64,000 nucleotides of DNA from positions 1 through 64,000 of the forward strand of contig NZ_AHCB03000010.1 of assembly GCF_000238335.3 (NCBI RefSeq). The letters run 5' to 3'. The position numbers and the translations under genes were made by a program. The stretch's first letter is position 1; the number at the start of each line of letters is the position of its first letter. The notes under the pieces were generated by a model that worked only from the letters and a program-made list of their open reading frames with translations, had not been told where the DNA came from and did not search any database. Positions 1-64,000 of the stretch are shown here, piece by piece. Source of the DNA: Pseudoalteromonas marina. Lineage in GTDB: Bacteria; Pseudomonadota; Gammaproteobacteria; Enterobacterales; Alteromonadaceae.

Positions 1-44
1 GAGCCATTAAGCTAACTTGTACTAATTACCCGTGAGGCTTAACC
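1..44 (+). rRNA. 23S rRNA, 3' end only
   Basis: The first bases match the conserved 3' tail of bacterial 23S rRNA (the segment reading GCTAAC..GTACTAATTACC and ending GAGGCTTAACC). The rest of the gene lies left of the window. The 3' end is placed by similarity to other gammaproteobacterial 23S ends and may be off by a few bases. The next 145 bases are the 23S-5S spacer; no tRNA is visible in it. Confidence 0.9.
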
Positions 45-189
45 ATACAACGCCAAACGCGTTTTATGTGACAGTTAAGACAGAAGTTAATGACTAAAGT
101 AGATATTACTGACAGAAAGACTTAAAAAATATTATCAGATATTTTCCAAATTCAGTTAGTGCGTAGGAATACGGATTAACGCCCAAATT

Positions 190-307
190 TGCTTGGTGAC
201 AATAGCGTTTTGGACCCACCTGACTCCATGCCGAACTCAGTAGTGAAACGAAACAGCGCCGATGATAGTGTAGCATTTGCTATGTGAAAGTAGGACATTA
301 CCAGGCT
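190..307 (+). rRNA. rrf: 5S rRNA
   Basis: This is a complete 5S rRNA of about 118 nt. It has the universal CCATGCCGAACTCAG core and a terminal helix formed by GCTTGGT (191-197) with ACCAGGC (300-306). It lies 145 bases after the 23S end in the standard rrn order. Both ends are set by helix pairing and could be off by one or two bases. Confidence 0.95.
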
Positions 308-320
308 TCAAATTGTAGAA

Positions 321-350
321 AGCCGCTTCAGAAATGAAGCGGCTTTTTTA
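321..350 (+). terminator. rrn operon terminator
   Basis: A GC-rich hairpin (AGCCGCTTCA, loop GAAA, TGAAGCGGCT) is followed by a run of six T. It starts 13 bases after the 5S gene. It is a classical rho-independent terminator ending the rRNA operon. Confidence 0.92.
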
Positions 351-471
351 CGTCTGCAGAAAAGTAATCTTCAACATTTTCTTCTCTAAAGCGTAGCGTC
401 TCCTAAGCAAAGCGCCTCTTTGTGAACAGTGTTTTGGTTATTAGTAGAACACCGACTTCAAATAAGAAAAA

Positions 472-500
472 CTCGTTAAATCAATGTAACGGATTTTTTT
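472..500 (+). terminator. terminator-like hairpin before the 5S relic
   Basis: A short stem (CGTTA with TAACG, extendable by weak pairs) is followed by seven T. It sits between the true 5S unit and the 5S-like relic. It may be left over from a duplicated rrn tail, or may end a lost small gene. The stem is weak, so function is uncertain. Confidence 0.4.
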
Positions 501-530
501 CTGTCTGGGGTTTAGTAAATAGCCAAGAGG

Positions 531-645
531 CCATGCCGAACTCAGTAGCGACACAAAACAGCGCGAAGGCGAGCCCCAACCAATGATAGTATCCCATGTG
601 CTATGTGACTCTCTACCGCTTTGGGCACCATGACATTAACTGGCT
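531..645 (+). pseudogene. Decayed 5S rRNA copy with two inserts
   Basis: CCATGCCGAACTCAGTAG (531-548) repeats the 5S core exactly. The copy then follows the real 5S in order: ACAGCGC, ATGATAGT, GCTATGTGA, and GACATTA..GGCT. Two stretches of roughly 20 bases (about 573-591 and 609-631) have no counterpart in the intact gene. They fall on opposite strands of the same 5S arm (helix V/loop E side) and contain short complementary segments (GCCCCAA and TTTGGGC). The 5' third is not recognisable. A hairpin terminator follows, as after the true 5S. I read it as a duplicated, diverged 5S relic. A transcribed structured RNA is possible but unsupported. Confidence 0.7.
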
Positions 646-656
646 CAAATAATAGA

Positions 657-686
657 GACCTGTTACAGCAGTGTGACGGTTTTTTA
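657..686 (+). terminator. Terminator after the 5S relic
   Basis: ACC-T-GTTACA pairs with TGTGAC-GGT around a GCAG loop, with one bulged T, followed by a T run. It stands at the same relative place as the terminator of the intact 5S gene, which supports the relic as a duplicated rrn tail. The remaining bases to 925 show no gene. Confidence 0.6.
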
Positions 687-918
687 CTTTCTTGGATAAA
701 ATAAAGAACCAAACTAATATCATCTCCATCAAAAATGCCAACCAACATAAGGTTAAGTCAATTCTATCTCGTGTCTAGATCATAAACTTTTTACCTTTGA
801 CTACTGAGTTTTGTAATCTACTTTATTCTTTACATCTCTTCTCATTTTGTTGCAATTTCATTCTTGGCTTACTAAGTGACCTGTGTAAGACTAGCTGTGT
901 TAATTTAGTAAATCAGGT

Positions 919-930
919 GACATGAATGTC
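919..930. promoter_or_regulatory. Possible operator at the lipoprotein start codon
   Basis: GACAT-GA-ATGTC is an inverted repeat overlapping the start codon at 926. Its half-sites equal those of the strong double operator at 4519-4569, but the centre is one base shorter. It could be a further site for the same regulator. A 10-base match of this kind can occur by chance. Confidence 0.25.
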
Positions 931-1858
931 GAATAGTAAAGTTTGGAAACTTATAAGCCTGTTTTGTTTGTTTACGGTGCTTATGGGTTGTCAATCTAAA
1001 GAAGAGCAGCTACAACAAACAATTCAAGAGTCTATAAAAAAAGCGGATGCTGAGCTATCACAGCTAGGTAGTGCGCTAGATAATGGCAGTATACGCAATG
1101 CTGTGTTACTTAAAGAGTATGGTGCGCTTTTAAAAAAACAACAGCCAGAGCTTTCAAATGTTGTTGATGTAATTACTTTAGATGCTTCGCGCCAAGGTGC
1201 ACTTTATAGTGGTTTATTACAGCGACTTAAAGAGACTAAAAGTACTTACTTAATCCCCCCTTACGAAGATACGTTGCACAGCATCGATCTTTTACGTGAA
1301 GCTGCAAAACCTTCACTGTTCTCTGACGCTTTAACTGATCCAATCAATATGCTTGCTGATATGTCAAAAGGATCCCTAGCTCGCGTTGGTGCTATTAGCC
1401 AACAAGCCGAGGGTGAAGGGGTAGGTAACCAGATGGTGGGTAATCCCAACTACGGTAACTGGCAAACAAATAGCAGTGGCATCAGTTTTTGGCAATGGTA
1501 CGGCATGTACCGTATTTTAGGGGATGTATTTGACAGGGTTGAATACGGAAGCTGGAGTAAACGCCGTAAGTACAGCTATTACAATGATTATGGTCGTTAT
1601 CGCTACTCAAGCCCTAAACAAATTAAAACACAAAGCGCGCTAGAGACACGTACACGTCAAACATATCAACGCCAAGGTAAGCAGTTCACAAGCCCGTATG
1701 CGAGTAAAAAGACTGGTGCATCAGGGTTAAGTCGAAGTAGCTATACACCGCCTAAGAGTCGCAGCAGTTACTCACGTTCAAGTAGCTATAGCAATAGCTC
1801 TGGTTCAGTTCGTGACAGTGGAAGCAGAACCTCTCGTGGCGTGAGCCGTGGTAAGTAA
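926..1858 (+). CDS. Predicted lipoprotein, first gene of the PspA-type cluster
   Basis: This is a 310-residue protein with a lipoprotein signal (charged start, hydrophobic stretch, lipobox LMGC near residue 22), so it is probably anchored to a membrane through that Cys. The middle part is helical and unremarkable. The C-terminal 90 residues are rich in Ser, Arg and Tyr (repeated SSYS, RSS, GRYRY segments) and look disordered and basic. I do not recognise a named family. The start at 926 has an AGGTG ribosome site. Genes 2 and 3 follow at 25 and 3 bases, so the three are probably one transcript. An envelope role is inferred from the neighbours only. Confidence 0.75.
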   Translation: MSNSKVWKLISLFCLFTVLMGCQSKEEQLQQTIQESIKKADAELSQLGSALDNGSIRNAVLLKEYGALLKKQQPELSNVVDVITLDASRQGALYSGLLQRLKETKSTYLIPPYEDTLHSIDLLREAAKPSLFSDALTDPINMLADMSKGSLARVGAISQQAEGEGVGNQMVGNPNYGNWQTNSSGISFWQWYGMYRILGDVFDRVEYGSWSKRRKYSYYNDYGRYRYSSPKQIKTQSALETRTRQTYQRQGKQFTSPYASKKTGASGLSRSSYTPPKSRSSYSRSSSYSNSSGSVRDSGSRTSRGVSRGK

Positions 1859-1883
1859 AGAATAAAGTTGGAGTTAGAATAAT

Positions 1884-2783
1884 ATGTATGAATTTAATGG
1901 AATAACTACGTGGTCGCTGCAAGCTTTAGCGATAGACTTTGCAATAATTGTGCTGCTATTTGTTAGCCTTAAATATATAAAAGGCTGGGTTTCAAATTTA
2001 CATGCCAATGACGAAATAACAGAGCGTGATAATTTTGCCTTTGGTATTAGTTTTGCCGCTGGTTTGGTTGCGCTGGCTATCGTATTAACCGGTGTAAGCA
2101 GTGGTGCATTTGCTGCAACTCTTCAGCAAGAAGCACTGCAAATGCTTGGCTATGGTGCGCTTGCCATTGTGTTAATTAAGCTTGGTCACTTTTTTCAAGA
2201 CAAAGTTGCACTGCGTAAAGTGAGCCTACATGATGAAATTGTTAAAGGTAATGTGACTGCTTCTATCATTGATTTTGGCCATGTAGTGAGTGTGGCAATT
2301 GTCATTCGTTCAGCACTGTTATGGGTAGCTACAGAGGGATGGCATGGTTTACCGATTGTCATTGCTGCCTTTGTTATTGGTAGCATCGTGCTGTTATTTG
2401 TGAGCCAGTACCGAGTTATGTTATTTAAACGCACAAATAAAAATGGCGACTGTCTTCAACAAGCTATTATTGATGATAACTTAGCTGTTGGTATTCGTTA
2501 CGCTGGTTATTTAGTGGGTAGTGCATTAGCAATCACAGCGGCAACAGGTGTTGCACCGTATGCTGCAGATAATATTAATGCTAGCCTATTATATTGGGCT
2601 GTTAGTGCAGTAGTGAGCCTAGTTGCGTTTATTATTTTACACTTAGTGACCATTAAAATAATTTTATCGGGTTGTGATATTTCTGATGAAGTTAATCGTC
2701 AAAAAAATGTGGGTGTAGCAGCTATTTCTGCCGCTGTATCGTTTGCCGTAGGCATCACAATGGCAACCTTATTAGGCGCATAA
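1884..2783 (+). CDS. DUF350 tandem-repeat inner-membrane protein (YjfL-like)
   Basis: This is a 299-residue, strongly hydrophobic protein with about eight membrane segments in two similar halves. Each half has an acidic/polar loop followed by an AxxxxG-rich helix pair (EITERDNFAFGISFAAGL in the first half; DDNLAVGIRYAGYLVGSAL in the second). This is the DUF350 pattern known from E. coli YjfL, here in the usual double form. Biochemical function is not established for the family. It is often found beside PspA-family genes. The gene sits 25 bases after the lipoprotein and 3 bases before the aminopropyltransferase, so translation is probably coupled. Assignment to the family is firm; any role is not. 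Confidence 0.85.
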   Translation: MYEFNGITTWSLQALAIDFAIIVLLFVSLKYIKGWVSNLHANDEITERDNFAFGISFAAGLVALAIVLTGVSSGAFAATLQQEALQMLGYGALAIVLIKLGHFFQDKVALRKVSLHDEIVKGNVTASIIDFGHVVSVAIVIRSALLWVATEGWHGLPIVIAAFVIGSIVLLFVSQYRVMLFKRTNKNGDCLQQAIIDDNLAVGIRYAGYLVGSALAITAATGVAPYAADNINASLLYWAVSAVVSLVAFIILHLVTIKIILSGCDISDEVNRQKNVGVAAISAAVSFAVGITMATLLGA

Positions 2784-2786
2784 TTC

Positions 2787-4508
2787 GTGTCATCAACAAC
2801 TCAAAGCCCAAGTAAGTCTCGCTTACTTGGGCACGATATATTACTTATCACTGTTATGGCTGTGCTCGCTGGGTGCGGCCTTATTTATGAGTACCTACTC
2901 TCTCACTATGCCGGCCGAGTACTAGGCTCTGTTGAAAGTGCTATTTACGCCATGATTGGCACCATGATAGTAGCTATGGGGCTAGGGGCTTTTTTAGCGC
3001 GTTGGTTTAAAGATGCGTTCACCGCATTTGCTTGGCTAGAAAGCATTATAGCTTTGATTGGCATGGGCTGTATTTTGGCCATAGCAAGTGTGATTGCAGT
3101 TAGTTATTCGCTTCCTCATTTGTTCTCGAGCATTTTTAACCTGCCACCTGACGTTGTACTTAATGGCTATGTATTTCAAAAGTTACAAGAATGGTCACGC
3201 TTTTTACCTTATGTATTTGGCTTAGTATTAGGACTGTTTATTGGTATGGAAATACCGCTTATAGCGCGTATTCGCCAACATGTGTACGGGCGGTTTTTAG
3301 AAAACAATGCAGGAACTATTTATGGTGCAGACTACATTGGGGCAGGTATTGGCGCAGCAATTTGGGTAAGCATAATGTTGGCTATGCCTATCATGCAAGC
3401 TGCTGCATGGACCGCTTTATTTAATATTATTGCAGGGCTTGCTTTTTTATGGCGCTACCATGCCCATGTTCGCTTTGCTAAAGCTTTGTTGGTTTGCCAT
3501 ATTTTACTACTTGTGCTGTTTGGCTTTATTTTAGTGCTCGGCAGCAGTTGGATGAACAGCCTAAGCAACGTCTTATATAAAGATAAAGTTATTTATTCTC
3601 AGGCGACTAAATATCAGCATGTTGTATTAACAGAACGACTTAGCAAAAATCAACCGCAACCTATTACCGACCTATACTTAAATGGCCGCCTACAGTTCTC
3701 AAGTGTTGATGAACAAATATATCATTCAATGCTAGTTTATCCGGCTATGCTTGCCTCTAACCGCCATGATAAGGTGCTAATTATTGGCGGGGGTGACGGT
3801 TTAGCATTAAGGGATGTACTAAAGTGGTCGGTAAACGAAGTCACTTTAATTGATTTAGACGGACAGTTACTTAACCTATTTGGCCACCAAGACGATAAGT
3901 TTACCCCGCCCAAAGCCATCACGCAGCGATTAATAAACCTCAATAGCGACTCAATGAAAGACCCCAAAGCTAACATAATTGTGGGTGATGCTTTTTTAGA
4001 GGTTGAGAAATTACTCGATCAAAACAAACAGTTTGACACTGTTATTATTGATTTACCTGATCCGAATCATCCTGATCTAAATAAGTTATACAGCGATTAT
4101 TTTTATAATCATGTACGTCAATTACTTGCTCCTGATGGGGCTATGGCTGTGCAATCAACGTCGCCATATCATGCAAAAAAGGCGTTTCTGAGTATAGCTA
4201 AAACTGTTAAGGCTGCCGGGTTTGATTACGTGGAGCAATACCAACAAAATATTCCATCGTTTGGTCAGTGGGGGTGGACAATTGCTACCAAAATGGGTCA
4301 ACCAGCCAGTGCACGAATAAATAATATAGGCGAAATGCCGGTATCGTCACGATGGATAAGTAAAAAATATTTACTAGCAAGTTTTGTATTCCCTAATCAG
4401 TATTTTGAACAAATAAATGATATTGAGGTCAATAGGTTAGGTTCTGGTCAGCTTTATGATTATTACCGTTCAGCATGGCAAATAGAGAGTGAATTGTATA
4501 AGAACTAA
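2787..4508 (+). CDS. Membrane-anchored spermidine synthase-like aminopropyltransferase
   Basis: This 573-residue protein starts at GTG 3 bases after the DUF350 gene. The N-terminal half (about 1-260) holds seven or so membrane helices. The C-terminal half carries a spermidine synthase-type Rossmann fold: VLIIGGGDG near residue 330 (AdoMet/dcAdoMet binding), LIDLDG after the next strand, and the catalytic-region motif IIDLPDPNHP. Soluble spermidine synthases are about 290 residues, so this is the long membrane-fused class. That class transfers aminopropyl or related groups to substrates that are mostly unknown. Its pairing with DUF350 and PspA genes suggests polyamine chemistry at the membrane, which is inference. 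No AdoMet decarboxylase or glutathionylspermidine synthase-like YjfC gene is present here. Confidence 0.85.
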   Translation: MSSTTQSPSKSRLLGHDILLITVMAVLAGCGLIYEYLLSHYAGRVLGSVESAIYAMIGTMIVAMGLGAFLARWFKDAFTAFAWLESIIALIGMGCILAIASVIAVSYSLPHLFSSIFNLPPDVVLNGYVFQKLQEWSRFLPYVFGLVLGLFIGMEIPLIARIRQHVYGRFLENNAGTIYGADYIGAGIGAAIWVSIMLAMPIMQAAAWTALFNIIAGLAFLWRYHAHVRFAKALLVCHILLLVLFGFILVLGSSWMNSLSNVLYKDKVIYSQATKYQHVVLTERLSKNQPQPITDLYLNGRLQFSSVDEQIYHSMLVYPAMLASNRHDKVLIIGGGDGLALRDVLKWSVNEVTLIDLDGQLLNLFGHQDDKFTPPKAITQRLINLNSDSMKDPKANIIVGDAFLEVEKLLDQNKQFDTVIIDLPDPNHPDLNKLYSDYFYNHVRQLLAPDGAMAVQSTSPYHAKKAFLSIAKTVKAAGFDYVEQYQQNIPSFGQWGWTIATKMGQPASARINNIGEMPVSSRWISKKYLLASFVFPNQYFEQINDIEVNRLGSGQLYDYYRSAWQIESELYKN

Positions 4509-4518
4509 CAAAACATGG

Positions 4519-4569
4519 TTGACATAATATGTCTGCCGTGCGAATCTTAACTCAGACATAATATGTCAA
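4519..4569. promoter_or_regulatory. Double palindromic operator/promoter of the DUF2170-PspA genes
   Basis: The 13-base palindrome GACATAATATGTC occurs twice, at 4521-4533 and 4555-4567, 34 bases apart centre to centre. The flanks are also inverted (TTGACATAATATGTCTG, then CAGACATAATATGTCAA), so the whole is a perfect 17-base inverted repeat with a 17-base spacer. No T run follows, so it is not a terminator. It lies 20 bases before the DUF2170 start, and the left arm includes a TTGACA -35-like box. The shape is that of a two-site operator for a dimeric or tetrameric repressor. The RHH-like protein at 6428 is the natural candidate, which is inference. Confidence 0.8.
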
Positions 4570-4588
4570 ACAACACAAAGGCAGAGAC

Positions 4589-5002
4589 ATGGAATTAAAC
4601 GAACTTTCAATAAAATTAGCCTCTTTTGAAACTGAAGGCGCTAACTTTGAGTCTTTCTTGATTGCCAATCCAGGTGAGCAAGATGTTTTACAAGTCATTG
4701 TTGATGGAAATGATGAACTTCCAATTTTTGTTACGCAAACTCAAGAGCAGTTGTTATGTATTAGCTACTTGTTTGGCGAAGACGAAGTGAAAAGTGAATT
4801 ACGCAACGAGTTAAACGAAACATTGTTACGTTTAAACGTGCCAATTCCACTAAGTGCATTTGCTAAAATCGATAATAAATACGCGATTTTTGGTGCACTG
4901 TCGGTAAACTCATCATTAGATGATGTTACCCACGAACTAGTGACATTAGCTGACAACGCGATTGATGCACTAGAAGCCGTGACCTTGTATTTAAACGATT
5001 AG
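4589..5002 (+). CDS. DUF2170 family protein (YjfI-like)
   Basis: This 137-residue acidic, soluble protein has no signal or membrane segment. Length and sequence pattern (ELPIFVTQTQEQLLCISYLF, and a C-terminal helix ALEAVTLYLND) match DUF2170, the family of E. coli YjfI, which lies next to the PspA-like YjfJ there as it does here. No enzymatic motif is visible. Its constant partnership with PspA genes suggests it binds or regulates the PspA-like protein. The start has a GGCAGAG site 5 bases upstream. It is the first gene after the double operator, so probably the head of a second transcript, with PspA 24 bases downstream. Confidence 0.85.
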   Translation: MELNELSIKLASFETEGANFESFLIANPGEQDVLQVIVDGNDELPIFVTQTQEQLLCISYLFGEDEVKSELRNELNETLLRLNVPIPLSAFAKIDNKYAIFGALSVNSSLDDVTHELVTLADNAIDALEAVTLYLND

Positions 5003-5026
5003 TAACTAGTTAGTGGAGCTAAGATT

Positions 5027-5719
5027 ATGAGTATTTTAAAAAAATTATTTACAGCAGTACGTGGTGGCGCTCGTGAAGCGGGCGAAGCAATTGTAGATGC
5101 AAATGGTATCCGTATTTTTGAACAAGAAATCGCTGATGCACAAAATGCACTTCACCGTGCTAAAAAAAGCCTGACCGAAGTAATGGCTAAAGAAATGCAA
5201 ACTAAGCGAAAAATTAGCGCTGTAGATGCATCAATTGCTGAACACGAAGCGTATGCAGGCCAAGCACTTGAAAAAGGTAACGAAGCCTTAGCATTAGAAA
5301 TTGCAGAAAAAATTGGTGACTTTGAAGCTGAAAAAGCTGAAAACGAGCAAGTATTAGCAGGTTTTAGCAACCACATTGTAACGCTTAAGCAGCAAGTTAA
5401 AGACGCTGAAAAGTCGATTAAAGAAAATCAACGTCAGCTTACTATGGTTAAAACCACAGAAAGCGTACAGCAAGCAACAATGGCTGTTAACAGCACGCTT
5501 AATACGAATAGCTCTTCGATGACCTCAGCTCGACAATCACTAGAGCGTATTAAACAGCGTCAACAAGACCGTAGCGATCAGTTAGGTGCTGCAAAAGAGC
5601 TTGAGTCAGAAGTTAATGGCGACGATTTAAAAGCGAAAATGGCTGAAGCAGGCATTGGTGACACAAGTCCAAAAAGTGCCGATATTTTAGCGCGCATTAA
5701 AGCCAAGCAAAACGGCTAA
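5027..5719 (+). CDS. PspA/IM30 family membrane-stress protein (YjfJ-like)
   Basis: This 230-residue protein is almost wholly helical: a short N-terminal amphipathic segment (MSILKKLFTAVRGG), then long coiled coil rich in Lys, Glu, Ala and Gln, as in PspA/IM30 (usual length 220-230). PspA proteins assemble on the inner face of stressed membranes as ESCRT-III-like oligomers and limit proton leakage. The placement between DUF2170 and DUF2491 marks it as the YjfJ branch rather than the classical sigma54-dependent pspABC system; no pspB, pspC or pspF is nearby. A hairpin with T run follows at 5739, so much of the transcription may stop after this gene. Confidence 0.9.
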   Translation: MSILKKLFTAVRGGAREAGEAIVDANGIRIFEQEIADAQNALHRAKKSLTEVMAKEMQTKRKISAVDASIAEHEAYAGQALEKGNEALALEIAEKIGDFEAEKAENEQVLAGFSNHIVTLKQQVKDAEKSIKENQRQLTMVKTTESVQQATMAVNSTLNTNSSSMTSARQSLERIKQRQQDRSDQLGAAKELESEVNGDDLKAKMAEAGIGDTSPKSADILARIKAKQNG

Positions 5720-5738
5720 TAGTTCGTACATTTATAAT

Positions 5739-5774
5739 AAAAGGTAATTAAGCGTCGCTTAGTTACCTTTTTTG
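5739..5774 (+). terminator. Intra-operon terminator/attenuator after pspA-like gene
   Basis: AAAAGGTAA..AAGC pairs with GCTT..TTACCTTTT, with a 2-base internal mismatch and a GTC loop, and the stem runs directly into a T tract. It lies 19 bases downstream of the PspA stop and 19 bases before the DUF2491 start. This suggests PspA and DUF2170 are made in larger amounts than the two genes after it. Confidence 0.75.
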
Positions 5775-5792
5775 CTTAAGGGATGCTTTATT

Positions 5793-6431
5793 ATGTTTAA
5801 TTTTTTCAAATCTAAAAAAGAGCCAGAACGTCAGCTTAACCATGCAAGTGAGCTTAAAAAGGGTGACATGTTTACCGTTATAGATTCGTTTGCTTATCCG
5901 TCGTGGTTAAAAGGGCAAACATTGCGTGTTATTGATGTGCAAACTTATCAATATCAGCACAGTAGTGATACTGAGTTTGTGCTTGAGACAAACAGTGGTC
6001 AAGTTGTGTTTTTACAAATAGCACAAGAAGACGGCGAGCAGTGGGCTAATTTTTCGATAAAAGTTCAACGAGATGAAGTAGACGATATTTTCACATTAGA
6101 TGAATTTGCTCGTATTTTTGATGAAGAGTCGTTAACGCATATTGCAGTTAAAAATACTCCTGAGCGTTTTATGCAGTTTTTGGCTAAAAGTTACCAACAA
6201 ACTGAATCGCCGTTTGTTTGTTATTTTCATAATAAAGACTTTCGTGGTCAAAGCCTACCTCGCTATGAGCAAGACGGTGGCGAGCCTTGTGAAATGATAT
6301 GTTTAGAATCGCCTGATGAAGGGCATAGTCTAAATATTGAAATTTGGGATGGCGGCGAAACCGAAGTGTCATTAACACTTACGCGTCCAATTACCGATAT
6401 AGTGGATTTATTTCCTGGAGACGCGAAGTGA
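5793..6431 (+). CDS. DUF2491 family protein (YjfK-like)
   Basis: This is a 212-residue soluble protein. The opening (FNFFKSKKEP), the central region and the C-terminal FLAKSYQQTE..WDGGETEVSLTL segment fit DUF2491, the family of E. coli YjfK. Function is unknown; it co-occurs with PspA-like YjfJ. I chose the ATG at 5793, which has an AAGGGA site about 10 bases upstream, over a TTG at 5772 that lies inside the preceding terminator. The stop overlaps the next gene in a GTGA junction, so translation of the two is coupled. Confidence 0.85.
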   Translation: MFNFFKSKKEPERQLNHASELKKGDMFTVIDSFAYPSWLKGQTLRVIDVQTYQYQHSSDTEFVLETNSGQVVFLQIAQEDGEQWANFSIKVQRDEVDDIFTLDEFARIFDEESLTHIAVKNTPERFMQFLAKSYQQTESPFVCYFHNKDFRGQSLPRYEQDGGEPCEMICLESPDEGHSLNIEIWDGGETEVSLTLTRPITDIVDLFPGDAK

Positions 6432-6748
6432 GTGATGCTAAAGATAAGTGGTTGCGCCAAGAGCAAGCTGTACGTGCAACACAAATGGCATTTGATTTGA
6501 GTAGCGATGTTCAAAAGCAAATAAAAAAGCAAGCAATTGACCAAGAGCTCACGCCATCCGATATGATCCGCAAAATACTTGGCTTAGATGTTAAGTCTAA
6601 AAAGACTCGACAGCGCTTATCGTTCAATTTGAATGATGATGAGATAGCGCAACTAGCGAGCCGCTTTGATGTACCAAGCGAAGATAAGCGCGCGGTAAAG
6701 CAACAAGTAGCAGAGCTTTTAATTGCGCATACTAAAAAAGCTAAGTAG
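6428..6748 (+). CDS. Small ribbon-helix-helix-like protein, possible cluster regulator
   Basis: This is a 106-residue protein. The GTG start at 6428 overlaps the DUF2491 stop (GTGA), a better start than the longer in-frame ATG at 6344 that would run through DUF2491. Residues about 20-55 (MAFDLSSDVQKQI..ELTPSDMIRKILGL) have the strand-helix-turn-helix pattern of ribbon-helix-helix DNA-binding proteins, with a CopG-like SDMIRKIL second helix. A second, weaker copy follows (RLSFNLNDDEIAQLASRF). RHH proteins bind short palindromes as dimers, and a strong double palindrome lies upstream at 4519-4569. Autoregulation of the cluster is therefore plausible but is inference. The fold call is from pattern only. 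Confidence 0.65.
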   Translation: MSDAKDKWLRQEQAVRATQMAFDLSSDVQKQIKKQAIDQELTPSDMIRKILGLDVKSKKTRQRLSFNLNDDEIAQLASRFDVPSEDKRAVKQQVAELLIAHTKKAK

Positions 6749-6937
6749 TTGACATAAATCCTGGCTTATAAAAGTATGTTAAGTAGTTATTTTAGCTAAA
6801 TAATAAGATTAAATGGATCGGTACTTCAATGTACTTTTAAATTTTTTATCAAAAGCTAATGAATTGAAAAGCAGTGCTTTTGCGTTCTTTGTATTAAGCC
6901 CTTACACTAAAGGTAACAATTATAAAGAAGTACTGCT

Positions 6938-7126
6938 TTGAATATTATACTGATTACTTACCTAATTATTTTTGCTTTATTTGGTACTGCAGCAAGTTAT
7001 TTTGTGCGTTTTATATATGCATACTGGGTACTAAAAACTATGCCAATGAAATACATACTAAAAGCAGGGATATGTGTGCTGTTAGTCGTGGTTATTTCAG
7101 CGCTTATTCCGTACTTAAGTCAATAA
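6938..7126 (+). CDS. Small two-helix membrane protein
   Basis: This 62-residue ORF has two hydrophobic segments (about 3-25 and 42-60) joined by a short basic loop (YWVLKTMPMKYILKAG). It starts at TTG with an AAGAAG ribosome site 6 bases upstream. I recognise no family. The gap of 189 bases from the preceding gene suggests its own promoter. Small inner-membrane proteins next to PspA clusters are common, but no link is shown here. The coding call rests on the good ribosome site and the hydrophobic pattern. Confidence 0.55.
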   Translation: MNIILITYLIIFALFGTAASYFVRFIYAYWVLKTMPMKYILKAGICVLLVVVISALIPYLSQ

Positions 7127-7155
7127 CGCTGAAATAGCACTCAATACTTTATTTA

Positions 7156-7560
7156 TTACTTAATATCTATTGATTGGCATTGCTGGTTAATGCACAGCGA
7201 TTGTACTTCAATAACCGGTAAGCAATCGGTTAGTGATTGTTGCTCATTTTGATTTTTTTCTTGTTCGGTGATCTGCTTTGCAATGCTTTCTGCTTGCTCT
7301 TGAGGGGTATTTAGCGTTGAATAAACAGCATATTTGCTCGGCCCGCCACATGCTCGCGCCCCTACTTCAAGTACTTTACACTGAAAGCTTGCTGTACAGC
7401 CATTGTTATCAACAATATTGGCAAGTTGGCTATTTAAAGCCGACAAGCTCTGCCCTTGATCGCTATTTACAGAAGCTGTTGTTGAGCAACCACTGAGTAA
7501 AAAAATGCTAGCAGCAACACTAAAAATTGATAATTTAACTGTCAATGTCAAACCACTCAT
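7156..7560 (-). CDS. Cys-rich lipoprotein, paralogue of the upstream gene
   Basis: This 134-residue lipoprotein has a hydrophobic signal ending in lipobox LLSGC. I chose the ATG at 7560 because AAGGA lies 7 bases upstream; a longer start at 7581 would overlap the preceding gene. The mature part shares the pattern C..xQCKV..VGxRACGGPS..VYST, then two further Cys near the end, with the gene at 7571-8077. The two are clearly a tandem duplication. At least six Cys suggest disulphides in the periplasm or at the outer membrane. I cannot assign a function. The genes are 10 bases apart, so they form one transcript. Confidence 0.7.
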   Translation of the reverse strand: MSGLTLTVKLSIFSVAASIFLLSGCSTTASVNSDQGQSLSALNSQLANIVDNNGCTASFQCKVLEVGARACGGPSKYAVYSTLNTPQEQAESIAKQITEQEKNQNEQQSLTDCLPVIEVQSLCINQQCQSIDIK

Positions 7561-7570
7561 ATTGTTATCC

Positions 7571-8077
7571 TTAAAATACACTTACCGCTGAGCCTTCAAG
7601 TTTAACACATTTATTTTCAACACACTGAGTGCTTGGTGTTGTTAAATGCTGGCAAATACTCATCATTCCTTTTTGCGCATTAAAATTACTTTCAAGCTCG
7701 GTGATTGTTTTGCTCAGTGTTTTTACTTGCTCGTCTTTTGCTGTTTTAGTTGAATAAACTTCAAAGCTACTAGGGCCACCACAGGCGCGACTACCTACTG
7801 CAATAACTTTACATTGCATACTTGTATCGCAGCTGGTGTCAGCAATAAGCGTGTTTAATTGGGTTTTAGCTGTCGTAATATCTTCAACCGATACCGCTTT
7901 AACACTTGAGTTTGAAAGTTCCTCAACATCACTTTTTGTTTGAGTGGTTTCTTTTAGTGTTTGTTGTTGTGGTTTTATTACTTCAGCAGTGGTTACTGAT
8001 TCTTTTTCTGCTGGTGTTTTATCTAAACACGCACTTAAACAAAGGGGTAAAACAAGAGCTAATAATACAGGGCGCAT
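7571..8077 (-). CDS. Cys-rich lipoprotein, first of a tandem pair
   Basis: This is a 168-residue lipoprotein with lipobox LSAC. The ATG at 8077 has an AAGGT site 5 bases upstream and gives a signal peptide of ordinary length; an in-frame ATG at 8116 would add 13 residues. After a Thr/Lys-rich linker (about residues 20-60) comes the same conserved module as in the downstream gene (DTSMQCKVIAVGSRACGGPS, VYST, two C-terminal Cys). The extra linker is the main difference between the paralogues. Function is unknown. Confidence 0.7.
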   Translation of the reverse strand: MRPVLLALVLPLCLSACLDKTPAEKESVTTAEVIKPQQQTLKETTQTKSDVEELSNSSVKAVSVEDITTAKTQLNTLIADTSCDTSMQCKVIAVGSRACGGPSSFEVYSTKTAKDEQVKTLSKTITELESNFNAQKGMMSICQHLTTPSTQCVENKCVKLEGSAVSVF

Positions 8078-8161
8078 AAGATACCTTGATAGTGATGAAT
8101 AATTCATCACTATCATACACGGTGCATTTTTTACGGCAATAAAAACTATATAATCAAGTAA

Positions 8162-8187
8162 TTAAAGCCGTATTTAAGGCTTTTTAA
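8162..8187. terminator. Weak hairpin after fumC
   Basis: AAAGCC and GGCTTT form a 6-base stem around an 8-base loop just past the fumC stop. The T run is better on the plus strand than in the direction of fumC, so this is only a possible terminator. Confidence 0.35.
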
Positions 8188-8190
8188 AAA

Positions 8191-9564
8191 CTACAAGCCA
8201 CCTTGTGTGAGCTTAGTCGGGTTGAGCAGTTTTTCGAGCTCTTCACGTGGTAAGTCAGTTTCTTGTTCGGCAACATCAATAATAGGACGGGCTTCTTTAT
8301 AGGCTTGCTTGGCTATTTGGGCTGCTTTTTCGTAACCGATCACCGGATTAAGTGCAGTCACTAAAATAGGGTTTTTGGCAAGAGCGCGGTCAATGTTAGC
8401 TTGATTTACGATAAATGTGGCTATGGCTTTTTCTGCCAAAGCTTTGGCGCTGTTTGTTAGTAGCTCAATGCTTTGCAAAATATTATATGCAATAACGGGC
8501 AGCATAACATTTAGTTCAAAGTTACCAGATTGACCAGCAACGGTAATTGTAGCGTCGTTACCAATCACTTGCGCACTAACCATCGCAGCGGCTTCTGGTA
8601 TGACTGGGTTTACTTTACCCGGCATAATAGATGAGCCAGGTTGTAGGGCTTCAAGTTCTATTTCGCCTAAACCTGCAAGAGGGCCTGAGTTCATCCAGCG
8701 TAAGTCGTTCGCTATTTTCATTTGTGCTACAGCGAGTACTTTTAATTGCCCAGACAGTGCAACAATGGCATCTTGTGAACCAATATTGTAAAAAAAGTTT
8801 TTGCTTGGCGAAAACCGGATCCCCACGTTTTTAGTTAGGTTAGTGCAAAATAAATCTGCAAACTTTGGGTCGGCATTAATACCGGTACCAACAGCTGTAC
8901 CACCTTGAGCAAGCTCACACACTGGCTCTAAGCTATGGCGAATGCCTGAGGCTGCGTTGTTTACTTGCGATTGCCATGCATTAAGGGTTTGCTCGAATGT
9001 AACAGGCATCGCGTCCATTAAGTGGGTGCGACCTGTTTTAACAATAGCGCCTACCTCGCTCTTTTTATTTTCTAAATGTTGCGAAAGGTTTTCAAGAGCT
9101 GGCAGTAATGCTTGTTTAACGGCTAATGCACTACTTAGTGCAATAGCCGTAGGGACTACATCGTTTGAGCTTTGGCCCATGTTTACATCATCATTAGGAT
9201 GTACAAGCTCCTGTTGAGTACTGGCAAGTGTTGCTATTACTTCATTGGCGTTCATATTAGAACTAGTTCCTGAACCGGTTTGAAACACATCAACAGGAAA
9301 CTGATCATGATGCTTACCATCAATAATCGCTTGGCAAGCACGCTCTATTGCAGTTGCCTTGGTTTTATTTATAAGCCCTAGCTCACAGTTACTTTGTGCT
9401 GCAGCTTGTTTTATATATGCCAGTGCCTTTATAAATTGTGCTGGCATAGTGAGGGCGCTAATAGCAAAGTTATTAACAGCGCGCTGTGTTTGTGCTTGAT
9501 ATAAAGCGTTAACAGGTACTTTTAATTCGCCCATACTGTCTGATTCTGTTCTAAAGTTACTCAT
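8191..9564 (-). CDS. fumC: Class II fumarate hydratase
   Basis: This is a 457-residue class II fumarase (E. coli FumC is 467), a cytosolic homotetramer that interconverts fumarate and malate without an iron-sulphur cluster. Seen motifs are TGSGTSSNMNANEVIA, the active-site His in GRTHLMDAMPVT, and the superfamily signature GSSIMPGKVNP with the catalytic Ser. An AAGGAG site precedes the start. It lies 11 bases after a small gene controlled by a Fur box, matching the iron-regulated fagA-fumC arrangement of pseudomonads. FumC replaces iron-dependent fumarases under iron limitation. The orfX and sodA genes found downstream in Pseudomonas are absent here. Confidence 0.97.
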   Translation of the reverse strand: MSNFRTESDSMGELKVPVNALYQAQTQRAVNNFAISALTMPAQFIKALAYIKQAAAQSNCELGLINKTKATAIERACQAIIDGKHHDQFPVDVFQTGSGTSSNMNANEVIATLASTQQELVHPNDDVNMGQSSNDVVPTAIALSSALAVKQALLPALENLSQHLENKKSEVGAIVKTGRTHLMDAMPVTFEQTLNAWQSQVNNAASGIRHSLEPVCELAQGGTAVGTGINADPKFADLFCTNLTKNVGIRFSPSKNFFYNIGSQDAIVALSGQLKVLAVAQMKIANDLRWMNSGPLAGLGEIELEALQPGSSIMPGKVNPVIPEAAAMVSAQVIGNDATITVAGQSGNFELNVMLPVIAYNILQSIELLTNSAKALAEKAIATFIVNQANIDRALAKNPILVTALNPVIGYEKAAQIAKQAYKEARPIIDVAEQETDLPREELEKLLNPTKLTQGGL

Positions 9565-9575
9565 TAATGTGCTCC

Positions 9576-9941
9576 TTAAAAAGGGTTGAATTCGTGACTA
9601 AGAATACGAGCTTCACGCTCAAGTAATAAAAATTTAGCACGACTATTGTGGCTTATGTAGAAACGCTTTAATGCAAGTAATGGTTTGTGTAGCTGGTGTA
9701 GGCATTGTTTGCGAATTGCATTATGAGTAAGAGGATCGCACATTTTATTTATAATTTCATGATGTGTGCGTCTAAGGTAATACTCCTGAAGTAGCGGGTT
9801 ATCAAGTTGTTCAAAGTTTTTAGCTACGTTGAGGGCTGCGTCTATATAATGAGCGACAAGCATTGGGGCATGCAGACCTGGCCTTTTGCAATTAAATGCA
9901 AGAGTATGTTGATAGTTATTTAAGGCGTGATTTGAAGACAT
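9576..9941 (-). CDS. FagA-like small protein of the Fur-controlled fumC operon
   Basis: This 121-residue soluble protein is rich in His, Leu, Arg and Tyr (LLQEYYLRRTHHEII, LHQLHKPLLALKRFY), with no signal peptide. It sits immediately upstream of fumC and just behind a near-ideal Fur box, the position of fagA (Fur-associated gene) in Pseudomonas aeruginosa. I call it FagA-like from position, size and the Leu/Tyr/His-rich character; I cannot align it. No clear ribosome site precedes the ATG at 9941, so the start is uncertain. Function of FagA is not known to me. Confidence 0.6.
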   Translation of the reverse strand: MSSNHALNNYQHTLAFNCKRPGLHAPMLVAHYIDAALNVAKNFEQLDNPLLQEYYLRRTHHEIINKMCDPLTHNAIRKQCLHQLHKPLLALKRFYISHNSRAKFLLLEREARILSHEFNPF

Positions 9942-9958
9942 AAAAAAACCGACTCAAC

Positions 9959-9979
9959 TAATGATAATAGTTATCATTA
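9959..9979. promoter_or_regulatory. Fur box upstream of the fagA-like/fumC operon
   Basis: TAATGATAA, a 3-base spacer, then TTATCATTA forms a perfect 9+3+9 inverted repeat that fits the Fur consensus. On the minus strand it contains a TATTAT -10-like hexamer, so iron-loaded Fur would cover the promoter and repress the operon. It lies 18 bases from the first start codon. A longer inverted repeat (AAACCGA/TCGGTTT) frames it. Confidence 0.88.
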
Positions 9980-10035
9980 CATTTAATCGGTTTCAGTGTA
10001 AATAGTTATTATAAAAATTATTTACGGCGTGTATT

Positions 10036-10221
10036 TTAATTATAGCCGAGAATAAATATCTGGTCTGTTTCATGTTTAGTGATCGCCTTTTGATTATGTT
10101 TTGGATGAGAAAGTAAATCAATTACTGTTGCTCTCATATCAAGGGTTTCACTGTGATCATCGGTACTTTTTTCGGTTATAGCTACTGCTGCATCAACAGC
10201 GGTATAGGGAGGCATATGCAT
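10036..10221 (-). CDS. Small protein of unknown function
   Basis: This 61-residue ORF starts at ATG with an AAGGA site 7 bases upstream, which is the main support for its being real. The product is hydrophilic, has no membrane segment, and ends in FILGYN. I recognise no family. It is not obviously in an operon with the FagA-like gene, whose Fur box lies between them. Confidence 0.5.
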   Translation of the reverse strand: MHMPPYTAVDAAVAITEKSTDDHSETLDMRATVIDLLSHPKHNQKAITKHETDQIFILGYN

Positions 10222-10417
10222 AATTTTATCCTTTTGTGATTAGTTAATTAACCCTTAAATGGGTCAATTATGTTGCTGCATAATACATACCAATCAAGCC
10301 AGCTATATCTAACTACATGATTATATTTAACTTAATAAATAAATCATAATTAGTCACGACAACATATTGCAAATTTGCTTTACTATTGTGCAAACATCCA
10401 CAATTTTGGTGCACGCA

Positions 10418-11008
10418 ATGACAAAGCCATTTTCACAAGCATGTGAAAACAATAAAGGGCCAATTTTAGAGCATTTAAACTGCGCGTTAAAAAACGTTAA
10501 AACAGTATTAGAAGTTGGTTCTGGAACAGGTCAGCACAGTGTGTTTTTTGCTGAAAAATTACCTTATCTACAATGGCATACAAGTGATCGTGTCATTAAT
10601 CATGAAGGTATTAGCCTATGGCATAGTGAAGTGAATTTAGCTAATTTACATGCCCCTATTGAGCTTGATTTAAACCAGCCATGGCCTATCGAAAAAGTGG
10701 ATGCTATATATACTGCGAATACATTTCATATTGTAAGTTGGTTATTAGTTGAACGTTTTTTTGACGGGGTTAAACGTCACTTAAATGATGAGGGGATTGT
10801 GTGTATTTATGGTCCTTTTAAGTACAAAGGCGAATACACTAGCCAAAGTAATCAAGAGTTTTGCGCCTTTTTAACTGAGCGAGATCCTTTAAGTGGTATA
10901 AGAGATTTTGAAGCTGTTTTATTATTGGCTAAGCAAGCAGGGCTTTCGCTTATGAGCGATCATGCCATGCCAGCTAATAACCAGTTACTCGTTTTTAAAC
11001 GGCAATAA
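10418..11008 (+). CDS. DUF938 SAM-dependent methyltransferase-like protein
   Basis: This is a 196-residue protein from ATG 10418. I preferred this over a longer in-frame start at 10367 because DUF938 proteins begin with a KPFSxAxExNKxPIL segment, seen here as KPFSQACENNKGPIL. Motif I of class I methyltransferases is VLEVGSGTGQHS; YTANTFHIVSW and VCIYGPFKYKG follow in the usual places. The substrate is unknown for the family. The 3' end overlaps the convergent gene by 24 bases. Confidence 0.85.
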   Translation: MTKPFSQACENNKGPILEHLNCALKNVKTVLEVGSGTGQHSVFFAEKLPYLQWHTSDRVINHEGISLWHSEVNLANLHAPIELDLNQPWPIEKVDAIYTANTFHIVSWLLVERFFDGVKRHLNDEGIVCIYGPFKYKGEYTSQSNQEFCAFLTERDPLSGIRDFEAVLLLAKQAGLSLMSDHAMPANNQLLVFKRQ

Positions 11009-12124
11009 CGATGTGCACTGTGCTTTGTAAAGTGCAATATGCTGGCGTTCTCGAGACAGGTAATCTTCAATTGCACTGCTAAAGTCATTGTTAACAATAT
11101 GGTGGGCTGAAAAAGTAGTAACGGGTTCAAACCCCCTCGCTATTTTATGCTCCCCTTGTGCACCTGAATGAAAGCAGTCGAGTTTATGTTTAATAGCAAA
11201 TTCTATACCTTGGTAATAACATAGCTCAAAGTGAAGTGCGTCAATATTTTCGCTTGCCCCCCAGTACCTGCCGTAAAGTGTGTTTTCACCAATTAAACTG
11301 AGTGTAGCAGCGATGACTTGACCGTCTTTTTTGGCAAGCATAATAACCAGCTGCGATGCCATAAGTGCATGCAAAAGGGTAAAAAATTCACTGTTTAGAT
11401 AGCCTAAATGTCCTGAGCGTTTTAAATAGGTGCGCTGATAAAATTCGCAAAACAGCTGCATTATTTCAGGTGTAATATCTGAACCCTTTAGCCATTCAAT
11501 AATAATATTTTGATGTGTTATTTTAGCGCGTTCTTTTTTTAGCGATCTACGTTTACGCGAGTTTAGCGTTGATAAAAAGTCGTCAAAAGTATCAAACCCT
11601 TTATTAAACCATTGAAATTGAACGCCCTCTCTGAGCATCGCGTGCTGCTCAGTGAGTAATGTTGCTTGTGTTTGGTCGCAAAAGTTTATATGCCAGCCAG
11701 ACCATCCTTGCTCAATGCTGTGTGTGCAGAGCTGCTCTGTAATATAGTTGTATACGTCGTTGTGGTTTGTGTGATGAATGGCAATACGTTTACCTTCAAT
11801 TGGGCTAAATGGCACGCCTGATAGCCATTTGGGATAGTAATGCAAACCATTTTTTTCGTATGCTTCAGCCCATGCCCAGTCAAATACATACTCACCATAA
11901 GAATGGCTTTTTACATAACCAGGTGCAAGCGCTATTAAGTTACTCCCTTCATATACAGCTAAATGATAGGGCTGCCAGCCACTTTGCTGTGTTACACATT
12001 GGCTTTGCTCTAAGGCGTATAAAAAGGTATGTTGAGTAAAAGGTTCATCACCAAAAAAAGCATGCCATTGCGCTTGGTCTATTTCATTAATATTTTTAAA
12101 CCATCGATGAGAAAAGCTTTTCAT
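10985..12124 (-). CDS. GNAT/FemAB-like acyltransferase family protein (DUF482, COG3146)
   Basis: This 379-residue soluble protein has the features of the DUF482 group, often labelled peptidogalycan biosynthesis/N-acetyltransferase. The N-terminal part reads FGDEPFTQHTFLYALEQS, then FDWAWAEAYEKNGLHYYPKWL and SGVPFSPIEG. A second GNAT-like half reads RKRRSLKKER, GQVIAATLSLI and FHSGAQGEHKIARGFEP. Length fits the family (about 370-390). The activity has not been established as far as I know. The 3' end overlaps the convergent DUF938 gene. The 220 bases to the next gene show nothing certain. Confidence 0.85.
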   Translation of the reverse strand: MKSFSHRWFKNINEIDQAQWHAFFGDEPFTQHTFLYALEQSQCVTQQSGWQPYHLAVYEGSNLIALAPGYVKSHSYGEYVFDWAWAEAYEKNGLHYYPKWLSGVPFSPIEGKRIAIHHTNHNDVYNYITEQLCTHSIEQGWSGWHINFCDQTQATLLTEQHAMLREGVQFQWFNKGFDTFDDFLSTLNSRKRRSLKKERAKITHQNIIIEWLKGSDITPEIMQLFCEFYQRTYLKRSGHLGYLNSEFFTLLHALMASQLVIMLAKKDGQVIAATLSLIGENTLYGRYWGASENIDALHFELCYYQGIEFAIKHKLDCFHSGAQGEHKIARGFEPVTTFSAHHIVNNDFSSAIEDYLSRERQHIALYKAQCTSLLPFKNE

Positions 12125-12345
12125 GATGCCGACCTTGTAAATATTGCGTGCTTAATTGTGGCTCTAATTTGTAATTTTATTGGCACTTATTTTACTTTTA
12201 AGCTTCAGTTTATTTTTTCAGAGCTTTTAATAGTCACGTATTAAAGCGGTGTTTTACGATGCGATTAGGCTAATTGTGTGATTAAACGCCACGCGAGAAC
12301 ATAATAACTCAGTCACGTAGCGTGATGGTAACAATTTTTTGGGCG

Positions 12346-15057
12346 CTATTTAGTAACTGTTTTTACAAACTGACTCAAGCACTCGGTCAGTTTTGCAAGT
12401 TCTATGGGTTTTGCTAAATGTTCGTTAAAGCCTGCTTTTTTAGCTTTAATTTTATCCTCTGGCATGGCATCAGCTGTTAGAGCAATGATGGGTAATGTGT
12501 GTTGCGATTTAAACGCTCGAATTAATTCTGTTGCTTTATAGCCATCCATAACAGGCATTTGGCAATCCATTAATACCAAATCAAAATGTTGTTCTTTGAT
12601 TATATTTACAGCTTCTTCACCATTTTCAACCAAGTGAGGAATGATACCTAAAGATCCCAACATCGCTTTTATTACCATTTGATTCACAGGATTGTCTTCT
12701 GCGACCAAAATATTTAAAGACGTAATATCAATATCTTTTGATATGGCTTCTGGCTCTATATCTGGCTCTGATGTTGTTAAGTTAACGGCGAACGTAAAGG
12801 TTGACCCTTCACCCAGCTCGCTTTTTAAATTAAGTGTTGCTCCCATTAGCAAACATAGTTCTTTAGCTATTGTTAAACCAAGGCCAGTGCCACCAAATTT
12901 TCGAGAGGTTGAACTGTCAGCTTGGGTAAACGCGTTAAATAAGGTGTTGTGTTGGTTTTTTTCAATACCTATGCCAGTATCTGATACTGAAATGCTTAGT
13001 TTTACCTTATTGGCAGACACAAACTCTGTATCTATATCGAGCGTAACGCTTCCTTCGTTAGTAAATTTAATCGCATTACTACATAAATTAAGTAGTATTT
13101 GTTCTATGCGCATTGCATCGCCTAAAAACCAGGTATCTACAGGTAAGTTACATTTGAGAATCCATTCAATGTTTTTATTTTTCGCACTTTGCTCAAACAT
13201 TGTGTCAATGCGCGTTACAAGTGCTTTTGGATCAAACGCAATGGACTCTAGTATTAAATGTTGTGACTCTATTTTTGAAATATCAAGAACGTCGTTAATT
13301 AGGTTTAATAGACTGTTTGAAGAGGAGTAAATTTTTTTAATGTAGCTGAACAGCTTTTGAGCATCATCACCTTTTTTCGCAAGTGACGATAGGCCAATAA
13401 TGGCATTTAATGGGGTGCGTATTTCGTGACTCATATTGGCTAAAAATTGGCTTTTAGCGCTATTGGCTAAGTCAGACTGTTTTTTGGCTTTTACCAATGA
13501 GCTTGTTCGTTCTGCAACTTGGCGGCTAAGCGCTAGTTGCTGCTGGTTAAATAGCATTAACACTACAATAATAAGTAAACACACAGCGGTTTGTAGCATA
13601 AGTAAAAATAAAGACATTTCAATGTTTTGTTGTGAAATGTAGTTTTCTTTAAGTGCTAATTTTATTACCCATTGCTGACCTCCAAAGTTAATATTGAATG
13701 ACATTAACTGGCTTTGGGTTGCTTGCTCAAAGTTTTGAGAGTCGTTACTGTAAAAGGCGGGTTCGTTGTCAAATTCAAACACATCAATAGAAAACATTTC
13801 AGATTGCTGCTGTGTAATAGCTTGTTCAATAATTTTATGGGCCAAAAATACACCGGTGGCATAACCCTTTATATTTTCATTTTGACCATAAACAGGCGCA
13901 AATAGTAGATAGGCGGGTGTTGGTGTTTTTGTTTGGACTAATTGAATGATTTTAGTGCTGATAGGTAAATATTTGATAGCTGGATTTTGCAAAGATGCTT
14001 TTCGATCTGGGTTTGAATATACATTAAAGCCAACCGCCTTTTGGTTGCTTTCTAAAGGAGCTATATATTTAACAACCACTAGAGGGTCATCATCTTCGAG
14101 AGGATCACCAACAATGTTTATATTTTGCCGATAAATTGTTGACATTGTATTACTGAGTGTTTGGCGCTGCGCTTGTGTTATTTGTACATTCCAAGACAAT
14201 GCTTTAATAAATGAATGCTTTTCAAGTAGTTTATTTGCTGAAGCGTAAAAGTCTTGCTCATTAAACTCAGGTGATGATTGTACTTGGCTTGCTAAGCTTT
14301 GCACGGCGATAATACTTTGATTTATATACCTGTATAAACTGTTTTCAATAACTTCAACTTCTCGCTCTGCAATTTTAATTGTATTTTTGCTGTTTTCGCG
14401 TTCGTAAATTTGTGCTGTAAGCGCCACAGATATAAATAAAATAGAGCAAACTGCAATGGTTTCAAAGGCTAAGACTTTGCGTTGTCCAGGTGCTTTGGGC
14501 AGTAGCGACAATAAAAAAGGTGAGGCAATAAGTACCCCTAATATATCTCCTAACCACCAATAAATAACATGTAGCCAATGGTCCTCAATACTATAAAGTG
14601 GGTTAAAGTTACTTAACGCAAATACACCAATATTTGATGATAGTAAGCTTACTAAAACAGCAACTACAGCAATAAAATAAGCAATGTATTTTCGTTTACG
14701 AAAATAAAGCGGATTTCCCAACCAATACCTTAATATTGCGGCACCGACCATAGCTTGGATAATAACGCCAAGGGCAATGTAAATGGCCTGAGTAAACGTA
14801 TTGCCGACCAGCATTATTTCATGAGCTGAGTTATCGAATATATTTAAGTTAAATGCAATTGCTGCTGCAAATAAAGGCGGTATAAAACGCCACCACCATA
14901 TATAACAACCAACTAAAGCAATACCTGCCGGTAGCCAGATAGGGACTATTTGCGAGTTAAATGCAAACGCAGTAAGTCCAACGCCCAGTAAGTAATAAGC
15001 GAGGGCGAATAATATGTAGAAAATAATTGATTGAGAGGTTGAGGCGAATATTTTCAC
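12346..15057 (-). CDS. Hybrid sensor histidine kinase, MASE1-CHASE-HisKA-HATPase-REC
   Basis: This is a 903-residue inner-membrane sensor kinase. Residues about 10-210 form a MASE1 membrane sensor ([23 protein letters not shown]). About 220-480 is an extracytoplasmic CHASE-like domain bounded by membrane helices. HisKA follows with the phospho-acceptor His near residue 544 ([15 protein letters not shown]), then HATPase with DTGIGI and [11 protein letters not shown]-terminal receiver has its Asp near 831 ([13 protein letters not shown]). No Hpt domain or partner regulator is encoded beside it, so phosphotransfer must go to a distant protein. The ligand is unknown; CHASE domains bind small molecules. 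Upstream lies a divergent-free gap and then the Lrp-type regulator on the same strand. Confidence 0.93.
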
Positions 15058-15129
15058 ATAATATCCATATATCTATGCTTCTGTTTAAGAAATATCAGTA
15101 TAGCTAACAACTTTGTATTTGCCGTACTT

Positions 15130-15585
15130 TTATAGCGGAAGCTGCTTTTTAGTGAACGACTGCTTAAGTACCACCGTTGACTCTATATTCGCTATGCAGC
15201 TCAAACTACCTAACCGATGTTTAACAAATTGTTCATAGCTTTCAAGATCGTTAGCAATAATTTTTAGTAAATAATCATAACTACCTGATATTACACTGCA
15301 CTCTAATACATGAGGTAGCTTTTCTACCGACTGTTCAAATAAGTCTGCCGCGCTAACAGAATTTTGATTTAGCCTAATAAAAGCATATACCAATACGTTC
15401 AGTTCAAGTTTTTTAGGATTAATTGACGCGTGGTAGCCCGTAATAACATGCTCTTTTTCAAGTTTTTTGATTCGCCTTAAGCAAGGCGTATCAGACAAGC
15501 TAATCGTATTTGCTAAATCTGAAACCGATATTCTGGCATTTTCTTGTAGTGCTGTGAGTATTTGCTGATCTTTTTTATCTAACAT
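15130..15585 (-). CDS. Lrp/AsnC family transcriptional regulator
   Basis: This is a 151-residue protein, the usual Lrp size. The N-terminal winged HTH reads LDKKDQQILTALQENARISVSDLANTIS (split here: DQQILTALQENA, then SVSDLANTISLS), followed by CLRRIKKLE. The C-terminal RAM ligand domain has VLECSVISGSYDYLLKI and the IxSTVVLK ending. It is divergent from the PrnB-like/kynureninase-like pair, with a perfect palindrome in the shared 127-base gap. This geometry is typical of Lrp-type activators of amino-acid catabolism, such as KynR and BkdR. Tryptophan or a kynurenine as effector is inference from the target genes. Confidence 0.92.
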   Translation of the reverse strand: MLDKKDQQILTALQENARISVSDLANTISLSDTPCLRRIKKLEKEHVITGYHASINPKKLELNVLVYAFIRLNQNSVSAADLFEQSVEKLPHVLECSVISGSYDYLLKIIANDLESYEQFVKHRLGSLSCIANIESTVVLKQSFTKKQLPL

Positions 15586-15609
15586 TTTTTGTTACCTATT
15601 TTTAAATTT

Positions 15610-15626
15610 TTAGTGATTATCACTAA
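15610..15626. promoter_or_regulatory. Palindromic operator between lrp-type gene and PrnB-like gene
   Basis: TTAGTGAT-T-ATCACTAA is a perfect 8+1+8 inverted repeat, 25 bases upstream of the regulator start and 86 bases from the divergent gene. Lrp/AsnC proteins bind such 15-17-base AT-rich palindromes, so this is the likely site of the adjacent regulator. Confidence 0.7.
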
Positions 15627-15712
15627 TTATAGATACTTTCACTTTGTTTTTTGATGATTTACGCTCACGTTACTCTGTTAGCATTTAAATATAAAAATAA
15701 TAGAGCAAAATA

Positions 15713-16882
15713 ATGAATACACATACGGCCACATTTGATGATTGGATACGCACTGAGTTTGTAGAGATAAATACTGAATTAGAGCTGCTTTATTGGCAGC
15801 AATTCGATAAAGCAAATGTTGAAGGTGTTGGTGAGAAATTAAAGCAACAATTAAAAAGGCAAGGCAATGTATTAATTTCACACTTGTTAGCAGAAGGAAA
15901 TACCGATCAAGGGTTTGATCGTGCATTTGATTTATTAGGCAATGTTGGATTATTCATGGCTGCATGTCGCCGCCATGAAATAACTGAGCCCAGTAGAGAA
16001 ACTACTTCACCTTTGGTAGAGGCATCGGCATTGGCAATGCATATTGGTGCGTCGATTGGTGTAACACCGCGGTTTGCTACCGCGCATTTAACCACCCACA
16101 ATAAAGCTGTTAATGGCACCTATAAGCGCTTTACTAATTTACCTGATGAAAAACTTTTTTTAGATTATAACACTCAAGGTATTTTAGCCTACAAGCGAGC
16201 AAGTGATGCCTTATTAAAGATAGTACCACTGGGTATTTCGCACCCTTTGTGTGGTGAATTACTAAAGGCTGCAAAGTACGCGCTCATTAATGTAATTGAA
16301 TCTAACAATGCACTTTACACACAATTAGATACAGATCGTTTTTTTAACTGTGTTCGCCCTTACTACAAACCATACCGTGTTGGTAAAGAGATTTATCGAG
16401 GTGCAAACGCAGGCGATTTTGCCGGAATTAACGTAATTGATATGTTGCTTGGTCTTTGTAGTGCAAATGAGCCAAGCTACTCACAAATGCTGGTGGATAA
16501 GTTTTTATATATGATGCCAGAAGATCAGCAAATATTAAGAGAGTCAATGCGAATACAAAGCTTTATGGATGATTTTTTACAGGCGCAGCAATATAAAAAT
16601 AGCAACTGGTTTAAATCACATGGAAAGCTATTTATACAAGTATGTAAGTTACATGGTGACACAGCAATCGGACATCATAACCAATTAGTAGAAAAATTTA
16701 TTGCGCAACCGTCAAAGCAAATGCACGAGCAACATTTAAGTAAAGTAACGGCAAGTGGACCGCCACTTCATGTATTACTCGATTCGTTAGAAAAGTTGAG
16801 GGATAGACGCTCAGCGGCAAAAAGGGACGATATAAAAACGCGGTTTGACGATCTCAATTCATTAAAAGAGTGGGTGAAGTAA
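15713..16882 (+). CDS. PrnB-like (DUF1864) haem-dioxygenase-superfamily protein
   Basis: This is a 389-residue soluble protein of the DUF1864/PrnB group, the tryptophan/indoleamine dioxygenase superfamily. The all-helical body has HxxxxxxRF-type and YRGANAGDFAGINVID segments. The C-terminal LHGDTAIGHHNQLVEKF probably carries the haem-ligand His. PrnB itself makes monodechloroaminopyrrolnitrin from chlorotryptophan. I recall that a homologue from Shewanella oneidensis (SO4414) was solved as an IDO/TDO-like fold. The next gene, one base downstream, is kynureninase-like. The pair therefore suggests oxidative opening or rearrangement of an indole substrate, possibly tryptophan. The exact reaction is not known. 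Confidence 0.82.
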   Translation: MNTHTATFDDWIRTEFVEINTELELLYWQQFDKANVEGVGEKLKQQLKRQGNVLISHLLAEGNTDQGFDRAFDLLGNVGLFMAACRRHEITEPSRETTSPLVEASALAMHIGASIGVTPRFATAHLTTHNKAVNGTYKRFTNLPDEKLFLDYNTQGILAYKRASDALLKIVPLGISHPLCGELLKAAKYALINVIESNNALYTQLDTDRFFNCVRPYYKPYRVGKEIYRGANAGDFAGINVIDMLLGLCSANEPSYSQMLVDKFLYMMPEDQQILRESMRIQSFMDDFLQAQQYKNSNWFKSHGKLFIQVCKLHGDTAIGHHNQLVEKFIAQPSKQMHEQHLSKVTASGPPLHVLLDSLEKLRDRRSAAKRDDIKTRFDDLNSLKEWVK

Positions 16883-16883
16883 T

Positions 16884-18008
16884 ATGCTTAAAAATGATTT
16901 TTGTATATCTGAAGGTTGCTACTTTTTAAGCCACTCCGTCGGCAGGCCACTAAAAAGTTCTCAACAGTACTTTACAGAGCATTATCTATCACCATGGCAA
17001 GATTCAAATAAAGAGCCATGGCAACAATGGTTACCTCAAATAGATGCGTTTACTTCTGCACTAGGTAAGTTATTTAATTCGCCAAGTTCACAATTTTGCC
17101 CGCAAGTTAACTTATCAAGCGGTTTAACTAAGTTAGTTATGTCGCACCCTCAATTACAACAAGCACGCTGCAAAGTGCTTATGGCACAAAGCGACTTTCC
17201 AAGTATGGGGTTTGTAATGCAAAAGGCGTTACCGCGTTGTGCAGAAATACTGTTTATTCCTGAAGAGGAAAATCTAAGCGATATAGCTGTATGGGAGCGT
17301 TATTTAACATCCGATATAGATATGGTGTTTGTAAGCCATGTTTATTCAAATACGGGGGTTCAAGCACCGATAAGCGATATTGTACTACGCAGTAAGATGA
17401 CTAATAGCCTTTCAATAATTGATGTGGCGCAATCTGCTGGAGTGTTGCCTATTGATTTAACAACGCTTGATGCCGATTTCATGATTGGCTCAAGTGTTAA
17501 ATGGTTGTGCGGCGGGCCAGGTGCAGCCTACTTATGGGTTAATCAAAACCAGCTGGAGCAGTGTAAGCCAAAAGATGTGGGGTGGTTTTCTCATGAAGAT
17601 CCCTTTGAGTTTAATATTAACCATTTTAGTTATCATCACAGCGCGCTGAGATTTTGGGGAGGCACCCCTTCTATAGCCCCGTACGTGATTGCTGTAAATA
17701 GTATAAATTACTTTGCAGATCTGACAGTTAGAAAGGTAAGAGAGCATAATCTCGCGATGATTTCGAATATTCATCAGCATTTAAGTGAATTTGTTGTGTC
17801 ACCAATACAAAGCAATCAATGTAGTGGTACCGTTATTATGTTTTTTAAGAATAAACAGCAGCAAATATTAGCAGCGCTGGGTAAAGCAAACATGAGTGTT
17901 GACGAGCGCAAATACGGAATACGAGTCTCACCGCATATTTATACAACGGAAGAAGATGTAAACGCGCTTATCAATACCATAAAGCAAGCGCTTAAGGAAT
18001 TTGACTAA
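16884..18008 (+). CDS. Kynureninase-like PLP enzyme (aminotransferase class V fold)
   Basis: This 374-residue PLP enzyme starts one base after the PrnB-like stop. Seen features are SHVYSNTGVQAPI and IIDVAQSAGVLPIDL (the Asp that contacts the PLP nitrogen), then the Schiff-base Lys in GSSVKWLCGGPGAAYLWV, the kynureninase-type surrounding. DVGWFSHEDPFEFN and WGGTPSIAPY follow as in kynureninases. Kynureninase cleaves kynurenine to anthranilate and alanine. Length is somewhat short (usual about 415), so the substrate could differ. No kynurenine formamidase is nearby. The 3' end overlaps the convergent gene by 17 bases. Confidence 0.82.
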   Translation: MLKNDFCISEGCYFLSHSVGRPLKSSQQYFTEHYLSPWQDSNKEPWQQWLPQIDAFTSALGKLFNSPSSQFCPQVNLSSGLTKLVMSHPQLQQARCKVLMAQSDFPSMGFVMQKALPRCAEILFIPEEENLSDIAVWERYLTSDIDMVFVSHVYSNTGVQAPISDIVLRSKMTNSLSIIDVAQSAGVLPIDLTTLDADFMIGSSVKWLCGGPGAAYLWVNQNQLEQCKPKDVGWFSHEDPFEFNINHFSYHHSALRFWGGTPSIAPYVIAVNSINYFADLTVRKVREHNLAMISNIHQHLSEFVVSPIQSNQCSGTVIMFFKNKQQQILAALGKANMSVDERKYGIRVSPHIYTTEEDVNALINTIKQALKEFD

Positions 18009-18480
18009 GCAACTGCTTTCGTTGACGTAAAGCATCTATTTGTTGTTGTGTTCGCGTAACCTTTGATTCATATGCGCTGGTAATTGGCGCTGTTTTTTTA
18101 GCAATGGCGTCAGCAATAGAAGAGGCGCCTAACCGGTTAGCCTGATCTTGTGTAACATAGCTGGCTTGCTTTACTTGCTCTTGGTAGGTCTTTTCTGTTT
18201 GTTTAAGTGTTAATTGTAGCTTGCTTATTTCACGTTCTATTTGCTGAACTTCTAAAAAATTGTCTACTGAACTATCGGTAACATTATTTGTTTGAGTGGG
18301 GCTTTTATAGGCTTCAATTATATTGATTTCTTTTAGTGTGATCTGTTCGGCATCTTTTGAGCAAGGTGTTTGGCTAAAGGTAGGAACACCTTTAATTACA
18401 CACTTGTATACCGTTGTATTTTGTGAAAAAGAAAAAAAAGGTAGCGCTGTGCATGTAATTAACAATATGAACCTGTTCAT
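17992..18480 (-). CDS. Secreted DUF4124-type protein with coiled coil
   Basis: This is a 162-residue protein. A signal peptide (residues 1-19, ending FFSFS) leads to a DUF4124-like motif, VYKCVIKGVPTFSQTPC, which has the usual VYKWxDxxGxxxYSxxP layout with two Cys. The second half is coiled coil (EREISKLQLTLKQTEKTYQE and RTQQQIDALRQRKQLL). DUF4124 proteins are periplasmic and of unknown role. The gene reads leftward away from the tRNA pair and converges on the kynureninase-like gene. Confidence 0.75.
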   Translation of the reverse strand: MNRFILLITCTALPFFSFSQNTTVYKCVIKGVPTFSQTPCSKDAEQITLKEINIIEAYKSPTQTNNVTDSSVDNFLEVQQIEREISKLQLTLKQTEKTYQEQVKQASYVTQDQANRLGASSIADAIAKKTAPITSAYESKVTRTQQQIDALRQRKQLLSQIP

Positions 18481-18567
18481 AGCAAACCTAAAGTGGCTAT
18501 CGTTTTAGTAATAATGCACTAAGTCATAGCGGGTTACAATTTGTTTAATTTTTATAAATTTTAGGCA

Positions 18568-18593
18568 CAAAAAAACCACAATTAAGTGGTTTA
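18568..18593 (-). terminator. Terminator of the tRNA-Ser operon
   Basis: On the minus strand AAACCAC pairs with GTGGTTT and is followed by seven T. It lies 12 bases past the CCA of the second tRNA-Ser and is the end of the tRNA transcript. Confidence 0.85.
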
Positions 18594-18604
18594 TATATAG
18601 TATA

Positions 18605-18697
18605 TGGTGGAGAGGGAGGGATTCGAACCCTCGATAGAGCTACAAACTCTATACTCCCTTAGCAGGGGAGCTCCTTCGGCCACTCGGACACCTCTCC
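18605..18697 (-). tRNA. tRNA-Ser (anticodon GCT)
   Basis: This is a 93-nt class II tRNA on the minus strand. The acceptor stem is GGAGAGG with CCTCTCC, and the anticodon loop CTGCTAA gives anticodon GCT (codons AGC/AGU). It has a long variable arm, the T arm GGTTCGAATCC, and an encoded CCA. Discriminator base reads A rather than the G common in E. coli tRNA-Ser. It is co-transcribed with the next tRNA-Ser, 49 bases upstream. Confidence 0.96.
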
Positions 18698-18746
18698 AAC
18701 GCATAACCGGTTCTATTGATGATATAAAAAACCACCAACTAAAATA

Positions 18747-18837
18747 TGGTGGAGAGATAGGGATTTGAACCCTAGATAGGCTACAAACCTATGCCGGTTT
18801 TCAAGACCGGTGCATTCGACCACTCTGCCATCTCTCC
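18747..18837 (-). tRNA. tRNA-Ser (anticodon TGA)
   Basis: This is a 91-nt class II tRNA on the minus strand. The acceptor is GGAGAGA with TCTCTCC, and the anticodon loop CTTGAAA gives TGA (codon UCA and wobble partners). It has a long variable arm, the T arm GGTTCAAATCC, and an encoded CCA. It is the first gene of a two-tRNA transcript. Confidence 0.96.
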
Positions 18838-18847
18838 GTGACGCAGA

Positions 18848-18876
18848 ATAATACTTAGGTGATGGGGGTGTGTAAA
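18848..18876 (-). promoter_or_regulatory. Sigma70 promoter of the tRNA-Ser operon
   Basis: On the minus strand a TTTACA box (18871-18876) and a TATTAT box (18848-18853) are separated by exactly 17 bases. The -10 lies 10 bases before the tRNA 5' end, so the leader is only a few bases. Confidence 0.8.
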
Positions 18877-18972
18877 TAGCAAAATGTCTGTTTGCCTAAA
18901 AAATAGACGTAAATACGTGTTTTTTTACAAATTAGGGGAAATTAAGGCAATTATTAATAAAATAAAGAGGTT

Positions 18973-19027
18973 GCAGCAAACTGTGGGAGCTAAAAAAGAG
19001 ACTTTTTAGTGGTTGGGTGTTTGCTGC
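18973..19027. repeat. Nested inverted repeat downstream of the small ORF
   Basis: GCAGCAAAC (18973-18981) and GTTTGCTGC (19019-19027) are perfect inverted repeats. Inside them CTAAAAA (18990-18996) pairs with TTTTTAG (19003-19009). It could fold as a two-stage hairpin at the end of the leftward small ORF transcript (19055-19195), or as a cruciform. No ordinary T tail follows the outer stem directly. Confidence 0.5.
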
Positions 19028-19054
19028 ACCGAATAAATAACCATGGTTGGGTGA

Positions 19055-19195
19055 TTATTTATATTGCGCTGCGCCGCCAAGTGCTAATTTTTTACCAAGG
19101 GTATTAAGCCTAGCTAGCATTTTTGCTTTTCGGTTGGTTGGTTTAACTGCAATTTGTGTGTTTGCTGTTTGGTTTAATGTATTTATAGGGTTCAT
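19055..19195 (-). CDS. Candidate small basic protein (46 residues)
   Basis: On the minus strand an ATG at 19195 opens 46 codons ending at TAA (19055-19057). A GGAG site lies 6 bases upstream. The product begins MNPINTLNQTANTQ and ends with a basic amphipathic stretch (KMLARLNTLGKKLALGG) and QYK. Nothing else explains this segment. I recognise no family. The good ribosome site and the balanced amino-acid use argue for a real small gene, but length alone could allow chance. Confidence 0.45.
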   Translation of the reverse strand: MNPINTLNQTANTQIAVKPTNRKAKMLARLNTLGKKLALGGAAQYK

Positions 19196-19614
19196 CACTT
19201 GGCTCCGGTTTAGGTCTGTTGAAAACATGCGCATTTTGCATGCAAAGTGTACAAAGATAAAACGATAAAAATTACCTGTGAGGCATTAGTTATTTTTATC
19301 TGAAGTGGTGATTGTTAATCAAATGTTTAATTGTGTTTTTTCTGTTTTTTAATTTTTATTTCACTCTGTTGTTTTTTAGTTTGTTGTTTTAAATATGTTT
19401 TTACTAGTTTTGTTTTTTATTTATGCATATTCGATTGTTTTAAATGGGTAATTATTCAGATTATTTTATTTGGGTTTTTAATCATTGTGTTTGTAGTGTT
19501 TTTTATTGCAGCTAGTAGTTATGTTTAGCGCATTAAAAATCGTCGTTAATTTGATATTTAAAATAGTAATTGACTTAAAAATACGGTTTTTTAATAGAGT
19601 GTTTCTCTAATAAA
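19196..19614. other. Gene-free, T-skewed stretch
   Basis: No convincing gene is seen. The plus strand from about 19320 to 19510 is very rich in T and poor in A/C runs. The open frame it yields encodes almost only Phe, Leu, Cys, Ile and Val with no ribosome site, so I do not call it. The stretch is upstream of the small leftward ORF and could hold its promoter. Confidence 0.5.
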
Positions 19615-19646
19615 TAAAAAGCGCCTGCTATGAGGCAGGCGCTTTA
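19615..19646 (-). terminator. Strong orphan terminator, leftward
   Basis: AAAGCGCCTGC and GCAGGCGCTTT form an 11-base GC-rich stem with a short loop. On the minus strand it is followed by TTTTTA. No gene ends near it: the next leftward gene already has its own terminator at 19993. Confidence 0.8.
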
Positions 19647-19992
19647 GTGTTAGTTACGTTTAAACGTGTCTAACTGGGGATGGAGCCTCTCAGCTTTTTG
19701 CTAGGGCATAAATTTTGGAGCAAATTGCTTGCTGAATATTTTAGTCTTGCTGAGCCACTAAAAATTGGATGATTAAATCTTTAGTGTTATCAAAAACAGG
19801 GGGGCATATGAGTTAAATTTATGCTCATAAAAACGCTGCTTTTGTCTTTATTGTTTATAACGATAAATAACGAACGCAGTCTATGTTTGTATAAAGCCAT
19901 AGAGTTGTTTACTTAGGCAAGTACTAACTAGACCAATAACCCTTATTTTGAGCCGAACAACATAAACGAGAAAAAAGAGACAGAACAGATAC
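19647..19992 (-). other. Unexplained 346 bases between two leftward terminators
   Basis: This stretch lies between the terminator of the YggN-like gene and a second leftward terminator. It has no ORF of useful length on either strand. It contains self-complementary pieces, for example GGCTCAGC near 19760 against GCTTT/GAGGCTCC near 19690, and a perfect ACGTTTAAACGT palindrome near 19665. A terminator with no ORF before it suggests a small RNA. I find no convincing -35/-10 pair, so this stays a suggestion. Confidence 0.35.
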
Positions 19993-20028
19993 AAAAAAAG
20001 CAGCATTCAATAAAATAAAATGCTGCTG
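19993..20028 (-). terminator. Terminator of the YggN-like gene
   Basis: AGCAGCATT and AATGCTGCT form a 9-base stem. On the minus strand it is followed by seven T. It lies 34 bases past the stop of the gene at 20062. Confidence 0.88.
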
Positions 20029-20061
20029 AAGGGATGTTAAATATAGTGAGTTAATTGCGGG

Positions 20062-20859
20062 TTATTTAACGTGTTTAAAGGTAAATAATTGATAACCTTC
20101 TAGCTCAGGAACTAACGTTACTAGCTGCTCTTCTTGTTTTGCAATTTCAGCAAAATTACCGCATAACGAATTAGCTCGTTGCTCTAAGTTGTTCGCGTGT
20201 AACTCTACTTTCTCTTCAATTTGTGCGCCCATATTTTCCATGCGTTCTTCGAATGCATCCATATCGCCGCCAGAACCTAATAACTCCGATCCAAGCGCGA
20301 CCAGGATACTACCCATAGATTGCATGACTGCTGATTCAACGGCTGTTTCTATTTGTTTTTCAAACTGATGCTCAAAGTTTTCACCAAATTGGTTAAAACT
20401 TTGCTGGCCCATAACAAAGGTGCCTTCTTGATAAAACGTGTTTTCTACTTCTACGCGTATATCGTCCATTAACGATGACATATCGTCTAAGCCATTAATG
20501 TTAAAAGCATTACCGACTTCTTCCAAAGCAACACCGGCGATTTTTACGCCGTCTAATGCAATATTAGCGACTTCGGGTAGCTGTATACGTAAGCTATCAG
20601 AGTATTGAGTAAGTGCTTGGCGTTGTGAGTTATTAAGCGCTACAAACTCACCATTTACCATTAAGTCGCCATTGCTGTTGAATTGCATAGCTTGGTTTTT
20701 TGCTGTAAAAATTTCTAGTTCGTTTGGCTTGATGCGAACATCATTTTTAAACTCTACGTCGCATTGATCGTTGCTAAATGAAATTGTTGAATCATTATCG
20801 TTGTGTGCCATAGCAACAGGTGTACAGATTAATGCGCTAACTAATAGTAATTTTTTCAT
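20062..20859 (-). CDS. DUF2884 (YggN-like) periplasmic protein
   Basis: This is a 265-residue protein with a signal peptide ending AMA (residue 18). The N-terminal region shows the DUF2884 pattern: a Cys in NDQCDVEF, then AMQFNSNGDLMVNGEFVALNNSQRQALTQY, which resembles E. coli YggN (GNVMYNGKQYSLNAAQREQAKDY). A Cys in NSLCGNF near the end probably pairs with the first. The body is long helix (QFGENFEHQFEKQIETAVE). Function is unknown. It is a single gene with its own terminator. Confidence 0.85.
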   Translation of the reverse strand: MKKLLLVSALICTPVAMAHNDNDSTISFSNDQCDVEFKNDVRIKPNELEIFTAKNQAMQFNSNGDLMVNGEFVALNNSQRQALTQYSDSLRIQLPEVANIALDGVKIAGVALEEVGNAFNINGLDDMSSLMDDIRVEVENTFYQEGTFVMGQQSFNQFGENFEHQFEKQIETAVESAVMQSMGSILVALGSELLGSGGDMDAFEERMENMGAQIEEKVELHANNLEQRANSLCGNFAEIAKQEEQLVTLVPELEGYQLFTFKHVK

Positions 20860-21240
20860 GTGATGACTCTATTTTTTGTTGATAACAAATAATTAATAAC
20901 AAGTTTGGTGCCACTATTTTTTTATCAACAAAAGCAATGGCTTGCATTTCATGCGAGGTTTAAATGTCTGTTTAATTTTTATTATTAGACTATATTTTAG
21001 TGAAATTAACCAATGAATATAAATTTATAAAAAAAATTTATCGATACGATAAAAAACTCTCACTTTCCACAATTGCAATTTAGCGCTATTTATTCACATT
21101 AATGACATGAAGGCTATTTACTATGGCTTTGTGGCTTTACTTTGATGCTAATTTGCACAGCATATTGGTGTTAAATTTTTTAATTTACCAATTACATTAA
21201 TAAAAGCGTAATTGGTCTCAAACACTTTATGGAGTGGGTT
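20860..21240. other. Gene-free intergenic stretch
   Basis: The 381 bases between the divergent YggN-like and PA3496-type genes are AT-rich and show no ORF, RNA gene or strong inverted repeat. They must hold promoters for both genes; I cannot place them with confidence. Confidence 0.5.
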
Positions 21241-21426
21241 GTGGGTAAGACATTTAGTTACGATGCGCTAGATGATGATTTTGTTGAAGACGAATACGAA
21301 ATGGTCGGTCGAAATCAACACGATAAAAATAAGCAAAAGGTTAAGAAAAAGTTGGAAGACTACCTTGAGCAAAAACGCTTGCGCAAAAATCTAGGCGAAG
21401 ACGACTTAAGCGATTACATCGATTAA
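21241..21426 (+). CDS. PA3496-type small acidic/basic protein
   Basis: This is a 61-residue protein. I chose GTG 21241, which has GGAG 6 bases upstream, over an ATG at 21229 that would include the ribosome site. The first third is acidic (DALDDDFVEDEYEM). The second is a charged helix (KVKKKLEDYLEQKRLRKNLG) ending DDLSDYID. This fits the small PA3496 family, sometimes annotated as putative envelope integrity protein; that role is not proven. No partner is adjacent. Confidence 0.7.
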   Translation: MGKTFSYDALDDDFVEDEYEMVGRNQHDKNKQKVKKKLEDYLEQKRLRKNLGEDDLSDYID

Positions 21427-21540
21427 ATCGCACTAGTATAATTACAATACCAATTAATAACGGCGGCTAGGTGCACAAAAAGTACGCTTAAGCAGTTGTT
21501 ACATTGGCAATAAAGAGGCTAATAGCCTCTTTATTACTTT

Positions 21541-22038
21541 TTACTGCGTGCTTTTAGCCTTACTTAATGCTTTTTGTATAGTGAGCTCTATCTTTTCTGG
21601 CTTAGTAAAAGGGGCATAGCGCTTAATTGGTGTGCCATCGGCTGCAATTAAAAACTTAGTGAAATTCCATTTTATTTTTCGAGTTAAAAACCCCGGTAAT
21701 GCTGATTTTAAAAATCGAAATACAGGGTGTGCATTTTTACCATTCACATCAACTTTGTCTGTTATTAAAAAGCTGACTCCGTAATTTATTAAGCACCCTT
21801 GCTCTATTTGCGACGCATCTCCAGGCTCTTGTTGGCCAAATTGATTGCACGGAAAGCCTATAATCACAAGTCCTTGACTGGCGTACTTTTCATGAAGCGC
21901 TTGTAAAGATGCGTACTGGTAGGTAAATCCGCATTTACTTGCAGTATTAACAATGAGTACAACTTTTCCCTCAAAGTCATCAAAGTTAATAGGTTGGCCT
22001 TGTAGACTTGTTGCGCTTAATTGATGAAACTTTTGCAT
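21541..22038 (-). CDS. Glutathione peroxidase-family thiol peroxidase
   Basis: This is a 165-residue cytosolic GPx-type peroxidase. The peroxidatic Cys lies in NTASKCGFTYQYASLQ (near residue 36). The family motif GFPCNQFGQQEPG supplies the Gln and a second Cys, and KWNFTKFLIAADG supplies the Trp-Asn-Phe triad. It has Cys instead of selenocysteine, so it probably reduces hydroperoxides with thioredoxin or glutathione, as BtuE does. It is a single gene; the 217 bases upstream show no gene. Confidence 0.93.
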   Translation of the reverse strand: MQKFHQLSATSLQGQPINFDDFEGKVVLIVNTASKCGFTYQYASLQALHEKYASQGLVIIGFPCNQFGQQEPGDASQIEQGCLINYGVSFLITDKVDVNGKNAHPVFRFLKSALPGFLTRKIKWNFTKFLIAADGTPIKRYAPFTKPEKIELTIQKALSKAKSTQ

Positions 22039-22256
22039 GGTGGCTTCTTATTATTGTTGTTAGGTATACTTTAACGCGGTAAAGGTTTCACATAAAGTAT
22101 AAAGTTTATTCGTGGAGCGAGATATGTGACCTAACGGCCTTGGTATAGTTTGAGCTAAATTTTGCGTATTGCTTATACCTAATTCCACATCCTTGTAGGT
22201 GGAAATAATAAACAATCCTCAGGCTGCTAAAACTTAACTTTAGAGGGTAATAAGCC

Positions 22257-22556
22257 CTAATTTAAAATTAGAAACAAACCCATACCGGCAAGTGTTGTGT
22301 AATAAATGTTATGTGTTTTATAAGCTACAATAATGGCTACAATAGCGGCACTTAAGTAAGGGTTTTGCCAATGTAGGTTTATGCCTTCTTCACCCAAAAA
22401 TACAATAGGAACCCAAATAGCGGTAAGCACGGCCGGTGCACTAAAGCTTAAAAATTGCTGCATTTTAGGGCCCACTTTAAAAGGCAATGCACGGTGTAAA
22501 AATAAATAACGCGTAAAAAACGTAATGCAGGCCATGAGTAAAATAGTGGTCATCAT
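22257..22556 (-). CDS. azlD: AzlD family branched-chain amino-acid exporter subunit
   Basis: This is a 99-residue membrane protein with about four helices: TRYLFLHRALPF, FLSFSAPAVLTAIWVPIVF, LSAAIVAIIVAYKTHNIYYTTLAGM. It has the AzlD pattern. AzlD is the small partner of AzlC in export of branched-chain amino acids (YgaZH-like in E. coli). Its start overlaps the azlC stop by 4 bases (ATGA), so the two are translationally coupled. Confidence 0.92.
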   Translation of the reverse strand: MMTTILLMACITFFTRYLFLHRALPFKVGPKMQQFLSFSAPAVLTAIWVPIVFLGEEGINLHWQNPYLSAAIVAIIVAYKTHNIYYTTLAGMGLFLILN

Positions 22557-23257
22557 GTTTTAGTGTCCTTTTTCGCTGTTAGCCTTGCCGTTGTATAACC
22601 TGCACTCATTGCTAATAATGCGGAGCACACTAGCCATAATTCAAATCCTGTGCTTTTTAACCACGTAGCAGTAACACCTGCCACAGTAACAGTCACTAAA
22701 GAGGCGGTATTTTTAATACCTGGAATAACCAAGGCGATAAAAGTAGCTGCAATTGCAAAGTCGAGCCCTAAGTTAGTTAAATCAGGAAGCATAGATCCTG
22801 CAACAATGCCTATTAATGTCCATATATTCCATGCGATGTAAAAACTAAAGCCTGCACTAAGCGCATAAACTAAACGCACTTTTGTGCGATAAGCTTTGCG
22901 GTGATGAGAAAACGCAAATAATTCATCGGTTAATACAAAGCTAACAGGTAGGCGCCATCGCATTGGTTGATCTATGACCTTATGCCTAACAGCAAGTCCG
23001 TATAAAAAATGCCGAGAGCTAATTATAAACGTGGTGAATAATATGGTAAGCAAGGGGGTGTTCCCTGCCATAAGTTCAATAGCGACAAGTTGAGCTGAAC
23101 CTGCAAAAACCAGTAACGACATGGCTTGAGTTTCAAGAGCTGTAAATCCATTTTGAATAGCTAAAGAGCCGCAGAGTATTCCCCATGGAATAACGGCTAA
23201 GCAAAGCGGAAGCATATCTAAAAAGCCTTTTATTATCGCTTTTTTAACTGGTTGCAT
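22553..23257 (-). CDS. azlC: AzlC family branched-chain amino-acid exporter subunit
   Basis: This is a 234-residue inner-membrane protein with the AzlC opening (LCLAVIPWGILCGSLAI), SLLVFAGSAQLVAIELM and ISSRHFLYGLAV. I chose ATG 23257, with AAGGT 7 bases upstream, over a GTG at 23299 that has no spacing from its AAGG. This start also leaves 98 bases to the divergent cytochrome gene. With AzlD it forms the exporter for leucine, isoleucine, valine and possibly methionine. Confidence 0.92.
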   Translation of the reverse strand: MQPVKKAIIKGFLDMLPLCLAVIPWGILCGSLAIQNGFTALETQAMSLLVFAGSAQLVAIELMAGNTPLLTILFTTFIISSRHFLYGLAVRHKVIDQPMRWRLPVSFVLTDELFAFSHHRKAYRTKVRLVYALSAGFSFYIAWNIWTLIGIVAGSMLPDLTNLGLDFAIAATFIALVIPGIKNTASLVTVTVAGVTATWLKSTGFELWLVCSALLAMSAGYTTARLTAKKDTKT

Positions 23258-23355
23258 AGCATTTACCTTGCTGGCTTGTAGAATGGCAGATAATGACACC
23301 TTATTATGAGGTTGATGAGCATTTTAATAATACTGTTTTTTTGAGGGTAAACACA

Positions 23356-24012
23356 ATGACGACGATAAAAGTATGGGATGGGTTTATACGGTGTTTTCAT
23401 TGGCTATTAGTCATTAGTATTGCCGTTTTATATTTTAGTGTAGAAGAAGGCATGATTGAGCTGCATTTTGTTGCTGGGTTCTTTACTTTAGCGCTCATTG
23501 TTACGCGAATAGTATGGGGGATTGTTGGTAGCCGAACAGCAAAATTAAGTGGCTTGATTCACTCACCTAAGGCTGTGTTACAGGGGCTTAAAAAACCGAT
23601 TGACACCATTGGGCACTCTGCTCCTGGTAGCTATATGGTTATTGCTTTTTTTACGCTTATATTAACGCAATTAATTACTGGGTTGATGAGTAGCGACGGT
23701 ATTTTAACTGACGGCCCGCTTGTTGAATATGTATCGAGTGATACGGTCGATTTTGCTAATTGGCTGCATCACCTCAATTTTGACATATTACTGTATGCAA
23801 TAGGCTTGCATATAGCGGCAATTGTTGTGTACAAAATTAAAGGTAAGCCTTTAGTAAAGGCAATGATTACTGGAGAAAAAGCATCAAAATCAAACGGTGT
23901 AAAAAGCTCCGTAACTAAGTCGCCTTGGCTCGCGTGGGCTATATTTGCAGGCTTACTGCTTATACTCGCATTTACTTGGGGGCAAGAGCCTTTACAGTAC
24001 TTATTTGGATAA
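23356..24012 (+). CDS. Cytochrome b561-type di-haem membrane protein
   Basis: This is a 218-residue membrane protein from ATG 23356 (GAGGG upstream; an in-frame ATG at 23293 would overlap azlC). It has four core helices plus a C-terminal one. Candidate haem His residues lie in IRCFHWLLV, MIELHFVAGF, ANWLHHLNFD and AIGLHIAAIV. The pattern is that of bacterial b561/Ni-Fe hydrogenase-type cytochrome b (KVWDGFIRCFHW opening). It moves electrons at the inner membrane. The partner is unknown; no c-type cytochrome or hydrogenase is nearby. Confidence 0.85.
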   Translation: MTTIKVWDGFIRCFHWLLVISIAVLYFSVEEGMIELHFVAGFFTLALIVTRIVWGIVGSRTAKLSGLIHSPKAVLQGLKKPIDTIGHSAPGSYMVIAFFTLILTQLITGLMSSDGILTDGPLVEYVSSDTVDFANWLHHLNFDILLYAIGLHIAAIVVYKIKGKPLVKAMITGEKASKSNGVKSSVTKSPWLAWAIFAGLLLILAFTWGQEPLQYLFG

Positions 24013-24198
24013 ATTCGCTTTAAAGTGGTCCTTAATTACTGGTTATAAATCTCGGTTACATTCTTTTGTTTGATTGTTAGGGTGTGGGTATTTATAATTA
24101 ATCCTTCCTTGGCAAGTTAGTGGTTTGCAGTATTACTTGTTATTGGTGCTTGTTGTTTATTCATAGTGAATAAACTATGTCACTCTTAAGGTGTAGCC

Positions 24199-24768
24199 GT
24201 GTTTATGCATACGTCGTTGGCCTGCGGGGAATGGTCAACAATTGGTTGCTTAAATCATCACACTCAATTATTTATTGGTGATGTGGTGAAAGTAACTTTT
24301 TATGACATGCAAGGAGAGCTAATTAGCTTATCGTTTGATTTTAAAATTACTTCATTTGAACAAGGGGAGCCCCACGCTTGGCCGCGTTTGATAGCAGAAT
24401 ACATTAATGTTCACATTCCTTTGGTTAGTGCAGGAAAAATGACTGAACACGGTTTAGTAGTCGCTTATCGGAATAATAAAATCTTTGCATTGCAAAGTAG
24501 CGGTATATGCAAAGCGCATATTGATTTTCATTGTATTGCAAAATGCGACGATCGTGACATGAGTACTCAACGTTTGTATGAGTATGTTTACCCTGAGCAT
24601 AGTGAACGCTATAACGCAGGTACTAAGGTGTTACAGCCTAAAGATGGTTGCATATATCAATGTAGGCCTTGGCCTTTTAACGAGTTTTGTCGAAAAGCAA
24701 AGGATACACATTCAATATTTGAACCAGGGATAGGTAAAAGTTGGGCTATGGCTTGGCTGCAATTATAA
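24199..24768 (+). CDS. GbpA-like protein lacking its LPMO domain
   Basis: This 189-residue protein starts at GTG 24199 with AAGG upstream. Residues about 20-120 (GDVVKVTFYDMQGELISLSF, then HAWPRLIAEYIN, then VSAGK) resemble the second domain of the chitin-binding colonisation factor GbpA. Residues about 132-189 (YNAGTKVLQPKDGCIYQC, then FNEFC, then FEPGIGKSWAMAWLQL) resemble the small chitin-binding module at the end of many AA10 LPMOs (CBM73-like). The N-terminal copper LPMO domain and the signal peptide are missing, and the 186 bases upstream hold no trace of them. It may be a truncated relic or a domain kept for another use. Confidence 0.65.
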   Translation: MFMHTSLACGEWSTIGCLNHHTQLFIGDVVKVTFYDMQGELISLSFDFKITSFEQGEPHAWPRLIAEYINVHIPLVSAGKMTEHGLVVAYRNNKIFALQSSGICKAHIDFHCIAKCDDRDMSTQRLYEYVYPEHSERYNAGTKVLQPKDGCIYQCRPWPFNEFCRKAKDTHSIFEPGIGKSWAMAWLQL

Positions 24769-24832
24769 ATTAGTTAATTACATGTTTCTTCCCATAGGTA
24801 TTACAGGTTTAGGAATAAATCGGTTGCCTTTA

Positions 24833-24862
24833 AGCCCACTCAACTATTGAGTGGGCTTTTTT
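24833..24862 (+). terminator. Terminator after the GbpA-like gene
   Basis: AGCCCACTCA and TGAGTGGGCT form a perfect 10-base stem with a 5-base loop and a six-T run. It ends the rightward transcript before oligopeptidase B. Confidence 0.92.
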
Positions 24863-24912
24863 ATTTTTATGATAAACTGCGAGCATTATTACTTCTTTAA
24901 TTTGGTTTATTT

Positions 24913-26988
24913 GTGCCTAGTCCAGACTACTCTTTAAGCTTGCTGCCTCATTTCCCTGTTGCTGAAAAACAGCCCCATACATTAACTACACATAATAAAA
25001 AAAGAACCGACCATTACTATTGGATGCGTGATGATGAGCGCAAAAATGAAAAAGTACTCGCACATTTACAAGCCGAAAATAACTATTGCGATGAGCAATT
25101 AGCATGTATTAAACCCTTGCAAAATACCTTATTCGAAGAGTTAAAAGCGCGTATTGTAAAAGACGACAATTCCGTGCCCGTCAAAGATGGAAAATACTGG
25201 TATCACTCTGAAGTGCGCGGTGACGATGAATATGCGCGTCATTATCGTAGCACAAGTATTAAAGCTGAAAATAAAGCCCTTTTGCTAGATGTAAACGAAC
25301 TTGCACAAGATTTTGAATTTTTTGACCTTGGGGAAGTTGCATTAAGCCCTAATGAGCAGCTTATGGCATATTCACAAGATACTGGGGGTCGCCGTATTTA
25401 TAACGTTCGTTTTAAAAATATATCAACAGGTGAAATGCTCACTGATGAGCTTGAAAATACAGAAGGGCAAGTTGTTTGGGCAAACGACAATAAAACCGTT
25501 TTTTATGTTAAAAAAGATCTGCAAACTTTATTAGGGTACCAAGTATTTAGGCATGAGCTGGGAAGTGCGCAAAGCCAAGATGTGTTGGTGTATGAAGAGC
25601 AAGACAGCAGCTTTTTTATGGGACTGGGTAAAAGCCGAGATGAAGCGCTAATTATAATTGATTTGGCATCTACTGAGTCCAACGACACATGGGTGCTTGA
25701 TGCCAATAATCCGCAAGGTCAATTTAGCGCACTCATGCAAAGAGAAGAGGGCCATGAGTTTGATGTCGATAAGTTAGGTGACACATTTTATATTGTCACC
25801 AACTGGCAAGCTAAAAACTTTAGATTGATGACTGCAACCGAGCAGACCATTGCAGATAAAACTCAGTGGCAAGAGCATACAGCCCACAGGGAACATGTAT
25901 TACTTGAAGGCGTTGAGCTTTTTAATGATTTTTTAGTCCTCAGCGAACGAGAGCAAGGACAAGCACGTTTTGTTGTAGTAAATAAAGAAGGCAAGCGTAT
26001 GGCGCTTGAGTTCGACGATCCTTGCTATTACGCTGCTGTTGCAATGAACCCAGAGCCCAATGTTAAAACGGCGCGCATTTATTACTCAAGCTTAACCACT
26101 CCAGGTTCTTTGTACGATGTTGACCTTATAACGGGTGAAAAAACATTGCTTAAACAGCAAAAGGTATTAGGTGACTTTAAAGCCACAGATTATAAGTCTG
26201 AGCGGCTGATGATTACTTCGCGTGATGGCGTCAAAATACCTGCTTCTGTTGTATACCGAAAAGATAGTTTTAAAAAAGATGGCACCAACCCATTGTTTCA
26301 ATATGGGTATGGGGCTTATGGTTACACCATTGATCCGAGCTTCTCTAGCACGTCGCTCAGCTTACTTGACCGTGGTTTTGTTTATGTCATTGCACATGTG
26401 CGTGGTTCCGAAATGCTAGGCCGCAATTGGTATGAGCAAGGTAAAAAAACACATAAACAAAATAGTTTTAGTGATTTTATCGACGTAACAAAAGCGCTGG
26501 TTGAACAAAAATACTGTGATAGCAGCAAAGTATTTGCATCAGGCGGTAGTGCGGGTGGCTTGCTTATGGGGGCGGTGCTGAATCAAGCTCCACAGTTATA
26601 TTGTGGCGTAGGGTGTCATGTGCCATTTTTAGATGTACTCACCACGATGTTGGACGAGAGTATTCCACTGACCACCAACGAGTATGATGAATGGGGAAAC
26701 CCGAACGATCCACAGTTTTATAATGTAATAGAATCGTATTCGCCTTATGACAATATAAGCGCACAAAATTATCCTAATATATTAGTCACTACCGGCCTAC
26801 ATGACTCGCAAGTGCAGTACTGGGAGCCCATGAAGTGGGTTGCTAAAATGCGAGAATACAAAACAGATAATAATATATTGGTATTTAAAACCGATATGGA
26901 CGCAGGTCATGGCGGCGCATCTGGACGCTTTAAAAGCTTGGAAGAAAAAGCACTTGAAATGGCATTTTTTATTGCGTTGGTTGAATGA
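24913..26988 (+). CDS. ptrB: Oligopeptidase B (S9A serine peptidase)
   Basis: This is a 691-residue cytosolic peptidase that cleaves short peptides after Arg and Lys. The N-terminal beta-propeller begins with HYYWMRDDER. The catalytic part shows FQYGYGAYGYTIDPSFS, nucleophile Ser in ASGGSAGGLLMGA, Asp in TGLHDSQVQYWEP and His in DAGHGGASGRF. NPNDPQFY and TTNEYDEWGNP are typical of OpdB. Length matches E. coli PtrB (686). It starts at GTG. A bidirectional terminator separates it from dps. Confidence 0.95.
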   Translation: MPSPDYSLSLLPHFPVAEKQPHTLTTHNKKRTDHYYWMRDDERKNEKVLAHLQAENNYCDEQLACIKPLQNTLFEELKARIVKDDNSVPVKDGKYWYHSEVRGDDEYARHYRSTSIKAENKALLLDVNELAQDFEFFDLGEVALSPNEQLMAYSQDTGGRRIYNVRFKNISTGEMLTDELENTEGQVVWANDNKTVFYVKKDLQTLLGYQVFRHELGSAQSQDVLVYEEQDSSFFMGLGKSRDEALIIIDLASTESNDTWVLDANNPQGQFSALMQREEGHEFDVDKLGDTFYIVTNWQAKNFRLMTATEQTIADKTQWQEHTAHREHVLLEGVELFNDFLVLSEREQGQARFVVVNKEGKRMALEFDDPCYYAAVAMNPEPNVKTARIYYSSLTTPGSLYDVDLITGEKTLLKQQKVLGDFKATDYKSERLMITSRDGVKIPASVVYRKDSFKKDGTNPLFQYGYGAYGYTIDPSFSSTSLSLLDRGFVYVIAHVRGSEMLGRNWYEQGKKTHKQNSFSDFIDVTKALVEQKYCDSSKVFASGGSAGGLLMGAVLNQAPQLYCGVGCHVPFLDVLTTMLDESIPLTTNEYDEWGNPNDPQFYNVIESYSPYDNISAQNYPNILVTTGLHDSQVQYWEPMKWVAKMREYKTDNNILVFKTDMDAGHGGASGRFKSLEEKALEMAFFIALVE

Positions 26989-27008
26989 TACATTTTGTTA
27001 AATAAACA

Positions 27009-27038
27009 AAAAAGCCTCAGTGGTAGCTGAGGCTTTCA
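27009..27038. terminator. Bidirectional terminator between ptrB and dps
   Basis: AAAGCCTCAG and CTGAGGCTTT form a 10-base stem around TGGTAG. Flanking A and T runs make it usable from both sides. It lies between the convergent stops at 26988 and 27059. Confidence 0.88.
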
Positions 27039-27058
27039 AAATCAGAATAACGTTTAGC

Positions 27059-27532
27059 TTAATCCAAGTAAGCTTTTAGCATCCAAACTAGTTTTTCTTG
27101 TTCAGAGATGTAGTCTCCCATTAATGATGCTGTACCTTCATCGCCTGCATCACCTGCTTGGTTTAAAATCTCACGTTGCTTTTTAATTAATGTACTGTAG
27201 CCCGCTAATATATTTTCTACGGCAGTAACACCATCACTTATGCCTTTTGCTTCTTTTATTTCACTTACTTCAAGGTAATCTGAAAATGCATGTAACGGCG
27301 CGCCATCGAGCGTTAAAATACGCTCTGCAATCTCGTCTACTTTCAAAAGTAACAGGTTATAAATTTCTTCAAACTTAACGTGTAATTCAAAAAAGTTACG
27401 GCCTTTGATGTTCCAGTGAAAACCACGAGCATTCATATACTGTATTTGGTAGCTACTCAGTAGAGTATTAAGTGATTTTACAATGTCGTCGCTTTTTGCG
27501 CTGTTTAAACCAATTGCATTTACTTGTGACAT
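27059..27532 (-). CDS. dps: Dps family ferritin-like DNA-protection protein
   Basis: This is a 157-residue mini-ferritin that stores iron, oxidising it with peroxide in a dodecameric shell. The inter-subunit ferroxidase residues are visible: His and Trp in MNARGFHWNIKGRNFFELH, and Asp/Glu in KVDEIAERILTLDG. The C-terminal helix ends LVWMLKAYLD. A strong AAGGAG site precedes the start. It is a single gene. I see no Fur box or clear OxyR site in the 277 bases upstream. The N terminus is short and not very basic, so DNA binding is doubtful. Confidence 0.94.
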   Translation of the reverse strand: MSQVNAIGLNSAKSDDIVKSLNTLLSSYQIQYMNARGFHWNIKGRNFFELHVKFEEIYNLLLLKVDEIAERILTLDGAPLHAFSDYLEVSEIKEAKGISDGVTAVENILAGYSTLIKKQREILNQAGDAGDEGTASLMGDYISEQEKLVWMLKAYLD

Positions 27533-27783
27533 AACTTGCTCCTTAAGAACCGTTTGTTTGTTAACTTGAGTAAAGTATTACTTTTTTAGTTAGATTAGTA
27601 AAATTGTTTATATCTATATAATTAATAGTTAAAACCTATTAAATGACTGGTACATAAGTTTTGTTCGCTATATAGACATGGGGTCTAATTATTAAAATTC
27701 ACCTCATTTTTTAAGTGGTTTGTTGGGTAAAATATGATCTCAAACAAGCCTAGAAGGTGTTATTAAATTTGTTAATTTATTTT
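27533..27783. other. Intergenic region between dps and the small membrane gene
   Basis: This divergent gap is AT-rich and holds the promoters of dps (leftward) and of the small membrane protein (rightward). Apart from the FNR-like site at its right end I see no gene or structured RNA. Confidence 0.45.
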
Positions 27784-27797
27784 TTGATTTAGGTCAA
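27784..27797 (+). promoter_or_regulatory. FNR-like binding site
   Basis: TTGAT-TTAG-GTCAA matches the FNR consensus TTGATnnnnATCAA at 9 of 10 positions. It lies 57 bases before the start of the small membrane gene, a distance that fits an activator site near -41.5. A CRP-type protein could also bind it. Confidence 0.6.
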
Positions 27798-27854
27798 AAA
27801 TCACTCTTTTTGAAAGCGCATAATAATGGCGTTGAATTAATTAGGAGAGTGAAC

Positions 27855-28064
27855 ATGTATGCAAAAACAGTCAAACAAAATAAAGCAGAGTTAATTGTGG
27901 TATGTATTGCGCTGGTGGCATTTGTGCTCGGTTTAGTAGCTCATCTAGCGGGTGCAAGTATCGCTAACTCAGACGTGTTTGGTTATATAGCTGCGCCAAT
28001 TCCGTTGGTGCTCGGGGTTATTGTTTTACTAAGTTATAAAATAGCTGAGGCAGCAGAAGATTAA
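27855..28064 (+). CDS. Small two-helix membrane protein under an FNR-like site
   Basis: This is a 69-residue protein from ATG 27855. AGGAG lies 7 bases upstream; the longer frame from 27810 has no such site. It has two membrane helices (about 15-35, VVCIALVAFVLGLVAHLAG; about 44-62, AAPIPLVLGVIVLLSYKIA) and an acidic tail AEAAED. I recognise no family. The FNR-like box upstream suggests expression at low oxygen. The end overlaps the convergent hydrolase by 4 bases. Confidence 0.65.
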   Translation: MYAKTVKQNKAELIVVCIALVAFVLGLVAHLAGASIANSDVFGYIAAPIPLVLGVIVLLSYKIAEAAED

Positions 28065-28666
28065 CTGCCTTCGCCTAAACACTTTAAAATATAATCGACC
28101 ACTTCACGTGAGTAAATCATACTGGTATGGCTTAAGTGAAACACTTTGTGTTCTGCCATACCTTTTAGTTTAGTTTCATCAAGAAGAACCGTGCCGTCTG
28201 ACTTGCTACCCTTTACAATAAGAGGCATTAAGCCGATTGGTAGGTCGCCAGCAATACTATAAAGCTTTGCTTTAAATGGCCAGTTACCATTTTGTGTGAG
28301 TAAAAACTCAACGCTATTTTTTAAAAAAGCTTCAAACCCTTTTTGTTTCATTTTTTGTGCAATGTGACTGCCTTGATGCGGAGTACCAAGCGTCACTACT
28401 TTTGTAACGAATTGGCTCGCGCTTGAGTTAGCTTCTAAGTAAGCTCTAGCTACTAACCCACCCATAGAGTGGCATACTAAAGCTGTTGGTTCGTTACCAA
28501 TAAACTCATCTATTTGTGTAAAAATAGCATCACGATTTGGGTCAAGAGTATTGTATGTAAGGTTTAACACGTTAACGCCTGAGCTCTCTAACCTAGAGCA
28601 AAGGGGGCGCATAACAAAGCCAGACATATACAAGCCATGTAAAACAATAACGTGTTTAACTTTCAT
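28061..28666 (-). CDS. Alpha/beta-hydrolase, lipase-like
   Basis: This is a 201-residue protein of the small PGAP1/lipase-type alpha/beta-hydrolases. It begins with KHVIVLHGLYMSGF (oxyanion region), has nucleophile Ser in LVCHSMGGLVARAYLE, and VVTLGTPHQGSHIA after it. The C-terminal His is in VFHLSHTSMIYS and an Asp in GSKSDGTVLLDET. No signal peptide is present, so it acts in the cytosol. The substrate is an ester or thioester that I cannot name. yaeQ lies 22 bases upstream on the same strand, so the two may share a transcript. Confidence 0.85.
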   Translation of the reverse strand: MKVKHVIVLHGLYMSGFVMRPLCSRLESSGVNVLNLTYNTLDPNRDAIFTQIDEFIGNEPTALVCHSMGGLVARAYLEANSSASQFVTKVVTLGTPHQGSHIAQKMKQKGFEAFLKNSVEFLLTQNGNWPFKAKLYSIAGDLPIGLMPLIVKGSKSDGTVLLDETKLKGMAEHKVFHLSHTSMIYSREVVDYILKCLGEGS

Positions 28667-28688
28667 ATAACCCCTAAAGCAACTGCAA

Positions 28689-29225
28689 TTACATTAATTG
28701 CTGTGGTTTTATCTCAATATTTGTATTATCAGTGTTAACCCATACCTCACCATCTTGAATGGTGACAGTAAGCTGTATGTTGCGGTCAACTAGGTCTGCA
28801 AGTGCCTGTGTTGCTGCATAGTCTAAACTAAAAATACTTAAATTTTTAAATTCGTACAATTTTGGTTGGTGTTTTTGCCACCATATAGCCTGGTTGTTTT
28901 CACCGTAGGTATAAAGGATAACTTTTTTAGATTTATTGCAGGCTTTTTTAAGGCGCTTTTCGTCAGGTAAGCCTAGCTCAATCCAAAGCTCTATTTCTTC
29001 ACTGTAATTTACGTGCCACAGCTCTGGCTCGTCATCAGCACTTAGCCCTTTGGTAAACTCTAAACCATCACAATAGTTAAGTGCAAACGCGAGCAGGCGA
29101 ATCATTAACCGCTGGTCAGTTTCCGATGGATGCTGAGCCAGAGTTAAACTTGTATCTTGATAAACATGGCGATCCATATCGCTAAGCGATAATTGTGCCT
29201 TCATAATGGTTGATTTAAGAGCCAT
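28689..29225 (-). CDS. yaeQ: YaeQ family protein
   Basis: This is a 178-residue protein. I chose the ATG at 29225 because YaeQ proteins begin MALKxTI, seen here as MALKSTI; a longer frame to 29264 adds 13 residues. Matches to E. coli YaeQ are extensive: SLTLAQHPSETDQRLMIRLL, FTKGLSADDEPELW, LWIELGLPDEKRLKKAC. YaeQ has a PD-(D/E)xK nuclease-like fold. Its function is not firmly known; it was once linked to RfaH-like antitermination. Confidence 0.95.
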   Translation of the reverse strand: MALKSTIMKAQLSLSDMDRHVYQDTSLTLAQHPSETDQRLMIRLLAFALNYCDGLEFTKGLSADDEPELWHVNYSEEIELWIELGLPDEKRLKKACNKSKKVILYTYGENNQAIWWQKHQPKLYEFKNLSIFSLDYAATQALADLVDRNIQLTVTIQDGEVWVNTDNTNIEIKPQQLM

Positions 29226-29316
29226 AACAACTAATCTAAAAATATTTTCGCCAGTATAGCGCAATTAAATGAATTGCCAGTTAAAATAGCGCTTAAATAT
29301 ACGTTAGGAGTTAAAA

Positions 29317-30261
29317 ATGGCTATCCAGTGGTTCCCTGGGCACATGAATAAAGCCCGAAATGAAATTAAAGAAATAATGCCACAAATGGATGTGATCATT
29401 GAAGTGCTTGACGCACGCATTCCTTATAGTAGCGAAAATCCAATGGTGACAACCCTTCGTGAAGGCAAACCGGTCATCAAAATTTTAAATAAGGCTGATT
29501 TAGCTGATCCTAAAATGACTCAAGTATGGAAAGACTACTTTGAGCAAGAAAGTGGTGTTAAAGCCATTGCGTTTGGTCATGATAAGGCCGCTGAAGTACA
29601 CCGTATTAATGAGCTTTGTAAAAAGTTAGTGCCGCATAAAGTGGGTGCCGATAAGCAAATAAAAGCCATGATCATGGGTATTCCAAACGTGGGTAAATCT
29701 ACATTAATTAATGTATTAGCTGGTCGTATAGTGGCAAAAACGGGTAATGAACCTGCGGTTACCAAGGCGCAGCAGCGCATTAAGCTTGAAGACGGCATTA
29801 TGCTATACGATACGCCAGGCATGCTTTGGCCAAAAGTAGAGAACGAGAATTCAGGTTATCGTTTAGGTGCAACGGGTGCAATACGCGACACTGCACTTGA
29901 GTACGAAGAAGTTGCTAGTTACACCGCTGAATATCTACTGCATGCTTATCCTGAACTACTAAAAGCGCGCTATAAGTTAAACGAATTGCCAGAAAGCGAT
30001 TGGGAATTTGTGGAAATGGCGGGTAAAAAGCGTGGTTGTATTCGTGGTGGTAATCAAATAGACACGTATAAAATGTCTGAAATACTCATTAACGAACTTC
30101 GAGATGGCATTATTGGTCGCATTACCATGGAAACACCAGCCATGCGTGAAGAAGAAGAAATAATGGTTGCCGGATTACGCGCCGCTGCAGAAGCTAAAAA
30201 AGCAGCTAAAGAAGAAGAGAAAAAACAGCGCCGTGCACGTGCACGAAAAAACCGCCGTTAA
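29317..30261 (+). CDS. rbgA: Ribosome biogenesis GTPase YlqF/RbgA
   Basis: This is a 314-residue circularly permuted GTPase. The G4 motif NKAD comes first (after VIKIL), then G1 IPNVGKSTLINVL, and G3 DTPGMLWP. The opening AIQWFPGHMNKARNEI is typical of YlqF/RbgA, which acts in late assembly of the 50S subunit. The C terminus is a basic tail (EEEKKQRRARARKNRR). A terminator follows at 30304. Confidence 0.94.
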   Translation: MAIQWFPGHMNKARNEIKEIMPQMDVIIEVLDARIPYSSENPMVTTLREGKPVIKILNKADLADPKMTQVWKDYFEQESGVKAIAFGHDKAAEVHRINELCKKLVPHKVGADKQIKAMIMGIPNVGKSTLINVLAGRIVAKTGNEPAVTKAQQRIKLEDGIMLYDTPGMLWPKVENENSGYRLGATGAIRDTALEYEEVASYTAEYLLHAYPELLKARYKLNELPESDWEFVEMAGKKRGCIRGGNQIDTYKMSEILINELRDGIIGRITMETPAMREEEEIMVAGLRAAAEAKKAAKEEEKKQRRARARKNRR

Positions 30262-30303
30262 ATTGTGAGCTTATGTGAGTATGTTGCTCACTAAATTTCA
30301 GAC

Positions 30304-30331
30304 ATAAAAAAAGCCCGTAAGGGCTTTTTTA
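30304..30331. terminator. Bidirectional terminator shared by rbgA and the RyhB-like RNA
   Basis: AAAAAAGCCC and GGGCTTTTTT form the stem around GTAA. T runs exist on both strands, so it can end rbgA (rightward) and the sRNA (leftward). Confidence 0.9.
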
Positions 30332-30522
30332 GTTTCATATCTACCGTCACCGATATGAGCAATGTAGCAAGTAAAATAGTAGGGCGGTTACTTATCATCA
30401 ACATCAAGGGGCGTTGCGGTTAATAACAAGTAACCATAGCTGTTAACGTGCGCCACACGTTGTTTCAGGGTCGAGAAACAAGTTATTCATTCCGTTACAA
30501 AGCTGTATGTTCTGCCTTGTTG
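30304..30522 (-). ncRNA. ryhB: RyhB-type iron-responsive small RNA
   Basis: No protein gene lies here, yet a well-formed promoter (TTGACA, 17 bases, GATAAT) framed by two Fur boxes points leftward from 30522-30585. The transcript would run about 218 nt to the rho-independent terminator at 30304-30331. About 40 nt before its terminator hairpin it contains ACATTGCTCATAT (30353-30365 on the minus strand), which matches the conserved pairing core of E. coli RyhB (ACATTGCTCACAT) at 12 of 13 positions. A length near 220 nt is like the long RyhB of vibrios. RyhB acts with Hfq to silence mRNAs of iron-using proteins when Fur is inactive. What is seen is the core, promoter, Fur sites and terminator; the activity is inferred. 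Confidence 0.82.
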
Positions 30523-30585
30523 ATAGTGATTATCAATTAGATCTAAGTATCTGTCAACACTCAAATGCAAATAATTATCATTATC
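30522..30585 (-). promoter_or_regulatory. Fur-controlled promoter of the RyhB-like RNA
   Basis: On the minus strand GATAATGATAATTATTTGC (30567-30585) matches the 19-base Fur consensus at 16 positions. A second, weaker site covers 30522-30540 (13 of 19 on the plus strand). Between and overlapping them lie TTGACA (30552-30557) and GATAAT (30529-30534), exactly 17 bases apart. Fur-Fe would cover both ends of the promoter. The start of transcription should be near 30522. Confidence 0.85.
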
Positions 30586-30636
30586 TTGGTGCGCGTTTTT
30601 TATTCTCTTTTAAATCGGTATGTTAGCGTTAAATAA

Positions 30637-33615
30637 CTACTCTTTTTTATTTTCACTTAAGCGTAAATTTATTTTATCAACTAGCACTTCATCGAGCTTA
30701 TTAAACCTGCTAACAATAAGTAAAAAATCACTTCCATCTGTTTTTATTACTTTAATAGTGGTGTTATCTAGTTCAGTTTTACCGTATGAGGTTTCTATTT
30801 TATCAATGTCATTAAAGTGACTAAGGTCTGAGTCAAGCTTTCCAGCATCGTTTTTATAGTAGCTAAAAATATAATTATCAGTTATTCCGTTTCCATCGTC
30901 TCGATAGTCAAACATGGCATCACTATAAAAATAGAGAACGTCTTCATTTTCTGGTGTTAGGCGGTTACGTTTTAAAAAGTGAGTTTGATAAGCCCATAAC
31001 TTTTCGCCTTTTATTATAGCGCTACCAGGTAAAATATTAGCTTCTTGAAGTACACCGAAGAGTAATATTGGCGAAAGCGCCAGAGACATAAAGCACTGTC
31101 TGACTCGCCAGTAAGAATTGTAATGCAAAGCTTTTTGGTTGGTGTTTGCGTGCTCTATGTAACTCACTAATGGAAGCCATAGAAAAGGCATAACCAGCAA
31201 TGCGATAGTGGCGTATTCTTCCATGCGGTAAACCAATGTGGTTGCAAGTACTAATAAAAATAAAACAGCAGCCCCCCAGCTTGGGATTATTTTACTTTTA
31301 CTTGATTGCAATTCACTGTGTTGCTTCAGTGCTTGATAAAGGGGGTAATACCATAAAATGGCGAAAATACCGCGAGCAATAGGCATTATATTGGCATTGC
31401 TGTGCTGCTTTATAGCTTTAAAGTTACGGTAGCACCAATAGTTAATATAAATACCTAAGCTTAAAATGCTGTAAATAATAAACTTGCTGACCGATACAGC
31501 GTAAAATGGGGTATTTTCAAAAGTAGGGCGCTTTGCCGACTCGAGTCGCCAGTCTGCAATAAAGAAAATAAATAATAAAAGGTAACCGGCAAGTGCGTAT
31601 TTAAGCCAGTTACCTCCAAGGTTATCGAGTATGTCGGCCGTTGTTTGAGGCGCCTCAGTTGTGTTTGCGTACTTTAAAATTGAGTAGTGCGTGGCTGAAA
31701 TAAGTTTGTTTCGTTGCGCTAGGTAGTCGCTGATTTTATCAGCGGGAATATGGTCTTTCTTTGCGTAAAAGTGATAGCTCAGCGTTAAAATATTATCATT
31801 AAAGCTAACGGATGTTTTTAAATAAAAGTAGTCGTTATCAATCTCGTCTTGGCTATTGTCAAACGCCCAGTTTTTTTCAGTAAAATGAAGTTTTATGCTG
31901 GTGTCAATTATATTGGGGTATTCAAAATAAAGTGGGTCTGTGCGATTAGTTTGCTTTGGCTCGTAAACACTGTTTTGTATTTCAGAGGCGTAAAAATCAG
32001 CTTCATATCCGTCACTGGTTTTTTCCCAAAATTGGCTAATAAGGTACGACTCGCTAGTGATAAACTGACCTGTTTGTTGGTCCTCACTTACCGCCATGGG
32101 TTTATCGATTTTGAGCTCGTCAAAAAAACCTTGGTAGTATTCAAGGTATGATTTTGCAACGCTGTCTAGCCCGTTGCGCGCTAAATTACTTCTGCGATTA
32201 ATAGCCTGAAACTCGGCATAAGAATATTCGGTAGTAAATAGGACCGGTTCTTTTACTGTTTTAGGAATATAAAATTGATCGTTTACTGTTACCTTTTTAT
32301 GCACAGGAGTTTGTGCCATAGGCGTTAATGTATTTTCGCCATTTTTTATAATAAGTGCATATCCGTAATCGGGCTGCGCTAAATAGGGAAGTGTACCTCG
32401 TTGATAACTAATGGTTGGATCCAGCCAATAGCGTTTGCCTTTGTACTCAAGAGTTACAATTACGTGGTTAAATACGCTTGCTGTGGCCGGTAGTTCTATT
32501 AAGCGCTTCGTTTCTTCTGTATCTACAAGAGCAGGGTATGCCTCTATTTTCATCGCTTTTAATAATGAAATGAGTAGAGTTGTTTTATCTTTACAGTCAC
32601 CATACCGTAGAGATAGCGTTTCTGAGGCAGGTGTTGGCTGATGAGAATTGGTGCCCATTTCTAAACCTAAATAGCGTATTTCGTCTTGGCTAAAGCGTAA
32701 TGCTGCGGCAATCCTATCGGCTGTATTGGTATGTTGTGCCTGTATAGATTGCGCTATGGCGTTAATACTACTGGGTGTTTCGATTGCTGACTCATAAAGT
32801 GGTAATGCCCAATTAACAACTTCGTCCCAACTATTATATTCAGAGAGATAAACTTGCATGTATGGGTTGTACCAGGTGGGTGTTTCAGAGTCTTGCGTGA
32901 GTAAAGGGGCTTCGAACTCTGATATAGAGTAGTCCGTACCGTATTGGTTTTCAGTCTGTTTTGTTTCGGCAGTGCCATTTATGGTTTTTATATTAAGAGG
33001 TGTTTTTTTACCCCATAAAACACGCATATACTGTTGCACTACGGGCACTGACCACCTTAGTGTGCGCCGAGTACTAAATTTATTGGCATAGATAGGATTA
33101 CTGCCGGTAACACTGTAGCTATAATCGAGCATATCTCCGCTTCGCATATCGTCAACAATGATATTTAAAGAAAGCCTTCCGTTATAAATTTTATCAGCTA
33201 ATTCAGGCTCGCTCTGGATAACAGATAACCTTGCAGTTGAAAGCTTATCTATGTGCTTACCATCTCTAATTATGGAGAGTGTGTGCAATGTTAGGGTCTG
33301 ATAGCTTGGGTCAAAATCGAGGCTTAACTGGCTTATATAGTCAACGCCACTTTGATTAAGTGCTTGCATTACTAGGCGTGTGTATCGTTGTTGCTTTTGA
33401 CGTTCAGGAACATAAGTTTGGTTGTCGAGTAATAGGTATAGTGTGCCATCGCGCACTTTTGCCATATCACTTTTTTGGGGCTGTTTTACGTCATGTAGGG
33501 TGACCCAATTACCAGGTGCATCTATTTTATATTGCGTAGCATAAGCTGGTGCATTACATAGAAATAAAACACATGTTAGTAGCCAATAAATAGGGTAAAG
33601 AAATGTCCGTTTCAT
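30637..33615 (-). CDS. DUF3857/transglutaminase-like membrane protein
   Basis: This is a 992-residue exported protein with a signal peptide (cleavage near PAYA-T, residue 27). Residues about 50-270 are a DUF3857 domain (YSVTGSNPIYANKFSTRRTL). About 275-420 is a transglutaminase-like fold with Cys in RYGDCKDKTTLL, His in VFNHVIVTL and Asp in YWLDPT, so the triad is intact. After a beta-rich part come several membrane helices (about 670-870) and a short C-terminal domain. The family is widespread in marine bacteria with unknown substrate; papain-like peptide chemistry in the periplasm is likely. It stands alone, with the RyhB-like RNA locus just downstream. Confidence 0.82.
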   Translation of the reverse strand: MKRTFLYPIYWLLTCVLFLCNAPAYATQYKIDAPGNWVTLHDVKQPQKSDMAKVRDGTLYLLLDNQTYVPERQKQQRYTRLVMQALNQSGVDYISQLSLDFDPSYQTLTLHTLSIIRDGKHIDKLSTARLSVIQSEPELADKIYNGRLSLNIIVDDMRSGDMLDYSYSVTGSNPIYANKFSTRRTLRWSVPVVQQYMRVLWGKKTPLNIKTINGTAETKQTENQYGTDYSISEFEAPLLTQDSETPTWYNPYMQVYLSEYNSWDEVVNWALPLYESAIETPSSINAIAQSIQAQHTNTADRIAAALRFSQDEIRYLGLEMGTNSHQPTPASETLSLRYGDCKDKTTLLISLLKAMKIEAYPALVDTEETKRLIELPATASVFNHVIVTLEYKGKRYWLDPTISYQRGTLPYLAQPDYGYALIIKNGENTLTPMAQTPVHKKVTVNDQFYIPKTVKEPVLFTTEYSYAEFQAINRRSNLARNGLDSVAKSYLEYYQGFFDELKIDKPMAVSEDQQTGQFITSESYLISQFWEKTSDGYEADFYASEIQNSVYEPKQTNRTDPLYFEYPNIIDTSIKLHFTEKNWAFDNSQDEIDNDYFYLKTSVSFNDNILTLSYHFYAKKDHIPADKISDYLAQRNKLISATHYSILKYANTTEAPQTTADILDNLGGNWLKYALAGYLLLFIFFIADWRLESAKRPTFENTPFYAVSVSKFIIYSILSLGIYINYWCYRNFKAIKQHSNANIMPIARGIFAILWYYPLYQALKQHSELQSSKSKIIPSWGAAVLFLLVLATTLVYRMEEYATIALLVMPFLWLPLVSYIEHANTNQKALHYNSYWRVRQCFMSLALSPILLFGVLQEANILPGSAIIKGEKLWAYQTHFLKRNRLTPENEDVLYFYSDAMFDYRDDGNGITDNYIFSYYKNDAGKLDSDLSHFNDIDKIETSYGKTELDNTTIKVIKTDGSDFLLIVSRFNKLDEVLVDKINLRLSENKKE

Positions 33616-34065
33616 TTTTAATTCTTATTATTTGTTATTAATGCATACCACTTATAGGTTTATATAGTGGCCTATTTTTAATCGATATTATCATACAGAT
33701 TGAATCGTGAAGAGCTTTAGTAATGCGTTATTTTTAAATACTCGCCTGCTTTAACTTCAATTAAATAAACCTTTCTTCAATGTGTTTATGAAAGAATTTA
33801 CGACTATTTATTTATACCTTAAAGGGCGCAGCTGCAGTAAAAATTATTAAACATAACAATATGCTCGATATCAATAAGGCCTTTTAAGTTACCGATACAA
33901 AATTAAAAAGCATTATTTAAAATGCAGTGTTTATGAAATAAAGCCTAACGTTTTTATTGGTTTATATAATAAACAGCGTGTTGTACCGTTAATATATTCT
34001 CTTTGCAAAAAAAATATAGTGAATTGATTGCATTTTAAGCGACTTCTATGGTGATGTTCGCTTTA
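33616..34065. other. Intergenic region upstream of the EF-G paralogue
   Basis: These roughly 450 AT-rich bases lie between the divergent DUF3857 gene and EF-G. I see no ORF with a ribosome site, no RNA gene and no strong hairpin. Promoters of both genes must lie here or in the next 50 bases. Confidence 0.5.
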
Positions 34066-34086
34066 AGTAATGCTATACTCCCGCCG
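34066..34086 (+). promoter_or_regulatory. Extended -10 promoter with GC-rich discriminator for EF-G
   Basis: TGCTATACT (extended -10, hexamer 34074-34079) is followed by a GC-rich CCCGCCG discriminator. That is the layout of promoters shut down by ppGpp, as for rRNA and translation factors. No good -35 is visible at 17 bases. The start codon follows 40 bases later. Confidence 0.5.
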
Positions 34087-34118
34087 AATAATTTATCGAC
34101 TTTATTAAGAGTAAAATA

Positions 34119-36203
34119 ATGGCAGATTTATCGAAGTACAGAAACATTGGTATTTTCGCGCACGTTGATGCGGGTAAAACCACGACTACTGAGCGTATCC
34201 TGAAGCTTACAGGTACTATCCACAAAACAGGTGAGGTTCATGATGGTGAATCTACTACCGATTTCATGGATCAAGAAGCTGAGCGCGGTATTACTATCCA
34301 GTCTGCGGCAGTAAGCTGTTTCTGGAAAGATCACCGTTTCAACGTTATCGATACTCCTGGACACGTTGACTTCACAGTTGAAGTTTACCGTTCACTTAAA
34401 GTATTAGATGGCGGTGTTGGTGTATTCTGTGGTTCTGGTGGTGTTGAGCCACAATCAGAAACTAACTGGCGCTACGCGAACGAATCAGAAGTTGCACGTA
34501 TTATTTTCGTAAATAAATTAGACCGTATGGGTGCTGATTTTTACCGTGTAACTGAGCAAGTACGTAAAGTACTTGGTGCAGTACCATTAATCATGACTTT
34601 ACCAATCGGTATTGAAGATGATTTTGTTGGTGTTGTAGACGTATTAGAGAAAAAAGCATACGTTTGGGATGACACTGGTCTTCCTGAAAACTACGAAATC
34701 ACAGACGTTCCTGCAGACATGGTAGAAAAAACTGAAGAATACCATGAAATGCTTATCGAAACTGCTGTAGAGCAAGACGATGACCTAATGGAAGCGTACA
34801 TGGAAGGTGAAGTACCTTCTGTTGAAGATATCAAACGTTGTATCCGTAAAGGTACTCGTGACCTTGCGTTCTTCCCAACGTTCTGTGGTTCTGCATTTAA
34901 AAACAAAGGTGTTCAACTAGTACTTGATGCTGTTGTTGATTACTTACCGGCTCCTACAGAAGTTGATCCTCAACCTCTTATGGACGAAGAAGGTAATGAA
35001 AACGGCGAGTTTGCAATTGTTTCTGCAGACGAACCTTTCAAAGCGCTTGCATTTAAAATCATGGATGACCGCTTTGGTGCATTAACATTCGTACGTATCT
35101 ACTCTGGTAAGCTTAACAAGGGTGACACTATCCTTAATGCGTTTACTGGTAAAACAGAACGTGTTGGCCGCATGGTAGAAATGCAAGCTGACGAGCGTAA
35201 AGAGTTAACTAGCGCACAAGCTGGTGACATCATTGCAATCGTAGGTATGAAGAACGTGCAAACTGGTCACACTCTTTGTGATCCTAAGCACCCAGTAACA
35301 CTTGAACCAATGGTATTCCCAACTCCAGTAATCTCGATTGCTGTACAGCCTAAAGATAAAGGCGGTAATGAGAAAATGGGTGTTGCTATCGGTAAAATGG
35401 TTGCAGAAGATCCATCTTTCCAAGTTGAGACTGATGAAGATTCAGGCGAAACTATCCTTAAAGGTATGGGTGAGCTTCACTTAGATATCAAAGTAGATAT
35501 CCTTAAGCGTACTTACGGTGTAGACCTTATTGTTGGTCAACCACAGGTTGCTTACCGTGAAACTATCACTCGTGAAATCGAAGATAGCTACACGCATAAG
35601 AAACAATCTGGTGGTTCTGGTCAGTTCGGTAAAATTGATTACCGTATCAAGCCAGGCGAAGTGGGTTCAGGCTTCACGTTCACATCATCAGTTGTTGGTG
35701 GTAACGTACCTAAAGAATTCTGGCCTGCAGTTGAGAAAGGCTTTAAATCAATGATGCAAGAGGGTGTGCTAGCTGGTTTCCCTGTACTTGACGTTGAAGT
35801 AGAACTTTTCGACGGTGGCTTCCACGCCGTGGATTCATCTGCAATTGCATTCGAAATCGCTGCTAAAGGCGCTTTCCGTCAATCGATCCCTAAAGCGGGC
35901 GCACAACTTCTTGAGCCAATCATGAAAGTTGACGTGTTCACTCCAGAAGATCACGTTGGTGACGTAATCGGTGACCTTAACCGTCGTCGTGGTATGCTAA
36001 GCGACCAAGAAGCTGGTTTAACTGGCGTTCGCATTAAAGCTGACGTACCGTTATCAGAAATGTTTGGTTACATCGGTTCACTACGTACTATGACATCAGG
36101 TCGTGGTCAGTTCTCTATGGAGTTCTCACACTACGCACCTTGTCCAGCTAACGTATCTGAAACGGTAATCGCTGCAGAGAAAGAGAAAAAAGCTGCTAAG
36201 TAA
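34119..36203 (+). CDS. Elongation factor G, stand-alone paralogue
   Basis: This is a 694-residue translational GTPase. G1 is [16 protein letters not shown]2 region [12 protein letters not shown]3 [10 protein letters not shown]4 NKLD, and domains II-V follow at normal length (domain IV ...[16 protein letters not shown]). EF-G moves tRNAs and mRNA through the ribosome, and with RRF splits it. The gene is not in a str operon: no rpsL, rpsG or tuf is near. It is therefore probably the second EF-G that many marine gammaproteobacteria carry. Codon choice is strongly biased to the preferred set (GGT, CGT, AAC, GAA), unlike its neighbours, so expression is high. A division of labour between translocation and recycling is possible. 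Confidence 0.93.
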
Positions 36204-36221
36204 TTAGCCTTTTAAACTCTA

Positions 36222-36251
36222 AAAAAACCCGCACATGTTGCGGGTTTTTTA
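36222..36251 (+). terminator. Terminator of the EF-G paralogue
   Basis: AAAAACCCGCA and TGCGGGTTTTTT form the stem with a short CATGT loop and a T run, 19 bases after the stop. Confidence 0.92.
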
Positions 36252-36308
36252 TTGGTTAAAAATTTTCTAGCTTCTGTTTAATCTATAGATAGCATATATT
36301 TTAAACAT

Positions 36309-36337
36309 AAAAAGGAGCACTAAGTGCTCCTTTTTAG
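36309..36337 (-). terminator. Terminator of opgGH
   Basis: AAAAAGGAGCAC and GTGCTCCTTTTT form a strong stem. A and T flanks allow both directions; the leftward opgH ends 14 bases away. Confidence 0.88.
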
Positions 36338-36350
36338 TGTGATGGTACGG

Positions 36351-38264
36351 TTAATTAAACTTTCTAATTAACTTTGCTTTGAGGGTTTTGATTTTTAGCT
36401 TACGAACACGATGAAAGCGTTGTACTGGCATTGTTGTTAATTGCTCTGCAGGTAGTGCTGGCAAAGCTTCAGGGTATTGCCCTTTGCTTGGTACTGATAC
36501 TGTTTGTAAATGTACTTTAAGTGCAGCGAGTGTTTTGTTGTTATCGACTTCACTAGGGCATATAAATATACCTAGTTTTCTGAGCGCTACACCAAACTTA
36601 ATACTACTCGAGTAACGAACAATGGGAGCTGCAAGTATCAGCCCTAGTAAAATAGGTGATAACCACCAGAAAAATACAGGGGTAAAGTAATAAGCAACCC
36701 CGCCCCAAACAACTGCAACTACGGTTGAAAATAGTGTATAGCCAAAGGCTTCTTTCCACGACACCATACGGCCTTCTCGCGGTTGAGCATCCCACGTTAC
36801 TTTTTTACCTAAAAATACACATACTACAAAGTAAGCATGAAAAACCATCATTAGTGGTGCCACAATAACGGCAAATAAAGTTTCAATAACTGAACCAGCT
36901 ATAAGTTTAATTGATCCACCAAAACGCTTATTTCTGTGAACTAGGGTAACAATGACCCCCATTAACTTAGGCATTAATAAAATAATAATGGTTAAATAAA
37001 GTAATGAGTCAATTAAATCTGTTTTAGCTATTTGCCATGTAGGGAATAACTGATAAGCACGATTAAAATAGACATCACTGTTTAATGCGCGGGTAACTGC
37101 ATCAATAGTACTTAATGCGAGCATTGATAGCCAAATAAGCGACGATATATATGCTGTGGCACCCAGTAAAAAATGAAACTTACTCATAAGCTTTAATTTA
37201 TTTGATGACAATAAACCAAGGTGTTGAATATTGCCTTGTACCCAGCGCCTATCACGAATTGCGTAGTCTAATATATTGCTTGGAACTTCTTCATAGCTAC
37301 CTTCAATTTCAGATAACAACAATACATCCCAATCTGCTGAGTGAAGTAAAGAAGCTTCAACAAAGTCGTGGCTGAGAATTTCACCACCAAAGGGCGCATT
37401 CCCCTTTAATGTTGGCAAACCACAACATTTAATAAAGGCATCGACCCTTATGATTGCGTTATGTCCCCAGTAGTTAGCTTGATCGGTTTGCCAAAAAGCA
37501 GAGCCAGTAGCTAGCATGGGGCTGTAGAGTACCGATGCGAATTGTAAAAAGCGACCAAAAAAAGTATCTTGGCGAACCGGAATAGGGATTGTCTGAATAA
37601 GACCTGCTTGTGGGTTATTTAGCATGCTAGTTGTTAGCTCAAGCATACACTTGCCAGTCATTATACTGTCTGCATCGAGTACAATCATATGATCGTATTT
37701 ACTACCCCAGCGTTCACAAAAATCCGTTAGGTTGCCTACTTTGCGGTGTTTATTGTCTTCACGGCGGCGATAAAAAATATGTTTGGCAGTATCTCCTAAG
37801 CGTTCACACAGTGCGTGCCATGCATTGAGTTCATTCTCGGCTATCTGCGGGTCTTGTGTATCGCTTAGTAAGTAAAAATCAAAGTGTTCGAGCTGTCCGG
37901 TCTCTTTAAGCGACGCTAGACTTACTTCAAAACCAGCAATTACACGGTGGGTGTCTTCGTTGTAAATAGGCATTACAACCGCTGTTTTTTGCTTAGCAAT
38001 AGCTTGGGCGTGAATCGCGATTGGTTTTATGCGCTTTAAGGTAAGTGGATCGATACGAAATAGCTGTAATACAAACCCTATTGTGCCACTACAAAATGCC
38101 GTCACTATCCATGCAAATGTAATAGAAAATAAGACAAGCAGTGCATACTCAAGCAACGTCATGCCGTTTGAGTTAAGTATGTCGAACATGATTGATATGC
38201 CATAGCCTGATATGAATATAGCGGCAATTGCAAAAAGCCATACACGAGCTGTTTTAAATGGCAT
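36351..38264 (-). CDS. opgH: Glucan biosynthesis glucosyltransferase OpgH (short form)
   Basis: This is a 637-residue inner-membrane GT2 enzyme that makes the beta-1,2-glucan backbone of periplasmic glucans. The start at 38264 has AAGGGA 7 bases upstream; an upstream in-frame ATG at 38342 would lie inside opgG. The glycosyltransferase motifs are VVMPIYNEDTHRV, MIVLDADSIMTG and RDRRWVQGNIQH. About eight membrane helices surround it. E. coli OpgH is about 847 residues, so this is the shorter form missing much of the N-terminal extension. opgG lies 19 bases upstream. Confidence 0.93.
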   Translation of the reverse strand: MPFKTARVWLFAIAAIFISGYGISIMFDILNSNGMTLLEYALLVLFSITFAWIVTAFCSGTIGFVLQLFRIDPLTLKRIKPIAIHAQAIAKQKTAVVMPIYNEDTHRVIAGFEVSLASLKETGQLEHFDFYLLSDTQDPQIAENELNAWHALCERLGDTAKHIFYRRREDNKHRKVGNLTDFCERWGSKYDHMIVLDADSIMTGKCMLELTTSMLNNPQAGLIQTIPIPVRQDTFFGRFLQFASVLYSPMLATGSAFWQTDQANYWGHNAIIRVDAFIKCCGLPTLKGNAPFGGEILSHDFVEASLLHSADWDVLLLSEIEGSYEEVPSNILDYAIRDRRWVQGNIQHLGLLSSNKLKLMSKFHFLLGATAYISSLIWLSMLALSTIDAVTRALNSDVYFNRAYQLFPTWQIAKTDLIDSLLYLTIIILLMPKLMGVIVTLVHRNKRFGGSIKLIAGSVIETLFAVIVAPLMMVFHAYFVVCVFLGKKVTWDAQPREGRMVSWKEAFGYTLFSTVVAVVWGGVAYYFTPVFFWWLSPILLGLILAAPIVRYSSSIKFGVALRKLGIFICPSEVDNNKTLAALKVHLQTVSVPSKGQYPEALPALPAEQLTTMPVQRFHRVRKLKIKTLKAKLIRKFN

Positions 38265-38283
38265 TGTCGTTCCCTTTTCTTGC

Positions 38284-39903
38284 TTACTTGATGTCATTTG
38301 GATACCAAACATAGCTCCATACCTCACTAATGTCTTTGTCACGTAGTTTTAACGATAAGCGCATATCGACGGGGTTGTCGTCTTGTGGTGCAATTTTAAA
38401 AGCAACACGCCAGCCGTACCCTTCAGGCAGCTTTTGAACGGATACATCACTTACTTCACCCGTAGTAAGCTGAATATCTGCATTTAACTTAAGTTGTTCA
38501 GAGAGAGCATTTAGAGCAGGGCCTGAAAAATCAACAGTGAATTGACGATGACTTTGTGGTGGCGGGTTATCTTCACCGGGCAATGCCGCGCTGCCGATAC
38601 GAGTACGAACTACATGTGCTTTTTCATGTTTGTTTAAACTGCTATTAAACGTACTCATTTTGTAGCTAAGTTTTAATGAATCACCTGCTTTGAAGGGGTT
38701 TTCTGGTACCCAGTAGCTAACAATGTTGTCGTTTGTTTCGGTATCTGTTGGAATTTCTACTAGCTCAACACGGCCATTGCCCCATTCACCCTGAGGTTCA
38801 ATCCATAGGCTTGGGCGATCATGGTAATGTGCTTCTATATCAAAATAGTTATTAAAGTCACGGTCGCGCTGCGCAAGCCCAAAACCTTTCGGGTTTTCGT
38901 ACGCAAATGACGTAACACTCAGTTGCGATGGATTATTCAGTGGGCGCCATACCCACTTGTCATCCTGTGATTGAGTTAACAAACCATCAGAGTCATGCAC
39001 CTCGGGACGATAATCATCAAAAAATTTTGTGCTATTTTCACCATGATAAAACATGCTCGTTAGTGGTGCGATGCCTAACTTTTTCACGTCTTTACGGGCA
39101 AATATTTGCATGTCTATTTTAACGGTTGTGTTGGTAGTAGGGTCAATATTAAATTTATAAGCGCCAGATACTGATGGGCTATCAAGTAATGCAAACAGTA
39201 CAATGCTAGTTTGTTCTGCTGTTGGCTTTACTAGCCAAAACTCTTTAAACATAGGGAACTCTTCGCCAGATGCAAGCGCTGTATCAATTGCTAATCCGCG
39301 AGCTGAAAGGCCATAAACTTGGTTTGGACCTACAACACGAAAATAAGAAGCACCTTGAAACACCATAATCTCATCTTTATAAGTATTAGTATTTAAAGGG
39401 TAGTGAAGCCTAAAACCTGCATGGCCAAGCTGTGTATTGGTTGTGCTTTTAGTTAACTCATCTTTTAGCGGTGCAGCCGTTCCATCGTAATTATAAAAGT
39501 CAGTATTAAAGGGAAGTCTGCTGTGTTTTGAGTCGCTATCAACAGTATTTATTGTCACCGGTGTTTTGTATAAAAAACCAGGATGAAATAGCTGTAATTC
39601 ATACAAACCATCATCTTTCCAAACAGCTTGATCTTGCTTAAAACGAATGGAGCGGTAATCCTGATAATTAATGTTATTTAGTGCATCAAGTTCAATATTG
39701 TTTGGCGCCTTATAGTCTTCACTGGCTAATTTTTTTGCACGTGCGCTGATAACATCAAATAAACTACTTTGTGAAATAGAGGCTTTGGTGGTACTTGCTA
39801 ATGCTTGGTTACTAACTGCAAATGTTGAAAGTGCAATAAATAAACCCAAAATCGATTTAGTATGAGACTGCCATCTTGTTGTTAATTTGATAAGTTGCTT
39901 CAT
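38284..39903 (-). CDS. opgG: Glucan biosynthesis periplasmic protein OpgG
   Basis: This is a 539-residue periplasmic protein with a long signal peptide (cleavage near QALAST, about residue 36). The body matches OpgG/MdoG (E. coli 511): FYNYDGTAAPLKDEL, AGFRLHYPLN, FQGASYFRVVG, GLSARGLAIDTA, YGWRVAFKI. OpgG is needed for periplasmic glucan formation and branching. It is the first gene of opgGH. Osmoregulation is expected but no site is visible. Confidence 0.95.
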   Translation of the reverse strand: MKQLIKLTTRWQSHTKSILGLFIALSTFAVSNQALASTTKASISQSSLFDVISARAKKLASEDYKAPNNIELDALNNINYQDYRSIRFKQDQAVWKDDGLYELQLFHPGFLYKTPVTINTVDSDSKHSRLPFNTDFYNYDGTAAPLKDELTKSTTNTQLGHAGFRLHYPLNTNTYKDEIMVFQGASYFRVVGPNQVYGLSARGLAIDTALASGEEFPMFKEFWLVKPTAEQTSIVLFALLDSPSVSGAYKFNIDPTTNTTVKIDMQIFARKDVKKLGIAPLTSMFYHGENSTKFFDDYRPEVHDSDGLLTQSQDDKWVWRPLNNPSQLSVTSFAYENPKGFGLAQRDRDFNNYFDIEAHYHDRPSLWIEPQGEWGNGRVELVEIPTDTETNDNIVSYWVPENPFKAGDSLKLSYKMSTFNSSLNKHEKAHVVRTRIGSAALPGEDNPPPQSHRQFTVDFSGPALNALSEQLKLNADIQLTTGEVSDVSVQKLPEGYGWRVAFKIAPQDDNPVDMRLSLKLRDKDISEVWSYVWYPNDIK

Positions 39904-40111
39904 TTTTTCTTCCTTTATGAAAACGGCTAGGTCACATTTAAAAGTGATTTTTTTACTTAATGGGTAAGCCTAAATTAATCTATGAATTTGATGTTAAGTA
40001 CTGAAGTTACGAGGTTTGTAAAGTTACATTTAATAAAAAATGAACTACCTAACGCAAAAGATATTAAGGGGGGATAGCTGAAGCTTGTCTGAATTATTTT
40101 TACAGAGGAAT

Positions 40112-40140
40112 AAAAAAAGCCGCGAATGCGGCTTTTTATT
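40112..40140 (-). terminator. Terminator of the secreted nuclease gene
   Basis: AAAAAGCCGC and GCGGCTTTTT form the stem around GAAT, with flanking A and T runs, just past the leftward stop at 40157. Confidence 0.88.
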
Positions 40141-40156
40141 TCTTACTTTAAGCTAA

Positions 40157-42883
40157 TTATTTCTTTTTAAAGCGACGCACTATAGAAAGTGGTGCTAAAA
40201 GAAGAGATAACCAAAGCAATGAGCCAGCATCGTTATCATCATCTGAACGCAAGTTATTTACCTTCACAGCAACTTTTTCAGCTTTTGATACATTACCAAC
40301 GCTATCTTCAACTTGTACAGTAAACGTAATGCGGTTTTCAAATTCATAATCAATTTCACCAGCAACAATTAGCTGACCTTGATCATTAATTGACACACTA
40401 TCGTTTTCAGACACGATAAATTTAACAACAGGTGAATCTTCAGGGTTAGGATCTGAGTAATCAAGCATGCCAATAACAGTACCTACAGCGCTGTTTTCAT
40501 CAATAGAGAATACTTGATCTGGGGCAACCACAGGAGTCTGTTCTTCTGGTGTAAGCACAACTTCAGATTTGATATCAACAATCACAGGGTCATGATCAGA
40601 CGCGCGGTATGCACTTTCTGAGTAAAGAGTAGACTGATGCCCTTCGCTCTTAAACTCTACATTGTAATCAAGTACGATAGGCTCATCGGCATTAATGTGC
40701 CAATCTTTAGCAGCCACTACTTTACTAAGTAAAGACTCAGTCGCCACAGCATGGTCAAGGCTACCAGCGCGGCCTGAGAAGCTGTAAGAGTAAGCTAATG
40801 TATTACCATCAAGCTCAGCAACAACATTTTTGTAGCCTTTTTCGTCAAATTTGCGAATTGGATCTTCCATCGCGTAGGCGTTCATATCACCCACTAAGAT
40901 AATATCTTCGTCGTCTACACCTGTTGGTTTGCTGTCTAACCAATCAGCAAATGCGCTTGCACCTTCTGTACGGATTTCATTCCAACATGCTTGACCATCG
41001 TTTTGATCTTCATTAGCGCCACTTGCACTACCACAACCGCCTTTTGATTTTAAGTGCGCTACAGCAACAGTAAATACTTCTTGCGACTCTAACGATTTAA
41101 AGCTTTGTGCGATAGGTGTACGGTTGCTGAAATCAAATGGTGCTGCGGTAGTAATAGCAGCAGACCCTACTTCTTCAACTTTGTTTGCGCGGTAAATAAG
41201 TGCTGTCGTAATTGCATCAGTACCAACTTGGTTAACGTTAAAGTCTACAAAAGCATATTCGTTAGCACTGTCAGCATCATTTAGTGCGTTTACTAAACTT
41301 GCAATTGCACTAAACTCACCAAAGCCATCGTTTTCAATTTCCATTAAACCAACAACGTCAGCTTGCATTGCGCTAATTGCACTTACTAACTTAGCTTCTT
41401 GGCGAACCAACTCTTCAAGTGAGTCAGCACCGCGGCTAGTTGGGAAACCAGCACCTTGGCCGTCACCGTTGAAGTAGTTTAAAACGTTAAAGCTTGCAAC
41501 TCGCAGGTCTGCTTCAGGATTTAGTTCCGGTGCGTCTTCACGTGGGTTAGTTGCAATAAATTGCGGTGCAACTGTTGGGTGAATACGGTATGTGCTGAAG
41601 CTATACGCTAATGCGCCTGTTACGCTGTTCACACTATCGCCTGTACGTAATGTGTTTTCTGCTGATAAACCTGGGGTTGGGTAAGCAGTAGGATCTGAGT
41701 TTTGAACAGTTGAACCGTCATCAACTAAGATTTTTTTAGTTAAGTTTTCTACTTCAACTGCGTTAGCTGCATCGCCAGGCATAGCAACTTGTGTGCCTTG
41801 GTATAAACGTTCTGTTGCAAGCTCAACTTCACCGTAACGGCCTAAACCAAAGTTATTTGTTACAACTAACTCTTGGTCTAAAGTAACCAGCATTCCTTCA
41901 AAGGCTTCTAAATCATCTTGGCTTGCTAAAGGTAAAGAAATTTTAGTGGCATTTACTGATTGACCCGTTGCACATACCGCAACTTGAACAACATCAGATA
42001 TTTGCGTTGAATCGAAGTATTCATCAACTGTACCTTGAACACGTACGTGATCGCCAACGTTTACATCTGTATCTGCAAAGTAAACAAATACACCTTCAGA
42101 AGTTAGTGGGTTTGTATCTTCATCAGCGGCAAGAGAGGTTACAAAGAAACCTTTAAGTTCATCATCACCTTGGAAGTCGGCAGTAACAATACCCTCTAGT
42201 TCTACTAGTGTGTCAACTAGTGGGCTTTCGTTTCCTTCGCCTTGAATAGCACTAATTAGCGTTTTGTCTGCAGCACATACGATTGGATCAATTGGATCTG
42301 GTTCAGGTTCTGTTCCGCCACCATTACCCGCATGAGAACCGAGACCGTCAAAGGTATCAATATCAAACTGTTCCCACTCTTCACTTGGTAAAAACTCAGC
42401 AGTTGAATCGGTGCGACCTGACGTTATGCTTAGCTTACGGCGTAACGTTTTGTTTTGTGTTTGTGCCGTAGCATCGGACCAAAATGACCCAGGATCAACC
42501 CCCACTTGGCCAAAGCTATCAACAATCACGCCGTCTTTAGTTAAAACAAGGGCATCATCACCGTTGTAGTAAGTCACAGTGCTAGTTGTATCTGCAATGT
42601 CCAGTATGTCGGCTGTTGCACCCGGATTTGAAATTATGTAGGTAGTATTAGCGGCTAATGTACCTGTTAAATCAATCGAGTTACCAACTGAACTGCTACC
42701 ATTTGAATAAAGTCCTAAAACATAGCCTTCAAGAGAAATCTCGGTATCAGCATTATTATAAAGTTCAATGGCTTTATTATTACTGCTACCTTCAATATAT
42801 TCAGAAATGATTAGATCAGCGGACGCTGGTGCACTAAGACCTGCTAGTACAAGCGCCAGTGGCGTTATTTTTGTTTTTAACAT
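40157..42883 (-). CDS. Large extracellular nuclease of the ExeM/NucH type
   Basis: This is a 908-residue secreted protein. The signal peptide ends ASA (residue 22). A lamin-tail domain (about 23-150: LIISEYIEGSSNNKAIELYN) is followed by an OB-like domain (about 200-420) and an endonuclease/exonuclease/phosphatase domain (about 460-775: RVASFNVLNYF, VGLMEIENDGF, VAHLKSKGG, VGDMNAYAMEDP, RASDHDPVIVD). Then comes a cadherin-like repeat (about 790-880). The tail is Asp-rich, then Gly-Ser, one hydrophobic helix and RRFKKK, like a GlyGly-CTERM signal cut by rhombosortase. It would degrade extracellular DNA for nutrients or biofilm turnover. Confidence 0.92.
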   Translation of the reverse strand: MLKTKITPLALVLAGLSAPASADLIISEYIEGSSNNKAIELYNNADTEISLEGYVLGLYSNGSSSVGNSIDLTGTLAANTTYIISNPGATADILDIADTTSTVTYYNGDDALVLTKDGVIVDSFGQVGVDPGSFWSDATAQTQNKTLRRKLSITSGRTDSTAEFLPSEEWEQFDIDTFDGLGSHAGNGGGTEPEPDPIDPIVCAADKTLISAIQGEGNESPLVDTLVELEGIVTADFQGDDELKGFFVTSLAADEDTNPLTSEGVFVYFADTDVNVGDHVRVQGTVDEYFDSTQISDVVQVAVCATGQSVNATKISLPLASQDDLEAFEGMLVTLDQELVVTNNFGLGRYGEVELATERLYQGTQVAMPGDAANAVEVENLTKKILVDDGSTVQNSDPTAYPTPGLSAENTLRTGDSVNSVTGALAYSFSTYRIHPTVAPQFIATNPREDAPELNPEADLRVASFNVLNYFNGDGQGAGFPTSRGADSLEELVRQEAKLVSAISAMQADVVGLMEIENDGFGEFSAIASLVNALNDADSANEYAFVDFNVNQVGTDAITTALIYRANKVEEVGSAAITTAAPFDFSNRTPIAQSFKSLESQEVFTVAVAHLKSKGGCGSASGANEDQNDGQACWNEIRTEGASAFADWLDSKPTGVDDEDIILVGDMNAYAMEDPIRKFDEKGYKNVVAELDGNTLAYSYSFSGRAGSLDHAVATESLLSKVVAAKDWHINADEPIVLDYNVEFKSEGHQSTLYSESAYRASDHDPVIVDIKSEVVLTPEEQTPVVAPDQVFSIDENSAVGTVIGMLDYSDPNPEDSPVVKFIVSENDSVSINDQGQLIVAGEIDYEFENRITFTVQVEDSVGNVSKAEKVAVKVNNLRSDDDNDAGSLLWLSLLLAPLSIVRRFKKK

Positions 42884-42978
42884 TTTTTATTATTCCCGTG
42901 TATTTAAATCCCAAAATGGGACACCAGTTTAGAGAATCTAAATGACAAAAATAATACAATTATGTTAATGAATGTAAA

Positions 42979-43005
42979 CGAAAAGGCGGTTTTACCGCCT
43001 TTTTA
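42979..43005 (-). terminator. Terminator of hemB block
   Basis: AAAAGGCGGT and ACCGCCTTTT form the stem around a TT loop, with T runs, 9 bases past the hemB stop. It ends the long leftward tat-hemB transcript. Confidence 0.88.
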
Positions 43006-43013
43006 TCAATTAC

Positions 43014-44036
<1,023 letters not shown>

Positions 44037-45890
44037 CTATTGTATAGTTTCAAAATTAACAACTTGGTTACGACCTTGTTGTTTAGCGCTATAAAGTGCT
44101 TTATCTGCGCATTCCGTGAATAACTCAGGGGTATTTATATCATCAGCAATAAATGTATAGACACCGGCACTAATCGTAAATTTAACCTCAGCACCAGCAA
44201 CAATGACTGGGTTTTGGTATATATCTAGTCGTATTTGTTCTGCTATATCAAAAGCGCCTTGGTTTGCAGTGTTAGGGAGTAAAATTACAAACTCCTCACC
44301 GCCATAGCGAGCGACCTCATCCAGCGGTCGTTTCAAAAAGCGTTTGATAATATCAGCAGTTGCTTTTATAACGTTATCACCGCTTAAGTGTCCGTAGGTA
44401 TCGTTAATTGTTTTAAAGTGATCGATATCAATCATAATAATACTTAGCGGTGTTTGTTCTCTTCGTGAACGACGAAGTTCCATTACCAGTTTCTTATCAA
44501 AAAAGCGGCGGTTTTTAGCGCCTGTTAGCGCATCTTCTGTATTTAGCTGTTCAAGCTCTCTGTTTTTTTCTTCAAGTTCTCTAAGTGTTACTTGTAGTTC
44601 AAACGTGCGCTCATCTACTTGTGATTCAAGTTCGTACTGAGCTTCTTCTTGAAGTGCGAGCCGCTCTTTTAACAGTGTGTCTTGAGCCGTACTTTCTGCA
44701 ATCACAGTTTGCTGTTCGATTATCTGCTCATCTCGTTCAGTTATAAATTGCTTCATAACTGCATAACACAAGCAAAATGTACAACTAAAAAATAACACCG
44801 ATATAATGACCAACCCCATCGTTTCAAAGGTGTACCATCCCATCACGGTTATAATAAAATAAACCGTTACTGCATTAAAAAAGCCTAAAGCTAGTAATAA
44901 TGCATTTATAGATTTTGAAGGGTGGGAGCGAGAAGATAAGTAGGTTGTTAAAAAGTACAGACTTAAAACAAGAGGGGTTAATATTAGGCAATATGCAGTG
45001 ACCAACCAGTTAGGAAGTAGCCAAATAAATAATAGAGAGGCAGCCAGCAATTTTGTTATTAATTTTTGCACACGTATAATTTTTTGAGCGTGAGGCTTGC
45101 ACATTTGTTGTTGAAGAGGGAAAAACAACAGCGCGATTAAAATAAGTAATATTGGCATTATTACTTGTTGGATTGTGGGAGTATTTGGGTGCAAGTAACG
45201 AAATCCAAAGCCGCCAAGGTACGCTAAAAAAAGCCCTAGCGTGAAAGTGATCGCTCCCGCTAGTGCAAAATAGCGCTTTCGAGTAAATCCATACAAAAAT
45301 ATACAGCTTAATGCCAATGCTGCTAAAAAGCCGACCATTAACCCATAAACTAGGTTAAACCCCTCTTTTTGAGTTAAATAAACATCTTGTTGCCATAAAC
45401 TGATAGGGATACGTAAACCTGATGGGTTACTAACTTTGAGAATAACCCGAGTGGAGGAGCTTGCTGGAAGCGTTAATTTAGTTAACAAAAACTCACTCTT
45501 TATAGTACGTTCGTCAAGTGAGAATGAATCACCTAGCCGCATTTCTGACAGTATTTGTGCATTTCTCAAGTGAAACAGCTGAACTTCATTTAAAAATGGA
45601 TTGTCTATTAAAATTAATGGACTAAAGCGATTATTTAACGTGTTATTTATTTCAAACGTAACCCAAACAGGGCGGCTTTCTAGGCCAAAATTTAACAGTT
45701 TGGTGTTAACCGAATGCCATTTATTAGGCTCAAGTTGTAAAGCTGTTTCTATCGATGAAGGCTCAAAAGAATAAGTGAGATTTGTAACGATATGGGATGA
45801 AAAATCTGAATTTATTTCTACGGTAGACGCAAAGCTTTTAAAAGTGAAAAGCACTATAAGTAGGCAAATAGCAGCCTTTAAACTGTTCAT
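44037..45890 (-). CDS. 7TMR-DISM diguanylate cyclase
   Basis: This is a 617-residue membrane protein with a signal peptide, a periplasmic 7TMR-DISM extracellular domain (about 25-180), seven membrane helices (about 185-395), a coiled coil (about 400-460), and a C-terminal GGDEF domain. The active site is RYGGEEFVILLP and the inhibitory site RxxD (RPLD) lies five residues before it, so it should make c-di-GMP under product control. The start overlaps the tatD stop (TAATG). Sitting inside the tat-hemB block is unusual. Confidence 0.93.
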   Translation of the reverse strand: MNSLKAAICLLIVLFTFKSFASTVEINSDFSSHIVTNLTYSFEPSSIETALQLEPNKWHSVNTKLLNFGLESRPVWVTFEINNTLNNRFSPLILIDNPFLNEVQLFHLRNAQILSEMRLGDSFSLDERTIKSEFLLTKLTLPASSSTRVILKVSNPSGLRIPISLWQQDVYLTQKEGFNLVYGLMVGFLAALALSCIFLYGFTRKRYFALAGAITFTLGLFLAYLGGFGFRYLHPNTPTIQQVIMPILLILIALLFFPLQQQMCKPHAQKIIRVQKLITKLLAASLLFIWLLPNWLVTAYCLILTPLVLSLYFLTTYLSSRSHPSKSINALLLALGFFNAVTVYFIITVMGWYTFETMGLVIISVLFFSCTFCLCYAVMKQFITERDEQIIEQQTVIAESTAQDTLLKERLALQEEAQYELESQVDERTFELQVTLRELEEKNRELEQLNTEDALTGAKNRRFFDKKLVMELRRSRREQTPLSIIMIDIDHFKTINDTYGHLSGDNVIKATADIIKRFLKRPLDEVARYGGEEFVILLPNTANQGAFDIAEQIRLDIYQNPVIVAGAEVKFTISAGVYTFIADDINTPELFTECADKALYSAKQQGRNQVVNFETIQ

Positions 45891-46675
45891 TAACGGGCTT
45901 CTAAACCAAAAACAGTATAAAAGTTATCTGTTGTTTGCTTCGCCACACTCTTTGCATCTATTTGATACAGCTCAGCAAGTGTTTGGCAGACATGCGTTAA
46001 TAGTGCAGGCTCATTTCTTCGCGACTTTGGCTTTGGTTTAACGGTGCGTGGAATTAAAAAAGGCGCATCAGTTTCTATAAGTAAGCGGTCTAAGGGAATG
46101 CTTGGGGCTAAAGCTTGCAATGCTTGTCCGCGTCTTTCATCACAAACCCACCCTGTGATACCAATGTATAGGCCTAATGCTAAATAACTTTTGAGTGCGA
46201 TTTCATCTCCTGTAAAGCAGTGAAGCACACCGCGAACATTGAACTCAGTAAGAATATTGATCATGTCATCACTCGCATCACGCTCATGCAAATAAACCGG
46301 TAAATTTAACTTTTCGGCTAGTGCAAGTTGGCGTCTCAATACGCTACGTTGAACACTTCGAGGCGAAAAATCACGGTTATAATCAAGCCCGCATTCACCA
46401 ATAGCAACAACCTGAGGTTGAGTGGCAAGCAGTGTTAATTGGTCTTCTAATGAATCAGTTGCTGTTTTGGCATCATGTGGGTGAATACCGGCGGTTGAAA
46501 ACAAGTGAAAGCTTTTAGCAAGTGCTAAAGATTGCTCACTTGATGAGATGTCGCAACCAATAAGCAGCATTTTTTCGACACCCGCGCTTTGAGCGCGGGA
46601 GATGATATCTGAATGCTCACCATCAAACTGATGGTTTGCTAAGTTAACGCCAGCATCAACCAGTGTGTAAGGCAT
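45890..46675 (-). CDS. tatD: TatD family metal-dependent hydrolase
   Basis: This is a 261-residue TIM-barrel hydrolase. The metal residues appear in VDAGVNLANHQF (HxD replaced by a variant), AIGECGLDYNRD, PVYLHERDASDD, VLHCFTGD and LLIETDAPFL. TatD proteins are 3'-5' DNases tied to DNA repair; despite the name, they are not needed for Tat export. The first motif is the TatD form (VNLxxxxF) rather than the YcfH form. It overlaps its neighbours by one base on each side (TAATG junctions), so the block is co-translated. Confidence 0.93.
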   Translation of the reverse strand: MPYTLVDAGVNLANHQFDGEHSDIISRAQSAGVEKMLLIGCDISSSEQSLALAKSFHLFSTAGIHPHDAKTATDSLEDQLTLLATQPQVVAIGECGLDYNRDFSPRSVQRSVLRRQLALAEKLNLPVYLHERDASDDMINILTEFNVRGVLHCFTGDEIALKSYLALGLYIGITGWVCDERRGQALQALAPSIPLDRLLIETDAPFLIPRTVKPKPKSRRNEPALLTHVCQTLAELYQIDAKSVAKQTTDNFYTVFGLEAR

Positions 46676-47175
46676 TACTTAGTTCGTTTGACGCGAATAG
46701 AACGGTTTTGACCATCTTTTCGTAATAAAAATGAGTTAAATGCACCGCGGGTAATGGTTACAGCATCAGACTTTTTCAAACGCATGCTATCAGAACCAAC
46801 TTGGCGCCATTTTTGGTTGTTATCCAAAGTGATGATCAGCTCGCCATAGGGGGCTTTGTCAACAGATGTGACCGCTGCTTTTATTTCACTGTCTTTTTCT
46901 GCTCGGTCTTTTTTGTGCTCTAAACCAAAGTCATCCTTTGGCGCTTCAACTGCAACAACAGGAACATTGGTGGCTGTTGTTGGCGCTTTAACTTTTTGGG
47001 TTACTGTTGATTGTGTAAGTGGTTTACCCGCCATTGTATTATCGTAACACAACAGACGGTTAAAGTCATTTTCGATAAAGCTACACGCTTTTAGCGCTTG
47101 AGTATTAATGTCTGATTGCGCAGAAAATGCAGGTGCGCTCAATATAACCAGTAGTGAGAGTATTTGTTTTTTCAT
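46675..47175 (-). CDS. Periplasmic protein of unknown function between tatC and tatD
   Basis: This is a 166-residue protein with a signal peptide ending AFSA. I chose ATG 47175, with GAGGA just upstream, over a TTG at 47187. The start lies 3 bases into the tatC stop region. The mature N terminus has CSFIENDFNRLLCYDNTMAG, the C..D..RLxCYD pattern found in several small periplasmic proteins. A linker rich in Thr, Val and Lys follows, then a compact beta domain (PYGELIITLDNNQKWRQ, ITRGAFNSFLLRKDGQNRSIRVKR). It is tightly coupled to tatC and tatD. Function is unknown. Confidence 0.75.
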   Translation of the reverse strand: MKKQILSLLVILSAPAFSAQSDINTQALKACSFIENDFNRLLCYDNTMAGKPLTQSTVTQKVKAPTTATNVPVVAVEAPKDDFGLEHKKDRAEKDSEIKAAVTSVDKAPYGELIITLDNNQKWRQVGSDSMRLKKSDAVTITRGAFNSFLLRKDGQNRSIRVKRTK

Positions 47176-47176
47176 T

Positions 47177-47917
47177 TTATTCCTCAACTTCTTCTCGTGG
47201 TTTAGCAGTGTAAAACTTCGCTAAAATTAAACCTAATTCAAACAAAAGCAACATCGGAAATGCTAATAATGTCTGCGATAAAACATCGGGCGGCGTTAAA
47301 AACATCGCCACAACAAAAACACCCACCACAATATAAGGGCGCTTTTCTTTTAAGCTCGTTGTTGTCGTTGCACCACTCCAGCACAAAAGCATAATAGCAA
47401 CTGGAATTTCAAATGCGACGCCAAACGCAAAAAACAGCTTTAATACAAACCCTAAATAACTACTTATATCTGGCGCTAGGGTCATCATTTCAGGACCCGT
47501 ATTGGTAAAAAAACCTAAAATAATGGGTAGCACTACAAAATAACAAAAAGCGATACCGCCATAAAATAGTAAAATACTGGAAGCAAGAATAGGCATCAGC
47601 ATTTTCTTTTCATGCTGATATAATCCCGGCGCTATAAACCCCCAAATTTGATGCAATATCCAAGGTATAGACGCAAATAATGCAACAAATAAAGTCAGCT
47701 TAAATGGGGCAAAGAAGGGGGCTGTGACATCGGTTGCAATCATGGTTGCACTGCTTGGTAAATGAGAGACTAACGGCTGCGCAACAAACGCGTATATATC
47801 GTTTGCAAAATACACTATTGCAATAAAAATAACTAAAATACTCAACAGTGATTTTATAAGCCTGTCACGCAGCTCTATTAAATGAGCTACAAACCCCGAT
47901 TTTACTTCCTCAACCAT
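47177..47917 (-). CDS. tatC: Sec-independent protein translocase TatC
   Basis: This is a 246-residue inner-membrane protein with six helices, the twin-arginine signal receptor. The N terminus HLIELRDRLIKSLL and the loop FAPFKLTLFVALF are typical, as are the conserved Glu in IWGFIAPGLYQHEKK and the FGVAFEIPVAI segment. Its stop overlaps the ribosome site of the next gene. Start ATG 47917. Confidence 0.97.
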   Translation of the reverse strand: MVEEVKSGFVAHLIELRDRLIKSLLSILVIFIAIVYFANDIYAFVAQPLVSHLPSSATMIATDVTAPFFAPFKLTLFVALFASIPWILHQIWGFIAPGLYQHEKKMLMPILASSILLFYGGIAFCYFVVLPIILGFFTNTGPEMMTLAPDISSYLGFVLKLFFAFGVAFEIPVAIMLLCWSGATTTTSLKEKRPYIVVGVFVVAMFLTPPDVLSQTLLAFPMLLLFELGLILAKFYTAKPREEVEE

Positions 47918-47965
47918 TTTTATTTATACCATTTAGTAAGTTGACCATAGAAAGGTAAATTAAAT

Positions 47966-48298
47966 TCACTTTTTTTCATCAATTTGTTGGTTAGGTTCTG
48001 ATTCTTGTGGCTGTTTTTTATAGCTGTGAGTTACTGATTCTGCAGCCTGTTTTAGCTCACTTAATGAGCTTTGTAATTCAGGGCTTAAATCTTGTAGGTT
48101 TTGTTGCTCAGCTTTTTTTAGGTTTTCGTGGAGCTCGTGTACGCGCAATTCTTCACTCACTTCAGCTTTAACTGAATTAGCAAGAGATTTAACAGTTTTA
48201 ACCCAGCGACTAACCGTTCTTATTGCAACGGGTAAGCGTTCAGGCCCTAATACAACAAGCCCTACAATAAAAACAACAACTAACTCCCACATGCCCAT
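47966..48298 (-). CDS. tatB: Sec-independent protein translocase TatB
   Basis: This is a 110-residue protein with one N-terminal membrane helix (WELVVVFIVGLVVLGPERLPVAIRTV), the conserved hinge GPERLP and a long charged amphipathic helix. It is the TatB pattern. TatB forms the substrate-binding complex with TatC. It begins 5 bases after the tatA stop. Confidence 0.94.
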   Translation of the reverse strand: MGMWELVVVFIVGLVVLGPERLPVAIRTVSRWVKTVKSLANSVKAEVSEELRVHELHENLKKAEQQNLQDLSPELQSSLSELKQAAESVTHSYKKQPQESEPNQQIDEKK

Positions 48299-48303
48299 GT
48301 TAA

Positions 48304-48543
48304 TTAAGCCTTATCGGTGTCTTTTGTTTTTTCGGTATCAGTAGTCGTCGTTTTTTGTGACGTTTGAATTTGTTCAGGGGAGTCTGTTTCAGTTGGTTTT
48401 TCATCCGACATTGCTTTTTTAAACCCCTTAACAGCACCGCCTAAGTCACCCCCCATGCCGCGTAATTTTTTAGTACCAAAAAGAAGTACAATGATTGCTA
48501 AAACAATCAATAATTGCCAAATACTAATGCCGCCCAATCCCAT
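48304..48543 (-). CDS. tatA: Sec-independent protein translocase TatA
   Basis: This is a 79-residue protein. ATG 48543 has GGAGAG upstream and gives the usual [15 protein letters not shown] opening; a longer frame starts at 48555. It has one membrane helix, the [24 protein letters not shown] amphipathic helix split by a Gly hinge, and a charged tail. TatA forms the export pore. It is the first tat gene, 80 bases after ubiB, where a promoter could lie. Confidence 0.95.
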
Positions 48544-48623
48544 GGTTCTCTCCAAATAATAAAATGATTAAATGTATATTTTAAATACTAATTATACGCT
48601 CTAAACCGTAAATAGCACTTTGT

Positions 48624-50225
48624 TTATGCGTGTCGCCAAGCAGCAATAAAACACGCGGCAGAACAGGTTGCTGTAACGCCTGCAGCAATTAAATCATGTT
48701 GCAAATAACACAGTGCAGACACTACCAAAGTAGCACTCCCTAACAAGCTAAGCACTAACGCTTTATGAGAAACTGGCTTTACAACTGCGTGGGTGCGCAC
48801 TGGGCGCTTTAAGTTTTGATAAATCAAGTCAGGTAACTCAGGCATTTTTTCAGCCCAGAATGGTAGGTTTGCATACATTTGTTTTAAGACAGATAACGGC
48901 CCTACTTGTTCTTTAACCCACTGCTCTAAGAAGGGTTTAGCCGTTTTCCATAAATCTAGTTGAGGATAAAGCTGTCTTCCCAGCCCTTCAACATAGAGTA
49001 ATGTTTTTTGAAGTAGCACCAATTGTGGTTGCACCTGCATATTAAATCGACGCGCGGTGTTAAATAAATTTACCAGTACATGCCCAAATGATATTTCAGC
49101 AAGTGGCTTATTAAAAATAGGTTCGCAAACAGTGCGAATAGCAAATTCAAACTCTTCGATACTGGTATCTTCAGGAACCCAGCCAGAGTCAACATGCAGT
49201 TGGGCTACTTGACGATAGTCGCGATTAAAAAAGGCAATAAAGTTTTCTGCTAAATAGCGCTTATCTTCTTTACTTAAGGTACCAACAATACCGCAATCAA
49301 TACCAATATATTTAGGGTTTTCAGGATGCTCGCGAGATACAAAAATATTACCGGGATGCATGTCTGCATGAAAAAAACTATCTCTGAATACTTGTGTAAA
49401 AAACACTTCTACACCACGTTCTGCAAGCAATTTCATATTTGTATTTTGCGCTATTAACGACTCGGTATCTGACACGGGTATACCGTAAATACGCTCCATC
49501 ACTAACACGTTGCTTCGGCTGTAATCACTGTAAACAGTAGGGATATAGAGTGCATCTGAATCATCAAAATTACGTTTTAATTGAATGCCATTGGCACCTT
49601 CACGCATTAGGTCTAATTCATCAAGCAGTGTTTTTTTATACTCTTTTACTACTTCAACAGGGCGCAAGCGTTTTGATTCGTTATGAACATTAGCAAGCAC
49701 CTGAGCAAGCTTTTCCATTAATGCTAAGTCTGCATTTATTTGTTCATGGATGTTTGGGCGAATTACTTTAATAACAACATCTTGCTCAATATTATCGTTG
49801 TCAACTAGTGTTGCAGTATGCACTTGTGCTATTGATGCAGATGCCAATGGCGTCTGTGAAAATTCACTAAACAGCTCGCTAATGTTATTAATATCGAGTG
49901 CATTTTCTATAATTTGTTGCGCCAATTCACCTTCAAAAGGCTGAACTTGGTCTTGCAAAAAGGCAAGCTCTTGCGCGATATCGTGAGGAAGTAGATCGCG
50001 ACGTGTTGACAGCATTTGGCCAAATTTAATCCATACAGGTCCTAGCTCTTGTAATGCTAAACGTAGGCGCAGTCCTGCAGGTTTTTCTTTATGCTGATTT
50101 CGTAGCCAAAATAAACACCCTCTGGCAATTTTTGCAAACCAAGGGGTTTTACTTTTAGGCACTAATTCGTCTAAACCATAGCTAAGTAATGTTTTAGTGA
50201 TGTAATACAATCGTGAAGAAGACAC
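48624..50225 (-). CDS. ubiB: Ubiquinone biosynthesis protein UbiB
   Basis: This is a 533-residue ABC1/ADCK/UbiB atypical kinase-like protein. It has the KxGQ motif in [27 protein letters not shown] (A-rich loop), VIKVIRP (Lys), [21 protein letters not shown] and [10 protein letters not shown]. Two C-terminal membrane helices are present. UbiB helps coenzyme Q synthesis, probably by extracting membrane-bound precursors. It follows ubiJ by 9 bases. Confidence 0.97.
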
Positions 50226-50234
50226 AAAAAGTCC

Positions 50235-50909
50235 TTAGCGTGTTTTGGCGCTTAATAAAGTGTTTATACGCTGCTCTATGGCGGCAACTTGGCCTTTTAG
50301 TTCTCGGTTTTGTTGTTTAAATTGTGCAAGTTCTAAAGGGTGAATCGTAACAGCTAGCTCGTCTTGAAATAAGCTTGTTAACGTGGTGCTTAGTTGCGCG
50401 TTAATTTTGCTACCATGGCGCTTTAGCGACATAAAATGCAAATAAAGTTGTTGAGCTGGTGCGTCGCCAATATAACTTGATAACTGTTCGGGCCAATCTA
50501 TGTCTAACCCTGAAAATGCACCGCTATATGCTTGCGCTATATTCAAGTCGCCTTGTAAATCGAGTTTATCTTGACGAATTAGCTGTGTAAGCATGGCTGG
50601 GTTTTTAAGAGCAACAAGCGTGTCTATATCGGCGCTGATCATGCAATCGCTATAATCGCTGTTGTCAGCGGCATAAAGGTGTAGTTTTTCGTCAGCAAAA
50701 ACAACCTGTATGGTTTGTTGCCAGTCTCTAACTTCAACAAGTAAACGCTGTTGTTTTACCGTGTTTAGCTTTTGGACTACGTTAGGGTCGAGTTTAAGTG
50801 CTTGATTTAAAATGCGCTCAACAAGCGAAAGTACAAAGTTAGGTAGCATCAAAAAGGTCGATGTATCTGTATTATCACTGTTTTTTTCAGATGCTTGATC
50901 AAGCGCCAT
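50235..50909 (-). CDS. ubiJ: Ubiquinone biosynthesis accessory factor UbiJ
   Basis: This is a 224-residue protein with an SCP2-like lipid-binding domain (about 20-130: MLPNFVLSLVERILNQALKL, VADEKLHLY region, ALKNPAMLTQLI) and a C-terminal coiled coil (FKQQNRELKGQVAAIEQRIN). It matches UbiJ by position between ubiE and ubiB and by the SCP2 fold. UbiJ and UbiK hold coenzyme Q intermediates within the soluble Ubi complex. Confidence 0.93.
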   Translation of the reverse strand: MALDQASEKNSDNTDTSTFLMLPNFVLSLVERILNQALKLDPNVVQKLNTVKQQRLLVEVRDWQQTIQVVFADEKLHLYAADNSDYSDCMISADIDTLVALKNPAMLTQLIRQDKLDLQGDLNIAQAYSGAFSGLDIDWPEQLSSYIGDAPAQQLYLHFMSLKRHGSKINAQLSTTLTSLFQDELAVTIHPLELAQFKQQNRELKGQVAAIEQRINTLLSAKTR

Positions 50910-50920
50910 GACTCAGAGCC

Positions 50921-51676
50921 TTAATATTTAAAACCACGGTGAAGGGCAACAATTCCGCCTGTTAGGTTTTGATACGTTGTTTGTTCAAACCCAGCTTCAT
51001 CCATCATAGCTTTAAGCGTATCTTGGTCTGGGTGCATACGAATTGACTCTGCTAAATATTGATAAGACTCACTGTCGTTAGCAACTAGCTTGCCCATTGT
51101 TGGCAGTAAATTGAACGAGTAAAAATCATACGCTTTGCTAAGTGCTTCGTGTTTTGGCTTAGAAAACTCTAATACTAACAAACGACCACCTGGCTTTAGT
51201 ATGCGATACATTGAGCGCAGCGCCTTGTCTTTGTCGGTTACATTACGTAAACCGAAGGCGATGGTGATCACATCAAAGCTGTTATCTGGAAATGGCAGCA
51301 TTTCAGCATTCATTTGTACGTAGTCAATATTGCCTACAAGGCCTAAATTATGAAGCTTTTCACGACCTACTTTGAGCATAGATGAGTTAATATCGCCCAA
51401 AACCACTTGGCCAGTTTCACCGACCAGTTGACTAAATTTTGCAGTTAAATCGCCTGTACCACCGGCTAAGTCAAGAACATGATGGCCTTTACGCACGCCT
51501 GAACTGGCTATAGTTTGACGTTTCCATAAACGGTGGACACCAAAAGACATTAAATCATTCATTACATCGTACTTAGCCGCAACAGAGTGAAATACATCTG
51601 CAACCATTGATGCTTTTTCGTTTTCAGCAACGGTTTTGTAGCCAAAGTGCGTGGTCTTTTCTGGGGTCTCGTTCAT
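50921..51676 (-). CDS. ubiE: Demethylmenaquinone/ubiquinone methyltransferase UbiE
   Basis: This is a 251-residue class I methyltransferase. It has [16 protein letters not shown] (motif I), [15 protein letters not shown] and [18 protein letters not shown], the UbiE family signature. [12 protein letters not shown] ends the protein, as in E. coli UbiE. It C-methylates the quinone ring in both ubiquinone and menaquinone pathways. It is the first gene of the ubi-tat block; ubiJ follows after 11 bases. Confidence 0.97.
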
Positions 51677-51759
51677 GATTAATCTCTATCGTGGCAATAA
51701 GCACTAGTGTACTTTATTGTGCACCGAAGGTGCAATTTGAATATGATTTATCAGGTGTT

Positions 51760-52764
51760 TTATTGGCCGGCGGTAAAACTACTTTGGCCAAGAGAGCGGG
51801 CTTTAAATGCCGCGTGTGATGCCTTTTTAGCCAGTTGGTTAAAGTCTTCTTTTTGCTGATGCTGAGCGATTCCAAGCGATAAGTTAATGCTGGGCAGTTT
51901 TGCGCCACTTTTTGAGCTTACAAAACGCAGTTTTTCTACACCTTTACGAACTTTTTCAGCGATGAGAATTGCTGTTTCTGGATCAATATCAGCTAATAAA
52001 ACAGTGAACTGATCTTTAGCGGTACGCCCCGGTAAACCACTTTGCATTACATACTTTTGAACTTGTTTAGCCACTTTATTTAAAATCACTTCACCAATAA
52101 TATCGCCAAAGTTATCAACAAAATGCGCTAAATTATCGATTTGAATGGCAATGGCACAAATAGACTTGTCTTGAGTCGCCCATAGTTCAGTTTGTTGGGT
52201 TAAGTAATGGCGTTTAAATAAGCCGGTTTGACTATCTATAATGTGTTGCTTACGAAGTTGAGAAAGTTGTTTTTGTGTTCTTTCGTGTAGTTTTTTTGCT
52301 CTCGTTAGCTCTTGCTTAAACTTTTTATGTTGAGCGAGTAACTCAGCAGTTTGCTTATCAAGTTTGTTAAGTGCTTGGCGGCTTTGTTCTATATTGTTTT
52401 CGTCAAGCGAATGAACACATTCACTCACTTGATCTGCAAAGCGACTGATTTGTTTTTCTGTATTTTGCGCATTGTTAGACAATGAAGTAATAACGCCGTC
52501 TACGTTTTGAATCATCGACACTTGCGTATTGTGTCCGACATTTAAAAATTCAAAGTAAAGTTGCTCTATTAATACGCCATCAATGTTTTCATCGGTAGAA
52601 ATAGCGCGATCTAATGTTTTATTTAATTTTAAATTTGCTTGGCTAACGTAGGTGTAAACAACTTGAAAGTTCAGGGGCGTTGGCGGCAATGCATAGCGTT
52701 CTAAGAACATACACACTTGAGTCATTTTCTCTTGAGCAATAGCCATGGAATCATGGAACATCAT
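51760..52764 (-). CDS. GGDEF-domain protein with degenerate active site
   Basis: This is a 334-residue soluble protein. Residues about 20-175 are helical/coiled coil (KLHERTQKQLSQLRKQHI). The C-terminal GGDEF-type domain is recognisable by IDSQTGLFKRHYLTQQ, IAIQIDNLAHFVDNFG, ILNKVAKQV and LSLGIAQHQ. The signature loop reads GRTAKDQFTVLLAD, so GG(D/E)EF has become AKDQF. Synthesis of c-di-GMP is unlikely; the domain may bind nucleotide or act as a protein partner. An ISTDENIDGV..LYFEFLN segment recalls the input region of some GGDEF proteins. It precedes ubiE on the same strand by 83 bases. Confidence 0.85.
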   Translation of the reverse strand: MMFHDSMAIAQEKMTQVCMFLERYALPPTPLNFQVVYTYVSQANLKLNKTLDRAISTDENIDGVLIEQLYFEFLNVGHNTQVSMIQNVDGVITSLSNNAQNTEKQISRFADQVSECVHSLDENNIEQSRQALNKLDKQTAELLAQHKKFKQELTRAKKLHERTQKQLSQLRKQHIIDSQTGLFKRHYLTQQTELWATQDKSICAIAIQIDNLAHFVDNFGDIIGEVILNKVAKQVQKYVMQSGLPGRTAKDQFTVLLADIDPETAILIAEKVRKGVEKLRFVSSKSGAKLPSINLSLGIAQHQQKEDFNQLAKKASHAAFKARSLGQSSFTAGQ

Positions 52765-53277
52765 TATTTAATACCAACTAAGTACGCATCAATGCTTAAT
52801 TTATAATTTCATTCCATGAGTCGATTGTGCTTCCAAGCTTTTTTATTATTTTTTACTACTGTATTCGTTATAACTGATATTAAAAAGCAAAAATAGGGCC
52901 AAGGGAACTTAAATTTTACTTTAGTCGCTTAATAGCTGCTTTTCTCATCAATTAGGCTTGTTTTTAACTCATTTAATAGGATTGATCGTTTAATAAATAC
53001 TTTTTAAAACTGTACTTTTAGAGTCGATTTTTATTTAAAACTTCATCTTACAGTGGTGGTTTTAGTAATAAGGTAAAGGCACGTTATAAAGAGACGCTAT
53101 TGCAAATGCGCCTGATAGCGCAGTGTAATAGCAATATGCTGTATCATAGCTTGCCCTTTTATTGAATAAGCTTTAAGCCTGGTAGGGCGTTAACATCAAC
53201 GATACTTGTCTCATTTACTTGCTATTTACTGAGTCTGCGATAGCTTTGTGAAATTCATTATCTGACTAAATTTTATT
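52765..53277. other. Intergenic region before the DUF885 gene
   Basis: These 513 bases separate divergent genes. They are AT-rich except for a GC-richer patch near 53075-53200. I find no ORF with a ribosome site, no tRNA and no terminator-type hairpin. A long 5' leader for the DUF885 gene is possible. Confidence 0.45.
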
Positions 53278-55059
53278 ATGACGAATAATTTATTACTTAA
53301 GCCAATCCGCAATACACTTATCAGCATGACGCTTTTATGTACTTTAAGTGCCTGTCAAACCACAAACTATAACGCCGATAGTCAGTTTACAGCGGTTGCA
53401 GATAGCATTGTTGATTACCGACAAAGTTCCAGCCCTTACGGCAACATTGAGGGTGTTAATGGTTATTTGTTAGCGAATCTATCGCCTGAGTTTTTAGAGC
53501 AGCAATACAATAAAAAAACTCAGTTCTTGGCTGAGCTAGACGCCTTAGATGCAGCGTCCCTGAGTGATGAAAACCAAATAAACTTCAGTATTATTCGTGC
53601 TCAAGTACAAAACAGCGTTGACGAATATGTATTTAATACTCATTACATGCCGCTAACTTCTGAGTACGGTTTTCATTCTGGCTTATCGTATATTGTAAAC
53701 AGCAGCCAATATAAAACACTGCAAAATTATCAAACCTATTTAGCACGTTTGGCTCAGGTCCCTCGCTTTTTTGAACAAAATATTTATTGGATGAAAAAAG
53801 GTCTTGAAACAGGTTTAACGCAACCTAAAGCGGTGCTTGAAGGGTACGAAGAATCAATATCAGCCTATATAGTTGAGGATGTTACAACGTCTGAATTTTA
53901 TAAACCTTTTTTAAAAAATAACGCAGGCTTGCCAGAGAGTGAGTTTAAATCACTTCAGCAGCAGGCGCAGTCTGTAATAAAAGATAAAGTAATTGAATCA
54001 TATAAAAATTATTTAGCTTTTTTTACACAGGAGTATCGCCCTGGTGCGCGCACTTCGATAGGTATTTCAAATACGCCAAACGGCGAATCGTTTTATAAAA
54101 ATAGAGCTAAATATTACACCACTACCGAGATGACCCCTAAAGAGATACACGAGCTGGGGTTAAAAGAAGTTGCACGCATTCGCGGCGAAATGGAAGCCAT
54201 TATAAAAGAAGTCGAGTTTGAGGGAACATTTGCAGAGTTCATTCACTTTTTACGAACCGATCCGCAATTTTATGCAACCACACCGGAGGAGCTACTTAAA
54301 GAGGCAGCATATATAGCAAAAAAAATGGACGCACAACTGCCTAAGCTGTTTCATACCTTGCCTCGTAAACCGTATGGTGTTGCGCCGGTACCCGCGAGCA
54401 TAGCGCCCAAATACACAACGGGTCGCTACTCAGGTTCAAATAGAGATGATGAGGCGGGCTATTATTGGGTGAATACGTACGCACTTGATAAACGCCCACT
54501 GTATGTATTAGAAGCGCTCACTTTGCACGAAGCGGTACCGGGTCATCATTTACAAATATCATTAAATGCAGAATTAGAAACCTTGCCACGTTATCGTCGA
54601 GATGCGTATTTATCGGCATTCGGTGAAGGTTGGGGGCTTTACTCTGAGTACTTAGGCATTGAAGCGGGCTTTTATCAAAGTCCTTATAGCCGATTTGGTC
54701 GTTTAACTTACGAAATGTGGCGAGCTGCTCGTTTAGTGGTAGACACCGGTATGCACATGTATGGTTGGAGCAGAGAGCGCGCTATGCAGTTTATGAGCGA
54801 AAATACAGCGTTGTCGTTACACAATGTGAAAACCGAAACCGATCGCTATATAACTTGGCCTGGCCAAGCACTGTCATACAAAATTGGTGAGCTTACGATT
54901 AAACGTTTACGTAAAGAGGCTGAGCAAGCTCTTGGGCAAAGTTTTGATATTAGGGAGTTTCACCATCAGGTATTACGCCATGGCTCTGTCCCTTTATCTG
55001 TTTTAGAGGCGCAAGTACGTTTATATATTAATGAAGAGTTAGCCAAACAGAAGAGTTAG
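53278..55059 (+). CDS. DUF885 family lipoprotein, putative zinc peptidase
   Basis: This is a 593-residue lipoprotein (lipobox LSAC, Cys near 25). It belongs to DUF885, a family of predicted metallopeptidases. The zinc motif is LHEAVPGHHLQ (HExxxGHH region near 415), with the downstream Glu in FGEGWGLYSEYLG. QALSYKIGELTIKRLR and FHHQVLRHGSVPLSVLE near the end are typical. It is probably in the periplasm, attached to a membrane, and degrades peptides. No clear ribosome site precedes the ATG at 53278. A terminator follows. Confidence 0.88.
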   Translation: MTNNLLLKPIRNTLISMTLLCTLSACQTTNYNADSQFTAVADSIVDYRQSSSPYGNIEGVNGYLLANLSPEFLEQQYNKKTQFLAELDALDAASLSDENQINFSIIRAQVQNSVDEYVFNTHYMPLTSEYGFHSGLSYIVNSSQYKTLQNYQTYLARLAQVPRFFEQNIYWMKKGLETGLTQPKAVLEGYEESISAYIVEDVTTSEFYKPFLKNNAGLPESEFKSLQQQAQSVIKDKVIESYKNYLAFFTQEYRPGARTSIGISNTPNGESFYKNRAKYYTTTEMTPKEIHELGLKEVARIRGEMEAIIKEVEFEGTFAEFIHFLRTDPQFYATTPEELLKEAAYIAKKMDAQLPKLFHTLPRKPYGVAPVPASIAPKYTTGRYSGSNRDDEAGYYWVNTYALDKRPLYVLEALTLHEAVPGHHLQISLNAELETLPRYRRDAYLSAFGEGWGLYSEYLGIEAGFYQSPYSRFGRLTYEMWRAARLVVDTGMHMYGWSRERAMQFMSENTALSLHNVKTETDRYITWPGQALSYKIGELTIKRLRKEAEQALGQSFDIREFHHQVLRHGSVPLSVLEAQVRLYINEELAKQKS

Positions 55060-55087
55060 CCTACAAATGGTTAATTCTTGAATGCAT

Positions 55088-55126
55088 AAAAGTGTTATGT
55101 CATGTTGGACATAGCACTTTTTTATT
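55088..55126 (+). terminator. Terminator between DUF885 gene and the FMN protein
   Basis: AAAGTGTTATGTC pairs with GGACATAGCACTTT (one wobble) around ATGTT, followed by seven T. Its position also argues against any start codon of the next gene inside it. Confidence 0.88.
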
Positions 55127-55146
55127 TTTACAGCAGCGGATCACCA

Positions 55147-56628
55147 ATGAACAACTTTATAATGTTTAGTATTGACGTATTTGCGAGTCTATTTATTGTT
55201 TTTTTAGGCTTATTAGTTTTAATTGTGGCCGTTTTTTATATCCGCGATGTTACACAAACAAAGCATGCAATTAGGCGAAATTACCCTGTAATTGGACGCT
55301 TTAGGTATTTTTTTGAACGTCAAGGCGAGTTTTTTAGACAATACTTTTTTGCCCTCGACAGGGAAGAAATGCCTTTTAATCGTGCCGAACGTAGTTGGGT
55401 TTATCGCGCTGCAAAAAATGTAGACCGTACCGCGGCATTTGGATCTACACAAAGTTTAGAGGTCACAGGTACAGTAATGTTTATGAACTGCGCCTTCCCT
55501 ACGCTTGATGAAGAAGCGCTTGCGCCAAGTGAAATAACGCTTGGTCCCTATTGCCAAACACCTTATTCAACCAATTCTTTATTTAACGTATCGGGAATGA
55601 GCTTTGGTGCGCTATCTAAGCCCGCTGTGCGTGCTCTTTCTAAAGGGGCAAAGCTCGCGGGTTGTTGGATGAACACGGGGGAGGGGGGCTTGAGCCCTTA
55701 TCATCTTGAAGGTGGCGCAGATTTAGTTTTTCAAATTGGTACTGCTAAATACGGGGTACGCGATGAAAATGGCCAGCTCAGTATCGAAAAACTCAAACAG
55801 ATTGCAGCACACGAGCAGGTTAAAATGTTTGAGCTTAAAATGAGCCAAGGTGCTAAACCTGGTAAGGGAGGCATGCTACCTGGGCGCAAAGTGAATGCTG
55901 AAATAGCAAAAATACGCGGTATTCCTGAGGGCGAAGATTCTATTAGTCCCAATGGGCACCCTGAAATTAAAAACCCCAGTGATATTCTCGATATGATTGC
56001 GACGGTACGAAATACCACAGGTAAACCAACTGGCTTTAAGGCCGTTATTGGTGCATATGGCTGGTTAGAAACCTTATTTGCAGAAATTAATCACCGTGGT
56101 ATTGAGTCTGCTCCTGATTTTATTACCATTGATAGTGCTGACGGTGGAACTGGTGCTGCTCCTCAGCCCTTAATGGATTCTGTGGGATTACCACTTCGTG
56201 AAAGTTTACCGCTAGTAGTCAATATGCTTGAAAAACACGGACTGCGTGATCGTGTTAAAATTATTGTTTCGGGTAAGCTTATTGTGCCTTCTAAGGTTGC
56301 TTGGGCGTTAGCGCTTGGGGCCGATTTTGTTGTGTCGGCTCGCGGACATATGTTTGCATTAGGGTGTATTCAAGCAATGCAATGTAACAAAGATTCTTGC
56401 CCTACCGGTATTACTACTCATAACGAACGCTTGCAGCGCGGTTTAAACGTTGCGGATAAAGCGCAGCGAGTGGCTAACTACAATAAGTATATTCATTATG
56501 GCGCGGGGCTTATTGCTCACTCATGCGGTGTAACAAGTGCACGAGAGCTTAAACGCGAACATGTACGTATAGTTCAAGAAAGTGGCCTTTCGGAGCCATT
56601 AGATAAAATTTACGAAAATTATAAGTAG
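55147..56628 (+). CDS. FMN-binding glutamate synthase-family protein with membrane anchor
   Basis: This is a 493-residue protein from ATG 55147; a longer frame at 55102 starts within a terminator. One N-terminal membrane helix (about 5-35) is followed by a glutamate synthase-type TIM barrel: VSGMSFGALSKPAVRALSKG, NTGEGGLSPYH, LKMSQGAKPGKGGMLPG, TIDSADGGTGAAPQ, GADFVVSARGHMFALGC and Cys-rich CIQAMQCNKDSCPTG (C-x5-C-x4-C, 3Fe-4S-like). These lack the glutaminase and NADPH parts of GltB/GltD. The class is common but the reaction is not established; archaeal-type glutamate synthase chemistry or an oxidoreductase role is likely. Confidence 0.88.
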   Translation: MNNFIMFSIDVFASLFIVFLGLLVLIVAVFYIRDVTQTKHAIRRNYPVIGRFRYFFERQGEFFRQYFFALDREEMPFNRAERSWVYRAAKNVDRTAAFGSTQSLEVTGTVMFMNCAFPTLDEEALAPSEITLGPYCQTPYSTNSLFNVSGMSFGALSKPAVRALSKGAKLAGCWMNTGEGGLSPYHLEGGADLVFQIGTAKYGVRDENGQLSIEKLKQIAAHEQVKMFELKMSQGAKPGKGGMLPGRKVNAEIAKIRGIPEGEDSISPNGHPEIKNPSDILDMIATVRNTTGKPTGFKAVIGAYGWLETLFAEINHRGIESAPDFITIDSADGGTGAAPQPLMDSVGLPLRESLPLVVNMLEKHGLRDRVKIIVSGKLIVPSKVAWALALGADFVVSARGHMFALGCIQAMQCNKDSCPTGITTHNERLQRGLNVADKAQRVANYNKYIHYGAGLIAHSCGVTSARELKREHVRIVQESGLSEPLDKIYENYK

Positions 56629-56698
56629 GTTAAAATAAACAGATGTAATAGGTGCGTGTTTATTTTGAGTGGTTCCAAAAATGAAGTAAGGAAAGCGT

Positions 56699-57841
56699 GT
56701 GTTCAATAGTAAATTACCTGACGTTGGTGTGAGTATATTTAGCCAAATGAGTGAGCTGGCGAATCAGTTCTCTGCAATTAACCTTTCGCAGGGGTTTCCT
56801 GAGTTCGACACACCAAACTTTTTAAAAAGTCAGATTACTCATTATGTTCAACATGGTGTTAATCAATATTCTCCTTCAAGTGGTGTACCTAAATTACAGC
56901 AGCAAATTGCAAGTTTGATACAAAAAAAATACGCTACAGAGCTTAATGCTGCAAAGCAAATAACCATCACATCGGGGGCAACCGAAGCCCTTTTTGTTGC
57001 CATTCAAACAATAGTTCGCCCAAACGACGAAGTCATCGTATTTGACCCAGCTTATGACGCTTATAAACCCGCGATTGAGCTTGCAGGCGGGAGGTCCGTA
57101 CATATTGCATTAAAGGCCCTCGACTATACGATTAACTGGCGTAAGGTAGAGCAAAAAATTACAAAGCACACCCGCGCTATTGTCATAAACACACCTCATA
57201 ACCCAACCGCTAAAGTGATAACTCAACAAGACATTGCAGAGCTTAAGAGGTTAGTTTGTACTTACAAATTATATATTGTAAGCGATGAGGTATATGAGCA
57301 TATTACACTTGATGAGCAACCACATTTAAGTGTATTACGAGATCAAGAATTGCTCGCTCAAAGTTTTGTTATTTCGAGCTTTGGTAAAACATTTCATTGT
57401 ACAGGTTGGAAAATGGGTTATTGCATTGCCCCTGAACATTTAGCGAGCGAGTTTAGAAAAATTCATCAATATGTGACCTTTTCTAGCTTCACACCCGCTC
57501 AGCATGCATTGGCCGACATGTTAGAACAACAAAGCGAGCATGTAGATTCGCTCAGTGATTTTTATCAACAAAAGCGCGATTTACTTATACGTCATTTACT
57601 CGGCAGTCGATTTACAGTTTTACCAAGCCAAGGAACCTACTTTTTATTGCTAGATTATAGTGATGTATCTGATTTAAACGATGTTGAATTTTGCCATTGG
57701 CTAGTTGAGCAAGCAGGTGTTGCGGCAATACCTTTAAGTGTTTTTTATCAAACGCCACCGGGTGATAAAGTTATCCGCTTATGTTTTGCAAAAAATAATG
57801 AAACCCTAAAAGAGGCAGCCCATATTTTATGTCAACTTTAA
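56699..57841 (+). CDS. Methionine aminotransferase (YbdL/MtnE-like)
   Basis: This is a 380-residue class I PLP aminotransferase. It has INLSQGFPEFDTP, YSPSSGVPKLQQQIA, VINTPHNPTAKV, the Asp/Tyr segment LYIVSDEVYEHI and the Schiff-base Lys in ISSFGKTFHCTGWKMGY, as in E. coli YbdL. It starts at GTG with AAGG upstream. It prefers methionine or its keto acid (KMTB) in the family. The last 13 bases overlap the omega-amidase gene, which removes the alpha-ketoglutaramate made when Gln is the amino donor. The pair fits methionine salvage. Confidence 0.9.
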   Translation: MFNSKLPDVGVSIFSQMSELANQFSAINLSQGFPEFDTPNFLKSQITHYVQHGVNQYSPSSGVPKLQQQIASLIQKKYATELNAAKQITITSGATEALFVAIQTIVRPNDEVIVFDPAYDAYKPAIELAGGRSVHIALKALDYTINWRKVEQKITKHTRAIVINTPHNPTAKVITQQDIAELKRLVCTYKLYIVSDEVYEHITLDEQPHLSVLRDQELLAQSFVISSFGKTFHCTGWKMGYCIAPEHLASEFRKIHQYVTFSSFTPAQHALADMLEQQSEHVDSLSDFYQQKRDLLIRHLLGSRFTVLPSQGTYFLLLDYSDVSDLNDVEFCHWLVEQAGVAAIPLSVFYQTPPGDKVIRLCFAKNNETLKEAAHILCQL

Positions 57842-58602
57842 CGCTTACATTGGTGCAAAGCTCTCTTCACTGGCTTGATAAAAGCGCTAATTTAGCGATG
57901 CTTGATAAGCAGCTAGAGGCGCTAACAGAAAAGCCTGACCTTATTTTATTACCTGAAACGTTTGCCACTGGTTTTGCTATAAACCTTGACTGCGCGGAGC
58001 CAGAAAATGGCTTGGTGCTTACGTGGTTAAAACAACAAGCAAAAAAACATAATGCAGTGATTGCTGGGTCGGTGCTGGTGGCGCAAGGTAATAAAAAAGC
58101 CAACCGCTTTTATTGGGTAAAAGCATGTGGTGAAGTAATCTATTATGATAAACGCCATCTATTTCGCTTAGGAAATGAGGGAGACTATGTACTAGCAGGA
58201 AGTGAGCGAAAAGTGTTTGAAATTAATGGCTTTAAACTATTACCGCAGGTGTGCTACGACCTGCGTTTTCCGGTGTTTCAGCGCAATAAAAATGACTACG
58301 ACATAATGGTAAATGTAGCAAATTGGCCAGCGGTGCGACGCCCCGTTTGGGATACATTATTGGCAGCTCGTGCAATAGAAAATTTATGTTATGTGGTAGG
58401 GGTTAACCGTATAGGCGACGATGGCAATGGTGTTGCCCACACTGGTGGCACCGCAGTTTATAATTTTAAGGGGGAGGCATTAGCTAAGGCGGCCGATAAC
58501 ACAGAGCAGTTAGTGACAGTGACACTTGAAAAAAAACATTTAGAGGCCTTTAAAGCGGCTTTCCCTGCTTATTTAGATGCTGATACGTTTACTCTGACTT
58601 AA
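57829..58602 (+). CDS. Omega-amidase (YafV-like nitrilase superfamily)
   Basis: This is a 257-residue C-N hydrolase. The catalytic Glu is in LLPETFATGFA, Lys in YYDKRHLFRLG and Cys in LLPQVCYDLRFPVF. VNVANWPAVRRPVWDTLL is typical of YafV/Nit2 omega-amidases, which hydrolyse alpha-ketoglutaramate to 2-oxoglutarate. Start ATG overlaps the end of the aminotransferase gene by 13 bases, so expression is coupled and the metabolic link is strong. Confidence 0.93.
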   Translation: MSTLTLTLVQSSLHWLDKSANLAMLDKQLEALTEKPDLILLPETFATGFAINLDCAEPENGLVLTWLKQQAKKHNAVIAGSVLVAQGNKKANRFYWVKACGEVIYYDKRHLFRLGNEGDYVLAGSERKVFEINGFKLLPQVCYDLRFPVFQRNKNDYDIMVNVANWPAVRRPVWDTLLAARAIENLCYVVGVNRIGDDGNGVAHTGGTAVYNFKGEALAKAADNTEQLVTVTLEKKHLEAFKAAFPAYLDADTFTLT

Positions 58603-58678
58603 ATCATCTTCACATAGCACTAAACATATTAAGTGTTAAAATAGACGCTATTACATTGATTGGCGGCTAATTAGCAAT

Positions 58679-60094
58679 ATGAACACTTTAATCACTCCTG
58701 TTATTTTAGCTGGTGGTATTGGCTCTAGGTTGTGGCCTTTGTCGCGCCAAGCAATGCCTAAGCAATTTTTGCCACTATTGAATAATGAAAACTCATTATT
58801 GCAAAATACATTAAATCGCGTCTCTGGGGCTGAGTTTTCACAGCCAATTTTAGTGTGTAATGAACAGCACCGGTTTATTGCTAAAGAGCAAAGTAGTGCA
58901 GCTAATGTGTTTGGGTTGATACTAGAGCCTACAGGTAAAAATACGGCTCCTGCTATTGCACTTGCTGCCCATTACGCAATTCAAAGTGGGCTTAAAGGTC
59001 CTATGTTGGTGATGCCTGCTGATCATCATATAAAGGATTTTTCTCCGCTAACATCACAAATAAACGATGCTGTAACACTTGCAGAGCAAGGAAAGTTGGT
59101 TACTTTTTCAATTACACCTTCAATGGCCCACACTGGGTTTGGGTATATAAAGCAAGGCAGTAAAATTTCAGGCTCAAACTGTTTTGAAGTGGCCGAGTTT
59201 AAAGAAAAGCCAAACCTAGCTACGGCGCAAAAATACTTAGCTGAAGGCGGTTATAGTTGGAATAGTGGGATGTTTTTATTTACACCACAAGCCTATTTGG
59301 ATGAACTGGAACGCTTCACACCAAAAATTGCGCACAGCGTGAAGATGGCTTCTCATTTTTCACATGACTTAGGTTTTACTAGGCCCGATAGTGAACCGCT
59401 TGAGTTTTGCCCAAGTGATTCAATTGATTATGCTATTTTAGAGCGTAGTAACAATGTTGCTGTTATGCCTGTAGCACTTAAATGGAATGATGTGGGCAGC
59501 TTTAGTGCGCTTGCTAGCCTGAGCACTAAAGATAGTTATGGCAACAACAAAAGCGAAAACCATACGGCACAAAACAGTACCAATAATTTTGTTATTAGCG
59601 AACACGACCATAGTATCGCTACGCTTGGCGTAAGTGATTTAGCCATTATTCACACCCACGACGCCACACTGGTTGCCGATAAAAATAAGCTCGATGGCTT
59701 ACCTTTATTACTTAAACAATTAGCACTGAGCCAAAGCGATAAACTCAACCACCATCAGGTTGTGTATCGTCCATGGGGTAACTACCGCACTTTGGTTGAA
59801 GGTAGTGGTTTTAAAGTTAAAAAAATAACCGTTAATAGCGATGCTAAACTTTCGACGCAGCGCCATCAGCATCGTGCAGAGCATTGGGTTGTTGTATCTG
59901 GGGTGGCAGATGTGCGTATTGATGACCAAGAATTAACACTCACCCAAGATCAATCTTGTTATATTGCCGCTAAACAACTGCATAGCTTAGCGAATAACCA
60001 GCAAGTGCCGTTAATTGTTATTGAGGTACAAACGGGTATCATACTTGATGAAAATGACATTGAGCGATTTAATGATATGTACGGAAGGTATTAA
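58679..60094 (+). CDS. manC: Mannose-1-phosphate guanylyltransferase/mannose-6-phosphate isomerase
   Basis: This is a 471-residue bifunctional enzyme. The N-terminal nucleotidyltransferase has ILAGGIGSRLWPLSR, PKQFLPL, LEPTGKNTAPAIALAA, VMPADHHI, VAEFKEKPN and YSWNSGMFLF. The C-terminal isomerase half has VYRPWGNYRTLVEG, KLSTQRHQHRAEHWVVVSG and IVIEVQTG. It makes GDP-mannose for capsule, exopolysaccharide or O-antigen. It is alone here, without other polysaccharide genes. Length matches AlgA/ManC/CpsB. Confidence 0.94.
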   Translation: MNTLITPVILAGGIGSRLWPLSRQAMPKQFLPLLNNENSLLQNTLNRVSGAEFSQPILVCNEQHRFIAKEQSSAANVFGLILEPTGKNTAPAIALAAHYAIQSGLKGPMLVMPADHHIKDFSPLTSQINDAVTLAEQGKLVTFSITPSMAHTGFGYIKQGSKISGSNCFEVAEFKEKPNLATAQKYLAEGGYSWNSGMFLFTPQAYLDELERFTPKIAHSVKMASHFSHDLGFTRPDSEPLEFCPSDSIDYAILERSNNVAVMPVALKWNDVGSFSALASLSTKDSYGNNKSENHTAQNSTNNFVISEHDHSIATLGVSDLAIIHTHDATLVADKNKLDGLPLLLKQLALSQSDKLNHHQVVYRPWGNYRTLVEGSGFKVKKITVNSDAKLSTQRHQHRAEHWVVVSGVADVRIDDQELTLTQDQSCYIAAKQLHSLANNQQVPLIVIEVQTGIILDENDIERFNDMYGRY

Positions 60095-60122
60095 GCTGCT
60101 CTACTTTTTAAAGTAAACCGCT

Positions 60123-62279
60123 TTAACCTAATTCACTACGTACAAATTTTAAGTATTTCTCAAGGCTGCGTTGCCAAAGATCAAGTGCCTCATCAAGCAT
60201 GCCGTTATGAGGCTTATTGTCGAGTAGGCGGCGCTCAATTTTTTTAAGCTCCATACCGTAACGATTAAACCCTAATTGCAATGCAGTACTCGCTTGGCGG
60301 TGTAAAAGTTTAATGCACTGTTCAGGATGCTGGTCTATTAAGTCTTGGCAGCGTATCAGCTTATTACGAGCAGAGAGTACAAACTCATTATAAATAGACG
60401 ATACCTCATCCTCACTAAACGAGCTGGCGAGTGTTTCAATAGCTGTCTTATCGTACAGGGTATCTATAAGTTCTACTGCAATATTAGTGGTTTGATTTGA
60501 TTGAGAATCGCTTAATGCTTGGCGCAGTTTTTGGTGTTTAATTGGCTTACCAACAATGTCTTTTATACCCAACGCTAAGTACTCTTTAACTTCATCAGGG
60601 CTTAAACTCGCAGTAAAGGCGAGTACAGGTGTACGCTGGTTTTTGTGATCAAGGCGTTTAAGGCGTTTAAGAACTTCTTGACCTGTTAAATCGGGTAGAT
60701 TCATATCAAGTAAGACGACGTCAAAATGATGAGCTTGCATTAACTCAATGGCACTTTTACCATCTTTAGCGAGCTTAATTTTGTGTTCGTCATCGGCCAT
60801 AAACTCAATAGCAATTTTTTGGTTTAGGTCTAAATCTTCCACCAAAAGAACATCGAGCCCTGTTAAATAATCTTTTGTTTGATGGCGTTGCTCTACAAGG
60901 CTTAACTCACCCAGCGCAAAAGTAATCGTAAAGCTAAATACACTACCAGTGCCCAGTTGACTAGAAATTTCAAGGCGGCTACCGAGTTTTTCTAATAAGC
61001 GACTGGTAATTGCAAGTCCAAGACCGGTGCCGCCCTTTTCCTTGCCTGCACTACTTTGTACATAAGGCTCTGTTAAGTAGGCGATTTCTTCATTTTCGAT
61101 ACCTGGGCCTGAATCTTTAACACTCACTTTTATAGTGTGTTCTAGTTGTTTTTCTAAAACTAAATCAACTTGAATTTTTACTACGCCACGGTCAGTAAAT
61201 TTAATAGCATTACCAACTAAGTTAATAATTATTTGTCGAAGCTTTTGCTGGTCACAGTAGTAGCATGCTTGTTCAGGAATATTACATATAAGCTCAAATT
61301 TAAGCTGTTTTTGTTCTGCTAATGGGCTGAGCAATAAGCATAAGTTATTTAGCCATGTTTTAAATTCAATATCTTCTTCATAAAGGGCTTCGTCACTTTG
61401 GTCTAGACTCGCATATTCAAGTACTTTATCGACCAGTAGGTTTAGTGATTCGGCAGAATTAATAATTGCTTCGCAATAGGCTTTACTATGCGTATCGCTT
61501 GTTTGGTTCATGACCAATTGTGCACTACCTAAAATACCATTGAGTGGTGTACGTATTTCGTGACTAATAGTCGATAAAAATAGCCCTCGTATTTCTAAAT
61601 CTTTCTGCGCTTTATCGGCGAGCGTATTGAGGTGATGCTCTCGGCGTTCATTACATAACAGTGCCATACCAGCGGCATAAAACATAGGTGCTATGATGCC
61701 ATTTAAAAATAATACAGTGCTAAACCAACTGCTTGAGACGAGATCTTTTTGCTCAATTTCATTCATAAAAATTGAACGCGCAATAAAGGCTAACACCACG
61801 AGTGTTAAAATTGTAATGTATACAATACTGCCGTTGGGGTAAGGTTTACGAGCGTACTTTATAAATATAAACAGTAAAAACAAGGCTTCTGAAATATGTT
61901 GTAGGTCGGATGCGATAACACGACCAGCTAAAGAGGGATCAAAAAAACTATAATAACCAAATACCATTGCACTAAATGCGGTCACTGAACAAAGAAGCTT
62001 AAATCCAGGTCCGCGATAATCTAAAAATTGACTAATAGCAAAACAGTGCACAATAGAGGCTGCAAACATTAAGCTACACGCTGCATTTATAACAAGTAAG
62101 TTATGTGAGCTACTTACAAGCGCAAATGCAACGACAGCACATAGCATCAATACTGGATAAAAAATGTATATCAGTGTCCCTGGGGTTTGCTTATTGGTTC
62201 GCCAAGTTAAAATATTCAAAAAAGTCATTACGACAATAACGGCTATGCTGGCAAAATATAAAGTGTATGAGTCAAGCAT
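60123..62279 (-). CDS. Hybrid sensor kinase with receiver and Hpt-like tail
   Basis: This is a 718-residue membrane protein. Seven or so N-terminal helices (about 1-215) are followed by HisKA with His near 240 ([15 protein letters not shown]), HATPase (KVSVKDSGPGIENEE, GGTGLGLAIT), a receiver with Asp near 524 (DVVLLDMNLPDLTG) and a C-terminal helical domain. That last part has an Hpt-type His near 660 in LLHRQASTALQLG; the His and the Gly ten residues later fit HPt, but the usual Lys-Gly after the His is missing. The layout recalls TorS. The CsgD-like regulator upstream is the nearest possible partner; that link is inference. Confidence 0.9.
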   Translation of the reverse strand: MLDSYTLYFASIAVIVVMTFLNILTWRTNKQTPGTLIYIFYPVLMLCAVVAFALVSSSHNLLVINAACSLMFAASIVHCFAISQFLDYRGPGFKLLCSVTAFSAMVFGYYSFFDPSLAGRVIASDLQHISEALFLLFIFIKYARKPYPNGSIVYITILTLVVLAFIARSIFMNEIEQKDLVSSSWFSTVLFLNGIIAPMFYAAGMALLCNERREHHLNTLADKAQKDLEIRGLFLSTISHEIRTPLNGILGSAQLVMNQTSDTHSKAYCEAIINSAESLNLLVDKVLEYASLDQSDEALYEEDIEFKTWLNNLCLLLSPLAEQKQLKFELICNIPEQACYYCDQQKLRQIIINLVGNAIKFTDRGVVKIQVDLVLEKQLEHTIKVSVKDSGPGIENEEIAYLTEPYVQSSAGKEKGGTGLGLAITSRLLEKLGSRLEISSQLGTGSVFSFTITFALGELSLVEQRHQTKDYLTGLDVLLVEDLDLNQKIAIEFMADDEHKIKLAKDGKSAIELMQAHHFDVVLLDMNLPDLTGQEVLKRLKRLDHKNQRTPVLAFTASLSPDEVKEYLALGIKDIVGKPIKHQKLRQALSDSQSNQTTNIAVELIDTLYDKTAIETLASSFSEDEVSSIYNEFVLSARNKLIRCQDLIDQHPEQCIKLLHRQASTALQLGFNRYGMELKKIERRLLDNKPHNGMLDEALDLWQRSLEKYLKFVRSELG

Positions 62280-62350
62280 GGGTTTTCCAGCAGGTGATTT
62301 TGATTAGATTAATTAAAAATTATAAACTTAACAAGCGCTTATATTAAATA

Positions 62351-62380
62351 CAAAAACAGACACCTAAGTGTCTGTTTTTG
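62351..62380 (-). terminator. Terminator of the CsgD/VpsT-like gene
   Basis: CAAAAACAGACAC and GTGTCTGTTTTTG form a 13-base perfect stem around CTAA. It lies between the leftward regulator stop and the kinase start, so the kinase has its own promoter. Confidence 0.9.
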
Positions 62381-62401
62381 TATTTCAGTCGAAGTCAGCG
62401 T

Positions 62402-63058
62402 TTAGCGAATTTCGTCTGGTATATTTTGCTGTGCCCACGATAAAAGCTCAATACGGTTACGACACTTGGTCTTTCTAAATGCGCTGTATAAATGAGTTTT
62501 TACAGTGTGTGGGCTAATGCTAAGTTCTTCAGCAATTTCTTTGTTTTTAGAACCGTTACTCATTAATGAAATAATCGCTTTTTCTCGCTTAGTAAGTTTG
62601 ACAGGTTCAATATCGCCCTCTGTAAGCTTGTGAAGTGCGTCTTTATTAAACTGCAACATGCGATTTAATGCATTACACATGATGTCGCGACGATACCAAA
62701 GCTGATCTTCTAATAAGAGTCGAATACCTTTCATTAGCACATCTGCATTATCGGTCGTGTAAAATACACCACGAATACCGCTGAGTAGTGCTCGATTAGC
62801 AAGCTCTGGGTTTTCATCTAAGTTAAATAATATGATATCGCACTTAACACGAAGGTTTACTAGTTGTTCTTTTAATTTTCCCCACGCGTCATTGCTAGAT
62901 GTTTCAATAAAAAGTAAGCGAGTCCCTTCAGGTGTATCCAATATATTAGTACCTGTTGTAACGTCTAGTCCTTGCGTTTTTAGCAATGGCTCTAATACGT
63001 TAATACCAATAGTATTAATTGGATCTTTATCTAATAACAAAAAGGCAGAACTGCTCAT
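62402..63058 (-). CDS. CsgD/VpsT-like LuxR-family regulator
   Basis: This is a 218-residue protein. The C-terminal LuxR HTH (about 153-215) reads LTKREKAIISLMSNGSKNKE, then LSISPHTVKTHLYSAF, NRIELLSWAQQN, very close to CsgD. The N-terminal receiver is atypical: the phosphoacceptor position holds Asn79 (DIILFNL) rather than Asp. After it comes LWYRRD (W121-Y-R-R124), aligned with the W[F/L/M][T/S]R c-di-GMP motif of VpsT but with Tyr and Arg in the middle positions. It should control biofilm or surface genes, perhaps under c-di-GMP. It is a single gene with a terminator. Confidence 0.88.
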   Translation of the reverse strand: MSSSAFLLLDKDPINTIGINVLEPLLKTQGLDVTTGTNILDTPEGTRLLFIETSSNDAWGKLKEQLVNLRVKCDIILFNLDENPELANRALLSGIRGVFYTTDNADVLMKGIRLLLEDQLWYRRDIMCNALNRMLQFNKDALHKLTEGDIEPVKLTKREKAIISLMSNGSKNKEIAEELSISPHTVKTHLYSAFRKTKCRNRIELLSWAQQNIPDEIR

Positions 63059-63254
63059 GTTTTTATACTCTTTTATAAAGCTGACTGATTAAGTTTATCA
63101 CGGTTCCCACACCTTTAGTATTAGAAAACCGCTATCGTACTTAAAAACAAGTACAATTTTATGATTATTTAAACATAAAATGTTGCAAATAAGTAATTGT
63201 TTTTTAATTTATAGGAACACATGCTTTTATATAGCATGTAGTAACTGAGCTTAA

Positions 63255-63626
63255 TTAAGCGATTTCTTTTTTATTATCTTGATAAGGAGGCCACCCCATT
63301 TGCTTACCGGCAAGCATGTGAAGATGGATATGATAGACGGTTTGTCCGCCATGATCGTTGCAGTTCATAACAACACGGTAGCCGTCATCACTAAAGTTAT
63401 GTTCTTTTGCAAGCTTAGCGGCCACCACATACAAGTTACCTACTAAATGTGCGTTATCATCATTTATATGATTTATGGTAGGAATTGCAATTTTTGGGAT
63501 AATTAACACATGAAAAGGAGCTTGAGGGTTTATATCTTCAAACGCGAGAGTATTTTCGTCCTCGTAAATTATGTTTGCTGGGATCTCGCGGTTGATTATT
63601 TTTGTAAAGATAGTCTCTTGGCTCAT
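63255..63626 (-). CDS. hinT: HIT family purine nucleoside phosphoramidase (HinT)
   Basis: This is a 123-residue HIT protein. I chose ATG 63626, with AAGGA 8 bases upstream and the normal SQETIFTKIINREIPA opening; a longer frame runs to 63674. The histidine triad is HIHLHML near residue 98. ILIIPK and DHGGQTVYHIHLH are typical of HinT, which cleaves AMP-lysine and related phosphoramidates. The long upstream gap to the LuxR gene (195 bases) shows nothing. Confidence 0.95.
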   Translation of the reverse strand: MSQETIFTKIINREIPANIIYEDENTLAFEDINPQAPFHVLIIPKIAIPTINHINDDNAHLVGNLYVVAAKLAKEHNFSDDGYRVVMNCNDHGGQTVYHIHLHMLAGKQMGWPPYQDNKKEIA

Positions 63627-63718
63627 TGTGTGTTCCTTATCAAGTGGTATGAAATTTAGATTCACTAATGACAAATTTTCAAAGCAGTGTCAAACTCAAA
63701 TCAACCAAAGGAGTTAAT

Positions 63719-64000
63719 ATGCGTAAATCAGTGTTAATGAGCAGTGTAGCTGCATTGCTATTTAGTGTATCGAGTATGGCAGAAAACATTCACTTTCCTG
63801 AAGAGTTTGTGCCGTTGCAAGTCGGTGAGCGAATAATAGAAAGCTCTTTGTTTAGCCGTGTAGAAGATTTAGAGTTAGCGCCGGGGTCGTATCGGCTAAA
63901 GCTCAAGTATACCGACTTATACGATGAAGATTACGATATGCATGAGGTGGTCGAGTCAGAGCCTTTTTGGGTTGATATTACAATTGAGGCGGGTACAGAT
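63719..64000 (+). CDS. DUF2057 (YccT/CsgI-like) periplasmic protein, cut by window end
   Basis: The frame opens with ATG at 63719 after a GGAG site and runs 94 codons to the last base of the window, so the 3' end is missing. The product has a signal peptide (MRKSVLMSSVAALLFSVSSMA) and continues with NIHFPEEFVPLQVGERI and LELAPGSYRLKLKYTDLY, the DUF2057 pattern. E. coli YccT of this family was named CsgI, an inhibitor of curli formation. The gene starts 93 bases from hinT, divergently, and about 660 bases from the CsgD-like gene. Confidence 0.75.
   Translation, partial: MRKSVLMSSVAALLFSVSSMAENIHFPEEFVPLQVGERIIESSLFSRVEDLELAPGSYRLKLKYTDLYDEDYDMHEVVESEPFWVDITIEAGTD

Follow-up and report, generated by a model that had tools for sequence, protein, structure and literature searches.

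The question raised by this locus is whether a gap between two convergent genes encodes a small RNA (sRNA), and whether that RNA belongs to the RyhB family, as a sequence-only reading had proposed. The window analyzed here is the whole 64,000-nt stretch of DNA, and its host is Pseudoalteromonas, as the best 62 rbgA relatives all come from this genus, with 80-99% identity. On one side of the gap lies a gene with GTPase domains, which we take to be rbgA (29317-30261, + strand), and on the other its convergent neighbor, a DUF3857/transglutaminase-like gene (30637-33615, - strand). Between them, computation finds a conserved gene with a promoter and Fur boxes, whose seeds have constrained target sites. 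No ORF of 40 aa or more is present in 30262-30619, and a promoter, Fur boxes, a terminator, and a RyhB-core match are all there, which bears out both the ORF-free gap and the sRNA gene of the sequence-only reading. A promoter scan of the minus strand finds the -35 hexamer TTGACA (30552-30557) and the -10 hexamer GATAAT (30529-30534) 17 bases apart, as had been stated; together they form a sigma70 promoter with 11 of 12 consensus bases, and TTGAC is kept in 126-127 of 128 aligned copies of the sRNA (two others, L043_1 and L064_1, were dropped from the alignment). The transcript is predicted to start at about 30522 and end at 30304 on the minus strand, giving a length of about 217 nt (217-219 nt), close to the earlier estimate of about 218 nt, and the 217-nt form folds better than all of 200 shuffled sequences (z -4.6). 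It would end at a rho-independent terminator, AAAAAAGCCC-UUAC-GGGCUUUUUUU (30304-30330, - strand), probably common to rbgA on the other strand. A simple terminator scan listed this hairpin on the plus strand only; because A and T runs flank it on both sides, it would serve both directions. From the promoter, terminator, fold, and conservation, we infer that the transcript is an sRNA.

Two Fur boxes frame the promoter, again as the sequence-only reading had it (16/19 and 13/19). Fur box 1 (30567-30585, - strand) matches GATAATGATAATCATTATC at 16 of 19 positions and is the best Fur match of the whole window. Fur box 2 (30522-30540, - strand), a 14/19 match additional to those claimed, overlaps the -10 hexamer and the start site, and the 13/19 match lies at 30516-30534, overlapping it. 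Averaged over the 128 aligned copies, the best match to the Fur box is 13.8/19, compared with 11.1 in shuffled sequences, and 127 copies have a match of at least 13/19. These matches point to repression of the sRNA gene by Fur, a feature of RyhB genes.

The gene is a property of the genus. As a DNA query, 30300-30600 has matches in 107 of 108 Pseudoalteromonas genomes, and the same number was matched by R1, a covariance model of the 3' part of the sRNA built from 28 copies, with one to five detected copies in each genome. Under strict filters, by which weak matches are lost, R1 matched 12 of 246 genomes in a family sample, all Pseudoalteromonas and none of the 234 from other genera, and 4 of 394 in an order sample, again all Pseudoalteromonas. 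The exception in both genus searches is genome G096, where an assembly gap is possible; this genome still has the sodB and fumA sites described below (L218 and L302).

The copies are frequently arranged in tandem. Full flanks were available at 57 of 66 Pseudoalteromonas rbgA loci, which hold at least one (16 loci), two (19), three (20), or four (2) copies, counts that are lower bounds because the flank is 3 kb; seven weak terminator-sized matches in six Psychrobacter loci were left out of them. Four rbgA loci have no copy, and all four end at a contig end at most 0.9 kb from the rbgA match. The source genome holds a single copy. Copies also occur away from rbgA: 7 of the 12 genus members in the family sample have one on another contig, and each of three two-contig genomes (G023, G031, and G082) has one on the contig other than that of the rbgA locus. 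We read 16 further copies, seven from family-sample loci (L195, L196, L197, L200, L201, L202, and L204) and nine others (L403-L411). They keep the 3' module and have different 5' halves, and in 15 of the 16 a promoter is recognized, together with a Fur-like site that scores 13-16/19 before any shuffle control. The remaining copy, L197, has a Fur match of 11/19 and no promoter match, and L202 carries AGACGGU in place of UGACGGU. The copies at L200 and L204 both adjoin a gene for a Sel1-like repeat protein, named by eye at these two loci.

Tandem copies of a transcript convergent to rbgA would also be expected if this were an antisense RNA or a decayed repeat instead of a trans-acting sRNA, in which case its conservation would be that of repeated DNA, for example of a mobile element. 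We regard this as very improbable, because all matches at Pseudoalteromonas rbgA loci lie downstream of rbgA on the opposite strand and the transcript does not overlap the rbgA coding sequence, promoter, Fur-like site, and terminator recur in every one of the eight units of the two four-copy arrays that were read from end to end, and conservation is strongest in the seeds, hairpins, and promoter.

Within the RNA, conservation is concentrated in a 3' module. The block CUUGCUACAUUGCUCAUAUC (DNA form CTTGCTACATTGCTCATATC), which includes the RyhB-like core, is kept in all 128 aligned copies, while much of the remaining RNA drifts; drift of the core, which the sequence-only reading had named as grounds for rejecting its claim, is thus not seen. 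Equally invariant (128/128) is UGACGGU (DNA TGACGGT; 30343-30349, - strand), located in the 10-nt loop on top of a 7-bp stem, UCAUAUC-GGUGACGGUA-GAUAUGA (30335-30358, - strand), with a mean unpaired probability of 0.90. This loop seed is the strongest pairing element; it lies outside the RyhB core and was absent from the sequence-only reading. A linear seed, ACUUGCUACAUUGC (30359-30372, - strand), is partly paired, with a mean unpaired probability of 0.55. Covariation in the loop-seed hairpin is limited to one C-G to U-A change, in the paralogue L196, and is not significant (one of seven pairs changed on both sides, equaled in 218 of 500 shuffles). Folding of each copy reveals a further hairpin with a variable stem and the apical loop CGCCCC (30386-30435, - strand). 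The motif CGCCCCT (RNA CGCCCCU) occurs in 117 of 128 copies with 70 distinct flanks, lies in the apical loop in 113 of the 117, and is missing in 11 copies. RNAalifold missed this hairpin in a 253-column alignment of 38 of the 128 copies because the stems misalign.

Is this RNA, then, a RyhB? The claimed 12/13 match to the RyhB pairing core is real: ACATTGCTCATAT (30353-30365, - strand) against RyhB ACATTGCTCACAT. It is unique in the window when both strands are searched, and by our own estimate a match this good would turn up by chance in a single-strand stretch of 217 nt with a probability of about 1e-4. Its distance from the terminator had been misjudged; roughly 22 nt, rather than about 40 nt, separate the end of the core from the terminator stem. 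The predicted length of 217-219 nt was rightly compared with vibrio RyhB, which measures 215 nt in V. cholerae according to PMC2964681. The Rfam search that had been suggested as a check came out negative: the RyhB family RF00057 has no match in this gap even at E values up to 10, and none anywhere in the genome at E 0.001. No RyhB reached the gathering score either. Among 14 aligned RyhB rows from seven families, GACATTGCTCACA..T is almost invariant, with one inserted T in five rows. Where RyhB of these families has GACATTGCTCACA followed by TTGCT, only ACATTGCTCA and the next AT match in the Pseudoalteromonas sRNA; the residues around the shared ten, invariant in the 14 rows, are changed, and the RNA lacks the core's second half, CATTGCTTCC. 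The genomic setting differs as well. In genomes that we take to be vibrios and Shewanella, RyhB adjoins a gene named polA by eye, whereas the sRNA locus is not upstream of polA, and neither rbgA nor the DUF3857 gene is found at any of the 11 RyhB loci checked. In a survey with RF00057, none of the 109 matching genomes belongs to the host family, from whose host genus two members (G000 and G012) were tested, and R1 scores RyhB loci at chance level only.

These results bear on two accounts of descent. In the first, the sRNA is a genuine orthologue of RyhB that changed both place and sequence, inheriting the ACATTGCTCA core while the rest was rebuilt; this would alter its history and leave its function the same. 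The unique core match, the shared succession of Fur box, core, and terminator, and the variation of RyhB itself among families all speak for it, and they have to be set against the missing RF00057 match, the changed residues around the shared ten together with the lost CATTGCTTCC half, the chance-level scores of R1 at RyhB loci, and the different neighbor genes. We therefore hold orthology to be possible but somewhat doubtful. In the second account, to which we give about an even chance, RyhB was lost in Pseudoalteromonas (a loss judged with RF00057 in genomes G000 and G012), and an iron-sparing sRNA that took shape independently, with one linear seed and two seeds shown in loops, was amplified in tandem and elsewhere, while its targets changed to fit, the sodB site being made by an Ala-to-Ser codon change. 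Because little beyond ACATTGCTCA is shared, Rfam gives no match, and R1 misses RyhB, we file the sRNA as a probable functional counterpart, and only possibly a descendant, of RyhB. Of the proposed RyhB-type sRNA, what stands is a probably Fur-controlled sRNA with RyhB-type function, judged by its predicted targets sdhC, sodB, and class I fumarase; membership in the RyhB family is not supported.

The predicted targets come from a rank test on 1108 gene starts. A simple script called these starts in the window and in 1.2 Mb of contig C4, which together make up about 30% of the genome. The genes sodB and sdhC were chosen beforehand as RyhB targets, and fumA and nirB emerged from the screen; of the genes in the loop-seed ranking, sodB and fumA were identified by Pfam and the others were named by eye from the protein. 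With the loop seed, fumA ranks first (-20.0), sodB second (-19.0), and nirB fifth, with flagellar and pilus-like genes third and fourth. With the linear seed, sdhC ranks first (-21.5) and a DUF350 gene second (-21.3 kcal/mol), and the other top matches are not obviously iron genes. Of 45 loop-seed shuffles, none places either sodB or fumA within the first two ranks. Among 45 linear-seed shuffles sdhC is never first and is in the top 10 in two and in the top 50 in five, the last figure being about twice the expectation. The loop seed would pair with sodB codons 5-7 and their neighbors, and the linear part with the region just before the sdhC start. Complementarity to sodB, expected of a RyhB, is thus found in the UGACGGU loop, an element other than the core. 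Fur-regulated iron-sparing sRNAs, as a functional class, pair near the starts of messages for iron proteins that the cell can do without, and by computation this RNA is predicted to do the same.

The complement of the loop, ACCGTCA, occurs at -80 to +24 in 5 of the 1108 genes: nirB, fumA, a pyruvate-kinase-like gene, an unknown gene, and sodB. In the nirB-like gene (nitrite reductase, by eye; G000 C4:1194096, - strand), ACCGTCAC lies at about -23. The DUF350 gene (1884-2783 of the window, + strand) has its linear-seed match at -43. A dps gene in the window, sixth with the linear seed, was rejected as a target, its match being kept only in close relatives among 26 loci, and five second SOD genes (L230-L234) have no common site. 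A pattern search with 16 nt of the linear seed gave 57 matches, compared with 24 for the reversed pattern, and gene starts were not prominent in the 30 loci inspected. We also calculated pairing energies for a 51-nt block with 40 dinucleotide shuffles per target at 19 of 25 sodB and 12 of 17 sdhC loci. The energies exceed those of shuffled targets modestly, with z from -0.6 to -3.3 over the 31 targets, and in 8 of 31 the best duplex is elsewhere in the leader (sodB L221, L226, and L228; sdhC L235, L243, L248, L250, and L251), and for these reasons we rely on the rank test.

The target sites themselves show constraint. The sodB genes of 25 Pseudoalteromonas genomes have 124 amino-acid-invariant degenerate codons, only 10 of which are also codon-invariant; four of these ten are the consecutive codons 4-7, GAA-CTA-CCG-TCA, and the last three, CTA-CCG-TCA, frozen in 25 of 25 genomes, are the complement of the loop. 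Among the 69 codons with at least fourfold degeneracy only five are frozen, and three of them fall within codons 4-7. As a control, 37 genomes of other genera in the family returned 28 sodB loci, of which 25 were readable (L387, L398, and L402 were left unread), and CTACCGTCA occurs in none of the 25. At the position of the Ser-TCA codon these genera have Ala in 23 cases and Pro in 2, a difference that may reflect a single ancestral event. All 25 fumA leaders contain CGTCA, and 20 contain the full ACCGTCA, the motif lying near -60, near -29, or at -6; ACCGTCA ties with the Shine-Dalgarno-like AGGAACC as the commonest heptamer. About 8% of such leaders would be expected to contain CGTCA alone, the part found in the five leaders without the full heptamer, and because the leaders are related the 25 do not count as independent cases. 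Since the motif is kept at shifting positions, the pattern suggests turnover of the site with retention. At sdhC, GGGCAAGTAAC adjoins the start in 17 of 17 genes, and part of this conservation may serve the translation start.

It could be argued that the sRNA is conserved for other main targets and that its matches to sodB, fumA, and sdhC are secondary or due to chance. The C-rich loop, kept in 117 of 128 copies, gave no convincing target, and four of the seven top loop-seed matches are not obvious iron genes, as this reading would predict. It leaves unexplained the top ranks of fumA, sodB, and sdhC among 1108 starts, the frozen sodB codons, and the fumA motif held at shifting positions, and we judge it improbable. 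Rank and site conservation together support the predicted interactions between UGACGGU and the sodB and fumA mRNAs and between ACUUGC..UUGCUCA and the sdhC mRNA.

We consider it very likely, from the sequence evidence as a whole, that the gap encodes a Fur-repressed, trans-acting, iron-sparing sRNA that would be RyhB-like in action with changed seeds. When iron is scarce, Fur would leave both boxes and the RNA would be made; its conserved 3' module would then pair with messages for iron enzymes that the cell can do without. The hairpin loop UGACGGU would target codons 5-7 of sodB and the leader of the class I fumarase gene fumA, and the linear stretch ACUUGC...UUGCUCA would target the region around the sdhC start. 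Such pairing would block translation or expose the mRNA to decay, and iron would be spared. Iron-dependent expression, help from Hfq, repression of the targets, and any role of the C-rich loop are all parts that we infer; a motif scan of the third of the genome that was read did not find hfq. The window also contains the second Fur locus that had been pointed out, in which a fumC-like gene (8191-9564, - strand) and, upstream of it, a 121-aa ORF (9576-9941, - strand), presumably FagA, both named from their protein sequences, stand behind a Fur-like site of two overlapping 15/19 matches (9957-9981, - strand). This gene may well encode the iron-free fumarase that would stand in when fumA is repressed as predicted: with fumC behind a Fur-like site and the Fe-S enzyme gene fumA carrying a predicted sRNA site, an enzyme swap is plausible. 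The source genome has one Sod_Fe_N match (Pfam), and therefore a swap to MnSOD is not evident in it.

Among the papers listed in literature searches on RyhB with Shewanella, Pseudoalteromonas, or Alteromonadales and on sRNAs of Pseudoalteromonas or haloplanktis (main texts of mostly non-subscription papers), we found no description of this RNA, nor of any iron-sparing sRNA for Pseudoalteromonas, a marine genus. In the portions available, PMC9927453, PMC11882849, PMC11277574, and PMC12096840 deal with Csr sRNAs or are general reviews, and PMC2964681 and PMC5826389 deal with Shewanella RyhB. The sRNA offers an example of how a regulon (sodB, fumarase, and sdh) could be kept while the pairing code changes, and since 107 genomes are each known to carry between one and five copies, it can be tested directly how seeds, copy number, and target sites have evolved together.

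Among the known systems close to it is RyhB (RF00057) of enterobacteria, Vibrio, and Shewanella: the Pseudoalteromonas sRNA shares with it the Fur-repressed type of gene, a rho-independent terminator, the ACATTGCTCA stretch, and, by prediction, the targets sodB, sdhC, and fumarase. It differs in having no Rfam match, half a core, its main seed in a loop, another genomic site, and an extra hairpin with a C-rich loop. Side-by-side copies have a precedent in the tandem sRNAs of Pseudomonas aeruginosa, presumably PrrF. According to PMC2964681, tandem ryhB in Shewanella amazonensis has been likened to the tandem arrangement of P. aeruginosa, and RyhB of S. oneidensis is reported not to control TCA genes. 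The likeness to both tandems lies in Fur-linked sRNA copies standing side by side, whereas Pseudoalteromonas has one to four units at a single locus across the genus, further copies on other contigs, and another sequence; tandem copies are thus a known theme, and its extent is larger in Pseudoalteromonas. FsrA of Bacillus and IsrR of Staphylococcus, which carry C-rich motifs, come from distant hosts and have no known sequence relation to the sRNA; what they have in common with it, here as a prediction, is iron-sparing by mRNA pairing and C-rich loops.
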